From an uncultured Paraprevotella sp. (GTDB taxonomy: Bacteria > Bacteroidota > Bacteroidia > Bacteroidales > Bacteroidaceae), in the NCBI GenBank assembly GCA_944321345.1, contig CALUKY010000004.1, forward strand, positions 62,001 through 126,000: a stretch of DNA of 64,000 bases, written 5' to 3'. The stretch's first letter is position 1. Every line of letters begins with the position of its first letter. Made by a program: the position numbers and the translations under genes. Below the pieces are notes generated by a model. That model was not told the DNA's origin. It saw nothing but the letters and a program-made list of their open reading frames with translations, and did not search any database. Of the stretch, positions 1 through 64,000 are shown piece by piece.

Positions 1-7
1 AATTTGT

Positions 8-436
8 ATGTTAGGAATGGCCCTTTTCTTTGGGGGAGTAAGTGAAGGAGGACTATTGTCTCTTTCTGCGGCAGAAACAGCTCAGGTGGTAACGCGCGGT
101 AAACCGGGACGACCGGATAGAGATCGCTATGATCATCACCGCAAAGAGTATAAGAAAAGGAAAGATCATCACATCAAGAAAATTCCTCCGCACTATACTA
201 AGGTATATCATGGAAAGAAATGTTATTATTACCATGATGGTTTTTATTATCGTCCATGTGCCGGAGGATATTATGAGCGTTTCCGTCCCTTTATCGGAAT
301 GATCGTATCTGTATTGCCCCGGAGGGTGCATGTGGTGCATCGCCACGGTCAGGAATATCTGGTTTGCGAAGGAATATTCTATAAGAGGATTCATACCCGT
401 TATGGCTTCCGCTATAAAGTTGTAGGGTTTGCATAA
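8..436 (+). CDS. small secreted basic/aromatic protein, DUF6515-like
   Basis: A 142-residue product with a hydrophobic, small-residue N-terminus (about residues 1-22, ending near LSAAETAQ) that looks like a signal peptide. It is followed by a very basic stretch (about 30-60, many R, K, H and D) and a tyrosine-rich C-terminal half with YYYHDGFYYRPC and a second hydrophobic patch. This layout resembles the DUF6515-type small exported proteins of Bacteroidales; that family assignment is from memory. The frame is open to the window edge, so the true start may lie upstream and the N-terminus may be incomplete. It is followed by a strong hairpin shared with the convergent PFOR gene. Function is unknown. 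Confidence 0.55.
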   Translation: MLGMALFFGGVSEGGLLSLSAAETAQVVTRGKPGRPDRDRYDHHRKEYKKRKDHHIKKIPPHYTKVYHGKKCYYYHDGFYYRPCAGGYYERFRPFIGMIVSVLPRRVHVVHRHGQEYLVCEGIFYKRIHTRYGFRYKVVGFA

Positions 437-444
437 AAAGAAAA

Positions 445-483
445 GAAGATGCCCCGAAGTCAGTTGACTTTCGGGGCATCTTC
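445..483. terminator. bidirectional terminator between the small secreted gene and PFOR
   Basis: Near-perfect hairpin: GAAGATGCCCCGAAGTCA pairs with TGACTTTCGGGGCATCTTC with one bulged base. It lies between two convergent genes, with an A-rich left flank and a T-rich right flank. Confidence 0.8.
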
Positions 484-508
484 ATTATTTGAGTTATGTG
501 AATTCTAA

Positions 509-3500
509 TTATTCAGCAACTTTTTCATCGCTCCAGTCCATGGCAGCCATACGCTTGTATGAAGCGTAGCGCTTCTTAGCCATATCCTCGCAAGCGTTGA
601 ACAGGTCAGCAGCCTCAGTAGGATACTGTTTCATTACAGAAGCGAAACGAACCTCGCCCTTCAGATAATCCTGGAATGCCTCCCATTTCGGCTCCTTAGA
701 GTCGAGTGAGAACGGATTCTTGCCTTCATCTTCCAGAGCTGGGTTGAAGCGCCACAAGTGCCAGTAACCGCACTCAACAGCAGCAGCCTCTTCAGCCTGA
801 GATTTACCCATACCCTTCTTCAAACCGTGGTTGATACATGGAGCATAAGCAATGATGATTGATGGTCCAGGATAAGCCTCTGCCTCACGGATAGCCTTCA
901 AGCACTGAGCCTGGTCTGCACCCATAGCGATCTGAGCTACGTAAACGTAACCGTATGTAGTAGCAATCATACCCAGGTCTTTCTTGCGTACGCGCTTACC
1001 AGAAGCAGCGAACTTAGCGATAGCGCCCAGAGGAGTAGCCTTAGATGACTGACCACCGGTGTTAGAGTAAACCTCAGTATCCAGAACCAAGATGTTTACA
1101 TCCTCGCCAGAAGCGATTACGTGATCCAAACCACCGTAGCCGATATCATAAGAAGCACCGTCACCACCGATAATCCACTGTGAGCGTTTTACCAAGTAGT
1201 GGCTCAACTCTGACAGCTTAGCGCATGATGGGCATCCGGCAGCCTTGCCAGCCTCGATCTGAGGAACCAGCTTCTCTGCAGCAGCCTTGCTTGCGTCTGC
1301 ATCGTCCTTACCGTCGATCCAAGCCTGTGCAGCTTCCTTGAACTCTGCTGGAGTGTGCTCAGAAGCAATAGCCTCGTTCAGGATAGCTTCGATACGTGCG
1401 CGCATCTTCTTGTTGGCCAATACCATACCCAAACCGAACTCGCAGAAGTCCTCGAACAAAGAGTTAGCCCAAGCCGGACCCTGACCCTTAGCGTTGGTAG
1501 TATAAGGAGTTGATGGGATAGAACCAGAGTAGATAGAAGAACATCCGGTAGCGTTGGCGATGATCTCACGGTCACCGAACAACTGAGAAATCAGCTTCAC
1601 GTATGGAGTTTCACCACAACCAGAGCAAGCTCCAGAGAACTCGAACAACGGCTGAGCGAACTGAGAGTTCTTCACGTTAGACTTGATGTCTACCAGATCC
1701 TGCTTGCTGGTTACGTTCTTCACACAATATTCCCAGTTTGCAGCCTCATCCAATTCCTGCTCCAGAGGAACCATAGTCAGAGCCTTGCCCAACTTCGGAT
1801 TACCCGGACAAACATCGGCACAGTTACCGCAACCCAAGCAGTCCATAACGCTTACCTGAATACGGAAGTTCATACCCTTCATAGCGGCAGGAGCCTTCAT
1901 TTCCAGAGTATCAGCGCTGAAGCCAGCCTTCTCGTCTGCGTTCAGTACGAACGGACGGATAGCAGCGTGAGGACAAACGTAAGCACACTTGTTACACTGG
2001 ATACAGTTTTCTGCATTCCAAGTCGGAACGAATGCAGCTACACCGCGCTTCTCATAAGCGGCAGTTCCCTGTGGCCAAGTACCGTCTTCGATACCCTTGA
2101 ATGCTGAAACCTTCAACAGGTCACCATCCTGAGCATTGATAGGACGAACCACTTCGTTGATGAATGCAGGATCGTTGTTTGCTGCAGGAGCGTCAGCTTC
2201 CAAAGAAGCCCATGCCGGATCAACAGCCAGTTCCTTGTACTCACCACCGCGGTCAACAGCAGCGTAGTTCTTGTTTACAACGTCTTCACCCTTCTTGCCG
2301 TAAGACTTCACGATGAACTTCTTCATCTGCTCAACAGCCAAGTCTACTGGAATGACACCAGTGATACGGAAGAATGCAGACTGCAGGATGGTGTTGGTAC
2401 GGTTACCCAAACCGATTTCCTGAGCAATCTTGGTTGCGTTGATATAGTAAACCTTGATATTGTTCTTTGCAAAGTAAGCCTTAACCTTGTTAGGCAGATT
2501 GTTTGCCAATTCCTCGCCTTCCCAGATAGTGTTCAGCAAGAAAGTACCGTTCTTCTTCAAACCGCGAGTTACGTCGTACATGTTCAAGTAAGCCTGTACG
2601 TGGCAAGCTACGAAGTTCGGAGTATTTACCAAGTAAGTAGAACGGATAGGATCATCACCGAAACGCAGGTGAGAGCATGTGAAACCACCAGACTTCTTAG
2701 AGTCGTAAGAGAAGTAAGCCTGACAGTGCTTGTTGGTGTTGTCACCGATGATCTTTACTGAGTTCTTGTTGGCACCTACAGTACCGTCGGCACCCAAACC
2801 GTAGAACTTAGCCTCGAACATACCTTCGCCGCCAACAGCGATCTCTTCGCCCTGAGGCAGAGAAGTGAAGGTTACGTCGTCTACGATACCCAGAGTGAAG
2901 TGGTTCTTTGGTTCTGGCAAAGCCAGGTTTTCGTATACAGCCAGAATCTGAGCTGGAGTAGTATCGTTTGATCCCAGACCATAGCGTCCGCCCACGATAA
3001 GAGGAGCATTCTCCTTGCCATAGAAAGCTTCCTTGATATCCAGGTACAAAGGTTCTCCGTTTGCACCCGGCTCCTTGGTACGATCCAATACGGCGATCTT
3101 CTTCGCAGTAGCAGGAACAGCATCCAGGAAGTGTTTAACAGAGAATGGACGATACAAGTGTACGGCAACCAAACCGACTTTCTGTCCCTGAGTGTTCAGG
3201 TAGTCGATAGTTTCGCGGATAGCTTCGGTTACAGAACCCATAGCGATGATTACGCGGTCTGCATCCTCTGCTCCGTAGTAAGTAAACAAACCGTACTTAC
3301 GGCCAGTGATTTCAGAAATCTTGTTCATGTACTCCTCAACGATTGCAGGAACTGCGTCGTAGTAAGGATTGCAAGACTCACGGTGAGTGAAGAATGTATC
3401 CGGGTTCTCGGCCATACCGCGAGCAACAGGGCGCTCTGGAGACAGGGCACGGTTGCGGAACTCGCTCAGAGCTTCCTGGTCAACCAGTGGAGCCAAGTCT

Positions 3501-4072
3501 TCGTTTTCCAACATTTCGATCTTCTGGATCTCGTGTGAAGTACGGAAACCGTCGAAGAAGTTCAGGAATGGAACGCGGCTCTTGATAGTAGACAAGTGAG
3601 CTACACCGGCCAAGTCCATAACTTCCTGTACTGAACCCTCGCACAACATAGCGAAACCAGTCTGACGGCAAGACATCACATCCTGATGGTCACCGAAGAT
3701 ACACAGAGAGTGAGAAGCCAGAGTACGGGCAGATACATGGAATACGCATGGCAACAATTCACCAGCAATCTTATACATGTTCGGGATCATCAGCAACAAA
3801 CCCTGAGAAGCAGTGTAAGTTGTGGTCAAGGCACCCGCCTGCAAAGAACCGTGAACAGCACCGGCTGCACCGCCTTCTGATTGCATTTCCTGAACCAATA
3901 CAGTTTCGCCAAAGATGTTCTTACGTCCCTGAGCGGCCCATTCGTCAACGTATTCAGCCATTGTTGAAGATGGGGTGATCGGATAGATCGCTGCTACTTC
4001 TGAGAACATATATGAAATATGTGCAGCAGCCTGATTACCATCACAAGTGATGAATTTTTTTTCTTTTGCCAT
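509..4072 (-). CDS. nifJ: pyruvate:ferredoxin (flavodoxin) oxidoreductase, single-chain
   Basis: Oxidatively decarboxylates pyruvate to acetyl-CoA and CO2 and passes electrons to ferredoxin in the cytoplasm; central to anaerobic metabolism. About 1187 residues, the usual length of the fused homodimeric PFOR. Seen in order: the N-terminal pyrimidine-binding domain (ITCDGNQAAAHISY, YPITPSSTMAEYVDEWA), the gamma domain, two 4Fe-4S clusters (CIQCNKCAYVCPHA near 694; CLGCGNCADVCPGNP near 747), a further cysteine pair (CSGCGETPYVKL), and the TPP-binding segment GDGASYDIGYGGLDH near 974 with NTGGQSSKATPLGA. The start is MAKEKKFITCDGN; a longer upstream frame exists but overlaps the preceding gene. 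Codon use is strongly biased, as expected of an abundant protein. The gene lies 53 bases after the ATPase gene on the same strand. Confidence 0.97.
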   Translation of the reverse strand: MAKEKKFITCDGNQAAAHISYMFSEVAAIYPITPSSTMAEYVDEWAAQGRKNIFGETVLVQEMQSEGGAAGAVHGSLQAGALTTTYTASQGLLLMIPNMYKIAGELLPCVFHVSARTLASHSLCIFGDHQDVMSCRQTGFAMLCEGSVQEVMDLAGVAHLSTIKSRVPFLNFFDGFRTSHEIQKIEMLENEDLAPLVDQEALSEFRNRALSPERPVARGMAENPDTFFTHRESCNPYYDAVPAIVEEYMNKISEITGRKYGLFTYYGAEDADRVIIAMGSVTEAIRETIDYLNTQGQKVGLVAVHLYRPFSVKHFLDAVPATAKKIAVLDRTKEPGANGEPLYLDIKEAFYGKENAPLIVGGRYGLGSNDTTPAQILAVYENLALPEPKNHFTLGIVDDVTFTSLPQGEEIAVGGEGMFEAKFYGLGADGTVGANKNSVKIIGDNTNKHCQAYFSYDSKKSGGFTCSHLRFGDDPIRSTYLVNTPNFVACHVQAYLNMYDVTRGLKKNGTFLLNTIWEGEELANNLPNKVKAYFAKNNIKVYYINATKIAQEIGLGNRTNTILQSAFFRITGVIPVDLAVEQMKKFIVKSYGKKGEDVVNKNYAAVDRGGEYKELAVDPAWASLEADAPAANNDPAFINEVVRPINAQDGDLLKVSAFKGIEDGTWPQGTAAYEKRGVAAFVPTWNAENCIQCNKCAYVCPHAAIRPFVLNADEKAGFSADTLEMKAPAAMKGMNFRIQVSVMDCLGCGNCADVCPGNPKLGKALTMVPLEQELDEAANWEYCVKNVTSKQDLVDIKSNVKNSQFAQPLFEFSGACSGCGETPYVKLISQLFGDREIIANATGCSSIYSGSIPSTPYTTNAKGQGPAWANSLFEDFCEFGLGMVLANKKMRARIEAILNEAIASEHTPAEFKEAAQAWIDGKDDADASKAAAEKLVPQIEAGKAAGCPSCAKLSELSHYLVKRSQWIIGGDGASYDIGYGGLDHVIASGEDVNILVLDTEVYSNTGGQSSKATPLGAIAKFAASGKRVRKKDLGMIATTYGYVYVAQIAMGADQAQCLKAIREAEAYPGPSIIIAYAPCINHGLKKGMGKSQAEEAAAVECGYWHLWRFNPALEDEGKNPFSLDSKEPKWEAFQDYLKGEVRFASVMKQYPTEAADLFNACEDMAKKRYASYKRMAAMDWSDEKVAE

Positions 4073-4125
4073 AATATTAAATATTATTAGATAGTATAGT
4101 AGTTGTCTGTAACTTCTTGGTTTGA

Positions 4126-5304
4126 TTAGTACAAGAATCCGAAGAGCCAAAGCGGAATCTGTTTTCCATGACCGATTTCCATCTGATGGCAGGCATAGAT
4201 GACATCATTCTTTTTCTTCTTGACATCATCGGTGCATACCTTGATGCGGAGTGAGCCGTCCACCAGAAAAGAGCAGTCTTTGTCCCCTTTGTTCACTTTA
4301 TGGTCTTTCCACAGGGTGTTCTGCAGGAATGTTTCCAAAATGTCTTTCAGTTCCATCCGGTTGGGGTAGATGGCATAAATCAGATTCGGATTATGCATCA
4401 TGATTTTGGCCGGTTTTTTGGGGAACGCCTGGTTCTTGGGGTAGATCATATTGATGAGCCGTGCATCAGCCAGATATTTCAGGTAGTTCATGACCGTGGC
4501 CCGCGAAGTCTGTATTTCGGAAGCCAGCTGGCTGACGTTGGGTGCCACCGGGCTGTCTATCGCGAGCAAATATAGCAACTTTTTGATTTTGGCCAAATAT
4601 TTCAGCTCAATTTGTTTGATTAATAAAATATCCACTTCCAACATCATGTTCATGGTCTTGAGCAGATTCTCTGAAAAGTTGCGCTTTTCCAAAAAGAACG
4701 GATAGAAACCGTGATGGATATAGTGCTGAAAATGAGTGAGCGGACTGGCTTTCGACAGGATGTGTCGGGCTATCTGTTCGTGGTCTTCGAGAATTTCCTT
4801 CAAGGTGTAGGAACGGAACTCGTTGCCGGTCTGCAGATTCAGAAATTCGCGGAAAGAGAACCCGCGCAGGTTGTAGGTTTTGACCAGACCGTTCAGTTCC
4901 GGATTTTCTTCTTTCAGGCGCATGACCGAAGAACCGGTGAACACGATTTTCAGATTGGGGAGTTCGTCGTAGCATTTGCGGAGCTCGCTGCTCCAGTTGG
5001 GCTGTTTGAACACCTGGTCAATCAGCAGTACCCGTCCGCCGGATTCGTAGAATTCACGGGCGAAGTCGGCGATGCCACGTCCTTGGAAGTAGAAGTTGTT
5101 CATGTTGACAAACAGACACTTGCGGTCGGAAAGGCGGAAGTGCTCTTTGGCATATTGAAGCAGGAAGGTGGTTTTGCCCACACCTCGTGTACCTTTGATA
5201 CCAATGAGACGGTCATTCCAGTCTATTTCGTCCATCAAGGCTCTCCGCACAGGCACATTCAAGTGCTCCACCAGATAAGCATGTGTTCTGAAAAATGTCT
5301 CCAT
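4126..5304 (-). CDS. AAA ATPase of the AAA_14/DUF4143 type
   Basis: A 392-residue P-loop ATPase. Walker A is GTRGVGKTT near residues 38-46. A likely Walker B is RVLLIDQVF near 92-100, and sensor-like FTGSSVMRL follows near 122. The C-terminal half has a winged-helix-like segment (SQLASEIQTSRATVMNYLKYLADARLI, about 260-285) and then a DUF4143-like end, here degenerate compared with the usual nuclease-like domain. These ATPases are common and often multicopy in Bacteroidales; their cellular role is not known. A clear Bacteroidetes promoter lies upstream. It is probably not functionally tied to PFOR despite the 53-base gap. Confidence 0.85.
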   Translation of the reverse strand: METFFRTHAYLVEHLNVPVRRALMDEIDWNDRLIGIKGTRGVGKTTFLLQYAKEHFRLSDRKCLFVNMNNFYFQGRGIADFAREFYESGGRVLLIDQVFKQPNWSSELRKCYDELPNLKIVFTGSSVMRLKEENPELNGLVKTYNLRGFSFREFLNLQTGNEFRSYTLKEILEDHEQIARHILSKASPLTHFQHYIHHGFYPFFLEKRNFSENLLKTMNMMLEVDILLIKQIELKYLAKIKKLLYLLAIDSPVAPNVSQLASEIQTSRATVMNYLKYLADARLINMIYPKNQAFPKKPAKIMMHNPNLIYAIYPNRMELKDILETFLQNTLWKDHKVNKGDKDCSFLVDGSLRIKVCTDDVKKKKNDVIYACHQMEIGHGKQIPLWLFGFLY

Positions 5305-5327
5305 AAATCTTTGTTTCTTACATCATG

Positions 5328-5358
5328 CAAAGATAGTGTAAAACTACAAAAATGCAAA
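5328..5358 (-). promoter_or_regulatory. Bacteroidetes-type promoter for the AAA ATPase gene
   Basis: On the minus strand there is TTTG, 19 bases, then TATCTTTG, which matches the Bacteroidetes primary-sigma pattern (TTTG at -33, TAnnTTTG at -7). It lies 23 bases before the ATPase start codon. Confidence 0.65.
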
Positions 5359-5388
5359 GTAGAGTTGGCAAAATATTTGTGTTTTTTC

Positions 5389-5396
5389 TAATTTTG
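5389..5396 (+). promoter_or_regulatory. -7 box (TAATTTTG) immediately before the ATP-grasp-like gene
   Basis: TAATTTTG fits TAnnTTTG and ends only five bases before the ATG at 5402. If it is used, transcription would start at or next to the start codon, giving a leaderless mRNA. The -33 match is weak (GTTGG near 5364). Confidence 0.4.
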
Positions 5397-5401
5397 CACT
5401 T

Positions 5402-6607
5402 ATGAAGCTATTTGTATTTAATCCTGAGAATGATTTGGCGCTGGCCAACAATCAGTGGAACTTTATCGCTCCGGCTTCGGCGCGCAAGATGCGTCTGGAT
5501 CTGGAGACATTGCCTGTGTGGTGGACTTCCGTTTCGGATCGGGTGTGGGTCAGCCGCTATCCGGTTCATCAGCCGTTGGGGCTCCTGTCTTTGAACGACC
5601 GTTTTCTCGTTCGTCCCGGCGATTGTCCAGCCGGTTCTGTAGAGCCTTGGGGATGGAGTCCACTCATCAAATCGCAGTTGCAGCGAGGAGGCGTGGACGA
5701 TTCGTTGTTACCTGATGAGGAACAGTTGCGTACGTTGCGGGAATTTTCCGGCAGAAAATTTGCTGTGCGTGTTTTACAGAACCTCTGTTCGGCAGCCGCA
5801 GCGCATGCCCGCTGGAGTGATGCGTTGTGCGGCCGTTCGTACTATTGCACCACGACAGAGCAGATAGATGCTTTGTTCCGGCAATATCCACGTACCATTT
5901 TGAAAGCTCCATGGTCAGGTAGCGGCAAGGGCCTGCGGCTCGGACAACCGCGGCTGCAACCGCCTCTTACCGGATGGTGCACCCGTCTGATCCGCGAGCA
6001 GGGAGGAGTAGTTGTGGAACCCTTATATAATAAGGTGTGCGATTTTGCCTGTGAGTTCCGTGCCGACGGTCGGGGGCATGTCTGTTATGAGGGACTTTCG
6101 CTCTTTACCACAACTCATCAGGGAGCTTATGCCGGAAACGTGGTGGCTCCCGAGATGGAAAAAGAAAAGGTACTGGCTCAGTGGCTTGACCTCAGACTTC
6201 TGGATTGGGTGTGCTGCGAATTGAGTCGTCTTTTGAGCGGCACTTTGGGAATGGATTATAGCGGTCCGTTGGGAGTGGATATGATGGTATGCCGGTCGGA
6301 CGACGGGCGCTTTCTGTTGCATCCGTGTGTGGAGATCAATTTGCGTATGACCATGGGGATGGTTGCCTTGGAACTTCAGCGTTGGCTGGCCGAAGGCGTA
6401 CAGGCCCGTTACTATATAGATTATTCCGCCGATAGCGAAGAGTTGAAAAAACGGGCTCAGGAAGATGCCGGACGCAGACCGCCGCACTTTCTCGACGGAA
6501 AGCTGATTGGCGGTTGTCTGCCGCTCACTCCGGTTTATTCCGATACCAATTACCGTGCCTGTCTTGTAGTGGAGTCTGCCGAAAGCGAGAGAAGTGCTGT
6601 TCTTTGA
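5402..6607 (+). CDS. conserved hypothetical protein with ATP-grasp-like fold
   Basis: A 401-residue cytosolic protein with no signal peptide. The N-terminus MKLFVFNPENDLALANNQ is typical of a conserved Bacteroidales family of unknown function. The C-terminal half has the spacing of an ATP-grasp domain: a glycine-rich lysine loop (ILKAPWSGSGKGLRL, about 166-180), a hinge strand VVVEPLYNKVCDFACEF near 203-219, and an acidic/asparagine metal-binding end (GPLGVDMMVC near 287, PCVEINLRMTMG near 304-315). ATP-grasp enzymes ligate a carboxylate to an amine or thiol through an acyl phosphate; the substrate here cannot be read from the sequence. The ATP-grasp call is inference from motifs. It is divergent from the AAA ATPase, with a 97-base shared upstream region. 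Confidence 0.75.
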   Translation: MKLFVFNPENDLALANNQWNFIAPASARKMRLDLETLPVWWTSVSDRVWVSRYPVHQPLGLLSLNDRFLVRPGDCPAGSVEPWGWSPLIKSQLQRGGVDDSLLPDEEQLRTLREFSGRKFAVRVLQNLCSAAAAHARWSDALCGRSYYCTTTEQIDALFRQYPRTILKAPWSGSGKGLRLGQPRLQPPLTGWCTRLIREQGGVVVEPLYNKVCDFACEFRADGRGHVCYEGLSLFTTTHQGAYAGNVVAPEMEKEKVLAQWLDLRLLDWVCCELSRLLSGTLGMDYSGPLGVDMMVCRSDDGRFLLHPCVEINLRMTMGMVALELQRWLAEGVQARYYIDYSADSEELKKRAQEDAGRRPPHFLDGKLIGGCLPLTPVYSDTNYRACLVVESAESERSAVL

Positions 6608-6636
6608 ATGCCGGAGATAAAAATATCACATTGCTT

Positions 6637-6666
6637 TTTGCTTCTGTGCAGAAAAGCATATCTTTG
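6637..6666 (+). promoter_or_regulatory. Bacteroidetes-type promoter for msrA
   Basis: TTTG, 18 bases, then TATCTTTG; the -7 box ends 26 bases before the msrA start codon. Confidence 0.55.
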
Positions 6667-6692
6667 CAGACTGGAAGATAAAAACTATATCA

Positions 6693-7187
6693 ATGGAAAA
6701 TGAAAGATTGGAAACAGCCATCTTTGCCGGAGGCTGTTTTTGGGGAATGGAGCATATGATGCGTAAGTTCCCGGGAGTAAAATCCGTGATGCCGGGATAT
6801 ATCGGCGGGCATAAGGACCATCCGCGTTATGAGGAGGTGAAGGCGCACACTACCGGCCATGCCGAGGCGGTACGCGTACAGTTCGATCCGTCGGAAGTCC
6901 GTTTCGAGGAACTGGCCCGTTATTTCTTTGAGATTCACGATCCGACACAGACCGACGGTCAGGGTCCAGATCTGGGTCCGCAGTATCGTTCGGAGATTTT
7001 CTATACCAGTGAGGAGCAGAAACAGGTTTCTGAAAAACTCATTGCCATTCTGAAGGAGAAAGGCTATGATGTCGTTACCCGTCTGACTCCGGCTACAGAG
7101 TTCTGGACAGCCGAAGAGTATCATCAGAACTATTATGCCAAGACCGGTGAGGAGCCTTATTGCCATATTTACAAAAAGCGTTTTTAA
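6693..7187 (+). CDS. msrA: peptide-methionine (S)-S-oxide reductase
   Basis: Reduces the S-epimer of methionine sulfoxide in oxidised proteins in the cytoplasm, using thioredoxin for regeneration. At 164 residues it is a single-domain MsrA with the catalytic GCFWG motif at residues 14-18 (AIFAGGCFWGMEHM). Family signatures TTGHAEAVRVQFDP, FFEIHDPTQ and DLGPQYRSEIFY follow. There is no MsrB domain fused to it. A good promoter precedes it, and a small stress-type membrane protein gene follows after 12 bases, so the two are probably co-transcribed. Confidence 0.96.
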   Translation: MENERLETAIFAGGCFWGMEHMMRKFPGVKSVMPGYIGGHKDHPRYEEVKAHTTGHAEAVRVQFDPSEVRFEELARYFFEIHDPTQTDGQGPDLGPQYRSEIFYTSEEQKQVSEKLIAILKEKGYDVVTRLTPATEFWTAEEYHQNYYAKTGEEPYCHIYKKRF

Positions 7188-7199
7188 AGATACAAGGAT

Positions 7200-7424
7200 A
7201 TGATTACCGGAATTATCAGTGGCATTCTGGCCGGATATGTGGCCAGCCGTATCCATAAGGGGAAGGGCAGCGGTTGCCTCACCAATTTGTTCTTGGGACT
7301 GATTGGCGGTCTGATCGGAGGATGGCTGTTCAGCCTGGTAGGTCTGGAAGCCTATAGCTGGTTGGGCGAGATGGTTACCGCCATTGTCGGTGCTGTCATT
7401 CTGCTTTGGATCTTCTCAAAATAA
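7200..7424 (+). CDS. GlsB/YeaQ/YmgE-family small membrane protein
   Basis: A 74-residue, glycine-rich protein with two to three predicted membrane segments: GIISGILAGYVASRI, LTNLFLGLIGGLIGGWLF and MVTAIVGAVILLWIF. This is the architecture of the transglycosylase-associated (GlsB/YeaQ/YmgE) family of stress-linked inner-membrane proteins, whose biochemical role is not established. It starts 12 bases after msrA, fitting a small oxidative/envelope-stress operon. Confidence 0.85.
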   Translation: MITGIISGILAGYVASRIHKGKGSGCLTNLFLGLIGGLIGGWLFSLVGLEAYSWLGEMVTAIVGAVILLWIFSK

Positions 7425-7742
7425 ATCCTGAAATTGGATTCCGACGGATCATACGGATTTATTTCGTGATGGTGGTGAACTTTTAAGTTGTGATGTTTCC
7501 TGCTGAAGACAAATAATAAGAAGGTGACCAGAACGTGAACCACATTTTCTAAAAATACAGATTGTACATTCAAAATGTAATAGAGCCTTGTCACGACACC
7601 ATAAGGAGTCTGATCAGGCTCTATTGGTATATCTGTAGGATGACTGCCGTGATTTTTTTCGGTTCGTTTGTTGTGCTGAAAAAATATTTGCGAAAAAAAC
7701 GAAAATCTGAGCCTGTATCTCTTCTATTCAATGGCAAACCTC

Positions 7743-7750
7743 TAACTTTG
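7743..7750 (+). promoter_or_regulatory. -7 box (TAACTTTG) before the MATE gene; 7425-7780 otherwise empty
   Basis: TAACTTTG fits TAnnTTTG, 30 bases before the ATG at 7781. No clear -33 box is seen. The rest of the 356-base gap after the YeaQ-like gene shows no convincing gene; an open frame from 7562 is just an upstream extension without coding character. Confidence 0.4.
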
Positions 7751-7780
7751 CCGAAATTTTATGATAAAACAGGTAAGAAG

Positions 7781-9157
7781 ATGAGTCAGGATGTAAGCGT
7801 GAAGCGTTCTCAGAACAATGAGATCGATATGCTTCACGGACCTTTGTTAAAGAAAATACTGCTTTTTGCCCTTCCTTTGGCGGCAAGCAGTTTGTTACAG
7901 GAGTTGTTTAATTCGGTCGATGTGGCTGTGGTAGGCCATTTTGTCGGCAGTAATGCTTTGGCTGCCGTGGGTAGCAACGCGCCGGTCATTGGTTTGCTGA
8001 TCAATCTGTTTGTCGGCGTGTCCATGGGAGCCTGCGCCGTGTTGTCGCATCATATCGGTACGCAGAACGTGGAGCGCATCCGTCGTACGGTCAATACTGT
8101 AGGCCTTGTTGCTCTGATCAGCGGAGTCTTTCTTCTCTTTTTAGGTTGGGTGGGAGCGCGTCCGATTCTTACTTGGATGGGTACTCCGTCCGACGTGCTT
8201 CCGGATGCCGTGATGTATTTGCGGGTGTATTTTTTAGGCATGCCGTTTATTGTGATTTTCAATTTCGGCTCTGCCATTTTGCGTAGTGTGGGCGATACAC
8301 GACGTCCGTTGTATATCCTGGTAGCGGCCGGGGTGCTGAACACGGTGCTGAATCTGATCTTTGTCGTATTCTTTCATCTTGAGGTTTTGGGAGTGGCCAT
8401 AGCTACAGGTTGTGCCAATCTGTTGAGTGCTTTGCTGATCATCCGCGTGTTGCGACATGAGGACGAGCCTTACCGCCTGCATTTTGACCAGATACGTATT
8501 CATACACGTGAATTGACCCATATGCTCCGCATCGGTCTTCCGGCAGGAATTCAGGGAGTTATCTTCTCTATATCCAATGTAGTGGTGCAGTCATCCATCA
8601 ACGGTTTCGGTTCCGATGCCATTGCCGGATCGGCCGCGGCACTTAATTTTGAATACTACTGCTATTTTATTATTCAAGGATTCAATGGAGCAGCCATCAG
8701 TTTTATTGCTCAAAACTACGGTGCCGGAAAGATGGACCGTGTGCACCGTGTCTTCTGGATCTGCATGGGATTGAGTGTCCTGTTCTGCGGAGCTTTCAAT
8801 ACGATTTTTGCCACCTGGAGCGATTTCTTCCTGAATTTCTTTTCAGAAACTTCCGGGGTGCACCAATACGGTAGTATTCGTATGCATATTGTATTGGCCT
8901 TGCAGTTTTTGGCCTGCAGCTATGAGATTGCCGGTTCCAGTATGCGTGGTATGGGTTGGTCGCTTACTCCGGCGGTGTTGACGATATTCGGTACCTGTCT
9001 GCTCCGTATTGTCTGGGTGTATTTCATTGCACCGCAGTGGGGCAGTTTCAATGTACTGATGCTGGTTTATCCGGTATCGTGGATATTGACCGGTTCGATG
9101 GTATTGGTGGCCTACTGGCTGATGGTCCAAAGAAAAAGAAAATCAGTGACAGCATGA
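7781..9157 (+). CDS. MATE-family multidrug/cation efflux transporter
   Basis: About 458 residues with twelve hydrophobic segments, the usual MATE size. The N-terminus has the family pattern LLFALPLAASSLLQELFNSVDVAVVGHFVG, followed by repeats of the two six-helix bundles; the second bundle starts near LRIGLPAGIQGVIFSISNVVVQ. MATE proteins export drugs and cationic compounds using Na+ or H+ gradients. The start is the ATG at 7781, preceded by AGGTAAGAAG and a -7 box; the frame continues upstream to 7562, but that part is low-quality sequence without transporter similarity. A terminator follows immediately. The substrate is not predictable. Confidence 0.92.
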   Translation: MSQDVSVKRSQNNEIDMLHGPLLKKILLFALPLAASSLLQELFNSVDVAVVGHFVGSNALAAVGSNAPVIGLLINLFVGVSMGACAVLSHHIGTQNVERIRRTVNTVGLVALISGVFLLFLGWVGARPILTWMGTPSDVLPDAVMYLRVYFLGMPFIVIFNFGSAILRSVGDTRRPLYILVAAGVLNTVLNLIFVVFFHLEVLGVAIATGCANLLSALLIIRVLRHEDEPYRLHFDQIRIHTRELTHMLRIGLPAGIQGVIFSISNVVVQSSINGFGSDAIAGSAAALNFEYYCYFIIQGFNGAAISFIAQNYGAGKMDRVHRVFWICMGLSVLFCGAFNTIFATWSDFFLNFFSETSGVHQYGSIRMHIVLALQFLACSYEIAGSSMRGMGWSLTPAVLTIFGTCLLRIVWVYFIAPQWGSFNVLMLVYPVSWILTGSMVLVAYWLMVQRKRKSVTA

Positions 9158-9176
9158 GGCGATATCCTCATCAATA

Positions 9177-9214
9177 AATCCCCCCATTACCGGGTTTGGT
9201 AGTGGGGGAATTTA
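9177..9214 (+). terminator. terminator after the MATE gene
   Basis: Hairpin TCCCCCCATTACC / GGTAGTGGGGGA with a short loop, followed by TTTATTTT. Confidence 0.8.
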
Positions 9215-9240
9215 TTTTGAATAGCCATTGTGTAATTTTT

Positions 9241-10574
9241 TTAGAATTCTGATTCTTTAAAAACAAAGACGAATTCTCCTTTTCTGTTGATACAACCGAC
9301 GTTTCCAGGTTGTTGCGGTCCGTTCGGAAAATCTACACAAAAAGTAAGTCCATCAGAGAACGGATAAAATATTCTTTCTGCACCAAGAATCATGTCTCCC
9401 ATGGGAGTGATAAAACATGATGACATCAGTATATCCCCCTCAGGAGAATAGGACACCAGTTTTTCCAGACTCATACCATTCAAGTTACTTTTAATGAAAG
9501 AAAGATATTTTCCTTGTCTGTTTATGATTGCAATTTGTCCGTCATTTTTTCGTATAAAAGCTTTGCCGTTGTAGAAGGGTAATGCATCTGCTAAACCATT
9601 AAAAACTATATTTCCAGTTGTGTCAATATAACAGTAGGTCATGTCTTTTTTCTTAATTACAGCGAGTCCTTCCTGGAAATAAGATGGTTCAGTGGAATAT
9701 ATGGCAGGGAGTACCATCTTTCCTTGTTTGTTTATGAATCCCCATTTTCCTTCTAAAGTTTTGACAGCGGCAAGTCCTTCGCTGAATCCTTGCGCTTGGG
9801 AGAATTGGGGTGGAATTACCATGTTTCCTTTCGTGTCGATGAATCCATAAAGTCTTTTGAGTAACTGTAAAACGCAGCCAATCCTTCGGAAAAACCTCTT
9901 GGCGGTTGGATATGTGCCCAAGAATCTACTCGTTCTGTCAGATTTTTAAAGACTTGATTTCCTTTGGTATCAAAGTATACACTATACGTCTGATTGGAGA
10001 ATCCTTCTCTTGTGGATACAAATCCTGTTGCTACACCTTCTACAAAATTGGTAACCCGATAGCAAGGAAGCTGTTTTATCACTTCTCCCTTTTTGTTAAT
10101 CAGCCCTGTTCCTCCGTTTTTCAGGTTTACAGGGCAAACTCCATCCTGAAAATATGGATAGGGGTCTATAGAGCGTATTGGGTAGGTAAAATTGAACAGC
10201 ACATTACCTAATGTGTCAACAAAGAAATATTTTTTGTCTGGTGTCTTGACAAATCCTGCTCCGTCTGAAAAGTATATATGATTGATGTAGATTGCCGGAT
10301 CATTGTCTACTGTGAAAACTTTTGTAATGGGAGTCAGATGTGGAGTTGGCATTTCGGTTTTACCATCAAATGCATTGGCTTGGTAAATACCGTTAATGTA
10401 TCTGTTTTCTTGTTCTGTTTTTGAATTAGATTCCTGATTGGAATTCTTTTCTGGAGTAGTCGGTGTTTCCAGAAATTTGTCTAACGCTTTACCTAATTTT
10501 TTCAGGAACTGCGCTTCACTTGTTTGGCTGATTCCGAATACCAGACAGGTCATTAATAAAATTTTTCTTTACAT
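9241..10574 (-). pseudogene. broken WG-repeat secreted protein
   Basis: Two adjacent frames on the minus strand form one protein of about 440 residues. The first frame (10553 down to 9816) begins with a signal-like region and WG-type repeats. The second (down to 9241) continues them: LYGFIDTKGNMVIPP, KWGFINKQGKMVLPA, TYCYIDTTGNIVFNG. The frames join near 9855, where a run of four A would restore reading if it had five. There is a second lesion: the natural start ATG at 10572-10574 is followed directly by TAA (M-stop-R-K-I-L-L-M), where lysine AAA would give a normal signal peptide MKRKILLMTCLVFG. WG-repeat proteins are usually surface or secreted proteins of unknown function. The double damage points to true decay rather than one sequencing error. 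Confidence 0.75.
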
Positions 10575-10790
10575 AATTGATTGAGTTTTGAATGTTTGTA
10601 GAATGATCAGGGTCGATGTTGTGCCCCTGATTTTATTGATTGATCGTTTAAATTTATTAAATAGATTAATAACTGTTTTTTAAAACAAGGATTTCCTGAA
10701 AAAAGTCTTCCCTTGTTTTTCTCAGAAAAAAAGAAAAAACAATTAGGAAATGTGTTTTGGCGGGAGTTCTTGAAAGTGAATGTAAAAAAA

Positions 10791-10833
10791 TCCCCACCTT
10801 CTAAAACAAGAATTTTATTTCAGAAGGTGGGGA
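10791..10833 (-). terminator. terminator of the first GHL10 gene
   Basis: Perfect 12-base stem TCCCCACCTTCT / AGAAGGTGGGGA. On the minus strand it is followed by a run of seven T, as expected of an intrinsic terminator. Confidence 0.88.
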
Positions 10834-10854
10834 TTGGTAATGAGATACGGTTTC

Positions 10855-12588
10855 TTATTTGATAAATTCACCCAACGGGCGGGAATAGCCTTCGCTCTCT
10901 AAGGTCCGTACCTGATACACTCCTTTGGTCAGTCCGTCTGTGCGGTATTGCTGCCGGTAAGGTTCTGTGCGGAGCAAACGACCCTGCATGTCCAGAATGA
11001 TGAAAAATTCCGCTTTGCTTTCCGGAAGCCGCAGGGTAATGCCGTCTTCGTCCATAGAGACCTGACCGTGTGGACGCAGAGCTGCTCGTTCCTGTTGTTC
11101 TAACAATTCATTTGGAGTGGCCGCCACACTTTCGTTGCCCGAACGGTCGGTCGCGGTTACGGCAAAGTGATAACCATACAGTCCTACATACATCGGATTG
11201 AATTCAAATACCGTGTCGCGCATGGCGGTACGGATCAGATTGCGAGCCTGGGTAATATCCACCGGATAGGTGCGTGAGGCATAGACATTATAGCGTACAT
11301 CGTGACCGTTCACTGCGTCGTAGGAGCGGTTCCAGGATAGAGAAGCATGGTACTGCGACATGTTGGTCTGCGGACTTCCCGGAGCTGATGGTGCTATGGA
11401 ATCCATACTGTTGCATACCGGAGTCAGTGCCGGGTATGGATAGTAAAAGGTTTTCAGGTAATCATACAGCCCTTTTACATTATCCAACAGGAATTCGGTG
11501 CGGAAATAGGCCTGTCCCGGAATATGTTCTTTACGGATGAATTGCAGTTCGCGTTCAATTACTTCCAGATCCCAATCCTTTTCACGTTCGCTTAAGAAAT
11601 AAATTCCCAGTCCCGGAATTGCCGGCTTATTACCCGAGTCCTCTTTCCAGTCTATCGCAAAAGGATAGAAATGATTGCCCTGGAAATACATCATCGGGAA
11701 GAGCATATCGTGAATTCCTTCCTTCATCCATTTCTGGGCGTCCTGATACACGGCGTCGTAGGCATTCCATCCGAAAGAGGAGAAGCGGGTCAGATCACGG
11801 TATTTCCCAATGGGTGAACTGCTCACCTTGACCCACGGTTTTAGGGTCTTCACCGTACGGTACATCTGTTCTACGCAACGGGTGATGTTGTCACGGCGCC
11901 AGATGGCTTTGTCCTTTCCCTTGCCATATTTGCGATAAGTAGTCTGGTCGGGAAAACTGCGTGCATTTTCCGGATAGCGTATGTAATCAAAATGAATACC
12001 GTCTACATCATAATTGCGGACAATCTCTTCGCACAGTGAGCTCAGATAATCGGCTGTACCCGGCATGCCCGGGTCGAGATACCAGGTGTCGTTGTGTCTT
12101 TTACACAGCGACGGGTGCTTTTTCAGTACCGATTTGCTGCCCAACGCTTTGGCTGCAGAAGTCTTGAAACAAGGGATGGTCACTATCCAGGCATGCAGTT
12201 CCATGCCCCGTTCGTGGCAGGCTTCTATGGCAAATGCCAATGGGTCGTAACCCGGGTCTCGTCCCACTGTACCACTTATGCTTTTGTCCCACGGTTCGAT
12301 GGCCGAGGGGTAAATCACCGTACCTCGTACGCGGGTTTGCAGCAGTACGGTGTTGATCCGGATTTTTTTCAGGCTGTCCAGAATCTCGCATAGTTCCTGT
12401 TGTTGTTTCCGTCGCGAAACCTCGTCTGTAGCCTTGGTTTTCGGCCAGTCCAGACCGCTCAGTGTAGTCAGCCACACGGCACGGCTTTCTCGTTTGGGAG
12501 AATCGGTACCTCCTACATAGTCCGTTGCCTTTGCCGGCATGATCCACAGAAATGCCAGAAAAAGGCTGTATATCATTTTAATTTTCAT
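10855..12588 (-). CDS. GHL10-family (DUF187, YngK-like) secreted glycoside hydrolase-like protein
   Basis: A 577-residue exported protein with signal peptide MKIKMIYSLFLAFLWIMPAKA. The catalytic-type TIM-barrel spans about 30-380 and includes ESRAVWLTTLSGLDWP, INTVLLQTRVRGTVIYPS, MELHAWIVTIP and the acidic motif VDGIHFDYIRYP typical of GHL10. It is followed by a fibronectin-like region (SLSWNRSYDAVNGHDVRYNVY, about 410-490) and a C-terminal sorting-like domain (FFIILDMQGRLLRTEPYRQQY...LTKGVYQVR) near 525-565. GHL10 proteins are thought to act on peptidoglycan or other glycans; substrate is not established. A paralogue is encoded at 28995. Upstream at 12620-12627 the minus strand reads TAACTTTG, a possible -7 box. 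Confidence 0.88.
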   Translation of the reverse strand: MKIKMIYSLFLAFLWIMPAKATDYVGGTDSPKRESRAVWLTTLSGLDWPKTKATDEVSRRKQQQELCEILDSLKKIRINTVLLQTRVRGTVIYPSAIEPWDKSISGTVGRDPGYDPLAFAIEACHERGMELHAWIVTIPCFKTSAAKALGSKSVLKKHPSLCKRHNDTWYLDPGMPGTADYLSSLCEEIVRNYDVDGIHFDYIRYPENARSFPDQTTYRKYGKGKDKAIWRRDNITRCVEQMYRTVKTLKPWVKVSSSPIGKYRDLTRFSSFGWNAYDAVYQDAQKWMKEGIHDMLFPMMYFQGNHFYPFAIDWKEDSGNKPAIPGLGIYFLSEREKDWDLEVIERELQFIRKEHIPGQAYFRTEFLLDNVKGLYDYLKTFYYPYPALTPVCNSMDSIAPSAPGSPQTNMSQYHASLSWNRSYDAVNGHDVRYNVYASRTYPVDITQARNLIRTAMRDTVFEFNPMYVGLYGYHFAVTATDRSGNESVAATPNELLEQQERAALRPHGQVSMDEDGITLRLPESKAEFFIILDMQGRLLRTEPYRQQYRTDGLTKGVYQVRTLESEGYSRPLGEFIK

Positions 12589-12690
12589 TGCTTTTCTGAT
12601 TGTTTTTGAATCCCAGATACAAAGTTAAGATATTCTGTGCCGTCGGAAAAGTTTTTTTTTGTTCCACTCTCTAATAATCCTTAAATTTGT

Positions 12691-12698
12691 TACATTTG
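12691..12698 (+). promoter_or_regulatory. -7 box (TACATTTG) of the cstA operon
   Basis: TACATTTG fits TAnnTTTG and ends 24 bases before the cstA ATG at 12723. A -33 box at the right spacing is not clear. Confidence 0.45.
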
Positions 12699-12722
12699 CA
12701 GGAAACAACAAAACAATTTATC

Positions 12723-14162
12723 ATGACAACTTTTGTAATAGCATTATGTGCTCTGGTTTTGGGCTATTTGATTTACGGCTCTTTTGTAGAGCGTGTGTTT
12801 GGAGCCGACCCTAAGCGTAAGACTCCCTGTCATACGCATCAGGACGGAGTGGACTATATTCCGATGCCCACCTGGAAAGTCTATCTCATCCAGTTTTTGA
12901 ATATTGCCGGTACCGGTCCCATCTTCGGTGCGATTATGGGCATTCTGTTCGGTCCGGCCGCATATTTATGGATTGTGCTTGGCTGTATTTTCGGCGGTGC
13001 GGTGCACGATTATTTTTCCGGTATGATTTCCATACGCAAGGCAGGCATGAGTCTGCCCGAGATTGTGGGTGATGAATTGGGAGGAGGCGTGCGGCAGGTG
13101 ATGCGTGTCTTTTCTCTGGTGCTGATGATTCTGGTGGGAACCGTCTTTGTAACCACACCCGCCGGGTTGCTGGCTTCGATGACACCCACTTGGGGATTTT
13201 GGGGGAGCGCAACTTTCTGGAGTGTAGTGATTTTTATCTACTATATTCTGGCCACTCTGTTGCCGATCGACGCACTCATCGGACGCATCTATCCGGTCTT
13301 CGGCGGAGCGTTGCTGATCATGGCGGTGGGGGTGCTCTACGGACTGTTTACACACGACAACTGGATGCCTGAGATCGGTGATGCCTTTACAAACCATCAT
13401 CCCAACGCCAACCTGCCCATCTTTCCGATGCTTTTCATTACGATAGCCTGCGGTGCCGTGAGCGGTTTCCATGCCACACAGAGCCCGATGATGGCCCGTT
13501 GCATCAAGAATGAGAAACTCGGTCGCCGTGTGTTCTACGGAGCGATGATCACGGAAGGTATCGTAGCTATGATCTGGGCTGCCGCCGCCATCAAGTATGC
13601 CGGTGGTTACGGACAGTTGCAGGCATTGCTCACGTCCGAAGGCAATTCCAATCCGGCGCTGATCGTGAATTTCATCTGTAATGACTGGATGGGAACTGTC
13701 GGTGCTGTGCTGGCCATATTGGGAGTGGTGGCCGCTCCGGTCACTTCCGGCGATACCGCTTTCCGTTGTGCCCGTCTCATCGCATCCGATTTTCTGAAAA
13801 TCCGACAGGACACCTTGTGGCGCCGTCTGGTCATCTCTTTGCCGCTTTTTGTTATCGCTGCCGTTTTAATGAATATTAATTTTGATATATTGTGGCGTTA
13901 TTTTGCATGGTTTAATCAAACTTTGTCTATCTTTACTTTCTGGACAATAACCGTATGGCTGGCGCGTCACAAGAAGAACTTCTACATCACGCTTTTTCCC
14001 GGTCTGTTTATGACGGCGGTGTGTACTTCTTATATTCTGGTGGCGCCCGAAGGTTTCTCCCTTCCTTATTATTGGAGCATAGCCGGAGGATTGGTGGTGA
14101 CCGTATTGCTGCTGGTTCTGTTTGTCCGTTGGTATTATAACTTTAAAAAAGAATTGGCATGA
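12723..14162 (+). CDS. CstA-family carbon starvation protein (peptide/pyruvate transporter)
   Basis: A 479-residue polytopic inner-membrane protein with the CstA hallmarks: early FVERVFGADPKRKTPC, DGVDYIPMPTWKVYLIQFLNIAGTGPIFG, GGAVHDYFSGMISIRKAGMSLPE, and in the centre ACGAVSGFHATQSPMMARCIKNEK. The family imports peptides or pyruvate in starving cells. This is the shorter form (about 480 residues) found in Bacteroidetes, rather than the roughly 700-residue enterobacterial one. The start at 12723 fits the -7 box and removes an unlikely 12-residue extension. It overlaps the next gene by four bases (ATGA), so translational coupling is likely. Confidence 0.9.
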   Translation: MTTFVIALCALVLGYLIYGSFVERVFGADPKRKTPCHTHQDGVDYIPMPTWKVYLIQFLNIAGTGPIFGAIMGILFGPAAYLWIVLGCIFGGAVHDYFSGMISIRKAGMSLPEIVGDELGGGVRQVMRVFSLVLMILVGTVFVTTPAGLLASMTPTWGFWGSATFWSVVIFIYYILATLLPIDALIGRIYPVFGGALLIMAVGVLYGLFTHDNWMPEIGDAFTNHHPNANLPIFPMLFITIACGAVSGFHATQSPMMARCIKNEKLGRRVFYGAMITEGIVAMIWAAAAIKYAGGYGQLQALLTSEGNSNPALIVNFICNDWMGTVGAVLAILGVVAAPVTSGDTAFRCARLIASDFLKIRQDTLWRRLVISLPLFVIAAVLMNINFDILWRYFAWFNQTLSIFTFWTITVWLARHKKNFYITLFPGLFMTAVCTSYILVAPEGFSLPYYWSIAGGLVVTVLLLVLFVRWYYNFKKELA

Positions 14163-14416
14163 GAAAAAACAAGATAAGAAAGTCTACCTGGATTCCTTTG
14201 GCCTTTACCCTGTATTCCATTGTGATCTACGCTTACGTGTTGCCACGCAGTACGGCCAGTACGGGAACTATCATCTTTGCTGTCGTTCTGAATGCCTTGA
14301 TCATTCTGGCATTGTGGTGGCTTTATCGTAAAAAGGAAAAGATGGCTTTGGAGCGTGAGCGTGAGCTGATGGACCGTATGCATAAAAAAGGAGACGAGAC
14401 TTCTATTACTAATTAA
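14159..14416 (+). CDS. small membrane protein coupled to cstA
   Basis: 85 residues, with two hydrophobic helices (WIPLAFTLYSIVIYAYVL and GTIIFAVVLNALIILALWWLY) followed by a charged, coiled-coil-like tail (RRKEKMALERERELMDRM). The ATG overlaps the cstA stop codon, so the two are translated together. The layout recalls small accessory subunits found beside CstA transporters, but no specific family is recognised. An accessory or stabilising role is inference from gene order only. Confidence 0.7.
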   Translation: MRKNKIRKSTWIPLAFTLYSIVIYAYVLPRSTASTGTIIFAVVLNALIILALWWLYRKKEKMALERERELMDRMHKKGDETSITN

Positions 14417-14434
14417 TTTCCAAAAACTACCTTT

Positions 14435-14911
14435 ATGAAAAAACTGCTTTTAAGTTTGATGTTTGTGTTGATGGCGGTAGGAGCCAAAGCGCAATTTGAA
14501 AAGAACACTTGCTATTTTTCCACTTCATTTTCCGGATTGAACCTGTCTTATAGCAACAATGAGAAGTTTACTTTTGGTCTGGATCTGAATGGAGGTATCT
14601 TTGTAGAAGACGCATGGATGCTTTATGGAAAATTCGGTTATGGACATACACGCTATGATGATAATGTGTCGCTTGGTGTGGGCGGACGCTATTATATCAA
14701 GCAGAACGGCCTGTATTTAGGTCTGGGCCTGCAGTATGAACATGTGCTTAAAAACGTGAACAACCTGCAGTTGTGCCCGGAAATCGGTTATGCCTTTTTC
14801 CTGAATGAGTTTATCACATTGGAACCGGCCTTGTATTACAACATCAGTCTGAATAACTTTGCCGATGGAAGCAAGGTGGGTCTGAAATTAGGCCTTGGTT
14901 TTTATTTCTAA
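14435..14911 (+). CDS. small outer-membrane beta-barrel protein
   Basis: 158 residues with a lipid-free signal peptide (MKKLLLSLMFVLMAVGAKAQF, cleaved after AKA). The rest alternates hydrophobic and polar residues with many glycines and tyrosines, ending in aromatic-rich strands and a C-terminal FYF (VGLKLGLGFYF), the usual outer-membrane insertion signal. It resembles OmpA/porin-family eight-strand barrels of Bacteroidetes. No function can be assigned. It starts 18 bases after the small membrane gene and is followed by a terminator, so it may be the last gene of the cstA operon. Confidence 0.78.
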   Translation: MKKLLLSLMFVLMAVGAKAQFEKNTCYFSTSFSGLNLSYSNNEKFTFGLDLNGGIFVEDAWMLYGKFGYGHTRYDDNVSLGVGGRYYIKQNGLYLGLGLQYEHVLKNVNNLQLCPEIGYAFFLNEFITLEPALYYNISLNNFADGSKVGLKLGLGFYF

Positions 14912-14934
14912 TTATAATTGTAAGCAGGTTATGG

Positions 14935-14978
14935 CGGTCCGTTTTCTTTTTCGCGGTGCTGGGAAGGAAAACGGACCG
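14935..14978 (+). terminator. terminator after the small barrel gene
   Basis: CGGTCCGTTTTC pairs with GGAAAACGGACCG around a loop of about 20 bases; the downstream flank is TAGTATTTTAAA. Confidence 0.65.
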
Positions 14979-15028
14979 TAGTATTTTAAATCCGTACGTT
15001 TTTGTTTTTATAAAAAAGACTGTTTTTG

Positions 15029-15060
15029 TTTGTAATAATTACAAGAATGTATTATATTTG
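15029..15060 (+). promoter_or_regulatory. Bacteroidetes-type promoter of the NagB-LmbE gene
   Basis: TTTG, 20 bases, then TATATTTG, a full match to the -33/-7 pattern. It predicts a 5' leader of about 60 bases before the ATG at 15127. Confidence 0.65.
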
Positions 15061-15126
15061 TCTCGGGAATCAACGCTTTTGGTGCTGATATTCCTATATT
15101 TATCAATATTAAAAAGATAATGTTTT

Positions 15127-17112
15127 ATGAGAACAAACTTGAGTTCACAGATCAAACTGAACCAGATTCCGGTGCGCTATTATAAGCCGGAGTCGGAAAT
15201 GGAGCGTTCGGCTTTGGCCAGAAACGAACGTGTGCGTACAGATATTTTTGAGTCTGCTTCTGAAGGAGCTTTGGCTTTGGCGCAGAAGGTCAGCAAAATC
15301 ATACGGGACAAGGAACAGCGGGGAGAGGATTGTGTCATCGGCTTGGCCGGTGGCTCTTCTACAGCCGAGGTATACGCCCAGCTGGTGCGTATGAACCGTG
15401 AGGAAGGGCTGAGTTTTGCCCATGTGGTTTTCTTTATCGGTTATGAATACTATCCGTTGCCTTCGGCCGAGGGGGCAAGCAATTACCGTTTTATTCAGGA
15501 AGCCTTCCTGAGCAAGATTGAGTATAAGAAGTGCTATGCCTTGAACGGTACAGTGCCGCAGCAGGATGTAACGGTAGAATGCCGTGCTTTTGAACTGTCC
15601 ATACAGGAATGTGGCGGATTGGATGTCATGTTGCTTGGTATCGGTCAGGGAGGTAATGTATTGCTGAACGAAGCCGGCTCTCAGCCATCATCAAAGACCC
15701 GTCTGATGCTGTTGGGCGAGAACTCCCGTCAAGAGGCTGTAAAGGTATTCGGCAGCAAGGAGCGAGTACCGGTTTGTGCCTTGACCATGGGTATCGCCAC
15801 CATTCTGGCTGCCCGCCATGTCTTCCTGATGGCTTGGGGCGAGGAGAAAGCTGAAGTGGTGTGCCGTGCGGTAGAGGAGAAGATGGCCGAATCTGTTCCG
15901 GCTTCTTTCCTGCAGATGAACAGCGAGGCCCGCGTTTATTTGGATCTGTCATCGGCAGCCAAACTGACCCGTATTCAGCGCCCATGGCTGGTTACTTCCT
16001 GCGATTGGAACAACAAGCTGATCCGAAGCGCTATCGTGTGGTTGTGTGGCGTGACCGGCAAACCGATTCTGAAGCTTACCAATAAAGATTATAACGAGAA
16101 CGGACTGAGTGAGTTGCTGGCTCTTTACGGTTCGGCTTATGATGTGAATATCCGTGTGTTCAATGATTTGCAGCACACCATCACCGGCTGGCCGGGTGGA
16201 AAACCGAACGAGGACGATACCTACCGTCCGGAGCGTGCCAAGCCATATCCGAAACGCGTGGTGATTTTCTCTCCGCATCCAGATGACGACGTTATCTCTA
16301 TGGGTGGAACCTTGCAGCGTCTGGTGCGTCAGAACCATGAGGTGCATGTCGCTTATCAGACTTCCGGAAACATTGCCGTGGGCGATGAAGAGTTAATGCG
16401 CTTCCTGCACTTCATCAATGGTTTCAACCAGTTGTTCAACGACAGCAAGGATGAGGTGATCCGTGAGAAGTATGCCGAGATCAAGAAATTCCTGAACGAA
16501 AAGCAGTCCGGTGATTTTGATACCCGTGATATTCTCACGATCAAAGGTCTGATCCGTCGTGGCGAGGCCCGTCTGGCAAGCACTTACAGCGGTATTCCGT
16601 TGAATCGTGTACACTTCCTCGACCTGCCGTTCTATGAAACCGGAAAGATTCAGAAGAATCCGATCAGCGAGGCAGATATCGAAATCGTGCTGAACCTGCT
16701 GCGTGAAGTGAAGCCTCATCAGATCTTTGTTGCCGGCGACCTGGCCGATCCGCACGGAACACACCGTGTATGTACCGATGCCGTATTTGCCGCTATCGAT
16801 ATCGAGAAGGAAAATGGTGCCGAGTGGCTGAAGGATTGCCGCATCTGGATGTACCGCGGTGCCTGGGCCGAGTGGGAGATTGAAAACATTGAGATGGTTG
16901 TGCCTATCAGTCCGGAAGAGCTCCGCTTCAAGCGTAACGCTATCCTGAAGCACGCGTCACAGATGGAAAGCGCTCCGTTCTTAGGTAACGACGAGCGTCT
17001 GTTCTGGCAGCGTTCTGAGGACCGCAATCACGGAACAGCCGAGCTGTATCAGGCTTTGGGTCTGGCTTCATATGAGGCTATGGAGGCCTTTGTGGAATAT
17101 ATCCCGCTGTAA
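15127..17112 (+). CDS. NagB-like (glucosamine-6-phosphate isomerase/deaminase) domain fused to LmbE-type deacetylase domain
   Basis: 661 residues with two domains. The N-terminal half (about 40-300) is the NagB sugar-phosphate isomerase fold, with the phosphate loop GLAGGSSTAEVYAQLVRM near 76. The C-terminal half (about 375-640) is LmbE-like, with the zinc motif SPHPDDDVISMGG near 381 and DPHGTHRVC near 543. It is usually annotated glucosamine-6-phosphate deaminase. However, where E. coli NagB has GVGNDGHIAFNE, this protein has GIGQGGNVLLNE: the catalytic Asp and His are Gly and Asn. The MDEY aspartate is also missing (FIGYEYYPLP). The LmbE zinc motif is intact. As I recall, Bacteroidales homologues share this pattern, so the true reaction may be amino-sugar deacetylation or something else. 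Terminator and promoter make it a single-gene unit. Confidence 0.85.
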   Translation: MRTNLSSQIKLNQIPVRYYKPESEMERSALARNERVRTDIFESASEGALALAQKVSKIIRDKEQRGEDCVIGLAGGSSTAEVYAQLVRMNREEGLSFAHVVFFIGYEYYPLPSAEGASNYRFIQEAFLSKIEYKKCYALNGTVPQQDVTVECRAFELSIQECGGLDVMLLGIGQGGNVLLNEAGSQPSSKTRLMLLGENSRQEAVKVFGSKERVPVCALTMGIATILAARHVFLMAWGEEKAEVVCRAVEEKMAESVPASFLQMNSEARVYLDLSSAAKLTRIQRPWLVTSCDWNNKLIRSAIVWLCGVTGKPILKLTNKDYNENGLSELLALYGSAYDVNIRVFNDLQHTITGWPGGKPNEDDTYRPERAKPYPKRVVIFSPHPDDDVISMGGTLQRLVRQNHEVHVAYQTSGNIAVGDEELMRFLHFINGFNQLFNDSKDEVIREKYAEIKKFLNEKQSGDFDTRDILTIKGLIRRGEARLASTYSGIPLNRVHFLDLPFYETGKIQKNPISEADIEIVLNLLREVKPHQIFVAGDLADPHGTHRVCTDAVFAAIDIEKENGAEWLKDCRIWMYRGAWAEWEIENIEMVVPISPEELRFKRNAILKHASQMESAPFLGNDERLFWQRSEDRNHGTAELYQALGLASYEAMEAFVEYIPL

Positions 17113-17135
17113 TCAATACTTTATTGGATAAAAAT

Positions 17136-17176
17136 AAAGCCCTCAAAACAGTTTTTCGGACTGTTTTGAGGGCTTT
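17136..17176 (+). terminator. terminator of the NagB-LmbE gene
   Basis: AAAGCCCTCAAAACAGT and ACTGTTTTGAGGGCTTT form a perfect 17-base stem. Confidence 0.9.
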
Positions 17177-17268
17177 CTGTACGTTTTAACCGACACCTAA
17201 ATCTGTGTTTTCTATCAGAATTTCAATTTAAGGTTCATGGAAGGGCGTCGGGTATATTTCCTGAAAAA

Positions 17269-17493
17269 CTAGTGGACATGTTCTTCATTATGCTTCACGG
17301 GATTTGAGTTGTTGCAGAATACGTTAATGCTGAAATACTCAAACAGGCGGCGTGCCGAGGTAATGTCTTGCAGAATATAATGCCTTCGCATGTCTGATCT
17401 TGCGTGCAGTACGGCAGACAGATATGGCTGTTGTTTGGATGAGAACGATTTTTGGTATATGTAAATGGATTTTTTTTGACATTGTCGTGTTGG
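17269..17493 (-). pseudogene. possible gene remnant in the gap 17177-17546
   Basis: The minus strand is open for about 74 codons without a usable start. It has a protein-like composition at its end (DMRRHYILQDITSARRLFEY ... NSNPVKHNEEHVH, stop at 17269). No upstream start, promoter or family is recognised, so this is either the C-terminal stump of a lost gene or chance. The remainder of the gap holds only the promoter of the first leucine-rich repeat gene. Confidence 0.25.
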
Positions 17494-17517
17494 TTAGATT
17501 GTAAATTTATATCTTTG
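17488..17517 (+). promoter_or_regulatory. promoter of the first BspA-like gene
   Basis: TATCTTTG at 17510-17517 fits the -7 consensus, with a partial -33 (TGTTGG near 17488) at about the right spacing. This supports the ATG at 17547 as start rather than the in-frame GTG at 17517, which lies in the -7 box itself. Confidence 0.5.
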
Positions 17518-17546
17518 TGAAAATAAAATGTATAAATATTTCAAGT

Positions 17547-19430
17547 ATGTCAAACCTTATCATAAACCAAAGTTGTTTGGTCCGATATGTCGGACTGTTT
17601 TTTGTATTTCTCTTGGGACAGTTTTCTTCTTTATGGGCACAAACATTTCAGAAAGACGGGCTGACTTATGAGGTTATTCCCGATGCTCAGGCACAAGTTG
17701 AGATAGTGGAATGTGATTCTTCTTTAAAGCACTTGTTTATACCCGATTCTGTGACTTATTGTGGGAAAAAATATTGTGTGGCATTATTGCATCTCCCACT
17801 TTTTTCTAATGTTGATTCTTTAGAGTCATTTGATGTAGCCGCAGGTCATCCTTTTTTTGCGGTTCAGGACGGTGTGCTATTCAATAAGGAGAAAACTGAG
17901 TTGCTTAAATATCCTACCGGACTGAAAGATTCTTTGTATGTTGTTCCGTCCACTGTTCGTAAGATAGGAAAGAAAGCTTTTGAGGCGTCGGCAGTTCAGT
18001 CGGTAGTTTTTCCTTCAGCTTTAAAAAAGATTGATTATTTAGCGTTTTCTCTCTGCTTTTCTTTAAAATCAATAGTTTTTGGAAAAAAACTTAGAGTTAT
18101 TGGACGACATTCTTTTATAGGCTGTTCTGCGTTGACTTCAGTTGAAATACCAGAAGGCGTAGACACTATTGGACGAGCTGCGTTTGCACATTGCACATCC
18201 CTGCAGTTTGTTCAGTTGCCGTCAACGGTTTCTTATATGCGTTATCCTTTCATAGATTGTCCTTCTTTAAAAGAAGTCCGGGTGGCCAAAGGAAATCCAT
18301 TCTATTCTTCCGAAGGAGGGGTCCTGTTCAATAAAGATAAGACCGTATTGCTTAAATATCCGTCGAATAAAGCAGATACGGTATATCGTATTCCGGATAC
18401 GGTGAAGGAGCTTGAGTGGAATGCTTTTGATGAAGTGAAATCATTGGTTCGCATAGCCTTTCCCGGAAGCTTGCATAACATAAATAAAGATGTTTTTATA
18501 GATTGTCCGTCCTTGACTACTTTGGAGGTTTCCAAGAATTGGGCGATTGTAGATCGAGAAATCTTTGCGGATTCTCCGCTTTTGAAATCGATAGTTTTTT
18601 CAGAAGGAGTTAATTTTATATCAGAATATCCGTTTAAGTTTAAAAGTTTGCCAAATTTGGAATATCTGTATTTTCCGGCAACTCTAGATGATCTCAGTTA
18701 TTATTTTTGGATTGCTTTTCATCATTTGAGAGAGATAAAAGTTGCGGCCGATAATCCAAAATATACAGCTTTAGATGGAGTCCTGTTTAATAAGGAAATA
18801 ACGGAACTGATTAAGTATCCCAGCAATAAACCGGACTCTATTTATATTGTTCCTTCAACAGTCAAGAAAATAGCTATGCATGCTTTTGACAATGCTTCAA
18901 AATTAAAGAGTATTGTTCTGTCGGATAGTTTGGAGGAAATGGACGCTTCGGCTTTTTCCGGATGCTATTCTTTGGCAAGATTGATTGTTCCATCTGATTT
19001 CTGTATAAAGTCTTCTTTTGCACTTTCGGCTTTACCTTCACTGAAATTAAGGATTTTAAAAGTGGGGAAAAAAGTAGATGTAGCAGAGATTCCTTTATAT
19101 TGGGGGACAGAGCTGATCCGATATGAAGTGTCAGAAGAAAATGCGGATTACTCTTCAGAGAATGGTGTTCTGTTTAATAAAGACAAAACCCGTTTGATCC
19201 GCTATCCTTGTGGTCGGAAAGATTCTGTTTATGTGGTTCCTTCAACAGTTCGGGAAATAGATCAGAATGCTTTTAATAAATTAAGGTATCTGACCTCATT
19301 GATTCTTCCGGAAGGTTTGGAAAAGATAGATAAATCTTCTTTCGATGGATGCTATTCCTTAAAGACGGTTCAGATTCCTCCGCATGTTCGGATTACGAAC
19401 AATAGACCTTTTCCTATGATTATTCGATAA
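17547..19430 (+). CDS. BspA-like leucine-rich repeat surface protein 1
   Basis: 627 residues with a signal peptide (hydrophobic VGLFFVFLLGQFSSLWAQ) and then BspA-type (LRR_5) leucine-rich repeats. Typical units are IGRHSFIGCSALTSVEIPEG and IGRAAFAHCTSLQFVQLPST. They are interleaved with a longer module that recurs four times: N-P-x-[FY]-x-[SA]-x-[DE]-G-V-L-F-N-K, followed by L-x-K-Y-P and YxVPSTV. BspA-like proteins are exported and in oral and gut Bacteroidetes mediate adhesion or host-protein binding. No C-terminal sorting domain is obvious. It is AT-rich compared with flanking genes and is the first of three tandem paralogues, suggesting local duplication. Confidence 0.85.
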   Translation: MSNLIINQSCLVRYVGLFFVFLLGQFSSLWAQTFQKDGLTYEVIPDAQAQVEIVECDSSLKHLFIPDSVTYCGKKYCVALLHLPLFSNVDSLESFDVAAGHPFFAVQDGVLFNKEKTELLKYPTGLKDSLYVVPSTVRKIGKKAFEASAVQSVVFPSALKKIDYLAFSLCFSLKSIVFGKKLRVIGRHSFIGCSALTSVEIPEGVDTIGRAAFAHCTSLQFVQLPSTVSYMRYPFIDCPSLKEVRVAKGNPFYSSEGGVLFNKDKTVLLKYPSNKADTVYRIPDTVKELEWNAFDEVKSLVRIAFPGSLHNINKDVFIDCPSLTTLEVSKNWAIVDREIFADSPLLKSIVFSEGVNFISEYPFKFKSLPNLEYLYFPATLDDLSYYFWIAFHHLREIKVAADNPKYTALDGVLFNKEITELIKYPSNKPDSIYIVPSTVKKIAMHAFDNASKLKSIVLSDSLEEMDASAFSGCYSLARLIVPSDFCIKSSFALSALPSLKLRILKVGKKVDVAEIPLYWGTELIRYEVSEENADYSSENGVLFNKDKTRLIRYPCGRKDSVYVVPSTVREIDQNAFNKLRYLTSLILPEGLEKIDKSSFDGCYSLKTVQIPPHVRITNNRPFPMIIR

Positions 19431-19457
19431 TAATATTTGTTTGAAAGAGTAGAGATT

Positions 19458-21750
19458 ATGAAGTATATGAAATTGTCTTTTTATTTTTTGTTATTTTTTA
19501 TTAGTATGCCAGATTTGTTTTCACAGACTTTTTCTGTGAATGGTATAGAGTATGGAGTTTTAGATGACAAAAAAATGGAAGTTGAAGCTTGTGGTATACA
19601 ATACGCGAAATATTGGCCTTCATTAGATTTGCCTGATTATGTGGAGTATAATCAGCAAAGATATAAGGTAACTCGCTTAGATCTCTTTTTTTTTGATACT
19701 TCTTTTGGTTCTATAAGACTACCTTCTTTTTTAAGGGATTTGTATATACCTAATTGTACGATAGGAGAATTTGAAGTTTCGAAGAATAATCCGTATTTCA
19801 CGTCTATGGATGGAGTGTTATTTTCTAAGGATATGAAAAAGTTGATTTTATATCCTTCTAAGAGAAACAATCGATCTTATGAAGTTCCGTCTACGGTAAC
19901 CAAAATCAATTTGGTTGTTTTTAATAATTGCGAGTATTTGGATTCGCTGACACTTCCAGACGGTATATCTTGTTTGGATGTGAGTGGTATGATTTATGAA
20001 TTGGATTTTCCTGAAATTCGTATTTCTGAATCCAACCCTAATTATACGATTAAAGACGGTATATTATTTAATAAGGATCAGACTCGTCTTATAAAATATT
20101 TGCCCCAAAGAAAATCCTCTTCGTCTGCTTATGTGGTGCCTTCATCTGTTAAACATATAGAAGAAAAGGCTTTTAGTATGGTTCATAATCTGTCAAAAAT
20201 AACATTGTCGGATAATTTACAGACAATCGGGTACGGGGCGTTTCAGAATTGTACATCTTTAGATTCTGTGTTTATATCTTCTAAGGTGAAACAGATTGAA
20301 AAAGAAGTTTTTGATGGATGTACGGCTTTAAAGACCATTGAGGTGGCTCCTGACAATCCTTATTTTGCATCTCAGAACGGAGTATTGTTCGATAAACAGA
20401 TGAAGAGATTGCTTAAATATCCCAGTAGTAGAAATGATAGTTCCTATGAGTTTCCGTCTACTGTTGAAGAGATTGCAGACAAAGCTTTCTCTGAATCCCG
20501 TTTTTTATTTTCGGTGAAATTTTCCAAGCGGTTGAAGAGGATAGGGAATAATGCTTTCGTAAAATCTTCTTTGGACTCACTTTCTTTTCCTAAAAGCCTG
20601 CGTTTTGTTGGAGATTATGCCTTTAAGGGCTGTGAAAATATAATGAATGTATCCATACCTGGTCGGGTGCAGTTTGGGGGTGCTTCAGGACTGTTCTTCT
20701 TTGAAGAAAGCAACTTTTTTGGGAAAGAGAGAAAGGTTGGAGAATCATTTTTTCTGTGGGTGTTCTCATTTGGGTGATGTCATATTACCGAGGAACTTAC
20801 GGCATATTGGAATGGGTGCTTTTGCTTCCTGCCACGACTTGCATTTCATTGAGATACCCCAAAGTGTGGATTCCATTGGTTCATCAGCTTTTTATCATAC
20901 ATCTTTAGAGGCTGTTTCTTTGCCAAAACGTTTACGTTATTTAGGGACGTCTGCTTTTAGGTCTTGCGAATTGTTGACAACTGTATTTTTACCCAGACAA
21001 GTGAAGTTAGGAGTATCTGTTTTTGAGGATTGTTCTTCATTGCAAGAGGTTATTCTTCCAGATGATCTGGAGCGATTGGACAATTCTTGTTTTAAGAATT
21101 GTCGTAAGTTATGTTCCGTAAAATTACCGTATAAGTTACGATATATCGGAGAATATGCTTTTGACTCTTGTGATTCTTTGAAATCGATCGCTTTACCGGA
21201 ATCTGTAGATACTATTGCAGATGGAGCATTCTCATCTACATCGCTTAAAAAAATTATTTTACCTGACAATTTGCGGTATTTGGGCAAGTACACTTTTCGT
21301 GATTGCCGCTTATTGTCTTCTGTTTCTTTATCTGATAAACTGGAAGTATTGAGAATTGGGACATTTGACGACTGTCCTTCTTTGCATGAATTGACGATAT
21401 CGGCTCGTATAAAGGAAATAGACAGTTTGTTCTTTATGAGGTGTGACTCTTTGAAACAAATAAATGTTGACGAGGGTAATCCTTATTTTTGTTTATGTGA
21501 TGGAGTTCTTTTAAATAAGGAAAGGAAAAAACTGCTTTGGTATCCCAGAGAAAAGAAAGATTCGCTTTATATCGTTCCTGAAGGAGTGGAGGAAATCGGA
21601 GAGTATGCATTTTTCAAATGTGAATATGTGAAGACTTTGATTTTTCCGAAAAGCTTAAAGCGCTGTGCAGCTTCTGCATTCAAAGAATGTCTTTTTGAAA
21701 ATATTCAGACACAGTCGGAGTTTTTAATATCTTTTACTGAATTAAAATAA
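19458..21750 (+). pseudogene. BspA-like leucine-rich repeat protein 2, split by a frameshift in a G run
   Basis: One protein of about 765 residues in two frames: from the signal-peptide start (MKYMKLSFYFLLFFISMPDLFSQ, 19458) to a stop at 20777, and from the region of 20680 to 21750 in the next frame. At 20676-20680 there is GGGGG. Removing one G joins RVQFG to VLQDCSSLKKATF, which matches the neighbouring repeat RQVKLGVSVFEDCSSLQEVI. Both parts keep perfect repeat periodicity, so the lesion is a single-base slip. It is either a recent mutation, a length-variable switch, or a sequencing error. As it stands, the first frame gives a 439-residue protein with a short missense tail; the second has no signal peptide. 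Confidence 0.75.
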
Positions 21751-21854
21751 GGAGGCAATAAGATATTGGGGCATCTTTCTGATAAAATTTAAAACTTGTC
21801 ATATAGAGATAGTAATTTATAATCATCGTAAGCATTGTATATTAATTAAACATT

Positions 21855-22057
21855 GTAAGCGTTTGAACAAATGCACTTTTTACACTTTGAGGTTTGCTTG
21901 TAGCTTTGCGGTAGCGAATACAATCAAACCTCAATTATTATGAACAGAAAAGAATTTGAAAAATTAGAATTGCAGGTACAACAAAGAGTCTAGACATTGA
22001 AGTCATATATATAACAGGTTGGTGTTGTTTTACTTATTATTGGCGTAAAATTCAAGA
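21855..22057 (+). pseudogene. IS66-type element scrap (left end and start of a TnpA-like gene)
   Basis: The sequence begins GTAAGCGTTTGAACAAAT at 21855, the form of an IS66 terminal repeat (GTAA...). At 21940 comes a start MNRKEFEKLELQVQQ with an early stop at 21991. In another frame SLDIEVIYITGWCCFTYYWRKIQ follows, which reads like the rest of the short IS66 OrfA (typically ending in a YYWRK-like motif). The scrap is frameshifted and stops just before the third leucine-rich repeat gene. Family assignment is from motif recall. Confidence 0.5.
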
Positions 22058-22065
22058 CTATTATT

Positions 22066-22959
22066 ATGAAGTGTATAAAATTATTCTTTCATTTTTTTGC
22101 ATTCATAGGCGTTTCTATGAATCTGTCTGCTCAAGAGTTTTCTGTTGATCGTATAAAATATGATGTTCTGTATAATGGAGAACAGCAAGTTAAAGTTGTA
22201 GGAGTAGAAGAGGAGATTGATACGTTGGTTCTGCCTGATTATGTGGTGTATAACGGAAAAGGATATAAAGTAACGGATTGGGGATTGTCTTTTGGTGAAT
22301 ATAAGTTCAGCGTGGTTAGATTGCCTTCTACTTTTGTGTCTTGTAACTTTGGGAGATTTTTCACTGAAAAAATAGAAGTATCGGAGAATAATCCATATTT
22401 CACGTCTTTTGATGGCGTGTTGTTTTCTAAAGATATGAAAGAGCTGGTCCGTTACCCGAATCAACGAAAAGATTCTTCATACATCATTCCGGCTACAGTG
22501 ACTAAAATTGATGATTTAGCCTTTTCTGCATGCAAATTCTTGCGTGAGCTGACTATACCGCCCCGTATGACTGATGTTTTTGCATACTGCTTTAATGGTA
22601 GGGGATTCTTTTCTGAACAATGCGATTCGTTGGAAAAAATACATGTGGCGGAAAACAATCCCTACTTTTATTCGCAGGATGGGGTGCTGTTCGAAAAAAA
22701 AGATGGTACTGTCAGATTGATCTGTTATCCGAGTGCCAGAAAAGATTCCTGCTATGTGGTTCCCGAAGGAGTTGAGTCTATCGCTGAGGGGGCTTTTAAG
22801 CGTTGCAGTTTTTTAAACACCCTGATACTTCCCAAAAGCCTGAAGTATTGCAGCTGGTCTGCTTTTATTTCGAGACATCTCCAACATATATACACGCAAT
22901 CTGAAATAGAGATGGATAATCCGTATGCTTCGGAGAAATCGTCTTCGGAGGATTGGTAA
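22066..22959 (+). CDS. BspA-like leucine-rich repeat surface protein 3
   Basis: 297 residues with signal peptide MKCIKLFFHFFAFIGVSMNLSAQEF. It starts like protein 2 (FSVDRIKYDVLYNGEQ against FSVNGIEYGVLDDKK) and has the same modules: NNPYFTSFDGVLFSKDMKELVRYP, NNPYFYSQDGVLFEKKDG and YVVPEGVESIAEGAFKRC. It is a short paralogue, perhaps cut down by deletion, and ends in a serine/acid-rich tail. The IS66 scrap ends a few bases before its ATG, so its native promoter region has been replaced and it may be silent or expressed from IS-derived sequence. Confidence 0.82.
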   Translation: MKCIKLFFHFFAFIGVSMNLSAQEFSVDRIKYDVLYNGEQQVKVVGVEEEIDTLVLPDYVVYNGKGYKVTDWGLSFGEYKFSVVRLPSTFVSCNFGRFFTEKIEVSENNPYFTSFDGVLFSKDMKELVRYPNQRKDSSYIIPATVTKIDDLAFSACKFLRELTIPPRMTDVFAYCFNGRGFFSEQCDSLEKIHVAENNPYFYSQDGVLFEKKDGTVRLICYPSARKDSCYVVPEGVESIAEGAFKRCSFLNTLILPKSLKYCSWSAFISRHLQHIYTQSEIEMDNPYASEKSSSEDW

Positions 22960-22964
22960 CATAT

Positions 22965-23019
22965 AAGCATTCGAAGATATGCATCATGTGATTGGGCACA
23001 TGCAGTTCTTCGAATGCTT
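22965..23019. terminator. bidirectional terminator between BspA-like gene 3 and uvrA
   Basis: Outer stem AAGCATTCGAAG / CTTCGAATGCTT with an inner pairing GCATCATGTG / CACATGC; it sits between convergent genes. Confidence 0.8.
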
Positions 23020-23079
23020 ACATATTTATGCTCGGGATCTTTTATGAACAGATCCGGATTCATCTGGTTGCTCCTTTTC

Positions 23080-25899
23080 TTATTCCTCCAGTTTCTCTTT
23101 CAGGAATTGTCCGGTATAACTTTCTGCACAGGCAGCCACTTCGCGCGGATTGCCGCATACCACTAAGTTACCGCCCTTGTCGCCGCCTTCCGGACCGAGG
23201 TCGATGATATAGTCGGCGCATTTGATGACATCCATATTGTGTTCGATGATAATCAGTGTATGTCCGCGTTGGATCAGGGCATTGAAAGCCTGAAGCAGGC
23301 GCTTGATGTCGTGGAAATGCAATCCAGTGGTCGGCTCGTCGAAAATGAAGAGGGTAGGCTCTACCTTTTCCTGTCCCAGATAGTAAGCCAGTTTGACGCG
23401 CTGGTTCTCTCCTCCGGACAAGGTGCTGGAAGACTGTCCTAATTTGATATATCCCAGTCCAACATCCTGAAGCGATTGCATCTTCTTGGCAATCTTGGCC
23501 AGTCCGTGTTCGGTAAAGAATTCTATGGCCTGGTTGACCGTCATGTTCAGTACATCGTAGATATTCTTGCCTTCGAACTTGACTTCCAGCACATCACTCT
23601 TGAAGCGTTTGCCGTGGCACGATTCGCATTCCAGCACCAGATCGGCCATAAACTGCATTTCTACGGTTACGGTACCTTCCCCCTTACACTCCTCACAACG
23701 TCCGCCTTCGGTGTTGAAGGAGAAATATCCGCTGCTGAATCCCATCTGCTGTGCCAGAGGCTGGGCGGCAAACAGTTTGCGGATTTCGTCATACGCCTTG
23801 ACGTAAGTCACCGGATTGCTTCGTGAAGATTTTCCGATCGGGTTCTGGTCAATGAACTCAATGTTCTTGATGTGGTACAGATCGCCCTCCAGTTTCAGAA
23901 ACTCACCGGGACGGTCAGTTACTTCGTCCATATCCCGCTTGACAGCCCGATAGAGAATGTCGCGCACCAAAGTGGATTTGCCCGAACCGCTGACGCCTGT
24001 CACTACCGTCATCACATTCAGCGGGAATTTCACGTCAATGCCCTTCAGGTTGTTGGCACGTGCCCCTTTTATTTCTATATAGTGCGTCCACGGACGATAC
24101 TGCGCCGGCGCCTCAATCTTTTCCTGTCCGGTGAGGTATCTCACGGTGTGACTGCGGGTGTCTTGCGGTTTCTCGGCCAGCATCTTTTGCAAATCACCCT
24201 GGAATACCACTTCGCCACCCAATCGTCCGGCATCCGGACCGATGTCGATGATATAGTCTGCCGCACGGATAATTTCCTCGTCGTGTTCCACCACGACAAC
24301 CGTGTTGCCCAGATCCTTCAATTGTTTCAGTACCTTGATGAGGCGGTCCGTGTCGCGGCTGTGCAATCCAATGCTCGGTTCATCCAAAATATAGAGAGAA
24401 CCCACCAGACTGCTACCCAATGAGGTGGCCAGATTGATACGTTGGCTCTCACCGCCCGACAGCGAGTTGCTCAGGCGGTTCAGGGTCAGATAGCCTAAGC
24501 CTACATCTAGCAGGAAGGAAATGCGGTTGTTGATTTCCGTCAGAATCCGTTTGGCCACCTGTTCCTCATGCTCATTCAGTTGCAGATTGTCGAAGAACAC
24601 CTTCAGCTGTTCTATCGGCAAATCCACCAGATCAGAGATGGAACGGTTGTTGATTTTCACGTAGTTTGCTTCGGGGCGCAGACGGGTGCCGTGGCATTTG
24701 GGACAAGTTGTCTTGCCCCGATAACGTGCCAACATCACGCGATATTGAATCTTGTACTGGTTCTCTTCCAGCATTCTGAAGAAGGCATCAATATTTACCG
24801 CTTCGTGCGGGTCAACATTTTCTTCCGGATCACCGTGCCACAGATAATCCTTTTCGGCCTGAGTCAGCTCGTAGTAAGGTTTGAAGATCGGAAAGTGATG
24901 CTTTTCCGCTCTGCGGCAGAACTCCAGTTTCCATTCGCTCATCTTTTCTCCGCGCCAGCATACCACAGCTCCGTCGTATACACTGAGTGCCGAGTTTGGA
25001 ATGACCAGACTCTCGTCCACTCCGATTACCTTGCCGAAACCCTCGCAGGCCGGACAGGCTCCGATCGGTGAGTTGAACGAGAACAGATTGTCCGTAGGCG
25101 GCTCGAAGGTTATGCCGTCCGCTTCAAACCGTGTGGAGAAGAAATGCAGAATGCCTGCCGGGTAGAAGCGTAGCACACAGGTACCGTCCCCCTCGAAGAA
25201 TGCCGTTTCTGCAGAGTCGGTCAGGCGGGATATGACCGATTGTGCCGTGTCGCAGCTCATACGGTCGATGAGCAGATAGATGTCCTTCAGGGTTTCCGCA
25301 TCCGGATCCTGTCCGTTGAGTTGCTGGAGATAGTCCTCGATGCGTACCATCTCTCCTTTGATATCCAGGCGTGTGAATCCCTGTTTCAGGTCCATATCCA
25401 ACTGTTCTATGACGCTTCTTCCTTCGGGTATACGCAATGGGGTGAGTACCGTGAAACGGGTGCCCGGCGAATAAGACAGCATGCAGTTTACGATATCTTC
25501 TGTGCTGTGCTTTTTGACTTCCTGTCCGCTGATGGGCGAGAAGGTGCGTCCGATGCGTGCGTAGAGCAGACGCAGATATTCATAGATTTCGGTCGAGGTA
25601 CCTACGGTAGAACGCGGATTTCGGCTGTTTACTTTCTGTTCGATGGCGATGGCCGGCGGAATCCCTTTGATGTAGTCGCATTCCGGTTTGCTCATACGTC
25701 CCAGAAACTGACGGGCATAGGAAGAAAGGCTTTCTACGTAACGGCGTTGTCCCTCGGCATACAGCGTATCAAAAGCCAATGAAGATTTACCCGATCCGGA
25801 CAGGCCGGTAACGACAATCAGCTTTTCGCGCGGGATATCCAGATCAATGTTTTTCAGGTTATTGATCCGGGCTCCTTTGATATGTATGTATTGCTCCAT
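23080..25899 (-). CDS. uvrA: excinuclease ABC subunit A
   Basis: Damage-recognition ATPase of nucleotide excision repair; acts as a dimer with UvrB on DNA. 939 residues, the normal length. It has two ABC ATPase halves: Walker A GLSGSGKSS near 32-40 and GVSGSGKSTL near 640, with signature LSGGESQRI near 485 and LSGGENQRV near 825. Zinc modules are CPACEGFGKV, CPKCHGTRLRPE and CEECKGEGT...CESCHGKRF. On the minus strand TAACTTTG at 25924-25931 is a possible -7 box. It is a single gene between two terminators or divergent genes. Confidence 0.98.
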   Translation of the reverse strand: MEQYIHIKGARINNLKNIDLDIPREKLIVVTGLSGSGKSSLAFDTLYAEGQRRYVESLSSYARQFLGRMSKPECDYIKGIPPAIAIEQKVNSRNPRSTVGTSTEIYEYLRLLYARIGRTFSPISGQEVKKHSTEDIVNCMLSYSPGTRFTVLTPLRIPEGRSVIEQLDMDLKQGFTRLDIKGEMVRIEDYLQQLNGQDPDAETLKDIYLLIDRMSCDTAQSVISRLTDSAETAFFEGDGTCVLRFYPAGILHFFSTRFEADGITFEPPTDNLFSFNSPIGACPACEGFGKVIGVDESLVIPNSALSVYDGAVVCWRGEKMSEWKLEFCRRAEKHHFPIFKPYYELTQAEKDYLWHGDPEENVDPHEAVNIDAFFRMLEENQYKIQYRVMLARYRGKTTCPKCHGTRLRPEANYVKINNRSISDLVDLPIEQLKVFFDNLQLNEHEEQVAKRILTEINNRISFLLDVGLGYLTLNRLSNSLSGGESQRINLATSLGSSLVGSLYILDEPSIGLHSRDTDRLIKVLKQLKDLGNTVVVVEHDEEIIRAADYIIDIGPDAGRLGGEVVFQGDLQKMLAEKPQDTRSHTVRYLTGQEKIEAPAQYRPWTHYIEIKGARANNLKGIDVKFPLNVMTVVTGVSGSGKSTLVRDILYRAVKRDMDEVTDRPGEFLKLEGDLYHIKNIEFIDQNPIGKSSRSNPVTYVKAYDEIRKLFAAQPLAQQMGFSSGYFSFNTEGGRCEECKGEGTVTVEMQFMADLVLECESCHGKRFKSDVLEVKFEGKNIYDVLNMTVNQAIEFFTEHGLAKIAKKMQSLQDVGLGYIKLGQSSSTLSGGENQRVKLAYYLGQEKVEPTLFIFDEPTTGLHFHDIKRLLQAFNALIQRGHTLIIIEHNMDVIKCADYIIDLGPEGGDKGGNLVVCGNPREVAACAESYTGQFLKEKLEE

Positions 25900-26114
25900 G
25901 AGTAATTACTTTATGTTCTGTGGCAAAGTTACGAAAAAGTGGGTGAAGGACGTGAATAGAATCCGTGAAAATACATTTATGTTTATCAGATAAAAAAATA
26001 CCGGATTATCGGATAAAATTTAAAATTCGTTTAAACCATTGTACCCGGATTCTGTCTAAAAAACAAAACTGTTTTTCTAACCTTTTGTTTTACCATGTTA
26101 AAAACCATCCGATC

Positions 26115-28892
26115 ATGCTCCGCCTTTTATCTTTTGTCATCATATATATAGCCAGTCTGCCACTTTTTGCACAGAATTCCGATATCAGCCTTTGGGGGGC
26201 AGTTTATGATAGTCAGTTCCGTGAACCGCTTCCCGGAGCCCATGTTTTGCTGCTCGACAGTGCGGATCGTACGGTAAGCCGTGTGGTGACTGCTGCAGAC
26301 GGAACTTATTCTTTGCCGGGAGTTTCTTCAGGACTGTTCCGCATAAAAGTTACTTATGTGGGGTTTCAGCCTCAGTTTTTTCGCATGAATCTGAAAGGTC
26401 GCCAGGGGAAAGTCCGCGTTGCAGATATCTTGATGACTGAAGAATCGCGTTATCTGCAGGAAACGGTGGTAACGGCACAGGTACCCGAAATTATGGTGTC
26501 TGAAGACACGGTTACCTATCACGCCGGAAGCTACTCGGTGACGGAAGGAGCCATGGTGGAAGAATTACTCAAGAAACTGCCGGGACTGGAGATAGATGAA
26601 TATGGAAAAATTACCGTAAACGGTAAAGAGGTGTCACAGATTCTTGTTGACGGAAAGGATTTTTTCGGAAAAAGTACGCAGACGACTCTGGAGAATCTTC
26701 CTGCTGATATCATTGAAAAGATCAAGGTTTATGACAAGCAGAGCGATCAGGCCCGCATTACCGGAGTTGATGATGGAAATGAGAAAACCGTGATCGACCT
26801 GTCGGTAAAGAAGGACCGTAAAAAAGGATGGTTCGGACAGGCTTCTGCCGGTGCCGGAACCCGTCAGCGCTATCAGGGCAAGTTCAATATAAACCGGTTT
26901 ACGGAAGAACGAAAGATTACATTTCTGGGCAATGCCGGAAACCGGAACAACGGTGGACGGACCGAGCAGCAGACGGCAGGTATGAATTATTCGTTGGATA
27001 AGAAAACCATTGAAGCTTCGGGCAATGTACGCCTCACACACCGTTCGTCCGATCAGATTCGTGAAATCTTTTCAGAGTCTTTTGAAAATGAGCGGGCACC
27101 ATTTTCTCAGCGTGTCCAGAATACAACTACCGGCAACTGGAATATCAGTACCGACCAGAAGATCGAGTGGCGGCCCGACACGCTGACCACCTTTCTGTTC
27201 AAACCTTCTCTTCGCTTTAGCAGACAAAACAGTCTCTCTTTTTCTGAATCCGCATCTTTCAGTGGTGACCCGTTTGCCTTCCCCGGTATATCTCATCCGT
27301 TGGACCAGATGGATCTGTTGGCCGACAGTTTAGGTGTAAATCATAATCTGAACCAAAGTCATCAGCTTGGAGATAACTGGAGCGGAGATCTTACCGTGCA
27401 GTTTAATCGGCGCCTGCAGAAACCCGGTCGCAATGTGGGAGCAGCCATATCCGGATCGGTGAACAACAATATGAGTGATCGCGACAACTATTCCCGGATC
27501 GACTATTATCAACTGACAGCTGCCGACGGTGGAGATTCTGTTTACCGCAAGATTCAGTTTTATGGTCAGGAAGTGGTCCGGTATAATTGGAGCGCATCGG
27601 TAAACTATAATGAACCATTGAGTAAGAAAGTCAATTTGCAGGCCAGTTACCGTATAAACATGAACCGGCAGACGAATGAGCGTGATGCCCATTCTTTGCT
27701 TGGTCGGGAAATCAGTGCGTCCGGATTTGACGAACAGAATTATACCGACGCCCGGCCTTATGCCCGGAAAGATACGGCACAGTGTCAGACTACTTCCAAC
27801 CGTTATCTCCATCAGGATATTCGTATGCAAGTACGTGTCAATGCTTCCAAATATTTCCTGACGGCCGGATTCAGCCTGCAACCTCAGTATTCTGTTACGG
27901 ATTACAGCAAGGGTATTCAGGAATATCACATCGGGCGCAGTGTGTTTAACTACGCGCCTACGGCAAACTTCAGATACCGTTTTTCCAAGCAGGAGCAGTT
28001 GAAATTCACTTATCAGGGAAGCAGCCGTCAGCCTGATATTCTGAGCCTGATTCCCGACACGCTTGATAATGCCAATCCGCTGAATATCCGTTTGGGAAAT
28101 TCGGGGTTGAAGCCTTCATTTACTCATCGTATGAATTTTTCTTATAACAAATACCTGAGAGAGCATCAGCGCAGCTATGCCGTGAATCTGAATTATCAGG
28201 TCACCCAGAATGGTATAGCCCAGCGTGTGGAGTACAACGAACAGACCGGTGGACGCATCAGCCGTCCCGAAAATATTAACGGTAACTGGAATGCTTCTGC
28301 CCACTTCAATATGAATACCGCTCTGGCCAATCCCCGTTTCCGTATCAACAGCAATACAGGAGTGAACTATAACCATATTTTGGGATACGTGTATAAAAAA
28401 CAGGTAACCCATATGAACAAGACCCGTTCGGCGGTTTTGCAGGAACAGCTTCGCGGCAGCTATCGCAACGATTGGTTGGACTGCGGACTTTCCGGAACCG
28501 TGCGCTACAACTGGTCGCGTAATACGATGGGTACCAATCAGCGAAATGTCTATCAGTTTGTCTGTGGTCTGGATCTTCAGGTCAAGCTGCCTTGGGGAAT
28601 GAAGATAACAACCGATCTGAAGGAAAATTCACGGCGTGGATATAATGACGATGCCATGAACACCGACGAGTGGGTGTGGAACATGCAGATAGCCCAATCG
28701 TTCCTGAAGCGCAAGGCTGCCACTATTTCCTTACAGTGCTATGATATTCTGAATCAGAACAGTGATATAACCCGTCAGATTACCAGTTCCGGTATACGGG
28801 ATGTAAAGACAGAGCGTATCAGCCGTTACTTCATGCTTCACTTCATTTACCGTATCAACCGTTTTGGCGGTAAGGCTGCTTCACGCAAGTAA
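26115..28892 (+). CDS. outer-membrane beta-barrel protein with carboxypeptidase-regulatory-like N-domain (TonB-receptor-like)
   Basis: 925 residues. Signal peptide MLRLLSFVIIYIASLPLFAQ, then a CarboxypepD_reg-like domain (about 25-110, GAVYDSQFREPLPGAHVLL). A plug-like segment follows at about 140-220 (LPGLEIDEYGKITVNGKEVSQ, VDGKDFFGKSTQTTLENLPA, IEKIKVYDKQ). The rest, to residue 925, is a large strand-rich barrel ending in an aromatic strand. This is the OMP_b-brl_3 type common in Bacteroidetes; a substrate or TonB dependence is not shown, and no SusD partner is adjacent. The start at 26115 was chosen because it gives a clean signal peptide; the frame continues 50 codons upstream. Paralogue at 47642. 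Confidence 0.85.
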   Translation: MLRLLSFVIIYIASLPLFAQNSDISLWGAVYDSQFREPLPGAHVLLLDSADRTVSRVVTAADGTYSLPGVSSGLFRIKVTYVGFQPQFFRMNLKGRQGKVRVADILMTEESRYLQETVVTAQVPEIMVSEDTVTYHAGSYSVTEGAMVEELLKKLPGLEIDEYGKITVNGKEVSQILVDGKDFFGKSTQTTLENLPADIIEKIKVYDKQSDQARITGVDDGNEKTVIDLSVKKDRKKGWFGQASAGAGTRQRYQGKFNINRFTEERKITFLGNAGNRNNGGRTEQQTAGMNYSLDKKTIEASGNVRLTHRSSDQIREIFSESFENERAPFSQRVQNTTTGNWNISTDQKIEWRPDTLTTFLFKPSLRFSRQNSLSFSESASFSGDPFAFPGISHPLDQMDLLADSLGVNHNLNQSHQLGDNWSGDLTVQFNRRLQKPGRNVGAAISGSVNNNMSDRDNYSRIDYYQLTAADGGDSVYRKIQFYGQEVVRYNWSASVNYNEPLSKKVNLQASYRINMNRQTNERDAHSLLGREISASGFDEQNYTDARPYARKDTAQCQTTSNRYLHQDIRMQVRVNASKYFLTAGFSLQPQYSVTDYSKGIQEYHIGRSVFNYAPTANFRYRFSKQEQLKFTYQGSSRQPDILSLIPDTLDNANPLNIRLGNSGLKPSFTHRMNFSYNKYLREHQRSYAVNLNYQVTQNGIAQRVEYNEQTGGRISRPENINGNWNASAHFNMNTALANPRFRINSNTGVNYNHILGYVYKKQVTHMNKTRSAVLQEQLRGSYRNDWLDCGLSGTVRYNWSRNTMGTNQRNVYQFVCGLDLQVKLPWGMKITTDLKENSRRGYNDDAMNTDEWVWNMQIAQSFLKRKAATISLQCYDILNQNSDITRQITSSGIRDVKTERISRYFMLHFIYRINRFGGKAASRK

Positions 28893-28948
28893 TCTGTTCT
28901 GAATCTGCTTTTTTCATGTTTCTTGTTCGTGGTTATCATGATATTTCT

Positions 28949-28956
28949 TATCTTTG
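28949..28956 (+). promoter_or_regulatory. -7 box (TATCTTTG) before the second GHL10 gene
   Basis: TATCTTTG followed by a 38-base leader to the ATG at 28995; a partial -33 (CTTGTTCG) lies about 22 bases upstream. Confidence 0.5.
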
Positions 28957-28994
28957 CAACCATAAAAATACTCCTGAAAATACAGAACAGTTTC

Positions 28995-30485
28995 ATGAAA
29001 AAGCTTTTTTTACTGGCCTTGTGGTGTGTATGGGCCATGGCGCTTCATGCGCAGATCTCTCCCAAACGCGAATTTCGCGGTGCGTGGATTCAATGTGTGA
29101 ATTATCAGTTCAAGGGAATGGGTACGGCTCGCATGCAGTCGGAGCTGACTTATCAGCTCAATGAGTTGCAGAAGAGTGGTATCAATGCTATCCTGTTTCA
29201 GGTTCGTCCCGAGGCCGATGCCCTTTATCAGAGCAGTTTTGAGCCTTGGAGCCGTTATCTTACCGGTCGTCAGGGTACCCCTCCGAATCCGTATTGGGAT
29301 CCGTTGCAGTGGATGATCGAGCAGTGCCATGCCCGTGGCATGGAGCTTCATGCCTGGATCAATCCTTTCCGTGCCAAGACCAAAGGAACCACTGAACTGG
29401 CCAAGAACCATCCGTATTTCCAGCATCCCGAGCGCTTTTTCAATTACGACGGACAGCTGATCTTTGATCCCGGAATTCCGGAGAACCACGATTATATTTG
29501 TCAGGTGGTGATGGATATCATGATGCGCTACGATATTGACGGCATTCACATGGACGACTATTTCTATCCTTATCCGGTGCCTGGAGTACCCATCCCCGAC
29601 GATGCTACCTATGCCCGTTACGGCAAGGGTATGGATCGAGGCGACTGGCGCCGTGAAAACGTGAATGCTTTTATGAAGAAACTGCACGACTGCATCCGTT
29701 CTGTGAAACCTTGGGTGAAGTTCGGTGTGTCACCGTTTGGTATTTATCGTAATCTGAGTAGCGATCCCAAACGAGGCAGTAACACGAAAGGTCTGCAGAA
29801 CTATGATGATCTTTATGCCGATATTCTCAAATGGGTAGATGAAGGTTGGGTGGACTATAACATCCCTCAGGTATATTGGCAGATTGGTCATCCCACAGCA
29901 GATTATATTACGTTGACCCGTTGGTGGAGCGAACATGCCGGCAAGCGCCCGGTATATATCGGTCAGGATGTAGACCGCACGGTAAAATATTCCGACCCGG
30001 TGAATGCCAATACTCATCAGCAGGTGCGCAAGATGGACTTGCAGCGTTCGCTGTCCGGTATTGAAGGAAGCTGCCAGTGGTATGCCAAGGCTGTGGTCGA
30101 CAATAAGGGAAACTATGCCAGCATGCTGCGCTACAAATATCACCGCTATCCGGCTCTTCAGCCCGAGATGCCATGGATAGACAAGAAAAGCCCCAAAAAG
30201 CCCCGTCGTGTGAAAGCGGTCTGGACTGAGGACGGATATATGCTTTTCTGGACAGCTCCGAGAGGCAAGAAGGAAATGGACAAGGCCGTGCAGTATGTAG
30301 TGTACCGTTTTGCGCCGGATGAGCATGTTGATCTGCGTTTTGCTGAGAACATTGTGGCCATTACGCGCAACACCTTTATCAAATTGCCATACGAGAACGG
30401 AAGTACGAAATATACTTATGTCGTTACCGCTCTGGACCGTATGCAGAACGAATCAAAAGGAAACAAGGAGAGTGTGAAACTCTAA
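28995..30485 (+). CDS. GHL10-family (DUF187, YngK-like) secreted glycoside hydrolase-like protein
   Basis: 496 residues with signal peptide MKKLFLLALWCVWAMALHAQ. GHL10 TIM-barrel over about 25-370: REFRGAWIQCVNYQFKG, INAILFQVRPEADALYQS, MELHAWINPFRAK and the acidic motif IDGIHMDDYFYPYP. The C-terminal 100 residues form a fibronectin-like domain (KPRRVKAVWTEDGYMLFWT). It is a paralogue of the gene at 10855 and lacks that protein's C-terminal sorting-like end, so the two may differ in location or substrate. The start is chosen for the signal peptide and the -7 box upstream. Followed after 29 bases by the DUF1294 gene. Confidence 0.9.
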   Translation: MKKLFLLALWCVWAMALHAQISPKREFRGAWIQCVNYQFKGMGTARMQSELTYQLNELQKSGINAILFQVRPEADALYQSSFEPWSRYLTGRQGTPPNPYWDPLQWMIEQCHARGMELHAWINPFRAKTKGTTELAKNHPYFQHPERFFNYDGQLIFDPGIPENHDYICQVVMDIMMRYDIDGIHMDDYFYPYPVPGVPIPDDATYARYGKGMDRGDWRRENVNAFMKKLHDCIRSVKPWVKFGVSPFGIYRNLSSDPKRGSNTKGLQNYDDLYADILKWVDEGWVDYNIPQVYWQIGHPTADYITLTRWWSEHAGKRPVYIGQDVDRTVKYSDPVNANTHQQVRKMDLQRSLSGIEGSCQWYAKAVVDNKGNYASMLRYKYHRYPALQPEMPWIDKKSPKKPRRVKAVWTEDGYMLFWTAPRGKKEMDKAVQYVVYRFAPDEHVDLRFAENIVAITRNTFIKLPYENGSTKYTYVVTALDRMQNESKGNKESVKL

Positions 30486-30514
30486 CACAAATACAATTAT
30501 AAAAATTATTCATT

Positions 30515-30775
30515 ATGTTTCTGTACTATTTATTAGGTATTAATCTGTTTGCATTCCTGCTTTATGCCAGCGACAAACGGAAAGCTTACCACCGTCGGTG
30601 GCGCATACCGGAGCGCGTACTCTGGCTTGTGGCTTTTGTCGGTGGAAGCAGTGGTGCTCTTTTATCCATGCACCTGTTCAACCACAAGACCCGTCATCTG
30701 ACTTTCCGCTATGGAATGCCCTTGCTGCTCTTGTTGCAGTTGTTGATGTTGATTTACGCCAAATATAAGGCCTGA
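30515..30775 (+). CDS. DUF1294 small membrane protein
   Basis: 86 residues with two to three hydrophobic segments. It has the DUF1294 signature: YASDKRKAYHRRWRIPERVLWLVAFVGGSSGALLSMHLFNHKTRH. Function unknown. Probably the second gene of the GHL10 transcript. Confidence 0.88.
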   Translation: MFLYYLLGINLFAFLLYASDKRKAYHRRWRIPERVLWLVAFVGGSSGALLSMHLFNHKTRHLTFRYGMPLLLLLQLLMLIYAKYKA

Positions 30776-30798
30776 TTCTGGTGAGATTTTCCTTGCCC

Positions 30799-30856
30799 GA
30801 GTACTTCGGGCAGAGTACTCCGGTACTTTGGGCAGAGTACTCCGGTATTTCGGGCA
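30799..30856 (+). repeat. 22-base tandem repeat, two full copies and one partial
   Basis: GAGTACTTCGGGCA (30799), then GAGTACTCCGGTACTTTGGGCA (30813) and GAGTACTCCGGTATTTCGGGCA (30835). Each unit contains small inverted elements (AGTACT, CCGG). Confidence 0.8.
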
Positions 30857-30938
30857 AAGGATGCTCAAACGGTAAGATGTACTGAATATATTGAAGAGGA
30901 GAAGGTTTTTTCCTGTCGGTGAGAGGCAAGGCTGTAAA

Positions 30939-30982
30939 CAAAACGGTCCCGATGATTTGCAAAAATCACCGGGACCGTTTTG
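30939..30982. terminator. bidirectional terminator between DUF1294 and clpB
   Basis: CAAAACGGTCCCG pairs with CGGGACCGTTTTG around a loop of about 18 bases, between convergent genes. Confidence 0.85.
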
Positions 30983-31039
30983 TTTAGTCATCGGCATCAT
31001 CTGATCAGATGATGCGATGCAGTTATCTTGTGCATTCGA

Positions 31040-33643
31040 TTACTCGTTGCTGAATTCCAGAGTACTGTCTTTTACGCGTACCACAATCGGCTTTTCGCGG
31101 TCGATATTCTGTGCCAGCATGGTCTTTGACAAGTCGTTGAGCAGGTAGCGCTGGATGGCTCTCTTGACCGGACGGGCACCGAATTCCGGATCGTATCCGG
31201 CATCGGCCAGGAAGTTCAAAGCCTCGTCGGTGAGCTTCAGTTTCACTCCGTTGCCCTCGAGCATCTTCGTGATACCCTGGATTTGCAGAGCCACTACCTG
31301 CTTGATCTGGTCGTGAGTCAGCGGCAGGAACATGATGGTCTCGTCGATACGGTTCAGGAATTCCGGACGGATGGTCTTCTTCAGCATGTTCATCACCTCT
31401 TTTTGAGTCTCCTCAATCAGAGCCTCGCGAGCCTGGGCGCTGCTGTTCTCGTTCAGCTTCTCGAACTGACTCTGAATGTAGGCGCTGCCCAAGTTGCTGG
31501 TCATGATGATGATGGTGTTCTTGAAGTTCACCACACGACCTTTGTTGTCAGTCAGTCGTCCGTCGTCCAATACCTGCAACAGAATGTTGAATACATCCGG
31601 ATGCGCCTTCTCGATCTCATCGAAGAGCACTACAGAGTATGGTTTGCGGCGTACGGCCTCGGTCAGCTGTCCACCCTCATCGTAACCTACGTATCCCGGA
31701 GGCGCTCCGATGAGTCGGCTCACACTGAATTTTTCCTGATACTCGGACATATCGATACGCGTCATCAGCGTTTCGTCGTCGAACAGATATTCTGCCAAAG
31801 CCTTGGCCAGCTCCGTCTTACCCACACCGGTGGTACCGAGGAAGATGAAAGAACCGATCGGTCTCTTCGGATCCTGCAGTCCGGCACGGCTTCGTCTTAC
31901 AGCATCGCTCACAGCCTGGATGGCCTCGTCCTGACCGATTACCCGTTTGTGCAGTTCCTCTTCCAGATGGAGCAGCTTCTCGCGCTCGCTCTGCAACATC
32001 TTGCTTACCGGTATTCCGGTCCAGCGGCTTACCACGTCGGCAATGTCCTCCGAGGTCACTTCCTCTTTGATCATGGCCTCTCCGCCCTGAGTCTCGCGTA
32101 GCTGTTTCTGGATGTTCTCGATTTCATCCTGCAAAGCCTTGAGTCGTCCGTAGCGGATTTCAGCCACCTTTCCGTAGTCGCCCTCACGCTCGGCGCGCTC
32201 GGCCTCCCACTTCAGCTGTTCAATCTGCTGCTTGTTCTGCTGAATCTTGTTCACCAGTCCGCGCTCGGCTTCCCATTTGGCCTTGTAGCTGCTCTCTTGT
32301 TCTTTCAGTTCGGCAATCTCCTTGCTCAACTGCTCCAGTTTCGGCTGGTCGTTCTCCCGCTTGATGGCTTCACGTTCGATTTCCAACTGTTTTAACCGAC
32401 GTTCGATTTCGTCCAGCTCCTCAGGCACGGAGTCACGCTCCATTCTCAGCTTGGCAGCGGCTTCATCCATCAGGTCGATGGCTTTGTCCGGAAGGAACCG
32501 GTCCGTAATGTATCGGTTGGACAGTTCTACAGCTGCAATGATGGCGTCGTCCTGGATACGAACCTTGTGATGGTTTTCGTAACGCTCTTTCAGTCCACGC
32601 AGGATAGAGATGCTGCTCAAGGTATCCGGTTCGTTGACCATAACCGTCTGGAATCGGCGCTCCAGAGCCTTATCCTTTTCGAAGTATTTCTGATACTCAT
32701 CCAAAGTGGTTGCACCGATACTCCGCAATTCTCCACGGGCCAGAGCCGGTTTCAGAATATTGGCGGCATCCATGGCGCCTTCGCCCTTGCCGGCACCCAC
32801 CAGAGTGTGGATCTCATCGATGAACAGGATGATACGTCCTTCGCTCTTGGTCACTTCGTTGACTACCGACTTCAGTCGTTCCTCAAACTCACCTTTATAT
32901 TTGGCACCGGCAACCAGTGCACCCATATCCAAAGAGTACAGTTGCTTGTCCTTCAGGTTTTCGGGCACGTCACCGCGCAGGATTCTGTGAGCCAGTCCTT
33001 CCACGATGGCCGTCTTACCGGTACCCGGCTCACCAATCAGAATCGGGTTGTTCTTGGTTCTTCGGCTCAGGATCTGCAGCACCCGACGGATTTCCTCGTC
33101 ACGTCCGATCACCGGATCCAGTTTGCCGCTGCGGGCCTCTTCCACCAGATTCTTGGCATATTTGCTGAGTGACTGATAAGTATCTTCACTGGATTGTGAA
33201 GTTACTTTCGAACCGTTTCTCAGCTCGTTGATGGCGCTCTCCAGTTCCTTTTCCGTCACTCCGGCGTCTTTCAGAATCTGGCTTACGTTGCTTTTTACGG
33301 CAAGCAGCGCCTTGATCATGTATTCAACAGATACAAATTCATCTCCGTTTTTCGTAGCAAATTCCTGGGCGCGGGTCAGTACCTCGTTGCACTCACGGCT
33401 CAGGTAGGGTTCGCCCCCCTGTACTTTGGGGCGGGAATCAATCTGCTTTTCCAGAACCAGCTCGATGTTTCGGGCATTGACACCTAATTTCTGAAAGAGA
33501 AAATTCGTTACATTTTCTCCTACTTTCAGGATGCCTGCCAACAAGTGCTCCGGTTCAATGGCCTGCTGGCCTTTGCTCTGTACCAGATTGACAGCTTCTT
33601 GGATTGCTTCCTGGGCTTTAATCGTAAATTTGTTAAAGTTCAT
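31040..33643 (-). CDS. clpB: ATP-dependent disaggregase ClpB
   Basis: Hexameric cytoplasmic AAA+ chaperone that, with DnaK, pulls proteins out of aggregates. 867 residues, the usual length. N-domain [20 protein letters not shown]; first AAA module with Walker [15 protein letters not shown] near 205 and [15 protein letters not shown]; coiled-coil middle domain about 410-520; second module with [14 protein letters not shown] near 610 and [16 protein letters not shown]-terminal [13 protein letters not shown]. The start is preceded by AAAGGAGAAATGCC, a good ribosome site. Upstream is an element also found before dnaK (33726-33742). Confidence 0.98.
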
Positions 33644-33725
33644 GGCATTTCTCCTTTCTTATATTATCCTGAATATTATTGTTTTCAAATCTCTTTGTCG
33701 ATTTGTGCTCGACACTCAATATACA

Positions 33726-33742
33726 TCAAAAGGCTTGCCAAA
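33726..33742 (-). promoter_or_regulatory. candidate heat-shock promoter element of clpB, shared with dnaK
   Basis: The minus strand reads TTTGGCAAGCCTTTTGA, 82 bases before the clpB ATG. dnaK has TTTGGCACGGGGTTTGT, 91 bases before its ATG. The shared form is TTTGGCA-N6-TTG with the same spacing. It resembles a sigma-54 -24/-12 pair (TGGCAC-N5-TTGC) except that the final C is A or T. Confidence 0.5.
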
Positions 33743-33877
33743 GTGCCCGAAGTGACAAATTGTCTGATTTTCTGAAATTTTGACAGATGTAAAGCTGTTC
33801 GTACTGATGGATTTGTCTGCATTTAGGCTTATTTGTAAGCATTCGGCAAACTACAGGTATTAAACTTTTATATATAA

Positions 33878-33921
33878 CAATAGCGACTGACACTATGAAC
33901 TTAATAGTACAGTCGCTATTG
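33878..33921 (+). terminator. strong hairpin with T-rich tail, no gene assigned (region 33644-34005)
   Basis: CAATAGCGACTG pairs exactly with CAGTCGCTATTG, loop of 20 bases, followed by TTTTGTTG. It has the form of an intrinsic terminator on the plus strand, yet no coding gene precedes it on that strand. It could end an unrecognised small RNA. The rest of the 362-base gap upstream of clpB holds only the clpB promoter element. Confidence 0.6.
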
Positions 33922-34005
33922 TTTTGTTGAACCTGTTGTTACAGCTTATATTAGTTACCAGATTCATCCTTTTGTTTTGTCAACACACATTCCGGATGTT
34001 TCAAC

Positions 34006-34108
34006 TGTCTTAGCCTGAAAATGGTTGACTATTTTTACGTTAAACCTGAAGAATATAAACCTCTTAATTTTATCTCTATAATTTGTTGCCATAAAGTTTC
34101 CTATTACT
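34006..34108. repeat. IS3-type terminal sequence, left copy
   Basis: 103 bases starting TGTCTTAGCCTGAAAATGG, nearly the same as 36388-36490 and in the same orientation, with substitutions clustered at positions 46-60. Weaker similarity goes on to about 34130. It is the outer end of the IS whose decayed transposase lies at 36569-37060; here no transposase sequence follows. An open frame starting inside it (34021) is not considered a gene. Confidence 0.75.
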
Positions 34109-34307
34109 CTCAAGATGACAAAGCCTATGGAATTTCATTGGTACCTTTTATGGAGGAATTTATACTTACAGATACACAACTTTTGAACAAAATCGGAACG
34201 AATACTATTGCTATTATTATAATAGTAAACAAGAGCATCCGTCATTATCATTGCGATATGACATGTTTATATTATTATTTTGCTATTCGATTGTTTATTA
34301 AGTTTTT

Positions 34308-34685
34308 CTATATGCCTATAATTCTTCTGAATACCAGGGAATTAGCTATACTAAAGTTCTCATCTCCTACTACAAGATTATAAACATCTATTGCCCCCTT
34401 TTTCATAATATACGGAATTCTATCATGAAACAAAGCCTTGCATCTTTGACCATCAACGATTATTATGTCTCCGAGATGTGGCATAGTGTCAAAATACATG
34501 ACACTATAACTCTTGCCACGCATTTTTTCTATACTGAGGATTAAATACCCACGACCAACACCTCTATTTTCTATGATGGACGGATCTTTGAATACTCTAC
34601 ATACATACTTCCCATACCAAGGCTTATCTTTAAAGATTGCTTTTCTGTATCGACCTTGGGGATATTCAAATACAAATTTTTCCAT
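34308..34685 (-). CDS. unrecognised protein, second gene of an IS-bounded cassette
   Basis: 125 residues, AT-rich coding sequence, no signal peptide or membrane segment. Starts MEKFVFEYPQGRYRKAIFKD. There is a hydrophobic strand-rich centre (GRGYLILSIEKMRGKSYSVM) and a GDIIIVDGQRCKALFHDRIPY segment. No family is recognised. It follows the 547-residue gene on the same strand after 55 bases and probably shares its transcript. It lies between the two IS end copies. Confidence 0.6.
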   Translation of the reverse strand: MEKFVFEYPQGRYRKAIFKDKPWYGKYVCRVFKDPSIIENRGVGRGYLILSIEKMRGKSYSVMYFDTMPHLGDIIIVDGQRCKALFHDRIPYIMKKGAIDVYNLVVGDENFSIANSLVFRRIIGI

Positions 34686-34740
34686 ATAAGTTTTTTGTAG
34701 ATAATAAACGTAGAATTAAAGTAATGAAGTCTTGTATTAA

Positions 34741-36384
34741 TTAATCGATGTTCCATTCTGCATCTGGATCATCTTCAAAAGCCGCTCTATAGCCTTCGTT
34801 TTCGTAATACCTTCTTTCTTCTTCTTCCCAATACCTTTTTTCTTCTTCACGTCTTCTTTCTTCGCATTCTTCTTCGTATGCATCAATCTGCTCTTGCATA
34901 TCATTCATAGCAGATGCCACAACGTTTAGTTGTTTAAGATATTTTGAGTCATCACTTCTTTCTTCTCTGATAGCATCAAATACATCCGAATTAACATATA
35001 GATTACCTCTGTTAATAAGTGCCACCAGATATTTTGGATCATTGCCAACGATTTCCTCAAAGGTCTCACCTTCATGTTTAGTCTCACATGATTCAAAATA
35101 GTTTGAAGCAAAATCAGACAGATAAAGATAATCAGAAGCATCAGAAATCTCTTCAAATTCAAAATGAAGATCATGCGCTAACCACATTTTGTCTTTTTCT
35201 TTTCCAAACACGCTGTGCTTCACAAAATCTTTAAATTGATTTACGTGTATATAGCCAGAACTCATATATTTTATAAGAGTTTTAGGATCAGACATTTTCA
35301 ACCAGGAAATATTTCTTCCTGCATTTTCTCCTTCTCTAATAATATACAGTGGTCCTGCATACAAACCTGTTCTGTAACCCTCCTTGTACCAATAAGGTTC
35401 CTTAATCACATTTACAGGAAGGTATTTGCGTATACCAGTAACACAGTTAACAGAAATCATGTTATCTGGTTTTTTCATTTGTGGACGATATGGAATGCCC
35501 TGATTCTTTTCTTTATCAAATTTATCGAATGTATAAATTGTAGAGTTCTTAAATACCAATTTTACGAAACCATTAATATATCCTCCATTGCATTCTCTTT
35601 CTCCACAATGGATAATGGTTCTTTTTCTATTCACATCAAACAAACCATATCTTGGTTCATATACGTCGTCAATAAGAATGGACGGAAAACAATGGTCAAA
35701 ACCAGCATATTCAACCCACTCATCATACTCCTCCCTGCTTCTCAGGAGAAGATATTGAGAACCAATTAGGACATTTGTGAATGTGGATGTTTCTCCTTTA
35801 AAAGAAAAAACCAAATCTCCTCTATAATTAGGACAAAGGATTCCAGAGACAAAATGCTTTTTGTCATCATCTTCTGGTATTTCATCTTCATCGTAATATT
35901 CATAATAATCAACTTCTCCTTCTGTATACCCAGCATTGAATAATATTTTATCTGTAACTTGCAACTTGTTATTCCAAAACCAAGAGTCATACCTATCGGT
36001 ATCAATTTCTTCGTTAGTGTTAATTTGCAAGATTCTCTTCAAACTAATATTGGTAAGAGTAATATCCTTTTGCTTGTTATACTTATTCAAATCCAAACCA
36101 CAATAGCAGTTAGAATCAAGCTCAATAGATATAAAGTTACCTTTTTTATCTATTGCATAAGCAGCTGTGTTGTAAGAACTACGAACTTCATTGAAATATT
36201 CTTGATTTTCATTTAGATATACAAGGCAAATCCCATTTACAAAAAATCCAAACGCAATTTCAGTTTCTTGATTTTCATCGAATTCGTCATAAGGATCTGA
36301 TTCTTCAATAGATTGTATTATCTGACTTTTGATTGTAGATATTTGTTCGTCTGACAAGACATCTGAATATTTTAAAATTTCCAT
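34741..36384 (-). CDS. unrecognised large acidic protein, first gene of an IS-bounded cassette
   Basis: 547 residues, AT-rich, no signal peptide or membrane helix. Very acidic throughout, with runs such as YYEYYDEDEIPEDDDKK (about 160-176) and a C-terminal charged helix about 500-535 (EEECEERRREEEKRYWEEEE). The middle contains strand-rich WG- or beta-propeller-like text: FVSGILCPNYRGDLVFSF, YGLFDVNRKRTIIHCGEREC. No known domain is recognised. The start codon is three bases from an IS end (36388), so the native upstream region was displaced. Base composition and IS edges point to horizontal origin; function is unknown. Confidence 0.7.
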   Translation of the reverse strand: MEILKYSDVLSDEQISTIKSQIIQSIEESDPYDEFDENQETEIAFGFFVNGICLVYLNENQEYFNEVRSSYNTAAYAIDKKGNFISIELDSNCYCGLDLNKYNKQKDITLTNISLKRILQINTNEEIDTDRYDSWFWNNKLQVTDKILFNAGYTEGEVDYYEYYDEDEIPEDDDKKHFVSGILCPNYRGDLVFSFKGETSTFTNVLIGSQYLLLRSREEYDEWVEYAGFDHCFPSILIDDVYEPRYGLFDVNRKRTIIHCGERECNGGYINGFVKLVFKNSTIYTFDKFDKEKNQGIPYRPQMKKPDNMISVNCVTGIRKYLPVNVIKEPYWYKEGYRTGLYAGPLYIIREGENAGRNISWLKMSDPKTLIKYMSSGYIHVNQFKDFVKHSVFGKEKDKMWLAHDLHFEFEEISDASDYLYLSDFASNYFESCETKHEGETFEEIVGNDPKYLVALINRGNLYVNSDVFDAIREERSDDSKYLKQLNVVASAMNDMQEQIDAYEEECEERRREEEKRYWEEEERRYYENEGYRAAFEDDPDAEWNID

Positions 36385-36387
36385 ATT

Positions 36388-37060
36388 TGTCTTAGCCTAA
36401 AAAAGGTTGACTATTTTTACGTTAAACCTGAAGTCTGTTGACTTCTTTATTTTATCCCTATAGTTTGTTGCCATAAAGTTTCCTATTACTATGAGGAAAT
36501 GACAAACTCAGTAGAGTTGCCACCGATGCTTTATAGGACAACTTATACCCCCAAAGATAGGCATTTATTTAAAATGATGTTCTCTGTTTGTACATTTTTC
36601 TTACAATATTTCTATAACAGGTCCATCTGTTCTTTATTTCGTCTGTATGAGCCGCTGCTTCCTGGGGTGTCATCATATTGATATTCATGTGGGGGCGTGC
36701 GGTATTATAGAAAAGTACAGTTTTCTCTACAGCCTCTTCACAACCTCCTTGATATCATAAAAGCATCTTACTTTAAAGTAGTTCATTCTTCATTGTATTA
36801 TTGATCCTTTATGTTGTTCATTACTTATGAGGGAAATTTCCTTCATACTGATAGTTATATCATATTCTTTCAGTAGAGTTGTGTATTCTTACAGGTATAT
36901 TGGCATTACCTTGTCTGAGTGATGTATGAGTTCTTTTCTGGAAGTATCATTCACACACTTAAGGGCCATACGCAATGCATGAATATAAAGTGTCTCACCG
37001 AATGCTCATCCAACATTTCGGTTACGGTCGATAGTGAGAAGCAAGCCTTAATAAACTTTA
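36388..37060 (-). mobile_element. decayed IS3-family element, truncated at its 5' side
   Basis: Outer end TGTCTTAGCC at 36388 (TG...CA ends are typical of IS3), then a noncoding end of about 180 bases and the transposase remnant. The other end is not found; degeneration runs up to the mtnN promoter region. Confidence 0.65.
36569..37060 (-). pseudogene. IS3-family transposase OrfB remnant
   Basis: The minus strand reads, across frameshifts and stops: HALRMALKCVNDTSRKEL, IHHSDK (second catalytic Asp region), EYTTLLKEYDITISM, a damaged region where the catalytic Glu should be, NYFKVRCFYDIKEV. The last clean piece is EEAVEKTVLFYNTARPHMNI, NMMTPQEAAAHTDEIKNRW ... KMYKQRTSF with the natural stop at 36569. 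At least three stops or frame changes. Inactive. Confidence 0.8.
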
Positions 37061-37126
37061 AAAGAGAAAGGGGCGTACCTGCATTCCCTCATTTTTGTAG
37101 TAATTTTACACCTAAATAAATAGAAA

Positions 37127-37828
37127 ATGAAGATAGGAATCATGACGGCCATGAGCTCAGAGTTTGAGCAGTTGGCCAAAAATCTGAATAACAAGGCGGA
37201 AAGCAAGGCCGGACCTTTTACCTGTATCAGCGGTGAGGCCGGCGGAAATGAGATCATTCTGTTGCAGTGTGGCATCGGAAAGGTGAACGCTGCCGCGGGA
37301 GCCATTGAGCTGATTCATACCTTTGCGCCCGACGCGATGATCAGCACCGGTGTGGCCGGAGGCATTGATGTGCAGGTAGGAGTGATGGATGTGGTGGTAA
37401 GCCGCGAAATTGTCTATCACGACGTGTGGTGCGGCATGGGAAATGTACTGGGACAGATCCAGGGCATGCCGGCACGCTTTACGGCCAACGAAACCCTGTT
37501 GCAGTGTGCGCTGAATCTGGACACACCGACACGCATTCATGACGGACTGATCTGTTGCGGCGACCAGTTCATTACCGACCGTGCGGAGTTGGACAAGATC
37601 AAGTCAAACTTCCCCGAAGGACTGGCCGTGGATATGGAATCGGCTTCCATTGCTCAGGTATGCCATTTGTATGGAGTGCCTTTCCTGAGTTTCCGCATCA
37701 TCAGCGATACGCCGGGAGTGAAGGATCATGTAGAGCAGTATGGGAATTTCTGGGGCGAGATGGCCAACCGTTCTTTTGGTGTGACCCAAAGTTTCCTGAA
37801 TGCTCTGCCGAATACATTAACCAAATAA
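37127..37828 (+). CDS. mtnN: 5'-methylthioadenosine/S-adenosylhomocysteine nucleosidase
   Basis: Cleaves adenine from S-adenosylhomocysteine and methylthioadenosine in the cytoplasm, giving S-ribosylhomocysteine for LuxS. 233 residues, the usual length. N-terminal MKIGIMTAMSSEFEQL, the purine-nucleosidase strand MISTGVAGGIDVQVGVMDVVVS near 79-100, and the catalytic region AVDMESASIAQVC near 174 with FRIISDTPG. The next gene is luxS, 11 bases later, so one operon carries both steps of SAH recycling. The upstream 60 bases border the IS remnant; TAATTTTA at about 37097 is a weak -7 candidate. Confidence 0.96.
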   Translation: MKIGIMTAMSSEFEQLAKNLNNKAESKAGPFTCISGEAGGNEIILLQCGIGKVNAAAGAIELIHTFAPDAMISTGVAGGIDVQVGVMDVVVSREIVYHDVWCGMGNVLGQIQGMPARFTANETLLQCALNLDTPTRIHDGLICCGDQFITDRAELDKIKSNFPEGLAVDMESASIAQVCHLYGVPFLSFRIISDTPGVKDHVEQYGNFWGEMANRSFGVTQSFLNALPNTLTK

Positions 37829-37839
37829 TCAGAAAGAAG

Positions 37840-38319
37840 ATGAAGAAAATTCCAAGTTTTACGATAGACCATTTGCGTTTGCAGCGTGGCATCTATGTGT
37901 CCCGCAAGGATTATGTGGGCGATGAGGTGATCACCACATTTGATATCCGCATGAAGAACCCTAACCGCGAACCGGCGTTAGGACAGGGTGCTATCCATAC
38001 CATTGAACATTTGGCGGCAACTTTCTTACGTAATCACCCAACCTGGGCCGACCGTATTGTATATTGGGGCCCGATGGGATGTCTTACCGGTAATTACCTG
38101 TTGGTGAAAGGTGATTTGGAGTCGAAGGATATTCTGGAACTGATGCTGGAAACCTTCCGTTTCATTGCAGACTATAAAGGAGAGATTCCGGGAGCTACGG
38201 CAAAGGACTGTGGCAACTATCTGTTGCAGGATCTGCCTATGGCCCGTTGGGAAGCCAACAAGTACCTGACCGAGGTGCTGGAGGTCATCACCGACGAACA
38301 GTTGGTTTATCCGCAGTGA
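37840..38319 (+). CDS. luxS: S-ribosylhomocysteine lyase (AI-2 synthesis)
   Basis: Splits S-ribosylhomocysteine into homocysteine and DPD, the precursor of autoinducer 2. 159 residues, the usual length. Metal site HTIEHLAATFLRN (HxxEH) near 55, the catalytic cysteine in GPMGCLTGNY near 84, and the third ligand in KDCGNYLL near 128. The start is MKKIPSFTIDHLRLQ; the same frame is open further upstream inside mtnN but that is not coding. Directly downstream of mtnN and followed by a terminator-like hairpin. Confidence 0.97.
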   Translation: MKKIPSFTIDHLRLQRGIYVSRKDYVGDEVITTFDIRMKNPNREPALGQGAIHTIEHLAATFLRNHPTWADRIVYWGPMGCLTGNYLLVKGDLESKDILELMLETFRFIADYKGEIPGATAKDCGNYLLQDLPMARWEANKYLTEVLEVITDEQLVYPQ

Positions 38320-38358
38320 TCCGCCGGTGCGGTTTGCTGTCTGAGTGAAAATGAATAG

Positions 38359-38390
38359 AAAGAGGTCTGCTCCAGCGGCAGGCCTCTTTT
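38359..38390 (+). terminator. terminator-like hairpin between luxS and jetA
   Basis: AAAGAGGTCTGC / GCAGGCCTCTTT stem with a short loop, followed by TCCCG rather than a long T run. Only 33 bases separate it from the jetA start, so the jet genes either have a promoter inside this region or depend on read-through. Confidence 0.65.
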
Positions 38391-38423
38391 CCCGTAAATA
38401 ATCAAGAAGAGAAAAAGTAAATC

Positions 38424-39887
38424 ATGGCATTGAACGACAGTATTTTGTCTGAAATCATCTCCACGTCGCCCAGTGTGGAACTGTTGCGTCTGCGTAACCG
38501 GGAGCTGGTGTTGCTGTTTCTGTATCGCACATTCTATCATAAGCCCGATCCGGTGGCCTATGAGCACCTTTGCGTGCAGCTGTCCGATTACCTGTGCGAG
38601 GAGCATCTGGACCAGGACGAGGAGAGTGGCATTTCGGTGTTCGACACCTACGACGAGAAGGCGCGCAAGTATATCATGCGCTGGACCGATAAGGGATTTT
38701 TGCGGAACTATCAGGAAGAAACGGGCGAGGTGTTTTACGAACTTTCGTCGTATGCCAGCAAGACGCTCGACTGGCTTCTGAGTCTGAAGAAGGAGGATTT
38801 TGTGGGCACCGAGTCCAAATTCATGAATCTTTTCTCCCAGATGAAAGAACTGGTGGAGTTTACCAATGAAGACAAGGATGAGCGTATCCGTATTCTCGAA
38901 GCCCGAAAGCAGGAGATAGAACATGAGATACAGACCATCCGTGCCGGAGGAGATGCCCGGGTGTTTGAGGAATATCAGATTCGCCCGCGCTTCCGGCAGA
39001 TCACCCAGTCGGCCAAAGACCTGCTTTCCGACTTTAAGGAGGTGGAGGAGAACTTCAAGAATATCACCAAGAGCATCTATCAGAAGCATGCCGAAGGGGG
39101 ATATACCAAAGGCGACATTCTGGGATTCACGTTCGATGCTCTGGAAGATTTGCAGAACAGTCCGCAGGGACGCAGCTTCTATGCTTTCTGGGACTTCCTG
39201 CTCAGTCCTTCCCTGCAAGAGGAGTGGGACGAACTGGTGAGCGGACTCTTTGAAACGCTCGACCATAAAAGCATTCAGGAACGTGACCAGTTTCTGCGCA
39301 ACATGAAGCAGTATCTTTATGCCGCCGGAAAGAAAGTATATCAGGCCAACGACAAGATGGCCGAGAAACTGAGCAAGATCATTTGCGAGCAGGAAGCGCC
39401 GAAACAGGTGGCTGCTCGCAAACTGATTCAGGATATTCAGGCCACTCTGCTGGAACTGGTTCAGAAGAACTGCAAGCCCGAGGTTTCCCTGTCCGTGGAG
39501 ATGTTTCCCGAAATCAGGATGCCTGCGGAGCGCAAGCTCACTCTGGAGCGCAACACCGAAGTGGTGTACCGGCAGGTTCTTGAGGTGGCGGCCTCCGATA
39601 TTACCCAGGCTGACTATGCCGACGCCCTCTTTGCTACGCATACGGTGGACCGCGGCATTCTGAAACAGCGCGTCCTTACGGCCCTGAAACGCAAGAAACA
39701 GGTATCGCTGGCCGAAGTGATCGAGCGCAACGGCGGACTGGAAAAAGGACTGGCCGAGCTGTTCGGCTATATCGGTCTGCTGTCAGAGTTCCGATACCAT
39801 GTGCATACCGAAAAGACGGTGGATGTGCCGTTCAACACCGCCGAGAACAAAATGATCCGAGTACCCGAAATAATTATTGTCAGATAA
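38424..39887 (+). CDS. jetA: JetA / MksF-like kleisin-family subunit (DUF3375)
   Basis: 487 residues matching the DUF3375 pattern of type I Wadjet JetA: an N-terminal winged-helix region (SVELLRLRNRELVLLFLYRTF), GFLRNYQEETGEVFYELSSYASKTLDWLLSL, the conserved VGTESKFMNLFSQMKELVE near 131, a coiled coil (about 155-175, RIRILEARKQEIEHEI), and a C-terminal domain. JetA is the MukF/MksF-like kleisin that links the SMC heads. In Wadjet the complex recognises closed circular DNA by loop extrusion and JetD cuts it. Here jetD is not present nearby. Followed by jetB after 3 bases. The location between luxS and recA is core chromosome, not a defence island. Confidence 0.88.
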   Translation: MALNDSILSEIISTSPSVELLRLRNRELVLLFLYRTFYHKPDPVAYEHLCVQLSDYLCEEHLDQDEESGISVFDTYDEKARKYIMRWTDKGFLRNYQEETGEVFYELSSYASKTLDWLLSLKKEDFVGTESKFMNLFSQMKELVEFTNEDKDERIRILEARKQEIEHEIQTIRAGGDARVFEEYQIRPRFRQITQSAKDLLSDFKEVEENFKNITKSIYQKHAEGGYTKGDILGFTFDALEDLQNSPQGRSFYAFWDFLLSPSLQEEWDELVSGLFETLDHKSIQERDQFLRNMKQYLYAAGKKVYQANDKMAEKLSKIICEQEAPKQVAARKLIQDIQATLLELVQKNCKPEVSLSVEMFPEIRMPAERKLTLERNTEVVYRQVLEVAASDITQADYADALFATHTVDRGILKQRVLTALKRKKQVSLAEVIERNGGLEKGLAELFGYIGLLSEFRYHVHTEKTVDVPFNTAENKMIRVPEIIIVR

Positions 39888-39890
39888 ACT

Positions 39891-40463
39891 ATGATGGAGA
39901 ATAAAAGAGCGCCTTATGCAAGAGCTGTTGTCTGCCTGCTGAAAGGAATCGTAAATGCCTCAGACCGCGTCTGGGAGGATGTGTTGCACTATCAGACCGA
40001 GATACAGAAATACCTGATGCAGATCGGTATCGAACTGATTGTGAAACGTGAGGAAGGTTTTGCCTATATCCGTCAGACCACGGACGAGGAAGGCAATACC
40101 GTGGGACTGGTTCCCCGTAAGCAGCTGGGGTTTGAGATTTCCGTGATTCTGGTGATTCTGCGTCAGGTTCTGGAAGATTTTGACAATAATCTGGATGAGC
40201 TTTATGCCACAGAGTGCTATCTCACGGCTGAGGATATCAAGGAACGGGTGGAGCTATTCCTGCCCGAGAAGTTCAACCGGGTGCGTCTGCTCAACGAGCT
40301 GGATGCCTATATTGCCCGCATCGTGCAGTTGGGCTTTCTGGTGGAGAAGCGCAACGAAAACCGGGTGTCTTATCAGATACACCGTATCATCAAGGAGAAA
40401 GTGACTTTGGATCAGCTGTTGGAATTTAAGCAAGAATTGGAAAAGTATGTTGAGTCTGTTTAA
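39891..40463 (+). CDS. jetB: JetB / MksE-like subunit (DUF4194)
   Basis: 190 residues, DUF4194 family, the MukE/MksE-like partner that binds the kleisin. Two winged-helix-like parts: EIQKYLMQIGIELIVKREEG (about 37-56) and ERVELFLPEKFNRVRLLNEL...IVQLGFLVEKR (about 118-155). The C-terminus overlaps the start of jetC by 17 bases, implying translational coupling and fixed stoichiometry. Confidence 0.88.
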   Translation: MMENKRAPYARAVVCLLKGIVNASDRVWEDVLHYQTEIQKYLMQIGIELIVKREEGFAYIRQTTDEEGNTVGLVPRKQLGFEISVILVILRQVLEDFDNNLDELYATECYLTAEDIKERVELFLPEKFNRVRLLNELDAYIARIVQLGFLVEKRNENRVSYQIHRIIKEKVTLDQLLEFKQELEKYVESV

Positions 40464-43400
40464 TACACGTTCCGAAATGTCGGGTTTCCGGTTGCAGTAT
40501 ATGGAAATCTACAATTGGGGAACGTTTCACGAAAAGATATTCAGAATGGCACCCGAGGGAAACAATGCCCTGCTTACCGGTGCCAATGCCTCCGGAAAGA
40601 GTACGCTGATTGATGCGCTGCTCACCCTGATGGTGCCCGCCAAGAAAGACCGTTTCTATAATCAGTCGTCGGGGGTGGAGAAAAAGGGAAACCGTACGGA
40701 GGAAACTTATGTGTTGGGGCACTATGGAAATATTCAGAAAGACGGGGAGAATGCGGTGACCACCCAGGCTCTGCGCGACCAGAGTACTTATTCGGTGTTG
40801 CTGGCCAGCTTCATGAATACGGACGATCAGCATGTGGTTACTGTGTTTCAGGTGCGCTGGTTCTCTTCGGGAGAACTGCGCCGCACTTTCGGCTTGGCGC
40901 ATTGTCCGCTGGAGATTCAGCGTGACTTCCAGCCGTTCGATGGGCGCGGCAACTGGCGCAAGCGTCTGGAAGCGGCCTATAAGGGACCACGCACGATGGT
41001 GGAGTTCTTTGACGGTCCGGTGGGATATGCCGAGCGCATGACCCAGTTGCTCGGCATGCGTTCGGTCAAGGCGCTGAGTCTGTTCAACCAGATTGTGGGT
41101 GTCAAGGTGCTCGACGATCTGGATGACTTTATCCGCACGAATATGCTGGAGGAACTGGATGCCGAGGGGCAGTATATCCAGCTGAAGGACAGTTTTACCA
41201 CGCTGATCGAGGCCAAGAACAACATCGAGAAGGCCAGTATGCAGATCGAGATGCTTCGTCCCATTGCGGCGCTGGCCGATAAGATCGGGCAGGCCGACGA
41301 CCGCCTGAAACAGTTGAACATGGACAAGGACACGGCGGTGTACTGGTTTGCCCGTCAGCTTATCAACATGGGAGAGGAGCGCCTGTCCTGGGCCGAGAAA
41401 AGCAAGACACAACTTCAGAAAGAGTTGGAGAAGCTGCGTGCCAAGGAAGAGAAACTTCGTCAGGAAGAGCGCAGTCTGGCCATCGCCATCGAACAGGATG
41501 AAGTGGGCCGTAAGGTGAAGGAACTGGAGGATGAGGCCCGTCAGTTGGCCGAACTCCGTGACCAGCGCATGAAGAAGATGGACGAATACAACCAGTTAGC
41601 CGAACAGTTGTCTTTGAAAACCAATCCGCAGAAAGACACGTTCCTGAAACAGCAGGAAGAGGCGGCCGTGCGGTGTGAGCGTATCCGCGACGAGCAGGAG
41701 GCTTGCATACGTCAGACCATCGCTCTGGAGAATGAGCAGAATGAGTTGGCCAAGGAACTGAAAGAACAGGTGGAATATGTGGAGCTGATCCGCAAGAACA
41801 AAAACAATATTCCGGCCAAGGAGATGGAAATCCGCGACGCGCTGCTCCGCCATACGGGAGCCACCAAGGAGGAATTGCCTTTCGTCGGTGAGCTGATCCG
41901 GGTGCGGGATGATGAGAAAGAGTGGGAGGTGGCTATCGAGAAGATCCTGCATCACTTTGCCCTTCATCTGATGGTGCCGGAGAAATATTATCATCAGGTG
42001 GCTGAGTACCTGAACGAAAACAATGTGGGAGGCCGCATCCTGTTCTTCCGTTATGTGCCTTATTGCGGACTGAACAATGCTTCGCTCTATGACTGGCCGG
42101 AGGATACGCTCATCTCCAAGATCGAGATCAAGGACACTACGGAATATGAGGAGTGGGTGCGTGATACGATTCTGGAAAAATTCAACTATACCTGTGTGCC
42201 GTCGCTCGAAGATTTTGAGCGGTGCAAGGAGAAGGCCGTGACCCGTGAAGGATTGATCAAGACTTCGGGTGACCGCCATGAGAAGGACGACCGTCCGCAC
42301 GTGCTGAAGCGCGAAAACTATGTGCTGGGTTGGGAGAATCAGGGGAAACTGCGCCTGCTGCAACAGGAAATCCGCCAGATGCAGGAACAGGAAAACGAGA
42401 AGCGCGGACAGCAGGTGGAACTGGAGAAGAAACGCCGTGCTTTGGAACAACAGCAGGATGCTTTGCGCAAGCTGACAGAACTCTTTACCGACTATGAGCT
42501 GATGGATTGGGCGGACTATGCCCAGCAGTACCAGAACAAGATGGACGGTCTGGAAGCGCTGCGCCGGGAGAGTGATCATGTGAAGACGCTGCACGAGCAG
42601 CTGGAAAAGGTGCGCGAGGAACTGAAACAGGTGTCGCAAATGGCGATAGAGGCCAAGACCAAAGAGATATTCGGACAGGAGAATCTGATTGAACAGACCC
42701 AGACCGAGCTGAGTGAAAACCAGAAAGTCATCGCTTCCATAAAATCGTTGCTCTTTACGGATTTTGAAAAAGAATATGCTTATCTTTGCGAACTGACCTA
42801 CGACCAGCTGAAACAGGAACGCGGCGAGTTCCAGAAAAAGAACGAGCGTGCCCGCGGACGTCTGGCGGGCGAAAAGCGTGGTTATGAGGATGAGGCCAAG
42901 ATTCTGATTGCGGCCTTCAAGCATCCCGACGAGGAAATCACCGAGCGTTTTAAGGACTGGCGTTCGGATGTGGATGCCTTGCCCGATGCCAACCATATTG
43001 AGCTGATCGAGGCCTATACGGCTATGCTGGCCCGTCTGGAAAAGGAGAATCTGCCGAAGTATGAAAAGCAGTTTGACGGATATATCCAGAAAACACTGAT
43101 CGACAAGGTGGGCGAGTTCCGCATGTTCTTTGTCAGCTGGGTGGATTCCATCAAGGAGAACATTGCCATGCTTAACGAGTCGCTCAAGGGAATTGAGTAC
43201 CGCAAGGCGCCGTCTACCTATATCCAGCTGGTGACCAATGTACGGATCAATGAAGAGGTGCGTGCCTTCCGCAAGATGATGGAGGAGGCCATACCCGATG
43301 TGAAGCGCATCAACGCTTCGCCCGAGGGCCGTCGTGATCATTTCTACGATCATATCGAACCGCTGATGCGCCGCCTGGAGGATGAAGACTGGCGCGACAA

Positions 43401-43848
43401 GGTGATGGATGCCCGCGGATGGTTTACCTACAAGGCCGAGGAGTTCAACCAGAGCACCGGCCGCAAGGAAACGACTTATGAGAATATGGGTCATCTGTCG
43501 GGTGGTGAGAAAGCGCAGCTTACCTATACGATTCTGGGTTCGGCCATCGCTTATCAGTTCGGACTGACCAAGAGCGGGGCACAGGTCAACTCTTTCCGCT
43601 TCATTGCGATTGACGAGGCGTTCAAGGCGCAGGACGAAACCAAGGCCCGCTATCTGATCAACCTCTGCAAACAGCTGCACCTGCAACTGCTTGTGGTGAC
43701 CCCGAACGACAATATTCACATTGTGGAGAACGACATCTCCTATGTATATTTCACCGAGCGTAAGGAAGAGAAAACCTCATGGCTGTATAGCATGCCGATA
43801 GAACAGTGGGAACAGAAAAGAATAATACATTATTGTAAACCGATATAA
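40447..43848 (+). CDS. jetC: JetC / MksB-like SMC ATPase (COG4913)
   Basis: 1133 residues, SMC-like ATPase. Walker A GANASGKSTLIDALL at 45-59. Two long coiled-coil arms at about 290-480 and 640-800 surround a hinge-like globular region about 480-620 (ELPFVGELIRVRDDEKEWEVAI, LILFFRYVPY-like). The signature LSGGEKAQLTYTILG lies near 1017 and Walker B FRFIAIDEAFKAQDE near 1050. The ATPase extrudes DNA loops in Wadjet/MksBEF complexes. All ATP-binding motifs are intact, so the complex should be active. A long open frame on the opposite strand here is a codon-bias shadow. Ends four bases before yfcE. Confidence 0.92.
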   Translation: MLSLFNTRSEMSGFRLQYMEIYNWGTFHEKIFRMAPEGNNALLTGANASGKSTLIDALLTLMVPAKKDRFYNQSSGVEKKGNRTEETYVLGHYGNIQKDGENAVTTQALRDQSTYSVLLASFMNTDDQHVVTVFQVRWFSSGELRRTFGLAHCPLEIQRDFQPFDGRGNWRKRLEAAYKGPRTMVEFFDGPVGYAERMTQLLGMRSVKALSLFNQIVGVKVLDDLDDFIRTNMLEELDAEGQYIQLKDSFTTLIEAKNNIEKASMQIEMLRPIAALADKIGQADDRLKQLNMDKDTAVYWFARQLINMGEERLSWAEKSKTQLQKELEKLRAKEEKLRQEERSLAIAIEQDEVGRKVKELEDEARQLAELRDQRMKKMDEYNQLAEQLSLKTNPQKDTFLKQQEEAAVRCERIRDEQEACIRQTIALENEQNELAKELKEQVEYVELIRKNKNNIPAKEMEIRDALLRHTGATKEELPFVGELIRVRDDEKEWEVAIEKILHHFALHLMVPEKYYHQVAEYLNENNVGGRILFFRYVPYCGLNNASLYDWPEDTLISKIEIKDTTEYEEWVRDTILEKFNYTCVPSLEDFERCKEKAVTREGLIKTSGDRHEKDDRPHVLKRENYVLGWENQGKLRLLQQEIRQMQEQENEKRGQQVELEKKRRALEQQQDALRKLTELFTDYELMDWADYAQQYQNKMDGLEALRRESDHVKTLHEQLEKVREELKQVSQMAIEAKTKEIFGQENLIEQTQTELSENQKVIASIKSLLFTDFEKEYAYLCELTYDQLKQERGEFQKKNERARGRLAGEKRGYEDEAKILIAAFKHPDEEITERFKDWRSDVDALPDANHIELIEAYTAMLARLEKENLPKYEKQFDGYIQKTLIDKVGEFRMFFVSWVDSIKENIAMLNESLKGIEYRKAPSTYIQLVTNVRINEEVRAFRKMMEEAIPDVKRINASPEGRRDHFYDHIEPLMRRLEDEDWRDKVMDARGWFTYKAEEFNQSTGRKETTYENMGHLSGGEKAQLTYTILGSAIAYQFGLTKSGAQVNSFRFIAIDEAFKAQDETKARYLINLCKQLHLQLLVVTPNDNIHIVENDISYVYFTERKEEKTSWLYSMPIEQWEQKRIIHYCKPI

Positions 43849-43852
43849 AAGT

Positions 43853-44395
43853 ATGAGATATTTAATTGTTTCAGATATTCATGGCTCGCTGCCTGCTTTG
43901 GACAAGGTGCTGGCTTTCTACGACGAGAAACAGTGTGACATGCTGTGCATTCTGGGTGATATATTGAATTACGGTCCGCGCAACGGGCTGCCCGAAGGAC
44001 TGGACCCCAAAGGCATTGCCGAGCGCCTGAACGCACGGGCCGACCGTATTGTGGCGGTGCGTGGCAACTGCGATTCGGAAGTGGACCAGATGCTGCTGGA
44101 TTTCCCGGTGCTGGCCGACTATGCGCTGCTGGTGGACCGTGGCCGCCGTTTCTTCCTGACACACGGACATGTGTACTCCGAAAGCAATATGCCGAAGGGC
44201 CGTCCCGAAGTCTTTATGTACGGACACACCCATCTCTGGAAATTAGAGAAAACCGAGGACGGAACAGTGGTGTGCAACACCGGTTCCATCACCTTCCCGA
44301 AAGGAGGCAACCCGCCTACCTTCGCCCTGCTCGACGACCAGGTGCTTTCCATCTATCATCTGGACGGAACCCTGCTCAAGAGCCTTTCGCTATAA
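43853..44395 (+). CDS. yfcE: YfcE/MJ0936-family metallophosphodiesterase
   Basis: 180 residues, very like E. coli YfcE: SDIHGSLPA (DxH metal site), CILGDILNYGPRNGLPEG, VRGNCDSEVDQMLLDFP, FLTHGH and MYGHTHL. YfcE is a Mn-dependent phosphodiesterase with in vitro activity on artificial substrates; its natural role is not established. It begins four bases after jetC, so it is almost certainly co-transcribed with jetABC. Whether it takes any part in the SMC complex is unknown; the strong match to the housekeeping enzyme argues it is simply a neighbour. Confidence 0.92.
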   Translation: MRYLIVSDIHGSLPALDKVLAFYDEKQCDMLCILGDILNYGPRNGLPEGLDPKGIAERLNARADRIVAVRGNCDSEVDQMLLDFPVLADYALLVDRGRRFFLTHGHVYSESNMPKGRPEVFMYGHTHLWKLEKTEDGTVVCNTGSITFPKGGNPPTFALLDDQVLSIYHLDGTLLKSLSL

Positions 44396-44422
44396 TATAA
44401 ATAAGGAATAGAACGGAAATAT

Positions 44423-45004
44423 ATGGAAACAACAAAATGGAGTGAACACGTGATTCTGGTGCAGGCCGACTATGTGGACCGCGTGGCATTTGATCTGAGC
44501 GTAAACTACGAGCGTATGTTGGGCCGTCGCATCCCCAAGGCCGATCTGGCACACTGGCTGGTATGCGCCGCACTGGACGGAGGCGTGACTCCCGGAGCCA
44601 ATGAGATACAGGTGGTGCTGATTCACAGTAAGGAGAAGAAGCAACTGGACAATTTCCTGCCGGCTTCCTTCAGTCAGGAACTCGACGGAAAAGGATTTGA
44701 TGACCCGCATCTGGGCACTTTCTCCATCAGTTCGCTGCAAGTGGAGAATCTGGTATCGGCATCGGAGTTCTTTGCCCAGGCCTTTGAAACCCTGGCCGAC
44801 GCCAAGGAAGTGAAGAATCTGATTGTGGTGCCCGATCCCGAAGCCTCGGTCTACGATCTGATGGCCATCATGGATCATGTGGAAGGCGAGAAGAATGTTA
44901 CCCTGCTGACCATGGAACCGCTGAACAGCAAGCGTTTCAAGAATGACATATTGGGCTATTCACTCACGAGCGCTTTAGGCGTTCGTGGCGATGAGTTCAA
45001 ATAA
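44423..45004 (+). CDS. conserved Bacteroidales hypothetical protein
   Basis: 193 residues, cytosolic, acidic, without signal or membrane segment. Begins METTKWSEHVILVQADYVDRVAFDLSVNYERMLGRRIPKADLAHWL; a second half has LIVVPDPEASVYDLMAIMDHV. I recall a DUF6621-type family with this layout, but am not certain. It follows yfcE by 27 bases and is the last gene of the run that starts at jetA. Function unknown. Confidence 0.7.
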   Translation: METTKWSEHVILVQADYVDRVAFDLSVNYERMLGRRIPKADLAHWLVCAALDGGVTPGANEIQVVLIHSKEKKQLDNFLPASFSQELDGKGFDDPHLGTFSISSLQVENLVSASEFFAQAFETLADAKEVKNLIVVPDPEASVYDLMAIMDHVEGEKNVTLLTMEPLNSKRFKNDILGYSLTSALGVRGDEFK

Positions 45005-45040
45005 AATACGTAAAAAGAAATCATAAAATAAAAAAATGAT

Positions 45041-45048
45041 TATCTTTG
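45041..45048 (+). promoter_or_regulatory. -7 box (TATCTTTG) of the dehydrogenase gene
   Basis: TATCTTTG, 86 bases before the ATG at 45135, with no good -33 box. The leader contains CCGCCGGAACAAACCGGACAGG but no recognised riboswitch. Confidence 0.45.
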
Positions 45049-45134
45049 CATAGAACTCAATCCGCCGGAACAAACCGGACAGGTGAAACTTGTTATTAAT
45101 TAATTATCTAACTCCTAGAATTTATCAAAAAGAA

Positions 45135-46328
45135 ATGGGAAAAGTTTTGATTATCGGAGCTGGTGGTGTGGCTACTGTAGCCGCACACAAGGTGGCTCAA
45201 CATCCTGAAGTTTTTACTGAGATTATGATTGCCAGTCGTACGCAGTCAAAATGCGACGCGATTGTTAAGGCTATCGGAAATCCGAATATCAAAACGGCAC
45301 AAGTGGATGCCGACAGTGTGGAGCAGTTGGTGGAACTGTTCAACAGCTTCCGTCCGGACATCGTGATGAATCTGGCCTTGCCTTATCAGGACCTGACCAT
45401 CATGGAGGCTTGTTTGCAGACCGGATGCAACTATCTGGACACCGCAAACTATGAGCCGAAAGACGTGGCTCACTTTGAGTACAGCTGGCAGTGGGCTTAC
45501 AAGCAGCGCTTCGAAGAGGCCGGACTGACCGCTATTCTGGGATGCGGTTTCGACCCGGGAGTTTCCGGTGTATATACCGCTTATGCTGCCAAGCACCATT
45601 TTGACGAGATCCAGTATCTGGACATCGTGGACTGCAACGCCGGTAACCATCACAAGGCTTTCGCAACCAACTTCAATCCGGAAATCAACATCCGTGAGAT
45701 CACTCAGAACGGACGTTACTATGAGAACGGACAGTGGATTGAAACCAAGCCGATGGAAATCCACAAGGACCTGACTTATCCGAACATCGGTCCGCGCGAC
45801 TCTTATCTGTTGTTCCACGAAGAGCTGGAGTCTTTGGTAAAGAATTTCCCGACCATCAAGCGTGCCCGCTTCTGGATGACCTTCGGTCAGGAATATCTGA
45901 CTCACTTGCGCGTGATTCAGAACATCGGTATGGCCCGTATTGACGAGGTGGATTACAACGGCATGAAGATTGTTCCGTTGCAGTTCCTGAAGGCTGTGTT
46001 GCCTAATCCGCAGGATCTGGGAGAGAACTACGAGGGCGAGACCTCAATCGGTTGCCGCATCCGTGGTTTGAAAGACGGTAAGGAAAAGACCTACTACGTA
46101 TACAACAACTGTAGCCACCACGAGGCATATCTCGAAACCGGTATGCAGGGTGTAAGCTACACTACCGGAGTGCCGGCCATGATCGGTGCCATGATGTTCC
46201 TCAAGGGAATCTGGAAGAAAGCCGGTGTATGGAACGTAGAAGAGTTCGATCCGGATCCATTCATGGAGGCTCTGAACCAGTATGGTTTGCCTTGGCATGA
46301 GGTGATCGACGGCGATCTGGAACTGTAA
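45135..46328 (+). CDS. saccharopine dehydrogenase-family enzyme, probable carboxynorspermidine synthase
   Basis: 397 residues with an N-terminal Rossmann fold (GKVLIIGAGGVATVAAHKVA), the SDR-like VMNLALPYQDLTIMEACLQTGCNYLDTANYE, and GCGFDPGVSGVYTAYAAKHHFDE; C-terminal SYTTGVPAMIGAMMFLKGIW. This set fits the carboxynorspermidine dehydrogenase branch of the saccharopine dehydrogenase family, which makes carboxy(nor)spermidine from aspartate semialdehyde and a diamine in polyamine synthesis. Saccharopine dehydrogenase itself is the alternative; the spermidine role is more likely in Bacteroidales. The start ATG at 45135 follows AAAAAGAA; the frame is open from 45090. It has its own -7 box and ends in a hairpin. 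Confidence 0.85.
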   Translation: MGKVLIIGAGGVATVAAHKVAQHPEVFTEIMIASRTQSKCDAIVKAIGNPNIKTAQVDADSVEQLVELFNSFRPDIVMNLALPYQDLTIMEACLQTGCNYLDTANYEPKDVAHFEYSWQWAYKQRFEEAGLTAILGCGFDPGVSGVYTAYAAKHHFDEIQYLDIVDCNAGNHHKAFATNFNPEINIREITQNGRYYENGQWIETKPMEIHKDLTYPNIGPRDSYLLFHEELESLVKNFPTIKRARFWMTFGQEYLTHLRVIQNIGMARIDEVDYNGMKIVPLQFLKAVLPNPQDLGENYEGETSIGCRIRGLKDGKEKTYYVYNNCSHHEAYLETGMQGVSYTTGVPAMIGAMMFLKGIWKKAGVWNVEEFDPDPFMEALNQYGLPWHEVIDGDLEL

Positions 46329-46352
46329 TTTATTGGTATTTAATGATTGGAC

Positions 46353-46398
46353 AGGCAGAACTGAGTGGCCGGATCATGCTGGCTTTCCGGTTCTGCCT
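46353..46398 (+). terminator. hairpin after the dehydrogenase gene
   Basis: AGGCAGAAC / GTTCTGCCT with a loop of about 28 bases that can itself pair (GGCCGG / CCGG), followed by TTTAATTT. Confidence 0.55.
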
Positions 46399-46418
46399 TT
46401 TAATTTATAAACAGATAT

Positions 46419-47462
46419 ATGGCAAAGAAAGAAGAAGAATTGAATATGTTTGCCGCCCCAAACAGCGAAAAGCTGAAAGCTTTGCAGGCGGCAATGGACA
46501 AGATCGAGAAGAACTTCGGTAAGGGTTCTATCATGAAGTTGGGCGACGAGCACGTGGAGCAGGTAGAGGTTATTCCTACCGGTTCGATTGCTTTGGACGC
46601 TGCTTTGGGAGTAGGCGGTTATCCGAAAGGACGTATTATTGAAATCTACGGTCCGGAAAGTTCCGGTAAGACCACTCTGGCCATTCATGCCATTGCTGAG
46701 GCACAGAAGGCCGGCGGTATTGCCGCTTTTATTGATGCCGAGCATGCGTTCGACCGTTTCTATGCGGCAAAGCTGGGCGTGGATGTAGACAATCTGTGGA
46801 TCTCACAGCCGGACAACGGAGAGCAGGCTTTGGAGATTGCCGACCAGCTGATCCGTTCATCGGCCATTGACATCATCGTGATTGACTCTGTGGCTGCATT
46901 GACTCCGAAGGCCGAGATCGAGGGTGATATGGGCGACAACCGTGTGGGTTTGCAGGCCCGTCTGATGAGCCAGGCTTTGAGAAAGCTGACTTCTACCATC
47001 AACAAGACCAACACTACCTGTATCTTCATCAACCAGTTGCGCGAGAAGATCGGTGTGATGTTCGGTAATCCTGAGACAACTACCGGTGGTAACGCTCTGA
47101 AGTTCTATGCCAGCGTGCGTTTGGATATCCGTCGTGTGACCAGCATCAAGGACGGCGACGAGGTAATCGGTAATCAGGTACGCGTGAAGGTAGTGAAGAA
47201 TAAGGTGGCTCCTCCGTTCCGTAAGGCTGAATTCGAAATCACCTTTGGCGAGGGAATCTCAAAGATCGGTGAAATCGTGGATCTGGGTACCGAACTGGGC
47301 ATCCTGAAGAAGAGCGGTTCCTGGTACAGCTATAATGAGACCAAGATCGGTCAGGGACGCGATGCCGTGAAGAATATGTTGCGCGACAATCCGGAGCTGT
47401 GCGAGGAAATCGAAGCTCAGATTACCGCGGCTTTGAAGGATTCTCCTGCTTCTGCGGAATAA
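46419..47462 (+). CDS. recA: recombinase RecA
   Basis: 347 residues. Cytoplasmic DNA strand-exchange ATPase, needed for homologous recombination and SOS control. N-terminal [11 protein letters not shown], Walker [16 protein letters not shown] near 73, [13 protein letters not shown] near 148, [28 protein letters not shown] near 201-220, and the [17 protein letters not shown] strand. The N-terminus is closer to the Prevotella type than to B. fragilis, as I recall. Followed by a strong terminator. No SOS-like operator is recognised upstream. Confidence 0.98.
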
Positions 47463-47560
47463 TATTCTCAGATTGAGCTTTTATCATTACTGAAACCAAG
47501 AGAGGTGTCAAAGCTAAAATGACTGCCCCTCAAAGTTACAGAATGCAACTATAACATGAA

Positions 47561-47605
47561 AAAGGGTCGTATCAAACTCTGTATGGAGTCATGATACGGC
47601 CCTTT
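47561..47605. terminator. bidirectional terminator between recA and the barrel gene
   Basis: AAAGGGTCGTATCA pairs with TGATACGGCCCTTT (one G-T wobble) around a 17-base loop, followed by CTTTTG on the plus strand. Confidence 0.85.
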
Positions 47606-47641
47606 CTTTTGTTTCTGAAGGTACTCAAATTTCAAATTGTT

Positions 47642-50605
47642 TTATTGTTTCTTTCCCACCCAATCGAATCTATAGCTCACGGTAAGCATCACATAGCGGG
47701 GCAGCACGTCGGTATATTGTTCTATGCGTCCGGTAGTGGTTACCTCGCTGCGATAGGTGCTGGCTTGCGCCAGGAGATCGTGCGTTGTGAGGTGAATACC
47801 GAGGCGGTCGTCGAAGAAATACTTGGAGAGCGAAACGTCCCAGTTGGTCACCGTGCGGTTAAGCTCTTCCTGACTGTTGCCGGCATAGAGCGTGGTCCGT
47901 ATGAGAGTGGTCAGCTGAATGTCCCAAGGCAAGGTATAGCTGATGTCACCATAGAGTCTTGTTTCACGATAGCTGTCGGTCATGCCGGGTTGGGAAACAT
48001 GGCGGAAGGCGGTGTTCCAATAACCGTAGAAGCGGAATTTATTGCTGTATGTCGCCTTGAGTGTAAGCCCCGGTACCAATCCCACATTGCGGAGCAGACC
48101 GACGGTTGTCACATTGTCTTCTGCCAGGAAGGACAGGTTCTCTGCCTGATAATAATCGGCGGCGAAGGAAGCGTAAAGATACAAGCGCTTTTTGCTGTCG
48201 AGTGGAGTGGAGAACTCCGTGCGACCTTGAACGGCGTGTGTCCGCGAAGTGTTGACCGGCTGATAGGTACGGACACCCGTGGCCGGATCATAGACCGACT
48301 GCGTGGCTATGTCGTTGTGAAGGCGGCGGTAAGTGGCATCGATATGGAAGGAGCGGCCGCTTTTGATGTGTTGCAGGCGATAAGCGGAACTCAACCGATG
48401 CGTGAACGAATTGCCCAGACTGGCATTTCCTACAAAGCGGTTCAAGGGGTCGGAAGCATCACGGATGGGCAATAACTGTGTCAATTCTGGCATGGCGGTC
48501 ATACCCTGATAACCGGCATTCCATTCCGGCATCCAGAGGCGTCCTTCACGGCTTTCGTGTTTCCACGTCAAGGACAGGTCGGGGCGGAAGAAGAAACCTT
48601 CACGCTGCGGATTGTAGCTGTATCCCCCACGGTCGTAGTCGAGCGAACGGTGCTGGTAGTAGAACGATTCGTTGGCTTCAATCTGCAAAGATGTGCCGCG
48701 CTCAAAGAATACTTTGTGCGACAGACGTACGCCGGCTTCAGCCTTTTCTTCCCTTTCGGTGGAATAATAGCTGTTGGCCGCGTCCAGACAGAGCGCCTGC
48801 CACTCTGTCTCTGGCAGTCGGCCAAGGCTTTCAAGTCCCCATCCCTGTTGTTCGGACCACTCGGTCATGCGCTCCAGACGATATTCCGGATGATTGGCTG
48901 TGCCGTAGCGGTGGGAATACCGTAAGAAAGGTTTTACCACACCGTTGTAGCGTTTCAGGCGTTCGTAATGGTGAACCCATTCCAATTCAGGGGTGAGGTC
49001 CAAGAGATAATCGCGGCGGTACAGATAACGGCGGCGGGCATCGGTTGTCCCGTCTGCATAGGTCGTGAGGCGGTAGTTGGAAAAGTCGCGTCGGGTCTGT
49101 GTCTCGTGCTTGAGCAAAGCGTTGAAGTTGAGCAGGTCCGCGCCGAACACGAACGTAGAGTGCCACTCCGGACGGTGGGTGATGCTGTGCGAGCGGGAAA
49201 GTTCGGGATCGAGCAGACTGTAGAGCAGAGCGTTCTTGTCCGCTTCCTTTTCTTCAAGGCGGATGATACTGTCGAGCGAGAGTCCTTCCCACACCGCCTT
49301 GGCAGGCAGGTAATAAGAAAGGCTGCGGCTGTCGCGCGTGCTACGGCTTCGTTCATAGTTGAAGTTATAGTTCAATGAATGTTGCCATCGCTTCAACTTG
49401 CGGAACCGTAGTCCGGCAGAAGCCATAGCCGTTACATCTTCTCCGTCAAGATGTTCGGCACTGCGGCTCATGAGGTTATCCGGCAAGAGATAAGTCTCAT
49501 TGTTCTGCCAGCTTTCTTTGTCCGTATCCTTGCGGCTGACCGATCCGCTGGAGGTAAAACGCCAGGTCTTGTCCGGTTCTATATAATAGGAAAAGCGTGC
49601 GGTCTTGGTACTGATGCGACCGGCCGGATCGACTTCTTCCGTATTGGCTATATCCATTATCTGGCGGCTTTTGTTAAAGTTGTTTACATCGGCATTGACA
49701 CTGAACATCTGCCGGTCATCAAAGCGCATCAGAAATGCCTGACCGCCCCAAAGTTTTCCTGTACCCGCATCGGCGGAAAGTTTTGCCATCCACGTGCCAA
49801 TGTATTTCCGTTTGAGATGCACATCCATCACATAACTCTCGTCGTGCATGTCCTGTCCGGTGAGTTCCGACTGCTCGCCGGCCTTGTCGTAAACCTTGAT
49901 ACGGCTTACGATATAGGCGGGCAGGTTGTCGAGCGCAGCCTCGATGTTTCCCTGAAAGAAATCCTTGCCGCTGATGAGCAGATTGTCCACCCGTTTGCCG
50001 TTGATGCGTATCTCGCCGTCTGTCATTTCTGCTCCCGGCAGCTGCTGAACAAGTTTACGGAGCGATTCTGTCTGTGCCATGTTGAAGGCATCGGCATTGT
50101 AAACGAGTGTGTCGCCTTTATAGTACATTTTGATGCGTGTCGCTTTCACGACCACTTCATTAAGCTTCCGTTCCTTGGCTTGGGGGATAAGATATATCGT
50201 AGGCACCTGAACCACTGTGCTTCCGGCATCAGGCTCAACCTTACAATAATAGTCCTCAAAGCCATTGGCCTGTATGAAGAGCATAAAGGCTTTTCGTGCC
50301 GGAGTGACAAAGGAAAACGTAGCACCGCTGTATTTGTCTACATAGTTATTCTCACAGTTGTCGCCCTTTTCGGTCACTATGCGATAACGTGTGGTATCTG
50401 TTGCCAAAACAGTAGAACTGTCGGTGGTCATCAGGCTGACTGTGGCGCGGTTTATACCTTCCAGTGTCATGGCATTGATAACATCGCCGTTGATTCGGAT
50501 TTCTTGGGCTGAAATGACATTGAAAAATCCTATAAGTAAAATGAATAATGAGGTCCTTAAATACAAGAATTTTGATTTTTGGGGGTACAAACAGGACGCT
50601 GGCAT
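47642..50605 (-). CDS. outer-membrane beta-barrel protein with N-terminal regulatory-like domain (TonB-receptor-like)
   Basis: About 987 residues. A hydrophobic segment with ISAQ cleavage (RTSLFILLIGFFNVISAQ) is preceded by a long N-region; start choices MPASCLYPQ (50605, used here) or earlier ATGs up to 50650 are all weak. A CarboxypepD_reg-like domain follows (INGDVINAMTLEGINRATVSL), here with an insert rich in T, C and N. Then a plug-like region (LRKLVQQLPGAEMTDGEIRI, ISGKDFFQGNIEAALDNLPAY, VSRIKVYDKAGEQSELTG) and a strand-rich barrel ending YVMLTVSYRFDWVGKKQ. Same family as the gene at 26115; no SusD or regulator partner. A stump of a close homologue lies upstream at 50990, suggesting tandem duplication with decay of one copy. 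Confidence 0.83.
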   Translation of the reverse strand: MPASCLYPQKSKFLYLRTSLFILLIGFFNVISAQEIRINGDVINAMTLEGINRATVSLMTTDSSTVLATDTTRYRIVTEKGDNCENNYVDKYSGATFSFVTPARKAFMLFIQANGFEDYYCKVEPDAGSTVVQVPTIYLIPQAKERKLNEVVVKATRIKMYYKGDTLVYNADAFNMAQTESLRKLVQQLPGAEMTDGEIRINGKRVDNLLISGKDFFQGNIEAALDNLPAYIVSRIKVYDKAGEQSELTGQDMHDESYVMDVHLKRKYIGTWMAKLSADAGTGKLWGGQAFLMRFDDRQMFSVNADVNNFNKSRQIMDIANTEEVDPAGRISTKTARFSYYIEPDKTWRFTSSGSVSRKDTDKESWQNNETYLLPDNLMSRSAEHLDGEDVTAMASAGLRFRKLKRWQHSLNYNFNYERSRSTRDSRSLSYYLPAKAVWEGLSLDSIIRLEEKEADKNALLYSLLDPELSRSHSITHRPEWHSTFVFGADLLNFNALLKHETQTRRDFSNYRLTTYADGTTDARRRYLYRRDYLLDLTPELEWVHHYERLKRYNGVVKPFLRYSHRYGTANHPEYRLERMTEWSEQQGWGLESLGRLPETEWQALCLDAANSYYSTEREEKAEAGVRLSHKVFFERGTSLQIEANESFYYQHRSLDYDRGGYSYNPQREGFFFRPDLSLTWKHESREGRLWMPEWNAGYQGMTAMPELTQLLPIRDASDPLNRFVGNASLGNSFTHRLSSAYRLQHIKSGRSFHIDATYRRLHNDIATQSVYDPATGVRTYQPVNTSRTHAVQGRTEFSTPLDSKKRLYLYASFAADYYQAENLSFLAEDNVTTVGLLRNVGLVPGLTLKATYSNKFRFYGYWNTAFRHVSQPGMTDSYRETRLYGDISYTLPWDIQLTTLIRTTLYAGNSQEELNRTVTNWDVSLSKYFFDDRLGIHLTTHDLLAQASTYRSEVTTTGRIEQYTDVLPRYVMLTVSYRFDWVGKKQ

Positions 50606-50787
50606 CTGTTGGTACGGATTGATTGGTGAATTGCTCATACACATATACATTTTGAATAGTTACCTGATATAGATGAATCATTGTACTTCAAAAAAACGGT
50701 CGAAGTACAAAAGAAATAGCAATTTTCGTGCCAAAATGTATCTGTTTAGTATTCAGTATATTGTATAAATGATACTATTTATATAAT

Positions 50788-50822
50788 GTGCGTATCCGCA
50801 CGTTTTGTGTGCGGATACGCAC
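50788..50822. promoter_or_regulatory. perfect 14-base palindrome upstream of the barrel gene, probable operator
   Basis: GTGCGTATCCGCAC, seven bases GTTTTGT, GTGCGGATACGCAC: the two arms are exact reverse complements, and each arm is itself partly palindromic (GTGCG...CGCAC). It lies 183 bases before the barrel start. There is no T run on either side, so a terminator is unlikely. The rest of 50606-50989 is AT-rich without a gene. Confidence 0.6.
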
Positions 50823-50989
50823 ATCGTGCGATAATTCCGTTTTCTTACTTATTACCTTATAAACAATATCAATATATCTGAATTGTTTATCTTTTTGGGG
50901 GAATATATCTTTTTATAATATGAACAATATTACCATTTTATGTTGAAAAATGATTTTATATGAGTCATAATTTTCCTTTCAGTTAGCCA

Positions 50990-51230
50990 TTATTTCTTTG
51001 ATGGCTGTTTATTGAATTTCCAGATCAGATGCAGCATGATGTTTTGGGTAATGGTATTGCTTACCGTCTCTACACGTCCTTGGGTATTAATTGTTTTGTG
51101 TACCGAGCTGATCTGGCCCAGCAAATCATGGGCGGACAGTTTCATAACCCAGTTTTATAGTTTATTTGTTGCTTCATCTTATCCTGTGTTTCTGTTAGGA
51201 AGCTGAGATTTTCGGGAAGGAAGTCTTTCT
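50990..51230 (-). pseudogene. stump of a second outer-membrane barrel gene
   Basis: The minus strand ends in a clear barrel C-terminus: NWVMKLSAHDLLGQISSVHK, TINTQGRVETVSNTITQN, IMLHLIWKFNKQPSKK (stop at 50990). The intact gene downstream has HLTTHDLLAQASTYRSEVT...YVMLTVSYRFDWVGKKQ at the same place. An in-frame stop lies at 51155-51157. Upstream in another frame QKDFLPENLSFLTETQDK matches AENLSFLAEDN of the intact gene, so an internal deletion joins the pieces. The IS3 element begins about 20 bases further and may have removed the rest. Confidence 0.65.
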
Positions 51231-51298
51231 GTATTTAATTTTTATCGGTGTCTTAATACAGAAATACTTCACACTGTTTTAACAATTAAAAGATTAAA

Positions 51299-51652
51299 AT
51301 GGGAACAAGAAATGTACCTCATCGCAAGTTTAGCGTTGATTTTAAACTTCGAGTTTTAAGTGAGTATTATCAATCTGTAGAGTCAAGATCTTTTACCGAG
51401 CAGAAGTATAATCTGGCCAAGGGCGCTCTTTATTATTGGGAAAAAGAGTTTGTTTTGAACGAAAAAGAGCTACCTTTATCCTCTGAACTATTGGAAAAGA
51501 TATCTCTTATGCGTAAGGAAAGATTAGCAAAACACCAGCGTGAAGGGATTCCTCAAAGCAAAGAAGAAGAGCTGGTAGCCGAGATAGCCCACCTTCGGAA
51601 AGCTTTGGAATATTCCGAACTGCGTAACGAAGCCTTGAATGAGGTTTTGTGA
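51299..51652 (+). CDS. IS3-family transposase OrfA, cut short by a stop codon
   Basis: 117 residues: N-terminal helix-turn-helix (RKFSVDFKLRVLSEYYQSVESRSFTEQKYNLAKGALYYWEKEF) and a C-terminal coiled coil (EELVAEIAHLRKALEYSELRNEALNEVL). A TGA at 51650-51652 ends it. The same frame then continues with good family sequence IGREEYGIDLLKKAGAKQ to a natural TAG at 51706-51708. The TGA lies before the A7 slip site, so the OrfAB fusion cannot be made. The element is therefore probably dead in transposition. Confidence 0.75.
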   Translation: MGTRNVPHRKFSVDFKLRVLSEYYQSVESRSFTEQKYNLAKGALYYWEKEFVLNEKELPLSSELLEKISLMRKERLAKHQREGIPQSKEEELVAEIAHLRKALEYSELRNEALNEVL

Positions 51653-51690
51653 ATCGGTCGTGAGGAATATGGAATCGACCTGTTAAAAAA

Positions 51691-52563
51691 AGCTGGCGCC
51701 AAGCAGTAGACAGCCTTCGGCTCAGACATCCTAAAGTATCTATAGAATGTCTGAGCGGACTGTTTGGCAAGACACGTGAAGGCTATTATTCAGTCAGCCG
51801 GAGCACTTGCGAGGAACGTAAGCTGAATGAGTTGAAGGTCTTGTCTTTGGTGAGGGATATCCGCCAACAGGCTCCTGGTATTGGAGCCTACAAACTGTTT
51901 CTGATTTTGCGTGATGTCTATGGTCCCAGAGTTATGGGACGTGACTGTTTTTATAACCTGCTCCATCGCAGACATATGATGCTTCCTCCTCAGAAACGTA
52001 GGCATACCACCAACTCAAACCACCGTTTCCGCAGGTATAAGAATCTGATAAAAGGCTATAAACCAACAGGAATAAATATGCTTTGGGTGGCAGACATCAC
52101 CTATATAGATACGGATGAAGGTGTCTGTTACCTTCATTTACTGACCGATGCATTTACGCATGAGATTATCGGTTGGACCCTTTCTGAAAGTCTGGCTGCC
52201 GAGAATACACTTGAAACTTTAGAACAGGCTGTAAGTATGTTCCGAGAAACAGATCTGAGTCATCTGATTCACCATTCGGACCGTGGAGTACAGTATTGCT
52301 GTAACCGGTATGTAGAACGACTTCAGGAACTCAAGATCACAATCAGCATGACTGAAGACGGTAATCCGACAGACAATGCCATTGCAGAGCGGGTTAATGG
52401 AATCATCAAGCAGGAATGGCTTTACAGAATGAAAAGACCTGCGAATATCAGACAGGCCAGGGCATTAATAAAGCAGATCGTAGAATTTTATAACACCAGA
52501 AGACCGTATAGGAGTAATGGCATGAAGACGCCGGCACAAATGAGAGCTGCGTCCGTTGCATGA
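51691..52563 (+). CDS. IS3-family transposase OrfB (DDE integrase domain)
   Basis: In the -1 frame relative to orfA, open from just after the seven-A slip site (51685-51691, then G), which is the classical IS3 frameshift arrangement. Reads SWRQAVDSLRLRHPKVSIEC...LFGKTREGYYS, then the HTH_21-like start, then the DDE core: WVADITYIDTDEG (Asp), IHHSDRGVQYCC (Asp), DGNPTDNAIAERVNGIIKQEW (Glu). All catalytic residues are present. The first ATG in this frame is at 51832, which would give a 243-residue protein without the N-terminal part. Confidence 0.8.
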   Translation, partial: SWRQAVDSLRLRHPKVSIECLSGLFGKTREGYYSVSRSTCEERKLNELKVLSLVRDIRQQAPGIGAYKLFLILRDVYGPRVMGRDCFYNLLHRRHMMLPPQKRRHTTNSNHRFRRYKNLIKGYKPTGINMLWVADITYIDTDEGVCYLHLLTDAFTHEIIGWTLSESLAAENTLETLEQAVSMFRETDLSHLIHHSDRGVQYCCNRYVERLQELKITISMTEDGNPTDNAIAERVNGIIKQEWLYRMKRPANIRQARALIKQIVEFYNTRRPYRSNGMKTPAQMRAASVA

Positions 52564-52956
52564 CACTCTTTGGAGGCTTCGCGCCTCCAGCCGTTAGGCA
52601 AACCTCCGCGGTGTTTTTCATAGATTAGTTCATTAAATATTATTTGTCCTAATTTATTACTTAAATATCGCCTTTAAGCCTGTTGCTAACTAATATGTAA
52701 AGTAAAGCAGGAAGAGTTTTATTAACATGTAAAGTAAATCAGTAAGTATAAACAAAAATGTGTGAAGTAATTTTAGGCATAGTCACGGTCTATAGTCGGG
52801 TATTAATTTTTTCGGCACGAACTTCTGAAAATATCCTGATGATCTTTACGAAACATCATGATGTTCCCGGAATTTTATCGTGACGACTTGAATATCGGTA
52901 TTCTTTGAAAGAAATTATTCCCGTAATCTTTTGTAAGTCAGTATTCTGAATAAATA

Positions 52957-53003
52957 AAGCGAAAGGGAAATACGGGTGCCTTGTCCGTATTTTTCTTTCG
53001 CTT
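52957..53003 (-). terminator. terminator of the patatin gene
   Basis: AAGCGAAAGGGAAATACGG pairs with CCGTATTTTTCTTTCGCTT with small mismatches. On the minus strand it follows the patatin stop codon by about 50 bases. The region 52780-52956 holds no recognisable gene. Confidence 0.75.
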
Positions 53004-53055
53004 CAAAATTCAGATTATTGGATGTTTGTATGTTCCGCCTGAACCGGTTATAGGG

Positions 53056-55098
53056 TTAGAAGTTAAATCCGGCACGTATGTAGGCGCCTAACTGCTTGCT
53101 TCGGCTGCAATAGTGCAGGGTGGCACCGATGGGACCGATGATGGTCTTCCAGTCATACTTTATGGCTCCTCCAATAATATGATAACCCTTTTCCTCATTC
53201 GACCCGAATCCGTCTTTAAAGAATCTCAGCCATTTGTCGGTAGTGATGGCCAGATTGCCTACTACACTGACATAGTGTACTTTTCCGATGCGCTGGCGTA
53301 ATTCCAGTCCGCCGAGAGCCAAGGCACGGTGGGCGATTTCAAAACGGTTGATGCCGTAGAACGGAATCTGCTGTTCGAAATACTTTCCGGCTTCCTGTCC
53401 GCCCAAAGTATTCGATTCGGAAACGGTGTTGCTGGCGGTGACATAGCGTCCGGCTGCCCAGGAGTGGATGGTGAAGCGGGTGTTTACCGATGCGGCACTT
53501 TCCCAGTGAACACTGGCTACGTGAAACGGCTTCTGATTATTAAGGGATATGACATACTTGTATAGAGCCGAGAACTTTTGTCCAGTGGTGGCAAAATACG
53601 GATGGTCCATGCTGTTGAAGGAACATTCGGCTCCCAATTTGAAATAGCTTTCCTTTTCAATGTTCTCTTCAAAACGATGGTTTTCGGATTTGAAAAGGAA
53701 ATCGCCATAGTTGTAGTTGATGATCTCACTGCCGAAGTTTATCAGCATTTTTTTCCAGCTGCGTCCGAAGTGTAGAATCAGACGGTTTTTATTGAAGTTG
53801 ATTTCACAGACACGTTCTCCTTTATTATAGACGTTGAAGTCATTGAATTCAATCTTATAAGCTGCCGCCAGGTTCCATTCCTTTCCGAGATGGAAGGCAT
53901 AGTCCAGTCGTCCCGTCATCTTGTTTCCCAGTCGGGCAGTCAGGGCAAAAGAGTGGCGTGGCAGCTGCTTGAACTGAAACTGGGTGTTGAAAATCAGGGC
54001 CGCCATTTCCTCATTGTCATATCTGGCACCCAGATTGAGGGTTTTTTTGGGTGCGTCGCCGATGAGCAGATGTTTGTACTGTTCATGTTTTATATCTGCA
54101 TCCGGAAGGAAACGTACGGGGCTGGTCTTTCTGGCCGGATTTTCATTGCTCACATTGCCTAATTTCTTTTTGATGGCATAAATCTGGTCGATCTTGCTCA
54201 TGGCGGCCTGTTCGCCGCGGTTGATCAGCGTATCGATGGCTTCGGTTCTGAAGCTGGCTGTGCTGTATCCCTTGATGTTGATCTTGATGTAGACATCCGA
54301 ATTCCGGATATTGTTTTTCCACCGGTCCTGACTTTGTAGGTCGATGAGCTGCATGAACTGGGCAAAGATATCGTTTTCCAGTTCATCGGCACTTTTGAGT
54401 TCCTCCTGCACATCGGCACCGATAATGATGTCTGCTCCCAGTTGGCGCGCCACATCTACCGGATAGTTGTTTATCATGCCGCCGTCGATCAGGATATGAT
54501 CGCCCAAAACTACCGGAGCGAAGACTCCCGGCAGTGACATACTGGCACGCACGGCAATAGGCAATACTCCCGAGGTGTGCACAATCTCCTGCCCCGTAAC
54601 CACATCTTGCGAAACGCAGGCAAAGGGAATGGGCATTTTCTGAAAATCTATTGAATCGTGATAGCCTTCAGTCAGTTCCCAAAGCATGTTTCCGATGTTG
54701 CGTCCGCGGAGCACACCGCCGCTGATGGCATCCTGCGGCTTTTCGTGGAAGGGGAGCGAAAGGATATACCGGTCGCTTTCCTCCTTGCTTTCCAGACTCA
54801 TGTTCTCTCTTTTCTGCTGGTCGCTGAGCAATTGCTTCCAGTCCTGTTTCATCATGATGCTGTCCAGTTCCTCGGGCGAGTAACCGATGGAGTAGAGGCT
54901 GCCCACGATGGCTCCCATGCTGGTGCCCACGATATAGTCGATAGGAATGCCGGCCTTTTCGAGAACCTTAAGAACACCCACATGTGCTGTTCCCTTGGCG
55001 CCTCCACCGCTGAGCACAACGCCCACTTTGGGTCTTGATTCTGCCATGCAGGGAAGCACCTGTAACAGGGTAATCAGAATAAAAATTAGTTTTTTCAT
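53056..55098 (-). CDS. patatin-like phospholipase with C-terminal outer-membrane barrel (PlpD/RssA type)
   Basis: 680 residues with signal peptide MKKLIFILITLLQVLPCMAES. Patatin domain about 25-230: oxyanion loop VVLSGGGAKGTAHVGVL, nucleophile GTSMGAIVGSLYS, and the catalytic aspartate in ILIDGGMINNYPVDVAR. A linking POTRA-like segment follows, then an Omp85-type barrel (about 370-680) ending in IRAGFNF, with a C-terminal aromatic. Such proteins are surface or periplasmic lipases anchored by their own barrel. The start ATG at 55098 was chosen for the signal peptide; the frame runs 23 codons further. A -7 box (minus TATCTTTG, 55185-55192) lies upstream. Confidence 0.92.
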   Translation of the reverse strand: MKKLIFILITLLQVLPCMAESRPKVGVVLSGGGAKGTAHVGVLKVLEKAGIPIDYIVGTSMGAIVGSLYSIGYSPEELDSIMMKQDWKQLLSDQQKRENMSLESKEESDRYILSLPFHEKPQDAISGGVLRGRNIGNMLWELTEGYHDSIDFQKMPIPFACVSQDVVTGQEIVHTSGVLPIAVRASMSLPGVFAPVVLGDHILIDGGMINNYPVDVARQLGADIIIGADVQEELKSADELENDIFAQFMQLIDLQSQDRWKNNIRNSDVYIKINIKGYSTASFRTEAIDTLINRGEQAAMSKIDQIYAIKKKLGNVSNENPARKTSPVRFLPDADIKHEQYKHLLIGDAPKKTLNLGARYDNEEMAALIFNTQFQFKQLPRHSFALTARLGNKMTGRLDYAFHLGKEWNLAAAYKIEFNDFNVYNKGERVCEINFNKNRLILHFGRSWKKMLINFGSEIINYNYGDFLFKSENHRFEENIEKESYFKLGAECSFNSMDHPYFATTGQKFSALYKYVISLNNQKPFHVASVHWESAASVNTRFTIHSWAAGRYVTASNTVSESNTLGGQEAGKYFEQQIPFYGINRFEIAHRALALGGLELRQRIGKVHYVSVVGNLAITTDKWLRFFKDGFGSNEEKGYHIIGGAIKYDWKTIIGPIGATLHYCSRSKQLGAYIRAGFNF

Positions 55099-55184
55099 TG
55101 TCAAAATGTGAGGAAAATATGCCAACTTGTCAGTCAAAAAAGGCTTTTTTTGCCGTGAGTATGTCATATCTTCGGGTTTGTAAG

Positions 55185-55192
55185 CAAAGATA
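55185..55192 (-). promoter_or_regulatory. -7 box of the patatin gene
   Basis: The minus strand reads TATCTTTG, 86 bases before the start. A partial -33 (ATTGTAG) lies about 25 bases upstream. Confidence 0.5.
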
Positions 55193-55267
55193 CATTATTA
55201 TATATAAATAATTCCCTACAATGGCTTTATAATTTTAGGATAATAATTTTTTTCGCCTTTGTTCTGT

Positions 55268-55284
55268 TTTGGCACGGGGTTTGT
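55268..55284 (+). promoter_or_regulatory. candidate heat-shock promoter element of dnaK, shared with clpB
   Basis: TTTGGCACGGGGTTTGT, 91 bases before the dnaK ATG. TGGCAC-N5-TTGT differs from the sigma-54 -24/-12 consensus (TGGCAC-N5-TTGC) at one base. The clpB counterpart is on the minus strand at 33726-33742. No TAnnTTTG box at usual spacing is seen between here and the start codon. Confidence 0.5.
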
Positions 55285-55375
55285 TTTTAATTATGCGGAT
55301 GGCGTTCTGAAAAGACGCTCATCCGGAGAGAATTTAAAATCATTTATTCAGATAATAATAAAAATAGATATAATT

Positions 55376-57280
55376 ATGGGAAAGATTATTGGTATTGACT
55401 TAGGAACAACAAACTCATGTGTTTCTGTATTCGAAGGTAACGAACCGGTAGTAATCGCTAACAGCGAAGGTAAGCGTACTACTCCTTCAATCGTAGCTTT
55501 TGTAGATGGCGGCGAGCGTAAGGTGGGAGATCCTGCCAAGCGTCAGGCTATCACCAACCCAAAGAAGACTATCTTCTCAATCAAGCGTTTCATGGGTGAG
55601 ACTTACGATCAGGTTCAGAAAGAGATCGCACGTGTACCTTACACTGTAGTAAAGGGTGACAACAACACTCCGCGTGTAGACATCGACGGTCGTCTGTATA
55701 CTCCGCAGGAAATCTCTGCCATGATTCTGCAGAAGATGAAGAAAACTGCCGAGGACTATCTGGGACAGGAAGTTACTGAGGCTGTAATCACTGTACCTGC
55801 ATACTTCTCTGACTCACAGCGTCAGGCTACCAAAGAGGCCGGACAGATTGCCGGACTGGAAGTAAAACGTATCGTAAACGAGCCTACTGCCGCTGCTTTG
55901 GCTTACGGTGTGGACAAGGCTAACAAGGATATGAAGATCGCCGTATTCGACTTGGGTGGTGGTACATTCGATATCTCAATTCTGGAGTTCGGTGGCGGTG
56001 TATTCGAAGTATTGTCAACAAACGGTGATACTCATCTGGGTGGTGATGACTTCGACCAGGTAATCATTGACTGGTTGGCTTCAGAGTTCAAGAGCGAGGA
56101 AGGTGTTGATCTGACTCAGGATCCTATGGCTTTGCAGCGTTTGAAAGAGGCTGCCGAGAAGGCAAAGATCGAGTTGTCATCTTCAACAACTACCGAAATC
56201 AACTTGCCATACATCACAGCTGTAGGCGGTGTGCCTAAGCACTTGGTTAAGAACCTGACTCGTGCTAAGTTCGAGCAGTTGGCCGACCGTCTGATCCAAG
56301 CTTGTAAGGTTCCTTGCGAGAATGCAATGCGCGACGCAGGTTTGAGCAACGCAGATATCGACGAAGTAATCCTGGTAGGTGGTTCTAGCCGTATCCCGGC
56401 TATCCAGAAGCTGGTTGAGGACTTCTTCGGAAAGGCTCCTTCAAAGGGTGTAAACCCAGACGAGGTAGTAGCCGTAGGTGCTTCAATCCAGGGTGCTATC
56501 CTGAACAAGGAAGGTGGTGTGGGCGACATCGTATTGCTCGACGTTACTCCGCTGTCAATGGGTATTGAGACTATGGGTGGTGTCATGACCAAGTTGATCG
56601 ATGCCAACACAACCATCCCTTGCAACAAGAGCGAGGTATTCTCTACTGCTGTGGACAACCAGACTGAGGTAACTATCCACGTTCTTCAGGGTGAGCGTCC
56701 AATGGCTTCACAGAACAAGTCAATCGGTCAGTTCAACCTGACAGGTATCGCTCCGGCTCGTCGTGGTGTTCCTCAGATCGAGGTAACATTCGATATCGAT
56801 GCCAACGGTATCCTGAAGGTATCTGCCAAGGATAAGGCTACCGGTAAGGAGCAGGCTATCCGTATCGAGGCTTCTTCTGGCTTGAGCAAGGAAGAGATCG
56901 AGAAGATGAAGGCTGAGGCTGAGGCTAACGCTGATGCAGATAAGAAAGAGCGCGAGCGTGTAGACAAGATGAACCACGCTGACTCAATGATCTTCCAGAC
57001 TGAGAACCAGTTGAAGGAGTTGGGTGACAAGATTCCGGCTGACAAGAAGCCTGCAATCGAGGGTGCTCTCCAGAAGTTGAAGGATGCTCACAAGGCTGGT
57101 GACATCGCCGCTATCGACGCTGCTACCGCTGAGTTGAACAACGCATGGCAGGCTGCCAGCGCTCAGATGTACCAGGGTGGTGCACAGGCTGGTCCGGGCG
57201 CAGGTGCTCAGGGTTCTACCAACGCAGGTTCTTCTTCAAATGACAATATTCAGGATGCTGACTTCGAGGAAGTGAAGTAA
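55376..57280 (+). CDS. dnaK: chaperone DnaK (Hsp70)
   Basis: 634 residues. ATP-driven folding chaperone in the cytoplasm, partner of DnaJ, GrpE and ClpB. N-terminal [21 protein letters not shown], phosphate loop [12 protein letters not shown] near 195, adenosine motif [21 protein letters not shown] near 335, substrate domain from about 390 ([19 protein letters not shown]), and an alanine/glycine-rich C-terminal tail ending [11 protein letters not shown], the EEV-like Hsp70 end. The start at 55376 is the conserved one; the frame runs 39 codons upstream. The neighbour is not grpE or dnaJ, so dnaK stands alone here. Confidence 0.98.
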
Positions 57281-57312
57281 GTATCGGTAAACAACGATAA
57301 CTAACGATAGTG

Positions 57313-57347
57313 AAATAGGGTGTAGCTCAATGAGTTGCACCCTATTT
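57313..57347 (+). terminator. dnaK terminator
   Basis: AAATAGGGTGTAGCTCA / TGAGTTGCACCCTATTT, a near-perfect stem with a very short loop and a T-rich tail. Confidence 0.9.
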
Positions 57348-57397
57348 TCGTTTTTATACTTTTCTGATGGATTTGCTTGTTTTTCGGATTTTTATCG

Positions 57398-57405
57398 TAT
57401 ATTTG
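57398..57405 (+). promoter_or_regulatory. -7 box (TATATTTG) of the integrase operon
   Basis: TATATTTG about 94 bases before the first gene, with TTTG 22 bases upstream. A second TATTTG follows at 57411. Confidence 0.45.
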
Positions 57406-57498
57406 TACCATATTTGTGCCGACACTTAAAAGTAGATAATGTGACACTTAAATTGTCGTCGGCATTGAAAGTGAATAATTTATGTTTCAAAGACAGAT

Positions 57499-58059
57499 AT
57501 GCCGACAGCAAAATTTGAGATAATACGCAAATGTAAGGTCTGCGGAGAGCCATTTCAGGCAAAGACAATAGAATCGTGGTATTGCTCACCAAGATGTTCC
57601 AAGATTGCGTGGAAACGCCGCAAGGATGAAGAACGGAGAATGCAACAATTGGATGAAGTGGTCAGGAAGATACCGAAGTCCAAAGATTATATTACTGTTC
57701 CCGAAGCCTATGCCATGTTTGGAATCAGTAAAGAGACGCTATATCGCCTGATTCGCAAGGGCAGTATCTCAAGTGTGAATGCTGGTCAAAGACAAATCCG
57801 TGTCAGCAAGGAAGAATTACTCAAAATCTATCCACTACGGAAGAAGGCATTGGAAAAGTCTAAGCCCGTTGCCAAACTTTACAGTCTGGAACCGAAAGAC
57901 TGCTACACCATCGGAGAGATAGCCAAGAAATATCACTTGGACGACAGCACGGTGTATCTCCATATCCGCAAATACTCTATCCCCACCCGGCAGATAGGAA
58001 ACTTCGTTTATGCACCAAAGAAAGAAATTGATAACCTATATAAAGGAGCGAAACAATGA
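57499..58059 (+). CDS. zinc-finger plus double excisionase-type HTH protein
   Basis: 186 residues. N-terminal zinc-ribbon-like part (CKVCGEPFQAKTIESWYC...CS, about 11-32) followed by two MerR/excisionase-like helix-turn-helix domains: YITVPEAYAMFGISKETLYRLIRKGSISS (about 55-83) and CYTIGEIAKKYHLDDSTVYLHIRKYSIPT (about 135-163). The stop codon overlaps the integrase start by four bases. A role as directionality factor or regulator of the integrase is likely from family and position. Confidence 0.82.
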   Translation: MPTAKFEIIRKCKVCGEPFQAKTIESWYCSPRCSKIAWKRRKDEERRMQQLDEVVRKIPKSKDYITVPEAYAMFGISKETLYRLIRKGSISSVNAGQRQIRVSKEELLKIYPLRKKALEKSKPVAKLYSLEPKDCYTIGEIAKKYHLDDSTVYLHIRKYSIPTRQIGNFVYAPKKEIDNLYKGAKQ

Positions 58060-59312
58060 AGAAAGCATTGACAAACACACGTGTTTCGGTGAAACTCCGC
58101 AAATCGGAATACCGCGAGGAATGGTATCTGTATGTGGAAGCCTATCCGGTCTTTCAATCAGACAAGCCCACTCCTCAAAGAGTGCGTGAATATCTCAACC
58201 GCACCATCACCACTCCCATTTGGGATAAATCTCGGAATGCTCGGACTGATAAGGACGGCAAAACCACCTATAAGCCTAAACGTGACTTGAACGGTATCAT
58301 CCAATGCAAGTCGCAATTAGACCAAGAGGCGTGTATCTATGCCGACAAAGTAAGAAGTCTGCGCCAAAAAGAATACGACAATGCCTCACTCTATTCCGAA
58401 ACAGATGCAGAACAGGCGGAGCAGTTGGAGCGTTCACGTTGCAATTTCATTGAATACTTTGACCATGTGCAGCGCATCCGTCATGCACATAGTTCCGATT
58501 CTATCATAGCCAACTGGAACCGTGTATATGAACTGTTGAAAATTTATTCAAAAGGTAATGCCATTCCTTTTTTGCAGATAGACCTTAAGTTTGTAGAATC
58601 GTTCCGGCAATTTATATTGAACGCCCCACAAGGAGGTACAAAGAATGGTACTCTTTCCCAAAATACGGCATCCACTTATTTCTCCATATTTAAGGCTGCA
58701 TTGAAGCAAGCTTTTATTGATGGTTATCTTACCATTGATATTTCGGCAAAGGTCAAAGGCATTCAAGGAAGAGAGAGCCGCAGAGAATATCTGACGGTTG
58801 ATGAGTTGAATTGTCTGGCGCAAACTCCATGTGACCCATTATTAAAACGAGCCTCACTGTTTTCTGCATTGACAGGACTTCGTCATTGCGACATACAAAA
58901 ATTGAAGTGGTCAGAGATTGAAGAATTTAATGGCGGTTACCGCTTGAATTTTACCCAACAAAAGACAAAAGGCGTTGAGTATATGCCCATATCCGAACAG
59001 GCATTCCAGCTTTGCGGTGAACGTAAGGACGGTGAGCTACTGGTTTTTGCCGGCCTGCCTGACCCGTCATGGATTAACCGCCCCATAAAGAAATGGGTTG
59101 CTGAAGCAGGGATAACCAAACACATCACCTACCATTGCTTCAGACACTCGTATGCGACTCTGCAACTCGCCGGAGGAACAGATATTTATACGGTCAGCAA
59201 AATGCTCGGCCATACTAATGTGCGCACCACTCAAATTTATGCCAAAGTCGTTGATGCGAAGAAAGAAGAAGCAACCAAAACTATTAAGTTGGATTTGCCG
59301 AGCCAACAATAA
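58056..59312 (+). CDS. int: tyrosine site-specific integrase
   Basis: 418 residues. Arm- and core-binding N-terminal part, then the catalytic domain with all motifs: arginine in LFSALTGLRHCDIQKLKWSE (near 270), HCFRHSYATLQLAGG (HxxR, near 355), GHTNVRTTQIYAKV with the nucleophilic tyrosine near 395. It performs integration and, with the accessory proteins, excision of the element. Translationally coupled to the preceding gene and followed by a terminator at 59340. Confidence 0.93.
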   Translation: MKKALTNTRVSVKLRKSEYREEWYLYVEAYPVFQSDKPTPQRVREYLNRTITTPIWDKSRNARTDKDGKTTYKPKRDLNGIIQCKSQLDQEACIYADKVRSLRQKEYDNASLYSETDAEQAEQLERSRCNFIEYFDHVQRIRHAHSSDSIIANWNRVYELLKIYSKGNAIPFLQIDLKFVESFRQFILNAPQGGTKNGTLSQNTASTYFSIFKAALKQAFIDGYLTIDISAKVKGIQGRESRREYLTVDELNCLAQTPCDPLLKRASLFSALTGLRHCDIQKLKWSEIEEFNGGYRLNFTQQKTKGVEYMPISEQAFQLCGERKDGELLVFAGLPDPSWINRPIKKWVAEAGITKHITYHCFRHSYATLQLAGGTDIYTVSKMLGHTNVRTTQIYAKVVDAKKEEATKTIKLDLPSQQ

Positions 59313-59339
59313 ATTCTATTCCATACCTATTATTATATA

Positions 59340-59367
59340 AGCCATCTGTATTTGTATGCGGATGGCT
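59340..59367 (+). terminator. integrase terminator
   Basis: AGCCATC / GATGGCT stem with a TTTTTAT tail. Confidence 0.75.
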
Positions 59368-59434
59368 TTTTATATCTGTCCTTTTTTATATTCATAACTG
59401 TATGACACGATGATGATTCCCTTATGGAAAGAAG

Positions 59435-59503
59435 CATAAGCGAAAAAATCTAATAATGGGATTTGTCATTATAGATATTGATAATCAGTGTATTTCGCTT
59501 ATG
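59435..59503. repeat. 11-base inverted repeat in the 293-base gap before the second HTH gene
   Basis: CATAAGCGAAA (59435) and TTTCGCTTATG (59493) are exact reverse complements with a 47-base loop that contains TCATTATAG. The gap 59313-59604 otherwise holds only the integrase terminator and related CTTATG-type words, and is probably the control region for the replication/mobilization genes. Confidence 0.6.
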
Positions 59504-59604
59504 ATTCTTATGAACCCATGATGTTTCTTTATGTGGCATTTACCACCCATAAATCAGTATTGCTATTTGCCTTTACTTTGCGGTAAAAATCAACTGATAA
59601 CGAT

Positions 59605-59964
59605 ATGGACGACAAGAACATTACATTTGAAGATTTGCCAAAGGCAATGTCATGGATGATGGACAAGCTGAATAAACTTGATTCCAAATTAGACGGTTTG
59701 AATAGTGTTCCACAAGCGCTGTCTGCAGACCAGTGGATGAACCTTAAAGAGTTGTGTGAATATCTGCCCAGCCATCCAGCGGAACAAACCGTTTACGGAT
59801 GGACGAGCTGTCATCAGATTCCATACCATAAAAGAGGTAAACGCATAATGTTTCTCAAATCAGAGATTGACGCATGGCTTCATGAGGGGAAGCGAAAATC
59901 ACAAAAAGAATTGGCTGAAGAAGCGGCTCAATTCATCAAATCTAAACGAAACAGACCGTTCTAA
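59605..59964 (+). CDS. excisionase-like helix-turn-helix protein
   Basis: 119 residues. N-terminal coiled coil (MSWMMDKLNKLDSKLDGL), then an HTH_17-type winged helix (QWMNLKELCEYLPSHPAEQTVYGWTSCHQIPYHKRGKRIMFLKSEIDAWL, about 45-93), and a basic C-terminal tail. Such proteins are found just before the DUF3987 gene in many Bacteroidales mobilizable elements. Stop and the next start overlap (ATGG at 59964). Confidence 0.82.
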   Translation: MDDKNITFEDLPKAMSWMMDKLNKLDSKLDGLNSVPQALSADQWMNLKELCEYLPSHPAEQTVYGWTSCHQIPYHKRGKRIMFLKSEIDAWLHEGKRKSQKELAEEAAQFIKSKRNRPF

Positions 59965-61340
59965 TGGAACCGCTCGAATTGTGCAACAGCATCAGAATGG
60001 AGTTTGAAGGTGTTACTGGAAGCAAAATACCTTTGGACGCATTTCCTGCCAAGTTGCAGGACATGGTTCTGGCATTGGCACGTCAAGAGAACTATTCCAT
60101 AGAATACACGATGGCTTCTCTTCTGGCTGCTGCATCAACGGCCATTGGCAATGCCGTCAATATCCGCATTCGTGGCGGTTGGATTAGCAGCCCTATCTTA
60201 TACATGATTTTGGTCGGACGGCCTGGCATGGGTAAAACGCCACCGTTGGATTTTGCTTTTCGTCCTATACGGAAGCGAGATGCCAAGACCATAAAACAAT
60301 TCAAGGCAGATATGGAATATTACGATTCAATACTCGAAAGTCAGAAAGGCAAGAAAGACGAGAGACCACCATTGCCGCCTAAGCCAATTTTAAAACGAAC
60401 CATCATTTCGGACTTTACTCCTGAAGCTCTTATACGTGCGCTTGACGATAATCCGAGAGGAGTAGCTGTATATGTGGATGAAATAATGGGAATGTTCAAT
60501 GCCGTGAACCAATACAGCAAAGGACAACTGATAGAGCAACTACTGACTGCCTTCAGCGGTAAACCACTCGATGTGTCAAGATGCAGTATGCCGATACCCA
60601 TCCATATTGAGCGGCCTTTTATAAATATAGTCGGCACGATGCAGACCACCCGTGTACATGAATTGGTGGATAAAGGCTACAAGGACAACGGTTTGTTGGA
60701 TAGAATCATATTCGTCTATCCGTCATCGCAGGAAATACCTGATTGGCAAATGGATGAAGATTCCGCATCCTCATCATTTGAAAAATATTCTGCCTTGTGG
60801 GAGGATGTAATCAACCGTATTTGCGAGATTAGTTTCATATCGGATGAGAATAATGATTGTACTTTACAGAACGTACTGAACTTTTCCACAGAGGCTGGTG
60901 CTTATTTCACAAACTGGCGCAATGAATTAATCCACAATGTAAATCAAATCAAAGATGATGGTTTGGTGGATAGTCGGATAATGAAAACACCAATAATTGC
61001 AGCCCGTCTGGCTTTAGTATTCCAAATACTCCGATGGGCTTGTGGCGAGATTCATAAGGATTTTGTGGATATTGACTCTACGAAATCGGCAATCAGGCTG
61101 ACTTCCTATTTTGAGGATTGCTATTCCAACATCCAAAGATTCATGATTATGGAAAGTATAGAGCCACAAAAGAAAGGATTGCTTGACCTCGTGCCGTCAC
61201 TGTTCACCACAGCCGAGGCTGTCCAGGCTGGAAAAGAAGTCGGAATGTCGGAAAGGACTGTGATGTATGTGTTGAACGACCTTGCCGCGAAAAAAGTAAT
61301 CAAGAAAATTAAGAGAGGCGAATATGAGAAACTGCAATAA
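59964..61340 (+). CDS. DUF3987 P-loop protein (helicase/primase-like)
   Basis: 458 residues. Walker A VGRPGMGKTPPLDFAF near 81-97, Walker B-like GVAVYVDEIMGMF near 168, an arginine region NIVGTMQTTRVHEL near 219, and a C-terminal winged-helix part (FTTAEAVQAGKEVGMSERTVMYVLNDLAAKKVIKK, about 415-450). DUF3987 proteins are thought to act in replication of mobile elements. The last 12 bases overlap the first AAACTGCA repeat. Confidence 0.85.
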   Translation: MEPLELCNSIRMEFEGVTGSKIPLDAFPAKLQDMVLALARQENYSIEYTMASLLAAASTAIGNAVNIRIRGGWISSPILYMILVGRPGMGKTPPLDFAFRPIRKRDAKTIKQFKADMEYYDSILESQKGKKDERPPLPPKPILKRTIISDFTPEALIRALDDNPRGVAVYVDEIMGMFNAVNQYSKGQLIEQLLTAFSGKPLDVSRCSMPIPIHIERPFINIVGTMQTTRVHELVDKGYKDNGLLDRIIFVYPSSQEIPDWQMDEDSASSSFEKYSALWEDVINRICEISFISDENNDCTLQNVLNFSTEAGAYFTNWRNELIHNVNQIKDDGLVDSRIMKTPIIAARLALVFQILRWACGEIHKDFVDIDSTKSAIRLTSYFEDCYSNIQRFMIMESIEPQKKGLLDLVPSLFTTAEAVQAGKEVGMSERTVMYVLNDLAAKKVIKKIKRGEYEKLQ

Positions 61341-61426
61341 TCAGTACAGTCTGCACCTAGCAGTATTTGCAGTTTGCAGTTTCGGTCATCGATGCTCCTG
61401 CAAAACTGCAATAATTGCAAACTGCA
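61329..61426. repeat. iteron-like cluster of AAACTGCA, five copies in 98 bases
   Basis: AAACTGCA at 61329, 61403 and 61419 (plus); TGCAGTTT at 61368 and 61375 (minus). A longer direct repeat AAACTGCAATAAT occurs at 61329 and 61403, and TTGCAAACTGCA at 61415 forms an inverted match with TGCAGTTTGCA at 61368. The cluster lies between the DUF3987 gene and the primase-like gene and explains why the upstream extension of the next frame has odd, cysteine-rich text. Confidence 0.75.
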
Positions 61427-61452
61427 CGGACTGCATTTATAAATGTAAGGCT

Positions 61453-62460
61453 ATGACTGAATACAGATTTACACTTCAAAAATACAAACGAGGCTCGAAG
61501 TTGACTTGTCCAAAATGTGGAAGGAAGCAGTGCTTTGTCAAGTACATTGATACAGAGGGGCAAATCATATTTCCTGATTATGTAGGTCGGTGCGACCACG
61601 AACATTCATGTCAATACCATTACAAGCCATCGGACTATTTCAAAGATAATCCTATTATATTGGAGGAAAGGAAGCCGTGGAAACCACAGGCAAAAGTTAT
61701 ACAACCAAAATCCACAGACTACATTGACAGCAACTTCATGCGCCGTTCACTTACCAACTATGAAAGAAATCCCTTATTCTCATTCTTTACGAGATTGTTT
61801 GGCAAAAAAGAAGCCTCTCGGCTGTTCCAATTATACCATGTCGGGACATCCAAGAAATGGGGAGGCTCCACGGTGTTCTGGCAGATTGACCGACAAGGAA
61901 GAGTGCGAGCCGGAAAGATTATGCTGTATAATCCGGCGACAGGACATCGAGTGAAAGAGCCAAGAAGTTATGTGAGTTGGGTGCATACGGAATTGGGATT
62001 TGAGCACTTCAAAATGAAGCAATGCTTGTTTGGCGAACATCTGTTAACCGACTTTCCGACAAAAGCTGTTGCCATTGTGGAGAGCGAGAAATCTGCTTTG
62101 GTGGCCACCCACTTCATGCCTGATTTTGTATGGCTGGCCACCGGAGGAATACACGGCTGTTTTAAGGCTGACACCGTTAGTGTATTGAAAGGCCGTGCAG
62201 TTATGCTATGCCCAGACTTGGGTGCAAAAAACGTTTGGCAGGAGAAAGCTCATCTGCTTTCTTCCATTTGTTCAAAAGTTGTTTTCAGTGAAATATTGGA
62301 ACGGTACGCAACAGACGAACAAAAGGGAAAAGGTTTGGATATAGCCGACTTCCTGCTGATGACCGATACCCCTACAATGGCACTTCAAAAAATGATAAAG
62401 AGGTGTCCGAGTTTGCAAATGCTCATTGACCGATTTCAGTTAGAATTAGTTGAACAATAA
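61453..62460 (+). CDS. zinc-finger and toprim-like primase protein (DUF6371-type)
   Basis: 335 residues. N-terminal zinc ribbon (LTCPKCGRKQCFVKYIDTEG, then CDHEHSCQYHY) and a central-C-terminal toprim-like region: VAIVESEKSALVATHF near 205 and GRAVMLCPDLGAKNVWQEK near 245. This is a primase-like domain set found in Bacteroidales mobile elements, paired with DUF3987. The start ATG at 61453 (MTEYRFTLQKYKRGSK) was preferred over the upstream frame from 61324, which covers the repeat cluster. Confidence 0.8.
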   Translation: MTEYRFTLQKYKRGSKLTCPKCGRKQCFVKYIDTEGQIIFPDYVGRCDHEHSCQYHYKPSDYFKDNPIILEERKPWKPQAKVIQPKSTDYIDSNFMRRSLTNYERNPLFSFFTRLFGKKEASRLFQLYHVGTSKKWGGSTVFWQIDRQGRVRAGKIMLYNPATGHRVKEPRSYVSWVHTELGFEHFKMKQCLFGEHLLTDFPTKAVAIVESEKSALVATHFMPDFVWLATGGIHGCFKADTVSVLKGRAVMLCPDLGAKNVWQEKAHLLSSICSKVVFSEILERYATDEQKGKGLDIADFLLMTDTPTMALQKMIKRCPSLQMLIDRFQLELVEQ

Positions 62461-62472
62461 ATAGAGTTGAAG

Positions 62473-63027
62473 ATGAAAAAAGAAGTTTATTATTGTATAG
62501 TGCTTTCCAGTACCCAGCTTGATTTTCTGGCAGGAAGTAAATATGGTATCGACCGCATGAAAGTATTGAAATGCCTTATTGACGCTGCTGTTATTACGGA
62601 AACGAAATACGAGAAGAAAGGCTTTACCATAACGCTACACATCGGGCAAGCTGCCCTTTCGGAAGTGGAATTGGCCACCCATTTAGGCTATGACAAGAAA
62701 ACCGTTTCAAGGTTGCTTGACAAGATGGCGTGGTTGGGTATTGTCACATCCGAACAGACCAACCGCACGAGCATACACACCATTCATTGTGTGTCGGCGT
62801 GGTATGCGGACAATCAGAAGATACTCAACCCGTATTATATGAGCATGAAAGAGCGGTATAATCATTCCTGTGAGATTGGCAAGGATGATTGTGGCGGGAA
62901 CGATATTGCTACCGATGTGTCAAATGCTGAAAATATAAAGTCGGACACCTCCGTCTGTTGCGACAGAGGACAACCTCCTTTATCCCTTATTTCGGCCGAT
63001 AACGTTCAAGGTAAAAATGAATCGTAA
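62473..63027 (+). CDS. winged-helix hypothetical protein of the mobile element
   Basis: 184 residues. The centre (ALSEVELATHLGYDKKTVSRLLDKMAWLGIVTSEQTNRTS, about 57-97) is a clear winged helix; the C-terminal 60 residues are low-complexity and polar. Regulator or replication accessory by position; function unknown. Start ATG at 62473; an in-frame TTG lies two codons upstream. Confidence 0.7.
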   Translation: MKKEVYYCIVLSSTQLDFLAGSKYGIDRMKVLKCLIDAAVITETKYEKKGFTITLHIGQAALSEVELATHLGYDKKTVSRLLDKMAWLGIVTSEQTNRTSIHTIHCVSAWYADNQKILNPYYMSMKERYNHSCEIGKDDCGGNDIATDVSNAENIKSDTSVCCDRGQPPLSLISADNVQGKNES

Positions 63028-63030
63028 AAC

Positions 63031-63231
63031 ATGGTGAAATCGATACCATTGCAATATGCCATGTATTGGCTTTCAAAAGACGGTTTCTTGCATTGCGAAA
63101 CGTGGCCTTTCACGCTTCAATTCATGGCCTTTTGGAAAAGCATTAGTTTGTGTCGGTGGTTGGGCCTATCAGCGATACAGTCTGGAGTCGCCTTTTTACG
63201 GATAAAATGTAGCGGAGTACGTTTGTTTTAG
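63031..63231 (+). CDS. short open frame of doubtful reality
   Basis: 66 residues starting three bases after the previous stop codon: SIPLQYAMYWLSKDGFLHCE, aromatic and cysteine-rich. The location fits a conserved small frame between the winged-helix gene and the mob region, but no family is recognised and codon use is poor. Confidence 0.25.
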   Translation: MVKSIPLQYAMYWLSKDGFLHCETWPFTLQFMAFWKSISLCRWLGLSAIQSGVAFLRIKCSGVRLF

Positions 63232-63249
63232 ACAGTTATAAGGATTCAA

Positions 63250-63430
63250 GACAAATCGCCCATTCTGTGAGTTGTGGCCTATCCGACGTTCGTGTCTGCT
63301 CTGTTACAAGAATTGCCTATGTCGCACAAAAACGCTTCACGTTTCCATGCCACATAAGCTATTACTGCCGCTCGCAAGCTCGCAACGGGCTGACCAATTT
63401 TAATCTGTTGTACCACCTTATATATTAGAC
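63250..63430 (+). other. probable oriT region upstream of mobC
   Basis: About 200 noncoding bases directly before the mobilization genes. Includes a tandem GCTCGCAA GCTCGCAA (63370-63385) within a GC-rich core (GCCGCTCGCAAG...CGGGC) set in AT-rich sequence. In Bacteroides mobilizable elements oriT lies here; nic was not identified. Confidence 0.4.
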
Positions 63431-63823
63431 ATGACATTAACAAACGAAGACGAAAAGAAAAACGGGAACAAGAGAAAAGTTATAAGACGTACCCGACGTT
63501 TGGAAGCTCGGGTAACGGATAACGAGTATGCAAAGGCTGCAGAACTTGCCGAAACCTGTGGTCTGTCATTGAGCGACTACATCCGCAAATGTGCTTTGGG
63601 ACAGCGTCCGAAACGGCGGCTGACTGAAAAGGAAGTGGAAGCACTTTGTAGTCTGTCCGATGCACGGGGCGATCTCATGCGCATAGCCGCTGCCGTCAAG
63701 TCTATACAGGGCAGCAGGCGGGCGCAATACTTTGCAGACACACGTTTCGTAGAACAATGGATGCGTGCTGCCATTCCTCTTATAGCCCGTTGGAATGAAA
63801 TACAGGAATACATTACCCAATAA
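63431..63823 (+). CDS. mobC: mobilization relaxosome accessory protein MobC-like
   Basis: 130 residues. Ribbon-helix-helix N-terminus (RRTRRLEARVTDNEYAKAAELAETCGLSLSDYIRKCAL, about 18-55) and a MobC-type C-terminal helical part (GDLMRIAAAVKSIQGSRRAQYF, RWNEIQEYI). Binds oriT and helps the relaxase. The relaxase start follows after 12 bases. Confidence 0.85.
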   Translation: MTLTNEDEKKNGNKRKVIRRTRRLEARVTDNEYAKAAELAETCGLSLSDYIRKCALGQRPKRRLTEKEVEALCSLSDARGDLMRIAAAVKSIQGSRRAQYFADTRFVEQWMRAAIPLIARWNEIQEYITQ

Positions 63824-63835
63824 ATACTCAATCAA

Positions 63836-64000
63836 ATGATAGCAAAAGCGGCCACCATCAGCCACGGAGGAAATGCCGTCCGCTATTCGGTCAATAAGAA
63901 CAAAGCCGAGATAGTGAAAGTGAACTTTCTGCCAGATGACATATCGGCGGAAGCCATGTATCAACGCATGGTACTCAAACAAAAGGAGTTTGCCAGTACA
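63836..64000 (+). CDS. relaxase/mobilization nuclease, N-terminal fragment (cut by window end)
   Basis: 55 residues are visible, starting MIAKAATISHGGNAVRYSVN, the typical opening of Bacteroidales MobB-type relaxases with the first catalytic region still ahead. The gene continues past the window. Would nick oriT for conjugal mobilization. Confidence 0.8.
   Translation, partial: MIAKAATISHGGNAVRYSVNKNKAEIVKVNFLPDDISAEAMYQRMVLKQKEFAST

What the first reader, a model, noticed from the sequence alone, without database searches (positions are those of the whole stretch)
38424..45004. JetABC (type I Wadjet-like SMC complex) without JetD, in a housekeeping operon with yfcE
Seen: DUF3375, DUF4194 and COG4913-type SMC genes with 3-base and overlapping junctions, intact Walker A, signature and Walker B motifs, then a YfcE phosphodiesterase four bases later and a conserved hypothetical gene after 27. 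Known: type I Wadjet needs JetD (DUF3322/DUF2220, toprim nuclease) to cleave plasmids; JetD is absent here. Inference: either a chromosome-maintenance MksBEF-like condensin has been kept without its nuclease, or another nuclease acts with it (encoded elsewhere, or, less likely, the metallophosphodiesterase). The setting between luxS and recA is core genome, unlike usual defence islands.
Basis: partly seen in the sequence, partly recalled or inferred. Interest (0 to 1): 0.75.

Follow-up and report, generated by a model that had tools for sequence, protein, structure and literature searches.

The report
Wadjet-type DNA motor lacking its nuclease
This gut bacterium carries an intact three-gene DNA-looping machine that resembles a plasmid-destroying defence system but lacks the gene for its DNA-cutting part, and relatives show that this cutter-less form is old, kept by selection and not tied to the neighbouring genes.

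Summary
This is not a recent accident. Nine genomes of the window's family, in two genera, carry jetABC without jetD beside it; they form one fully supported clade among systems that have jetD. Open frames, ATPase motifs and dN/dS of 0.00-0.03 against the sister genome show selection for function. JetD is absent from five of five clade genomes searched whole. The housekeeping reading fails: the luxS/yfcE setting is shared only by this genome and its sister, and no flanking gene is shared by more than three of the nine loci. It is an accessory trio, intact in 2 of the genus's 18 genomes. ScpB is absent from 60 of 60 genomes of the order and no relative has a full-scoring SMC (0 of 31). Best reading: a nuclease-free, MksBEF-like loop extruder derived from Wadjet by an old loss of jetD. 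A similar origin is proposed in print for Pseudomonas MksBEF, so it is a new variant of a known kind.

The parts
38424..39887 (+). jetA (kleisin-like, DUF3375), 487 aa, intact
   Evidence: dN/dS 0.010 against the sister genome
39891..40463 (+). jetB (KITE/MukE-like, DUF4194), 190 aa, intact
   Evidence: no nonsynonymous difference from the sister genome; no match in the PDB sequences at E 0.001
40447..43848 (+). jetC (SMC-type ATPase), 1133 aa; Walker A, signature and Walker B present
   Evidence: matches solved JetC 8as8, E 1e-50; dN/dS 0.034
38358..38390 (+). terminator-like 14-pair hairpin between luxS and jetA (its U-run lies inside the 3' arm)
   Evidence: z -2.8 for the 104-nt stretch; not listed by the consensus scan
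43853..44395 (+). yfcE metallophosphodiesterase; neighbour, not shown to be part of the system
   Evidence: beside jetABC in 2 of 9 D-less clade loci
44423..45004 (+). DUF6621 gene; old neighbour of the saccharopine dehydrogenase-like gene and recA in the genus, not part of the system

Best explanation
jetABC here is a nuclease-free SMC complex. It descends from a type I Wadjet system that lost jetD once, before the nine D-less copies in two genera diverged (direction of the change inferred from the tree). JetC (ATPase), JetA (kleisin) and JetB (KITE) should still assemble as a dimeric loop extruder (inferred from their families). With no JetD, extrusion cannot end in plasmid cleavage by that enzyme, so the complex most likely acts by folding or holding DNA, as is reported for Pseudomonas MksBEF. 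Shown: intact genes, purifying selection, one clade, no JetD in the genomes searched, patchy spread. Inferred: loop extrusion, no cleavage. Open: whether the target is the chromosome or incoming circular DNA.
For: No JetD_C in the window's genome nor in four further clade genomes of 97-100% completeness (G327, G236, G363, G335), while the same search finds it in the D+ control G430. The nine D-less loci form one clade, support 100/100, in 100% of 200 bootstrap trees, among D+ systems (five of them also). dN/dS between the window and its sister genome: jetA 0.010, jetB 0, jetC 0.034; six neighbour genes give 0 to 0.0225. Positions invariant in D+ outgroup rows are changed in at least one D-less row about as often as in at least one D+ relative, six rows each (JetA 10 vs 17 of 51; JetB 9 vs 12 of 30; JetC 35 vs 36 of 178). 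Other copies do decay: a congener keeps only a jetA fragment of the D+ lineage. ScpB 0 of 60 genomes of the order, SMC over cut-off 0 of 31 relatives. PMC10586767 (passages and section 7 read) proposes that P. [quoted passage not shown]
Against: The clade is rare (9 of 399 family genomes sampled; intact in 2 of 18 of the genus), so it cannot be a general condensin of these bacteria. One clade genome (G899) also has a complete D+ system whose JetD might act in trans. One clade locus (G335) has a PD-(D/E)XK_9 protein on the same strand 62 bases before jetA. jetC's dN/dS is slightly above that of the six neighbours, and JetC has more changed cells at outgroup-invariant positions in the D-less than in the D+ rows (133 vs 109; JetA 48 vs 53, JetB 38 vs 48). 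Between more distant members dN/dS reaches 0.14 with saturated dS. Four clade genomes (G860, G877, G899, G923) were not searched whole for JetD. MukBEF and Wadjet types II/III were not searched. PMC10123090 (passages) describes Pseudomonas operons that do carry mksG, so the nuclease-free status of P. aeruginosa MksBEF rests on the review. No experiment or structure was available.
Confidence: 0.62

Rival explanations
1. JetABC still works as a plasmid or phage DNA sensor, but with a different nuclease encoded elsewhere, or beside it in some lineages.
For: A distant D-less operon in the same order (G057, L044) has a 95-aa HNH-like protein with a hydrophobic C-terminus between jetA and jetB, gaps of 6, 7 and 1 bases. 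In the window's clade, G335 has a PD-(D/E)XK_9 protein 62 bases before jetA. D-less cores arose several times: the label needs 5 changes on the JetC tree, at least 4 forced.
Against: No flanking gene is shared by more than 3 of the 9 clade loci in all-against-all blastp (some stretches are short on one side). The HNH matches are weak (E 7e-4, under Pfam's cut-off) and seen in one genome, the only one held of its family. The PD-(D/E)XK_9 protein has no PADLOC match.
Confidence: 0.2
2. Nuclease-free immunity: JetABC extrudes and compacts incoming circular DNA and silences or destabilises it without cutting. This is one form of the best explanation, so the two confidences overlap.
For: Patchy, accessory distribution as in defence systems; three close copies share an edge 64 bases before jetA with different DNA upstream. 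The likeness to Smc5/6 is recalled.
Against: No direct evidence; the flank genes scanned are mostly ordinary metabolic or translation genes by Pfam, and 3 flank proteins given to PADLOC had no match.
Confidence: 0.3
3. A decaying relic of a Wadjet system.
For: jetD is gone; broken relatives exist (jetA fragment in G383, truncated jetC in G799, split jetC and jetD in G503, split jetB in G602).
Against: Three intact frames in nine genomes of two genera and dN/dS 0.00-0.03 against the sister genome.
Confidence: 0.04
4. JetD is present but missed, by an assembly gap or strong divergence.
For: The window's genome is 91% complete.
Against: Four more clade genomes, 97-100% complete, also lack it. tblastn with 21 JetD proteins or pieces on the window slice and ten D-less loci gave nothing under E 0.01; blastp gave no JetD in the four clade loci fetched later.
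Confidence: 0.05
5. The YfcE metallophosphodiesterase is the nuclease partner.
For: Four bases after jetC in the window.
Against: Beside jetABC in 2 of 9 clade loci only, both of the sister pair; it is an ordinary PRK09453/YfcE equivalog.
Confidence: 0.02

Closest known systems
Type I Wadjet (JetABCD / MksFEBG)
   Same: JetA, JetB and JetC families, gene order and overlaps; the nearest relatives outside the clade are D+ type I operons
   Different: no JetD beside it or, by profile, in the genome
Pseudomonas aeruginosa MksBEF
   Different: JetB scores far higher for DUF4194 (116 bits) than for MksE (37 bits, over its cut-off); here the D-less clade lies among Bacteroidia D+ systems, in an order without ScpB in 60 of 60 genomes sampled
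MukBEF and Smc-ScpAB condensins
   Same: SMC-kleisin-KITE plan (PMC10512200 passages)
   Different: sequence families differ (SMC profile 45.8 bits against a cut-off of 567); accessory, not universal in its hosts

Membership tests
Type I Wadjet | JetA (DUF3375), JetB (DUF4194) and JetC (SMC) in one operon-like run | tested here: met
Type I Wadjet | JetD nuclease (DUF3322/DUF2220) in the operon | tested here: not met
Type I Wadjet | cleaves and restricts circular plasmids | not testable with these tools
   needs an experiment
Type I Wadjet | IFDR motif at the N-terminus of JetB that contacts JetD (PMC10586767 section 7) | tested here: inconclusive
   not seen in the D+ or D- JetB rows of the class, so it tells nothing (read by eye)
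MksBEF-like condensin (nuclease-free) | intact SMC, kleisin and KITE genes without a nuclease gene | tested here: met
MksBEF-like condensin (nuclease-free) | MksE-type KITE (PF21980) as best family | tested here: not met
   over its cut-off at 36.9 bits, but DUF4194 scores 116.4
MksBEF-like condensin (nuclease-free) | role in chromosome organisation or segregation | not testable with these tools
   needs Hi-C or segregation assays

The most novel reading that the evidence does not exclude
Bacteria of this family have turned a plasmid-cutting Wadjet into a nuclease-free loop extruder that acts as a portable condensin or as a silencer of incoming circular DNA, in hosts that appear to lack Smc-ScpAB; the D-less and D+ clades are a natural experiment on the switch between immunity and chromosome care.
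Probability: 0.4. Interest if true: 0.75.

Novelty: new variant of a known kind. Interest (0 to 1): 0.52.

Why it matters
It has been proposed that MukBEF and MksBEF descend from Wadjet, MksBEF by loss of the nuclease (PMC10586767, passages and section 7). Here that step can be placed on a tree, with D+ and D- systems in one bacterial family and even in one genome (G899). PMC10197239 (passages read) reports no homologue of known condensins in two Bacteroidetes species, although a weak chromosome-arm signal is seen in one of them; a nuclease-free JetABC in a few relatives makes it testable whether such a complex can fold a chromosome in this group.

Tried and rejected
Housekeeping operon with luxS and yfcE: rejected after the congener loci. 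Joint arrival of pnp-luxS with jetABC from outside: considered because the window's PNP and LuxS differ from those of congeners, dropped because congeners differ almost as much among themselves (median identity PNP 59 vs 67%, LuxS 79 vs 83%). G+C of jetA, jetB and jetC (0.52, 0.48, 0.53) is close to that of clpB, recA and yfcE (0.53, 0.52, 0.55), so composition gives no sign of recent arrival.

JetB IFDR motif as a test for loss of JetD contact: no use, since the D+ relatives lack it too. A first count suggested looser conservation around JetC residues 400-650 in the D-less clade; the controlled count did not bear this out (9 vs 7 of 37 positions). Bacteroides-type promoter pattern: 8 matches in the window against 2 expected, none before jetA. 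Six other clade loci (L033, L082, L088, L035, L036, L084) show TAnnTTTG shortly before jetA in the sequences printed, read by eye only.

The genome-contig scan with JetB gave one locus, Candidatus Paraprevotella stercoravium. Plasmids: 14 of 72,556 records with a JetC relative, none at 60% identity or more; phages: 1 of 50,697; the phage record has no annotation and only its open frames were listed. PDB sequences: 4 for JetC, none for JetB.

Literature: the searches listed no paper on a D-less JetABC in Bacteroidota; these are listings, one search shows 25 of 22,628 and 20 of 161 papers, and most subscription papers are not held. Passages were read in PMC10123090, PMC10586767 (section 7 in full), PMC10197239, PMC10512200, PMC7083940 and PMC12647877. 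The 2011 Mks paper is not held; the 2018 Wadjet paper was not looked up.
Full report
What is there. jetA, jetB and jetC match DUF3375, DUF4194 and SMC-type ATPase families and PADLOC's type I Jet models with E-values from 5e-61 to 0; jetC matches solved JetC chains (8as8, E 1e-50), jetB none at E 0.001. The gene after jetC is a PRK09453/YfcE phosphodiesterase, the next is Pfam DUF6621. The genus is Paraprevotella by inference: the sister genome G327, of the same genus, has a 39,269-base contig like that of Candidatus Paraprevotella stercoravium CALUIU010000029.1, with the same gene identities. That the family is Bacteroidaceae and the order Bacteroidales is recalled from the taxonomy in use.

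JetD. The JetD_C profile PF09983 gives no match in the window's genome. In an order sample of 198 genomes JetA is over its cut-off in 10 and JetD in 5; four of those five JetD genes sit directly behind jetC. A search of 14 chosen genomes found JetD in the D+ control G430 and in 0 of the other 13, among them four members of the window's clade at 97-100% completeness. tblastn with 21 JetD proteins or pieces shows no remnant in the window slice and ten D-less loci (16 matches up to E 1, best E 0.015, inside jetC). The four clade loci fetched later show no JetD by blastp; their genomes were not searched whole.

One old loss, and others. In the larger family sample JetA is over cut-off in 19 of 399 genomes, 20 loci. 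By reading the loci: 9 have jetABC without jetD, 9 have jetABCD, 1 is cut by a contig end (G906), 1 is a jetA fragment (G383). The nine D-less loci form one clade with 100/100 support in a tree of joined JetA+JetB+JetC, 24 rows, beside two D+ groups; five of them were also one clade in a JetC tree of 30 rows from the class. In that wider tree the D-less label needs 5 changes, at least 4 forced by well-supported branches; loss rather than gain of jetD is inferred from its presence in the deep groups, always behind jetC. The other D-less loci with whole jetABC are G078, G182, G057, G493 and G815. Several of these sit on long branches and their exact place is unsure.

Kept by selection. Between the window and its sister genome dN/dS is 0.010 for jetA, 0 for jetB and 0.034 for jetC; the six neighbour genes give 0 to 0.0225 (recA 0.0065), so jetC is slightly above them. 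Between G363 and G335 jetA gives 0.030 and jetB 0.046, with dS of 2.5 and 1.4, and jetC could not be computed; between the window and G236 jetA and jetB give 0.14 and 0.11 with saturated dS; D+ pairs give 0.015 to 0.10. Walker A and LSGGE are present in 9 of 9 clade JetC proteins; the Walker B D and E are invariant in the nine rows, five of which are D-less. Positions invariant in six D+ outgroup rows (five for JetB) are changed in at least one of six D-less rows in 10 of 51 (JetA), 9 of 30 (JetB) and 35 of 178 (JetC), and in at least one of six D+ relatives in 17, 12 and 36; counted by cells the D-less rows have fewer changes in JetA and JetB (48 vs 53, 38 vs 48) and more in JetC (133 vs 109). 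In contrast, a congener, G383, keeps only a 181-aa jetA piece, 93% like JetA of D+ systems, with no jetB, jetC or jetD in its 18-kb stretch, and G799 and G503 have broken jetC.

The setting. luxS is in 18 of 18 genomes of the genus; in 13 of 13 fetched congener loci it stands beside the nucleosidase gene and not beside jetABC or yfcE. In 9 of 12 fetched congener stretches DUF6621 precedes the saccharopine dehydrogenase-like gene and recA (of the other three, L070 and L075 are cut by contig ends, L073 is a true exception); in 7 of 12 the clpB-like gene lies on the other side, without luxS, jetABC or yfcE between, though L069 has other open frames there. So the arrangement in the window is, in this sample, private to this genome and its sister. 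A terminator-like hairpin lies between luxS and jetA (38358-38390), though the consensus scan did not list it. Elsewhere in the clade jetABC sits near RF3, a GNAT gene and a MutS-like gene (G236), RNase R (G363), a PD-(D/E)XK_9 protein and superoxide dismutase (G335), a sulfatase-type gene (G877) or a GntR regulator and a phosphodiesterase-like gene (G899). All-against-all blastp of the flanks of the nine loci finds no gene shared by more than three loci: the GNAT gene in G236, G860 and G923. Three close copies share an edge 64 bases before jetA. This is an accessory trio found in different places, not a core operon.

Why condensin-like. ScpB was found in 0 of 60 genomes of the order (controls: 11 of 14 ring) and SMC over its cut-off in 0 of 31 relatives (controls: 10 of 14); 31 of 31 have matches far under the cut-off, and the best in the window's genome, 45.8 bits against a cut-off of 567, is this JetC. 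MukBEF was not searched. PMC10197239 (passages read) reports no homologue of known condensins in two Bacteroidetes species. PMC10586767 (passages and section 7 read) describes JetABC as the sensor and JetD as the effector, and proposes that P. [quoted passage not shown] PMC10123090 (passages) shows that some Pseudomonas operons keep mksG. The JetB here scores best for DUF4194, not MksE, so it is a separate case of a proposed kind. Against a general chromosome role speaks its rarity. I therefore commit to a nuclease-free loop extruder and leave the target open between chromosome and incoming DNA. The confidences of the best reading and of the silencing rival overlap, since silencing is one form of nuclease-free action.

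Other nucleases. YfcE is beside jetABC in 2 of 9 clade loci and is ordinary. In G335 a PD-(D/E)XK_9 protein ends 62 bases before jetA on the same strand; it has no PADLOC match and is not seen beside the other eight. In a distant D-less operon (G057) a 95-aa HNH-like protein lies between jetA and jetB; this is weak but is the best hint that JetABC can change its nuclease.

Noticed in passing
L044:8039-8813 (G057:C25): D-less jetABC operon with a 159-aa unknown and a 95-aa HNH-like protein with a hydrophobic C-terminus between jetA and jetB; possible replacement nuclease. A DUF433 gene follows jetC.
   Followed up: partly
L036:2-994 (G335:C28): PD-(D/E)XK_9 protein on the same strand, ending 62 bases before jetA of a D-less clade member; not seen beside the other eight clade loci.
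   Followed up: partly
L060:8534-10839 (G493:C8): D-less jetABC with PIN_2, DUF4253 and DUF5615 genes between jetB and jetC (toxin-antitoxin-like by recalled families).
   Followed up: partly
L085 and L086 (G899): One genome carries both a D-less jetABC and a complete jetABCD.
   Followed up: partly
window 33808-37036: 33% G+C segment with a 547-aa protein of no clear family; the sister genome has a different gene there. Looks like a recent insertion spot beside the clpB-like gene.
   Followed up: partly
L037:8500-9045 (G383): jetA fragment 93% like JetA of D+ systems, with no other jet gene in the 18-kb stretch: relic of a lost Wadjet in the same genus.
   Followed up: yes
L065:5477-6059 (G602:C193): jetB split into two frames in an otherwise complete jetABCD.
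   Followed up: no
L028:14769-15797 (G327): Sister genome has an extra 342-aa open frame between the saccharopine dehydrogenase-like gene and recA that the window lacks.
   Followed up: no
L103 (MT835499.1): Unannotated 'Bacteriophage sp.' record with a JetC-like frame of about 1137 aa; may be a bacterial contig.
   Followed up: no
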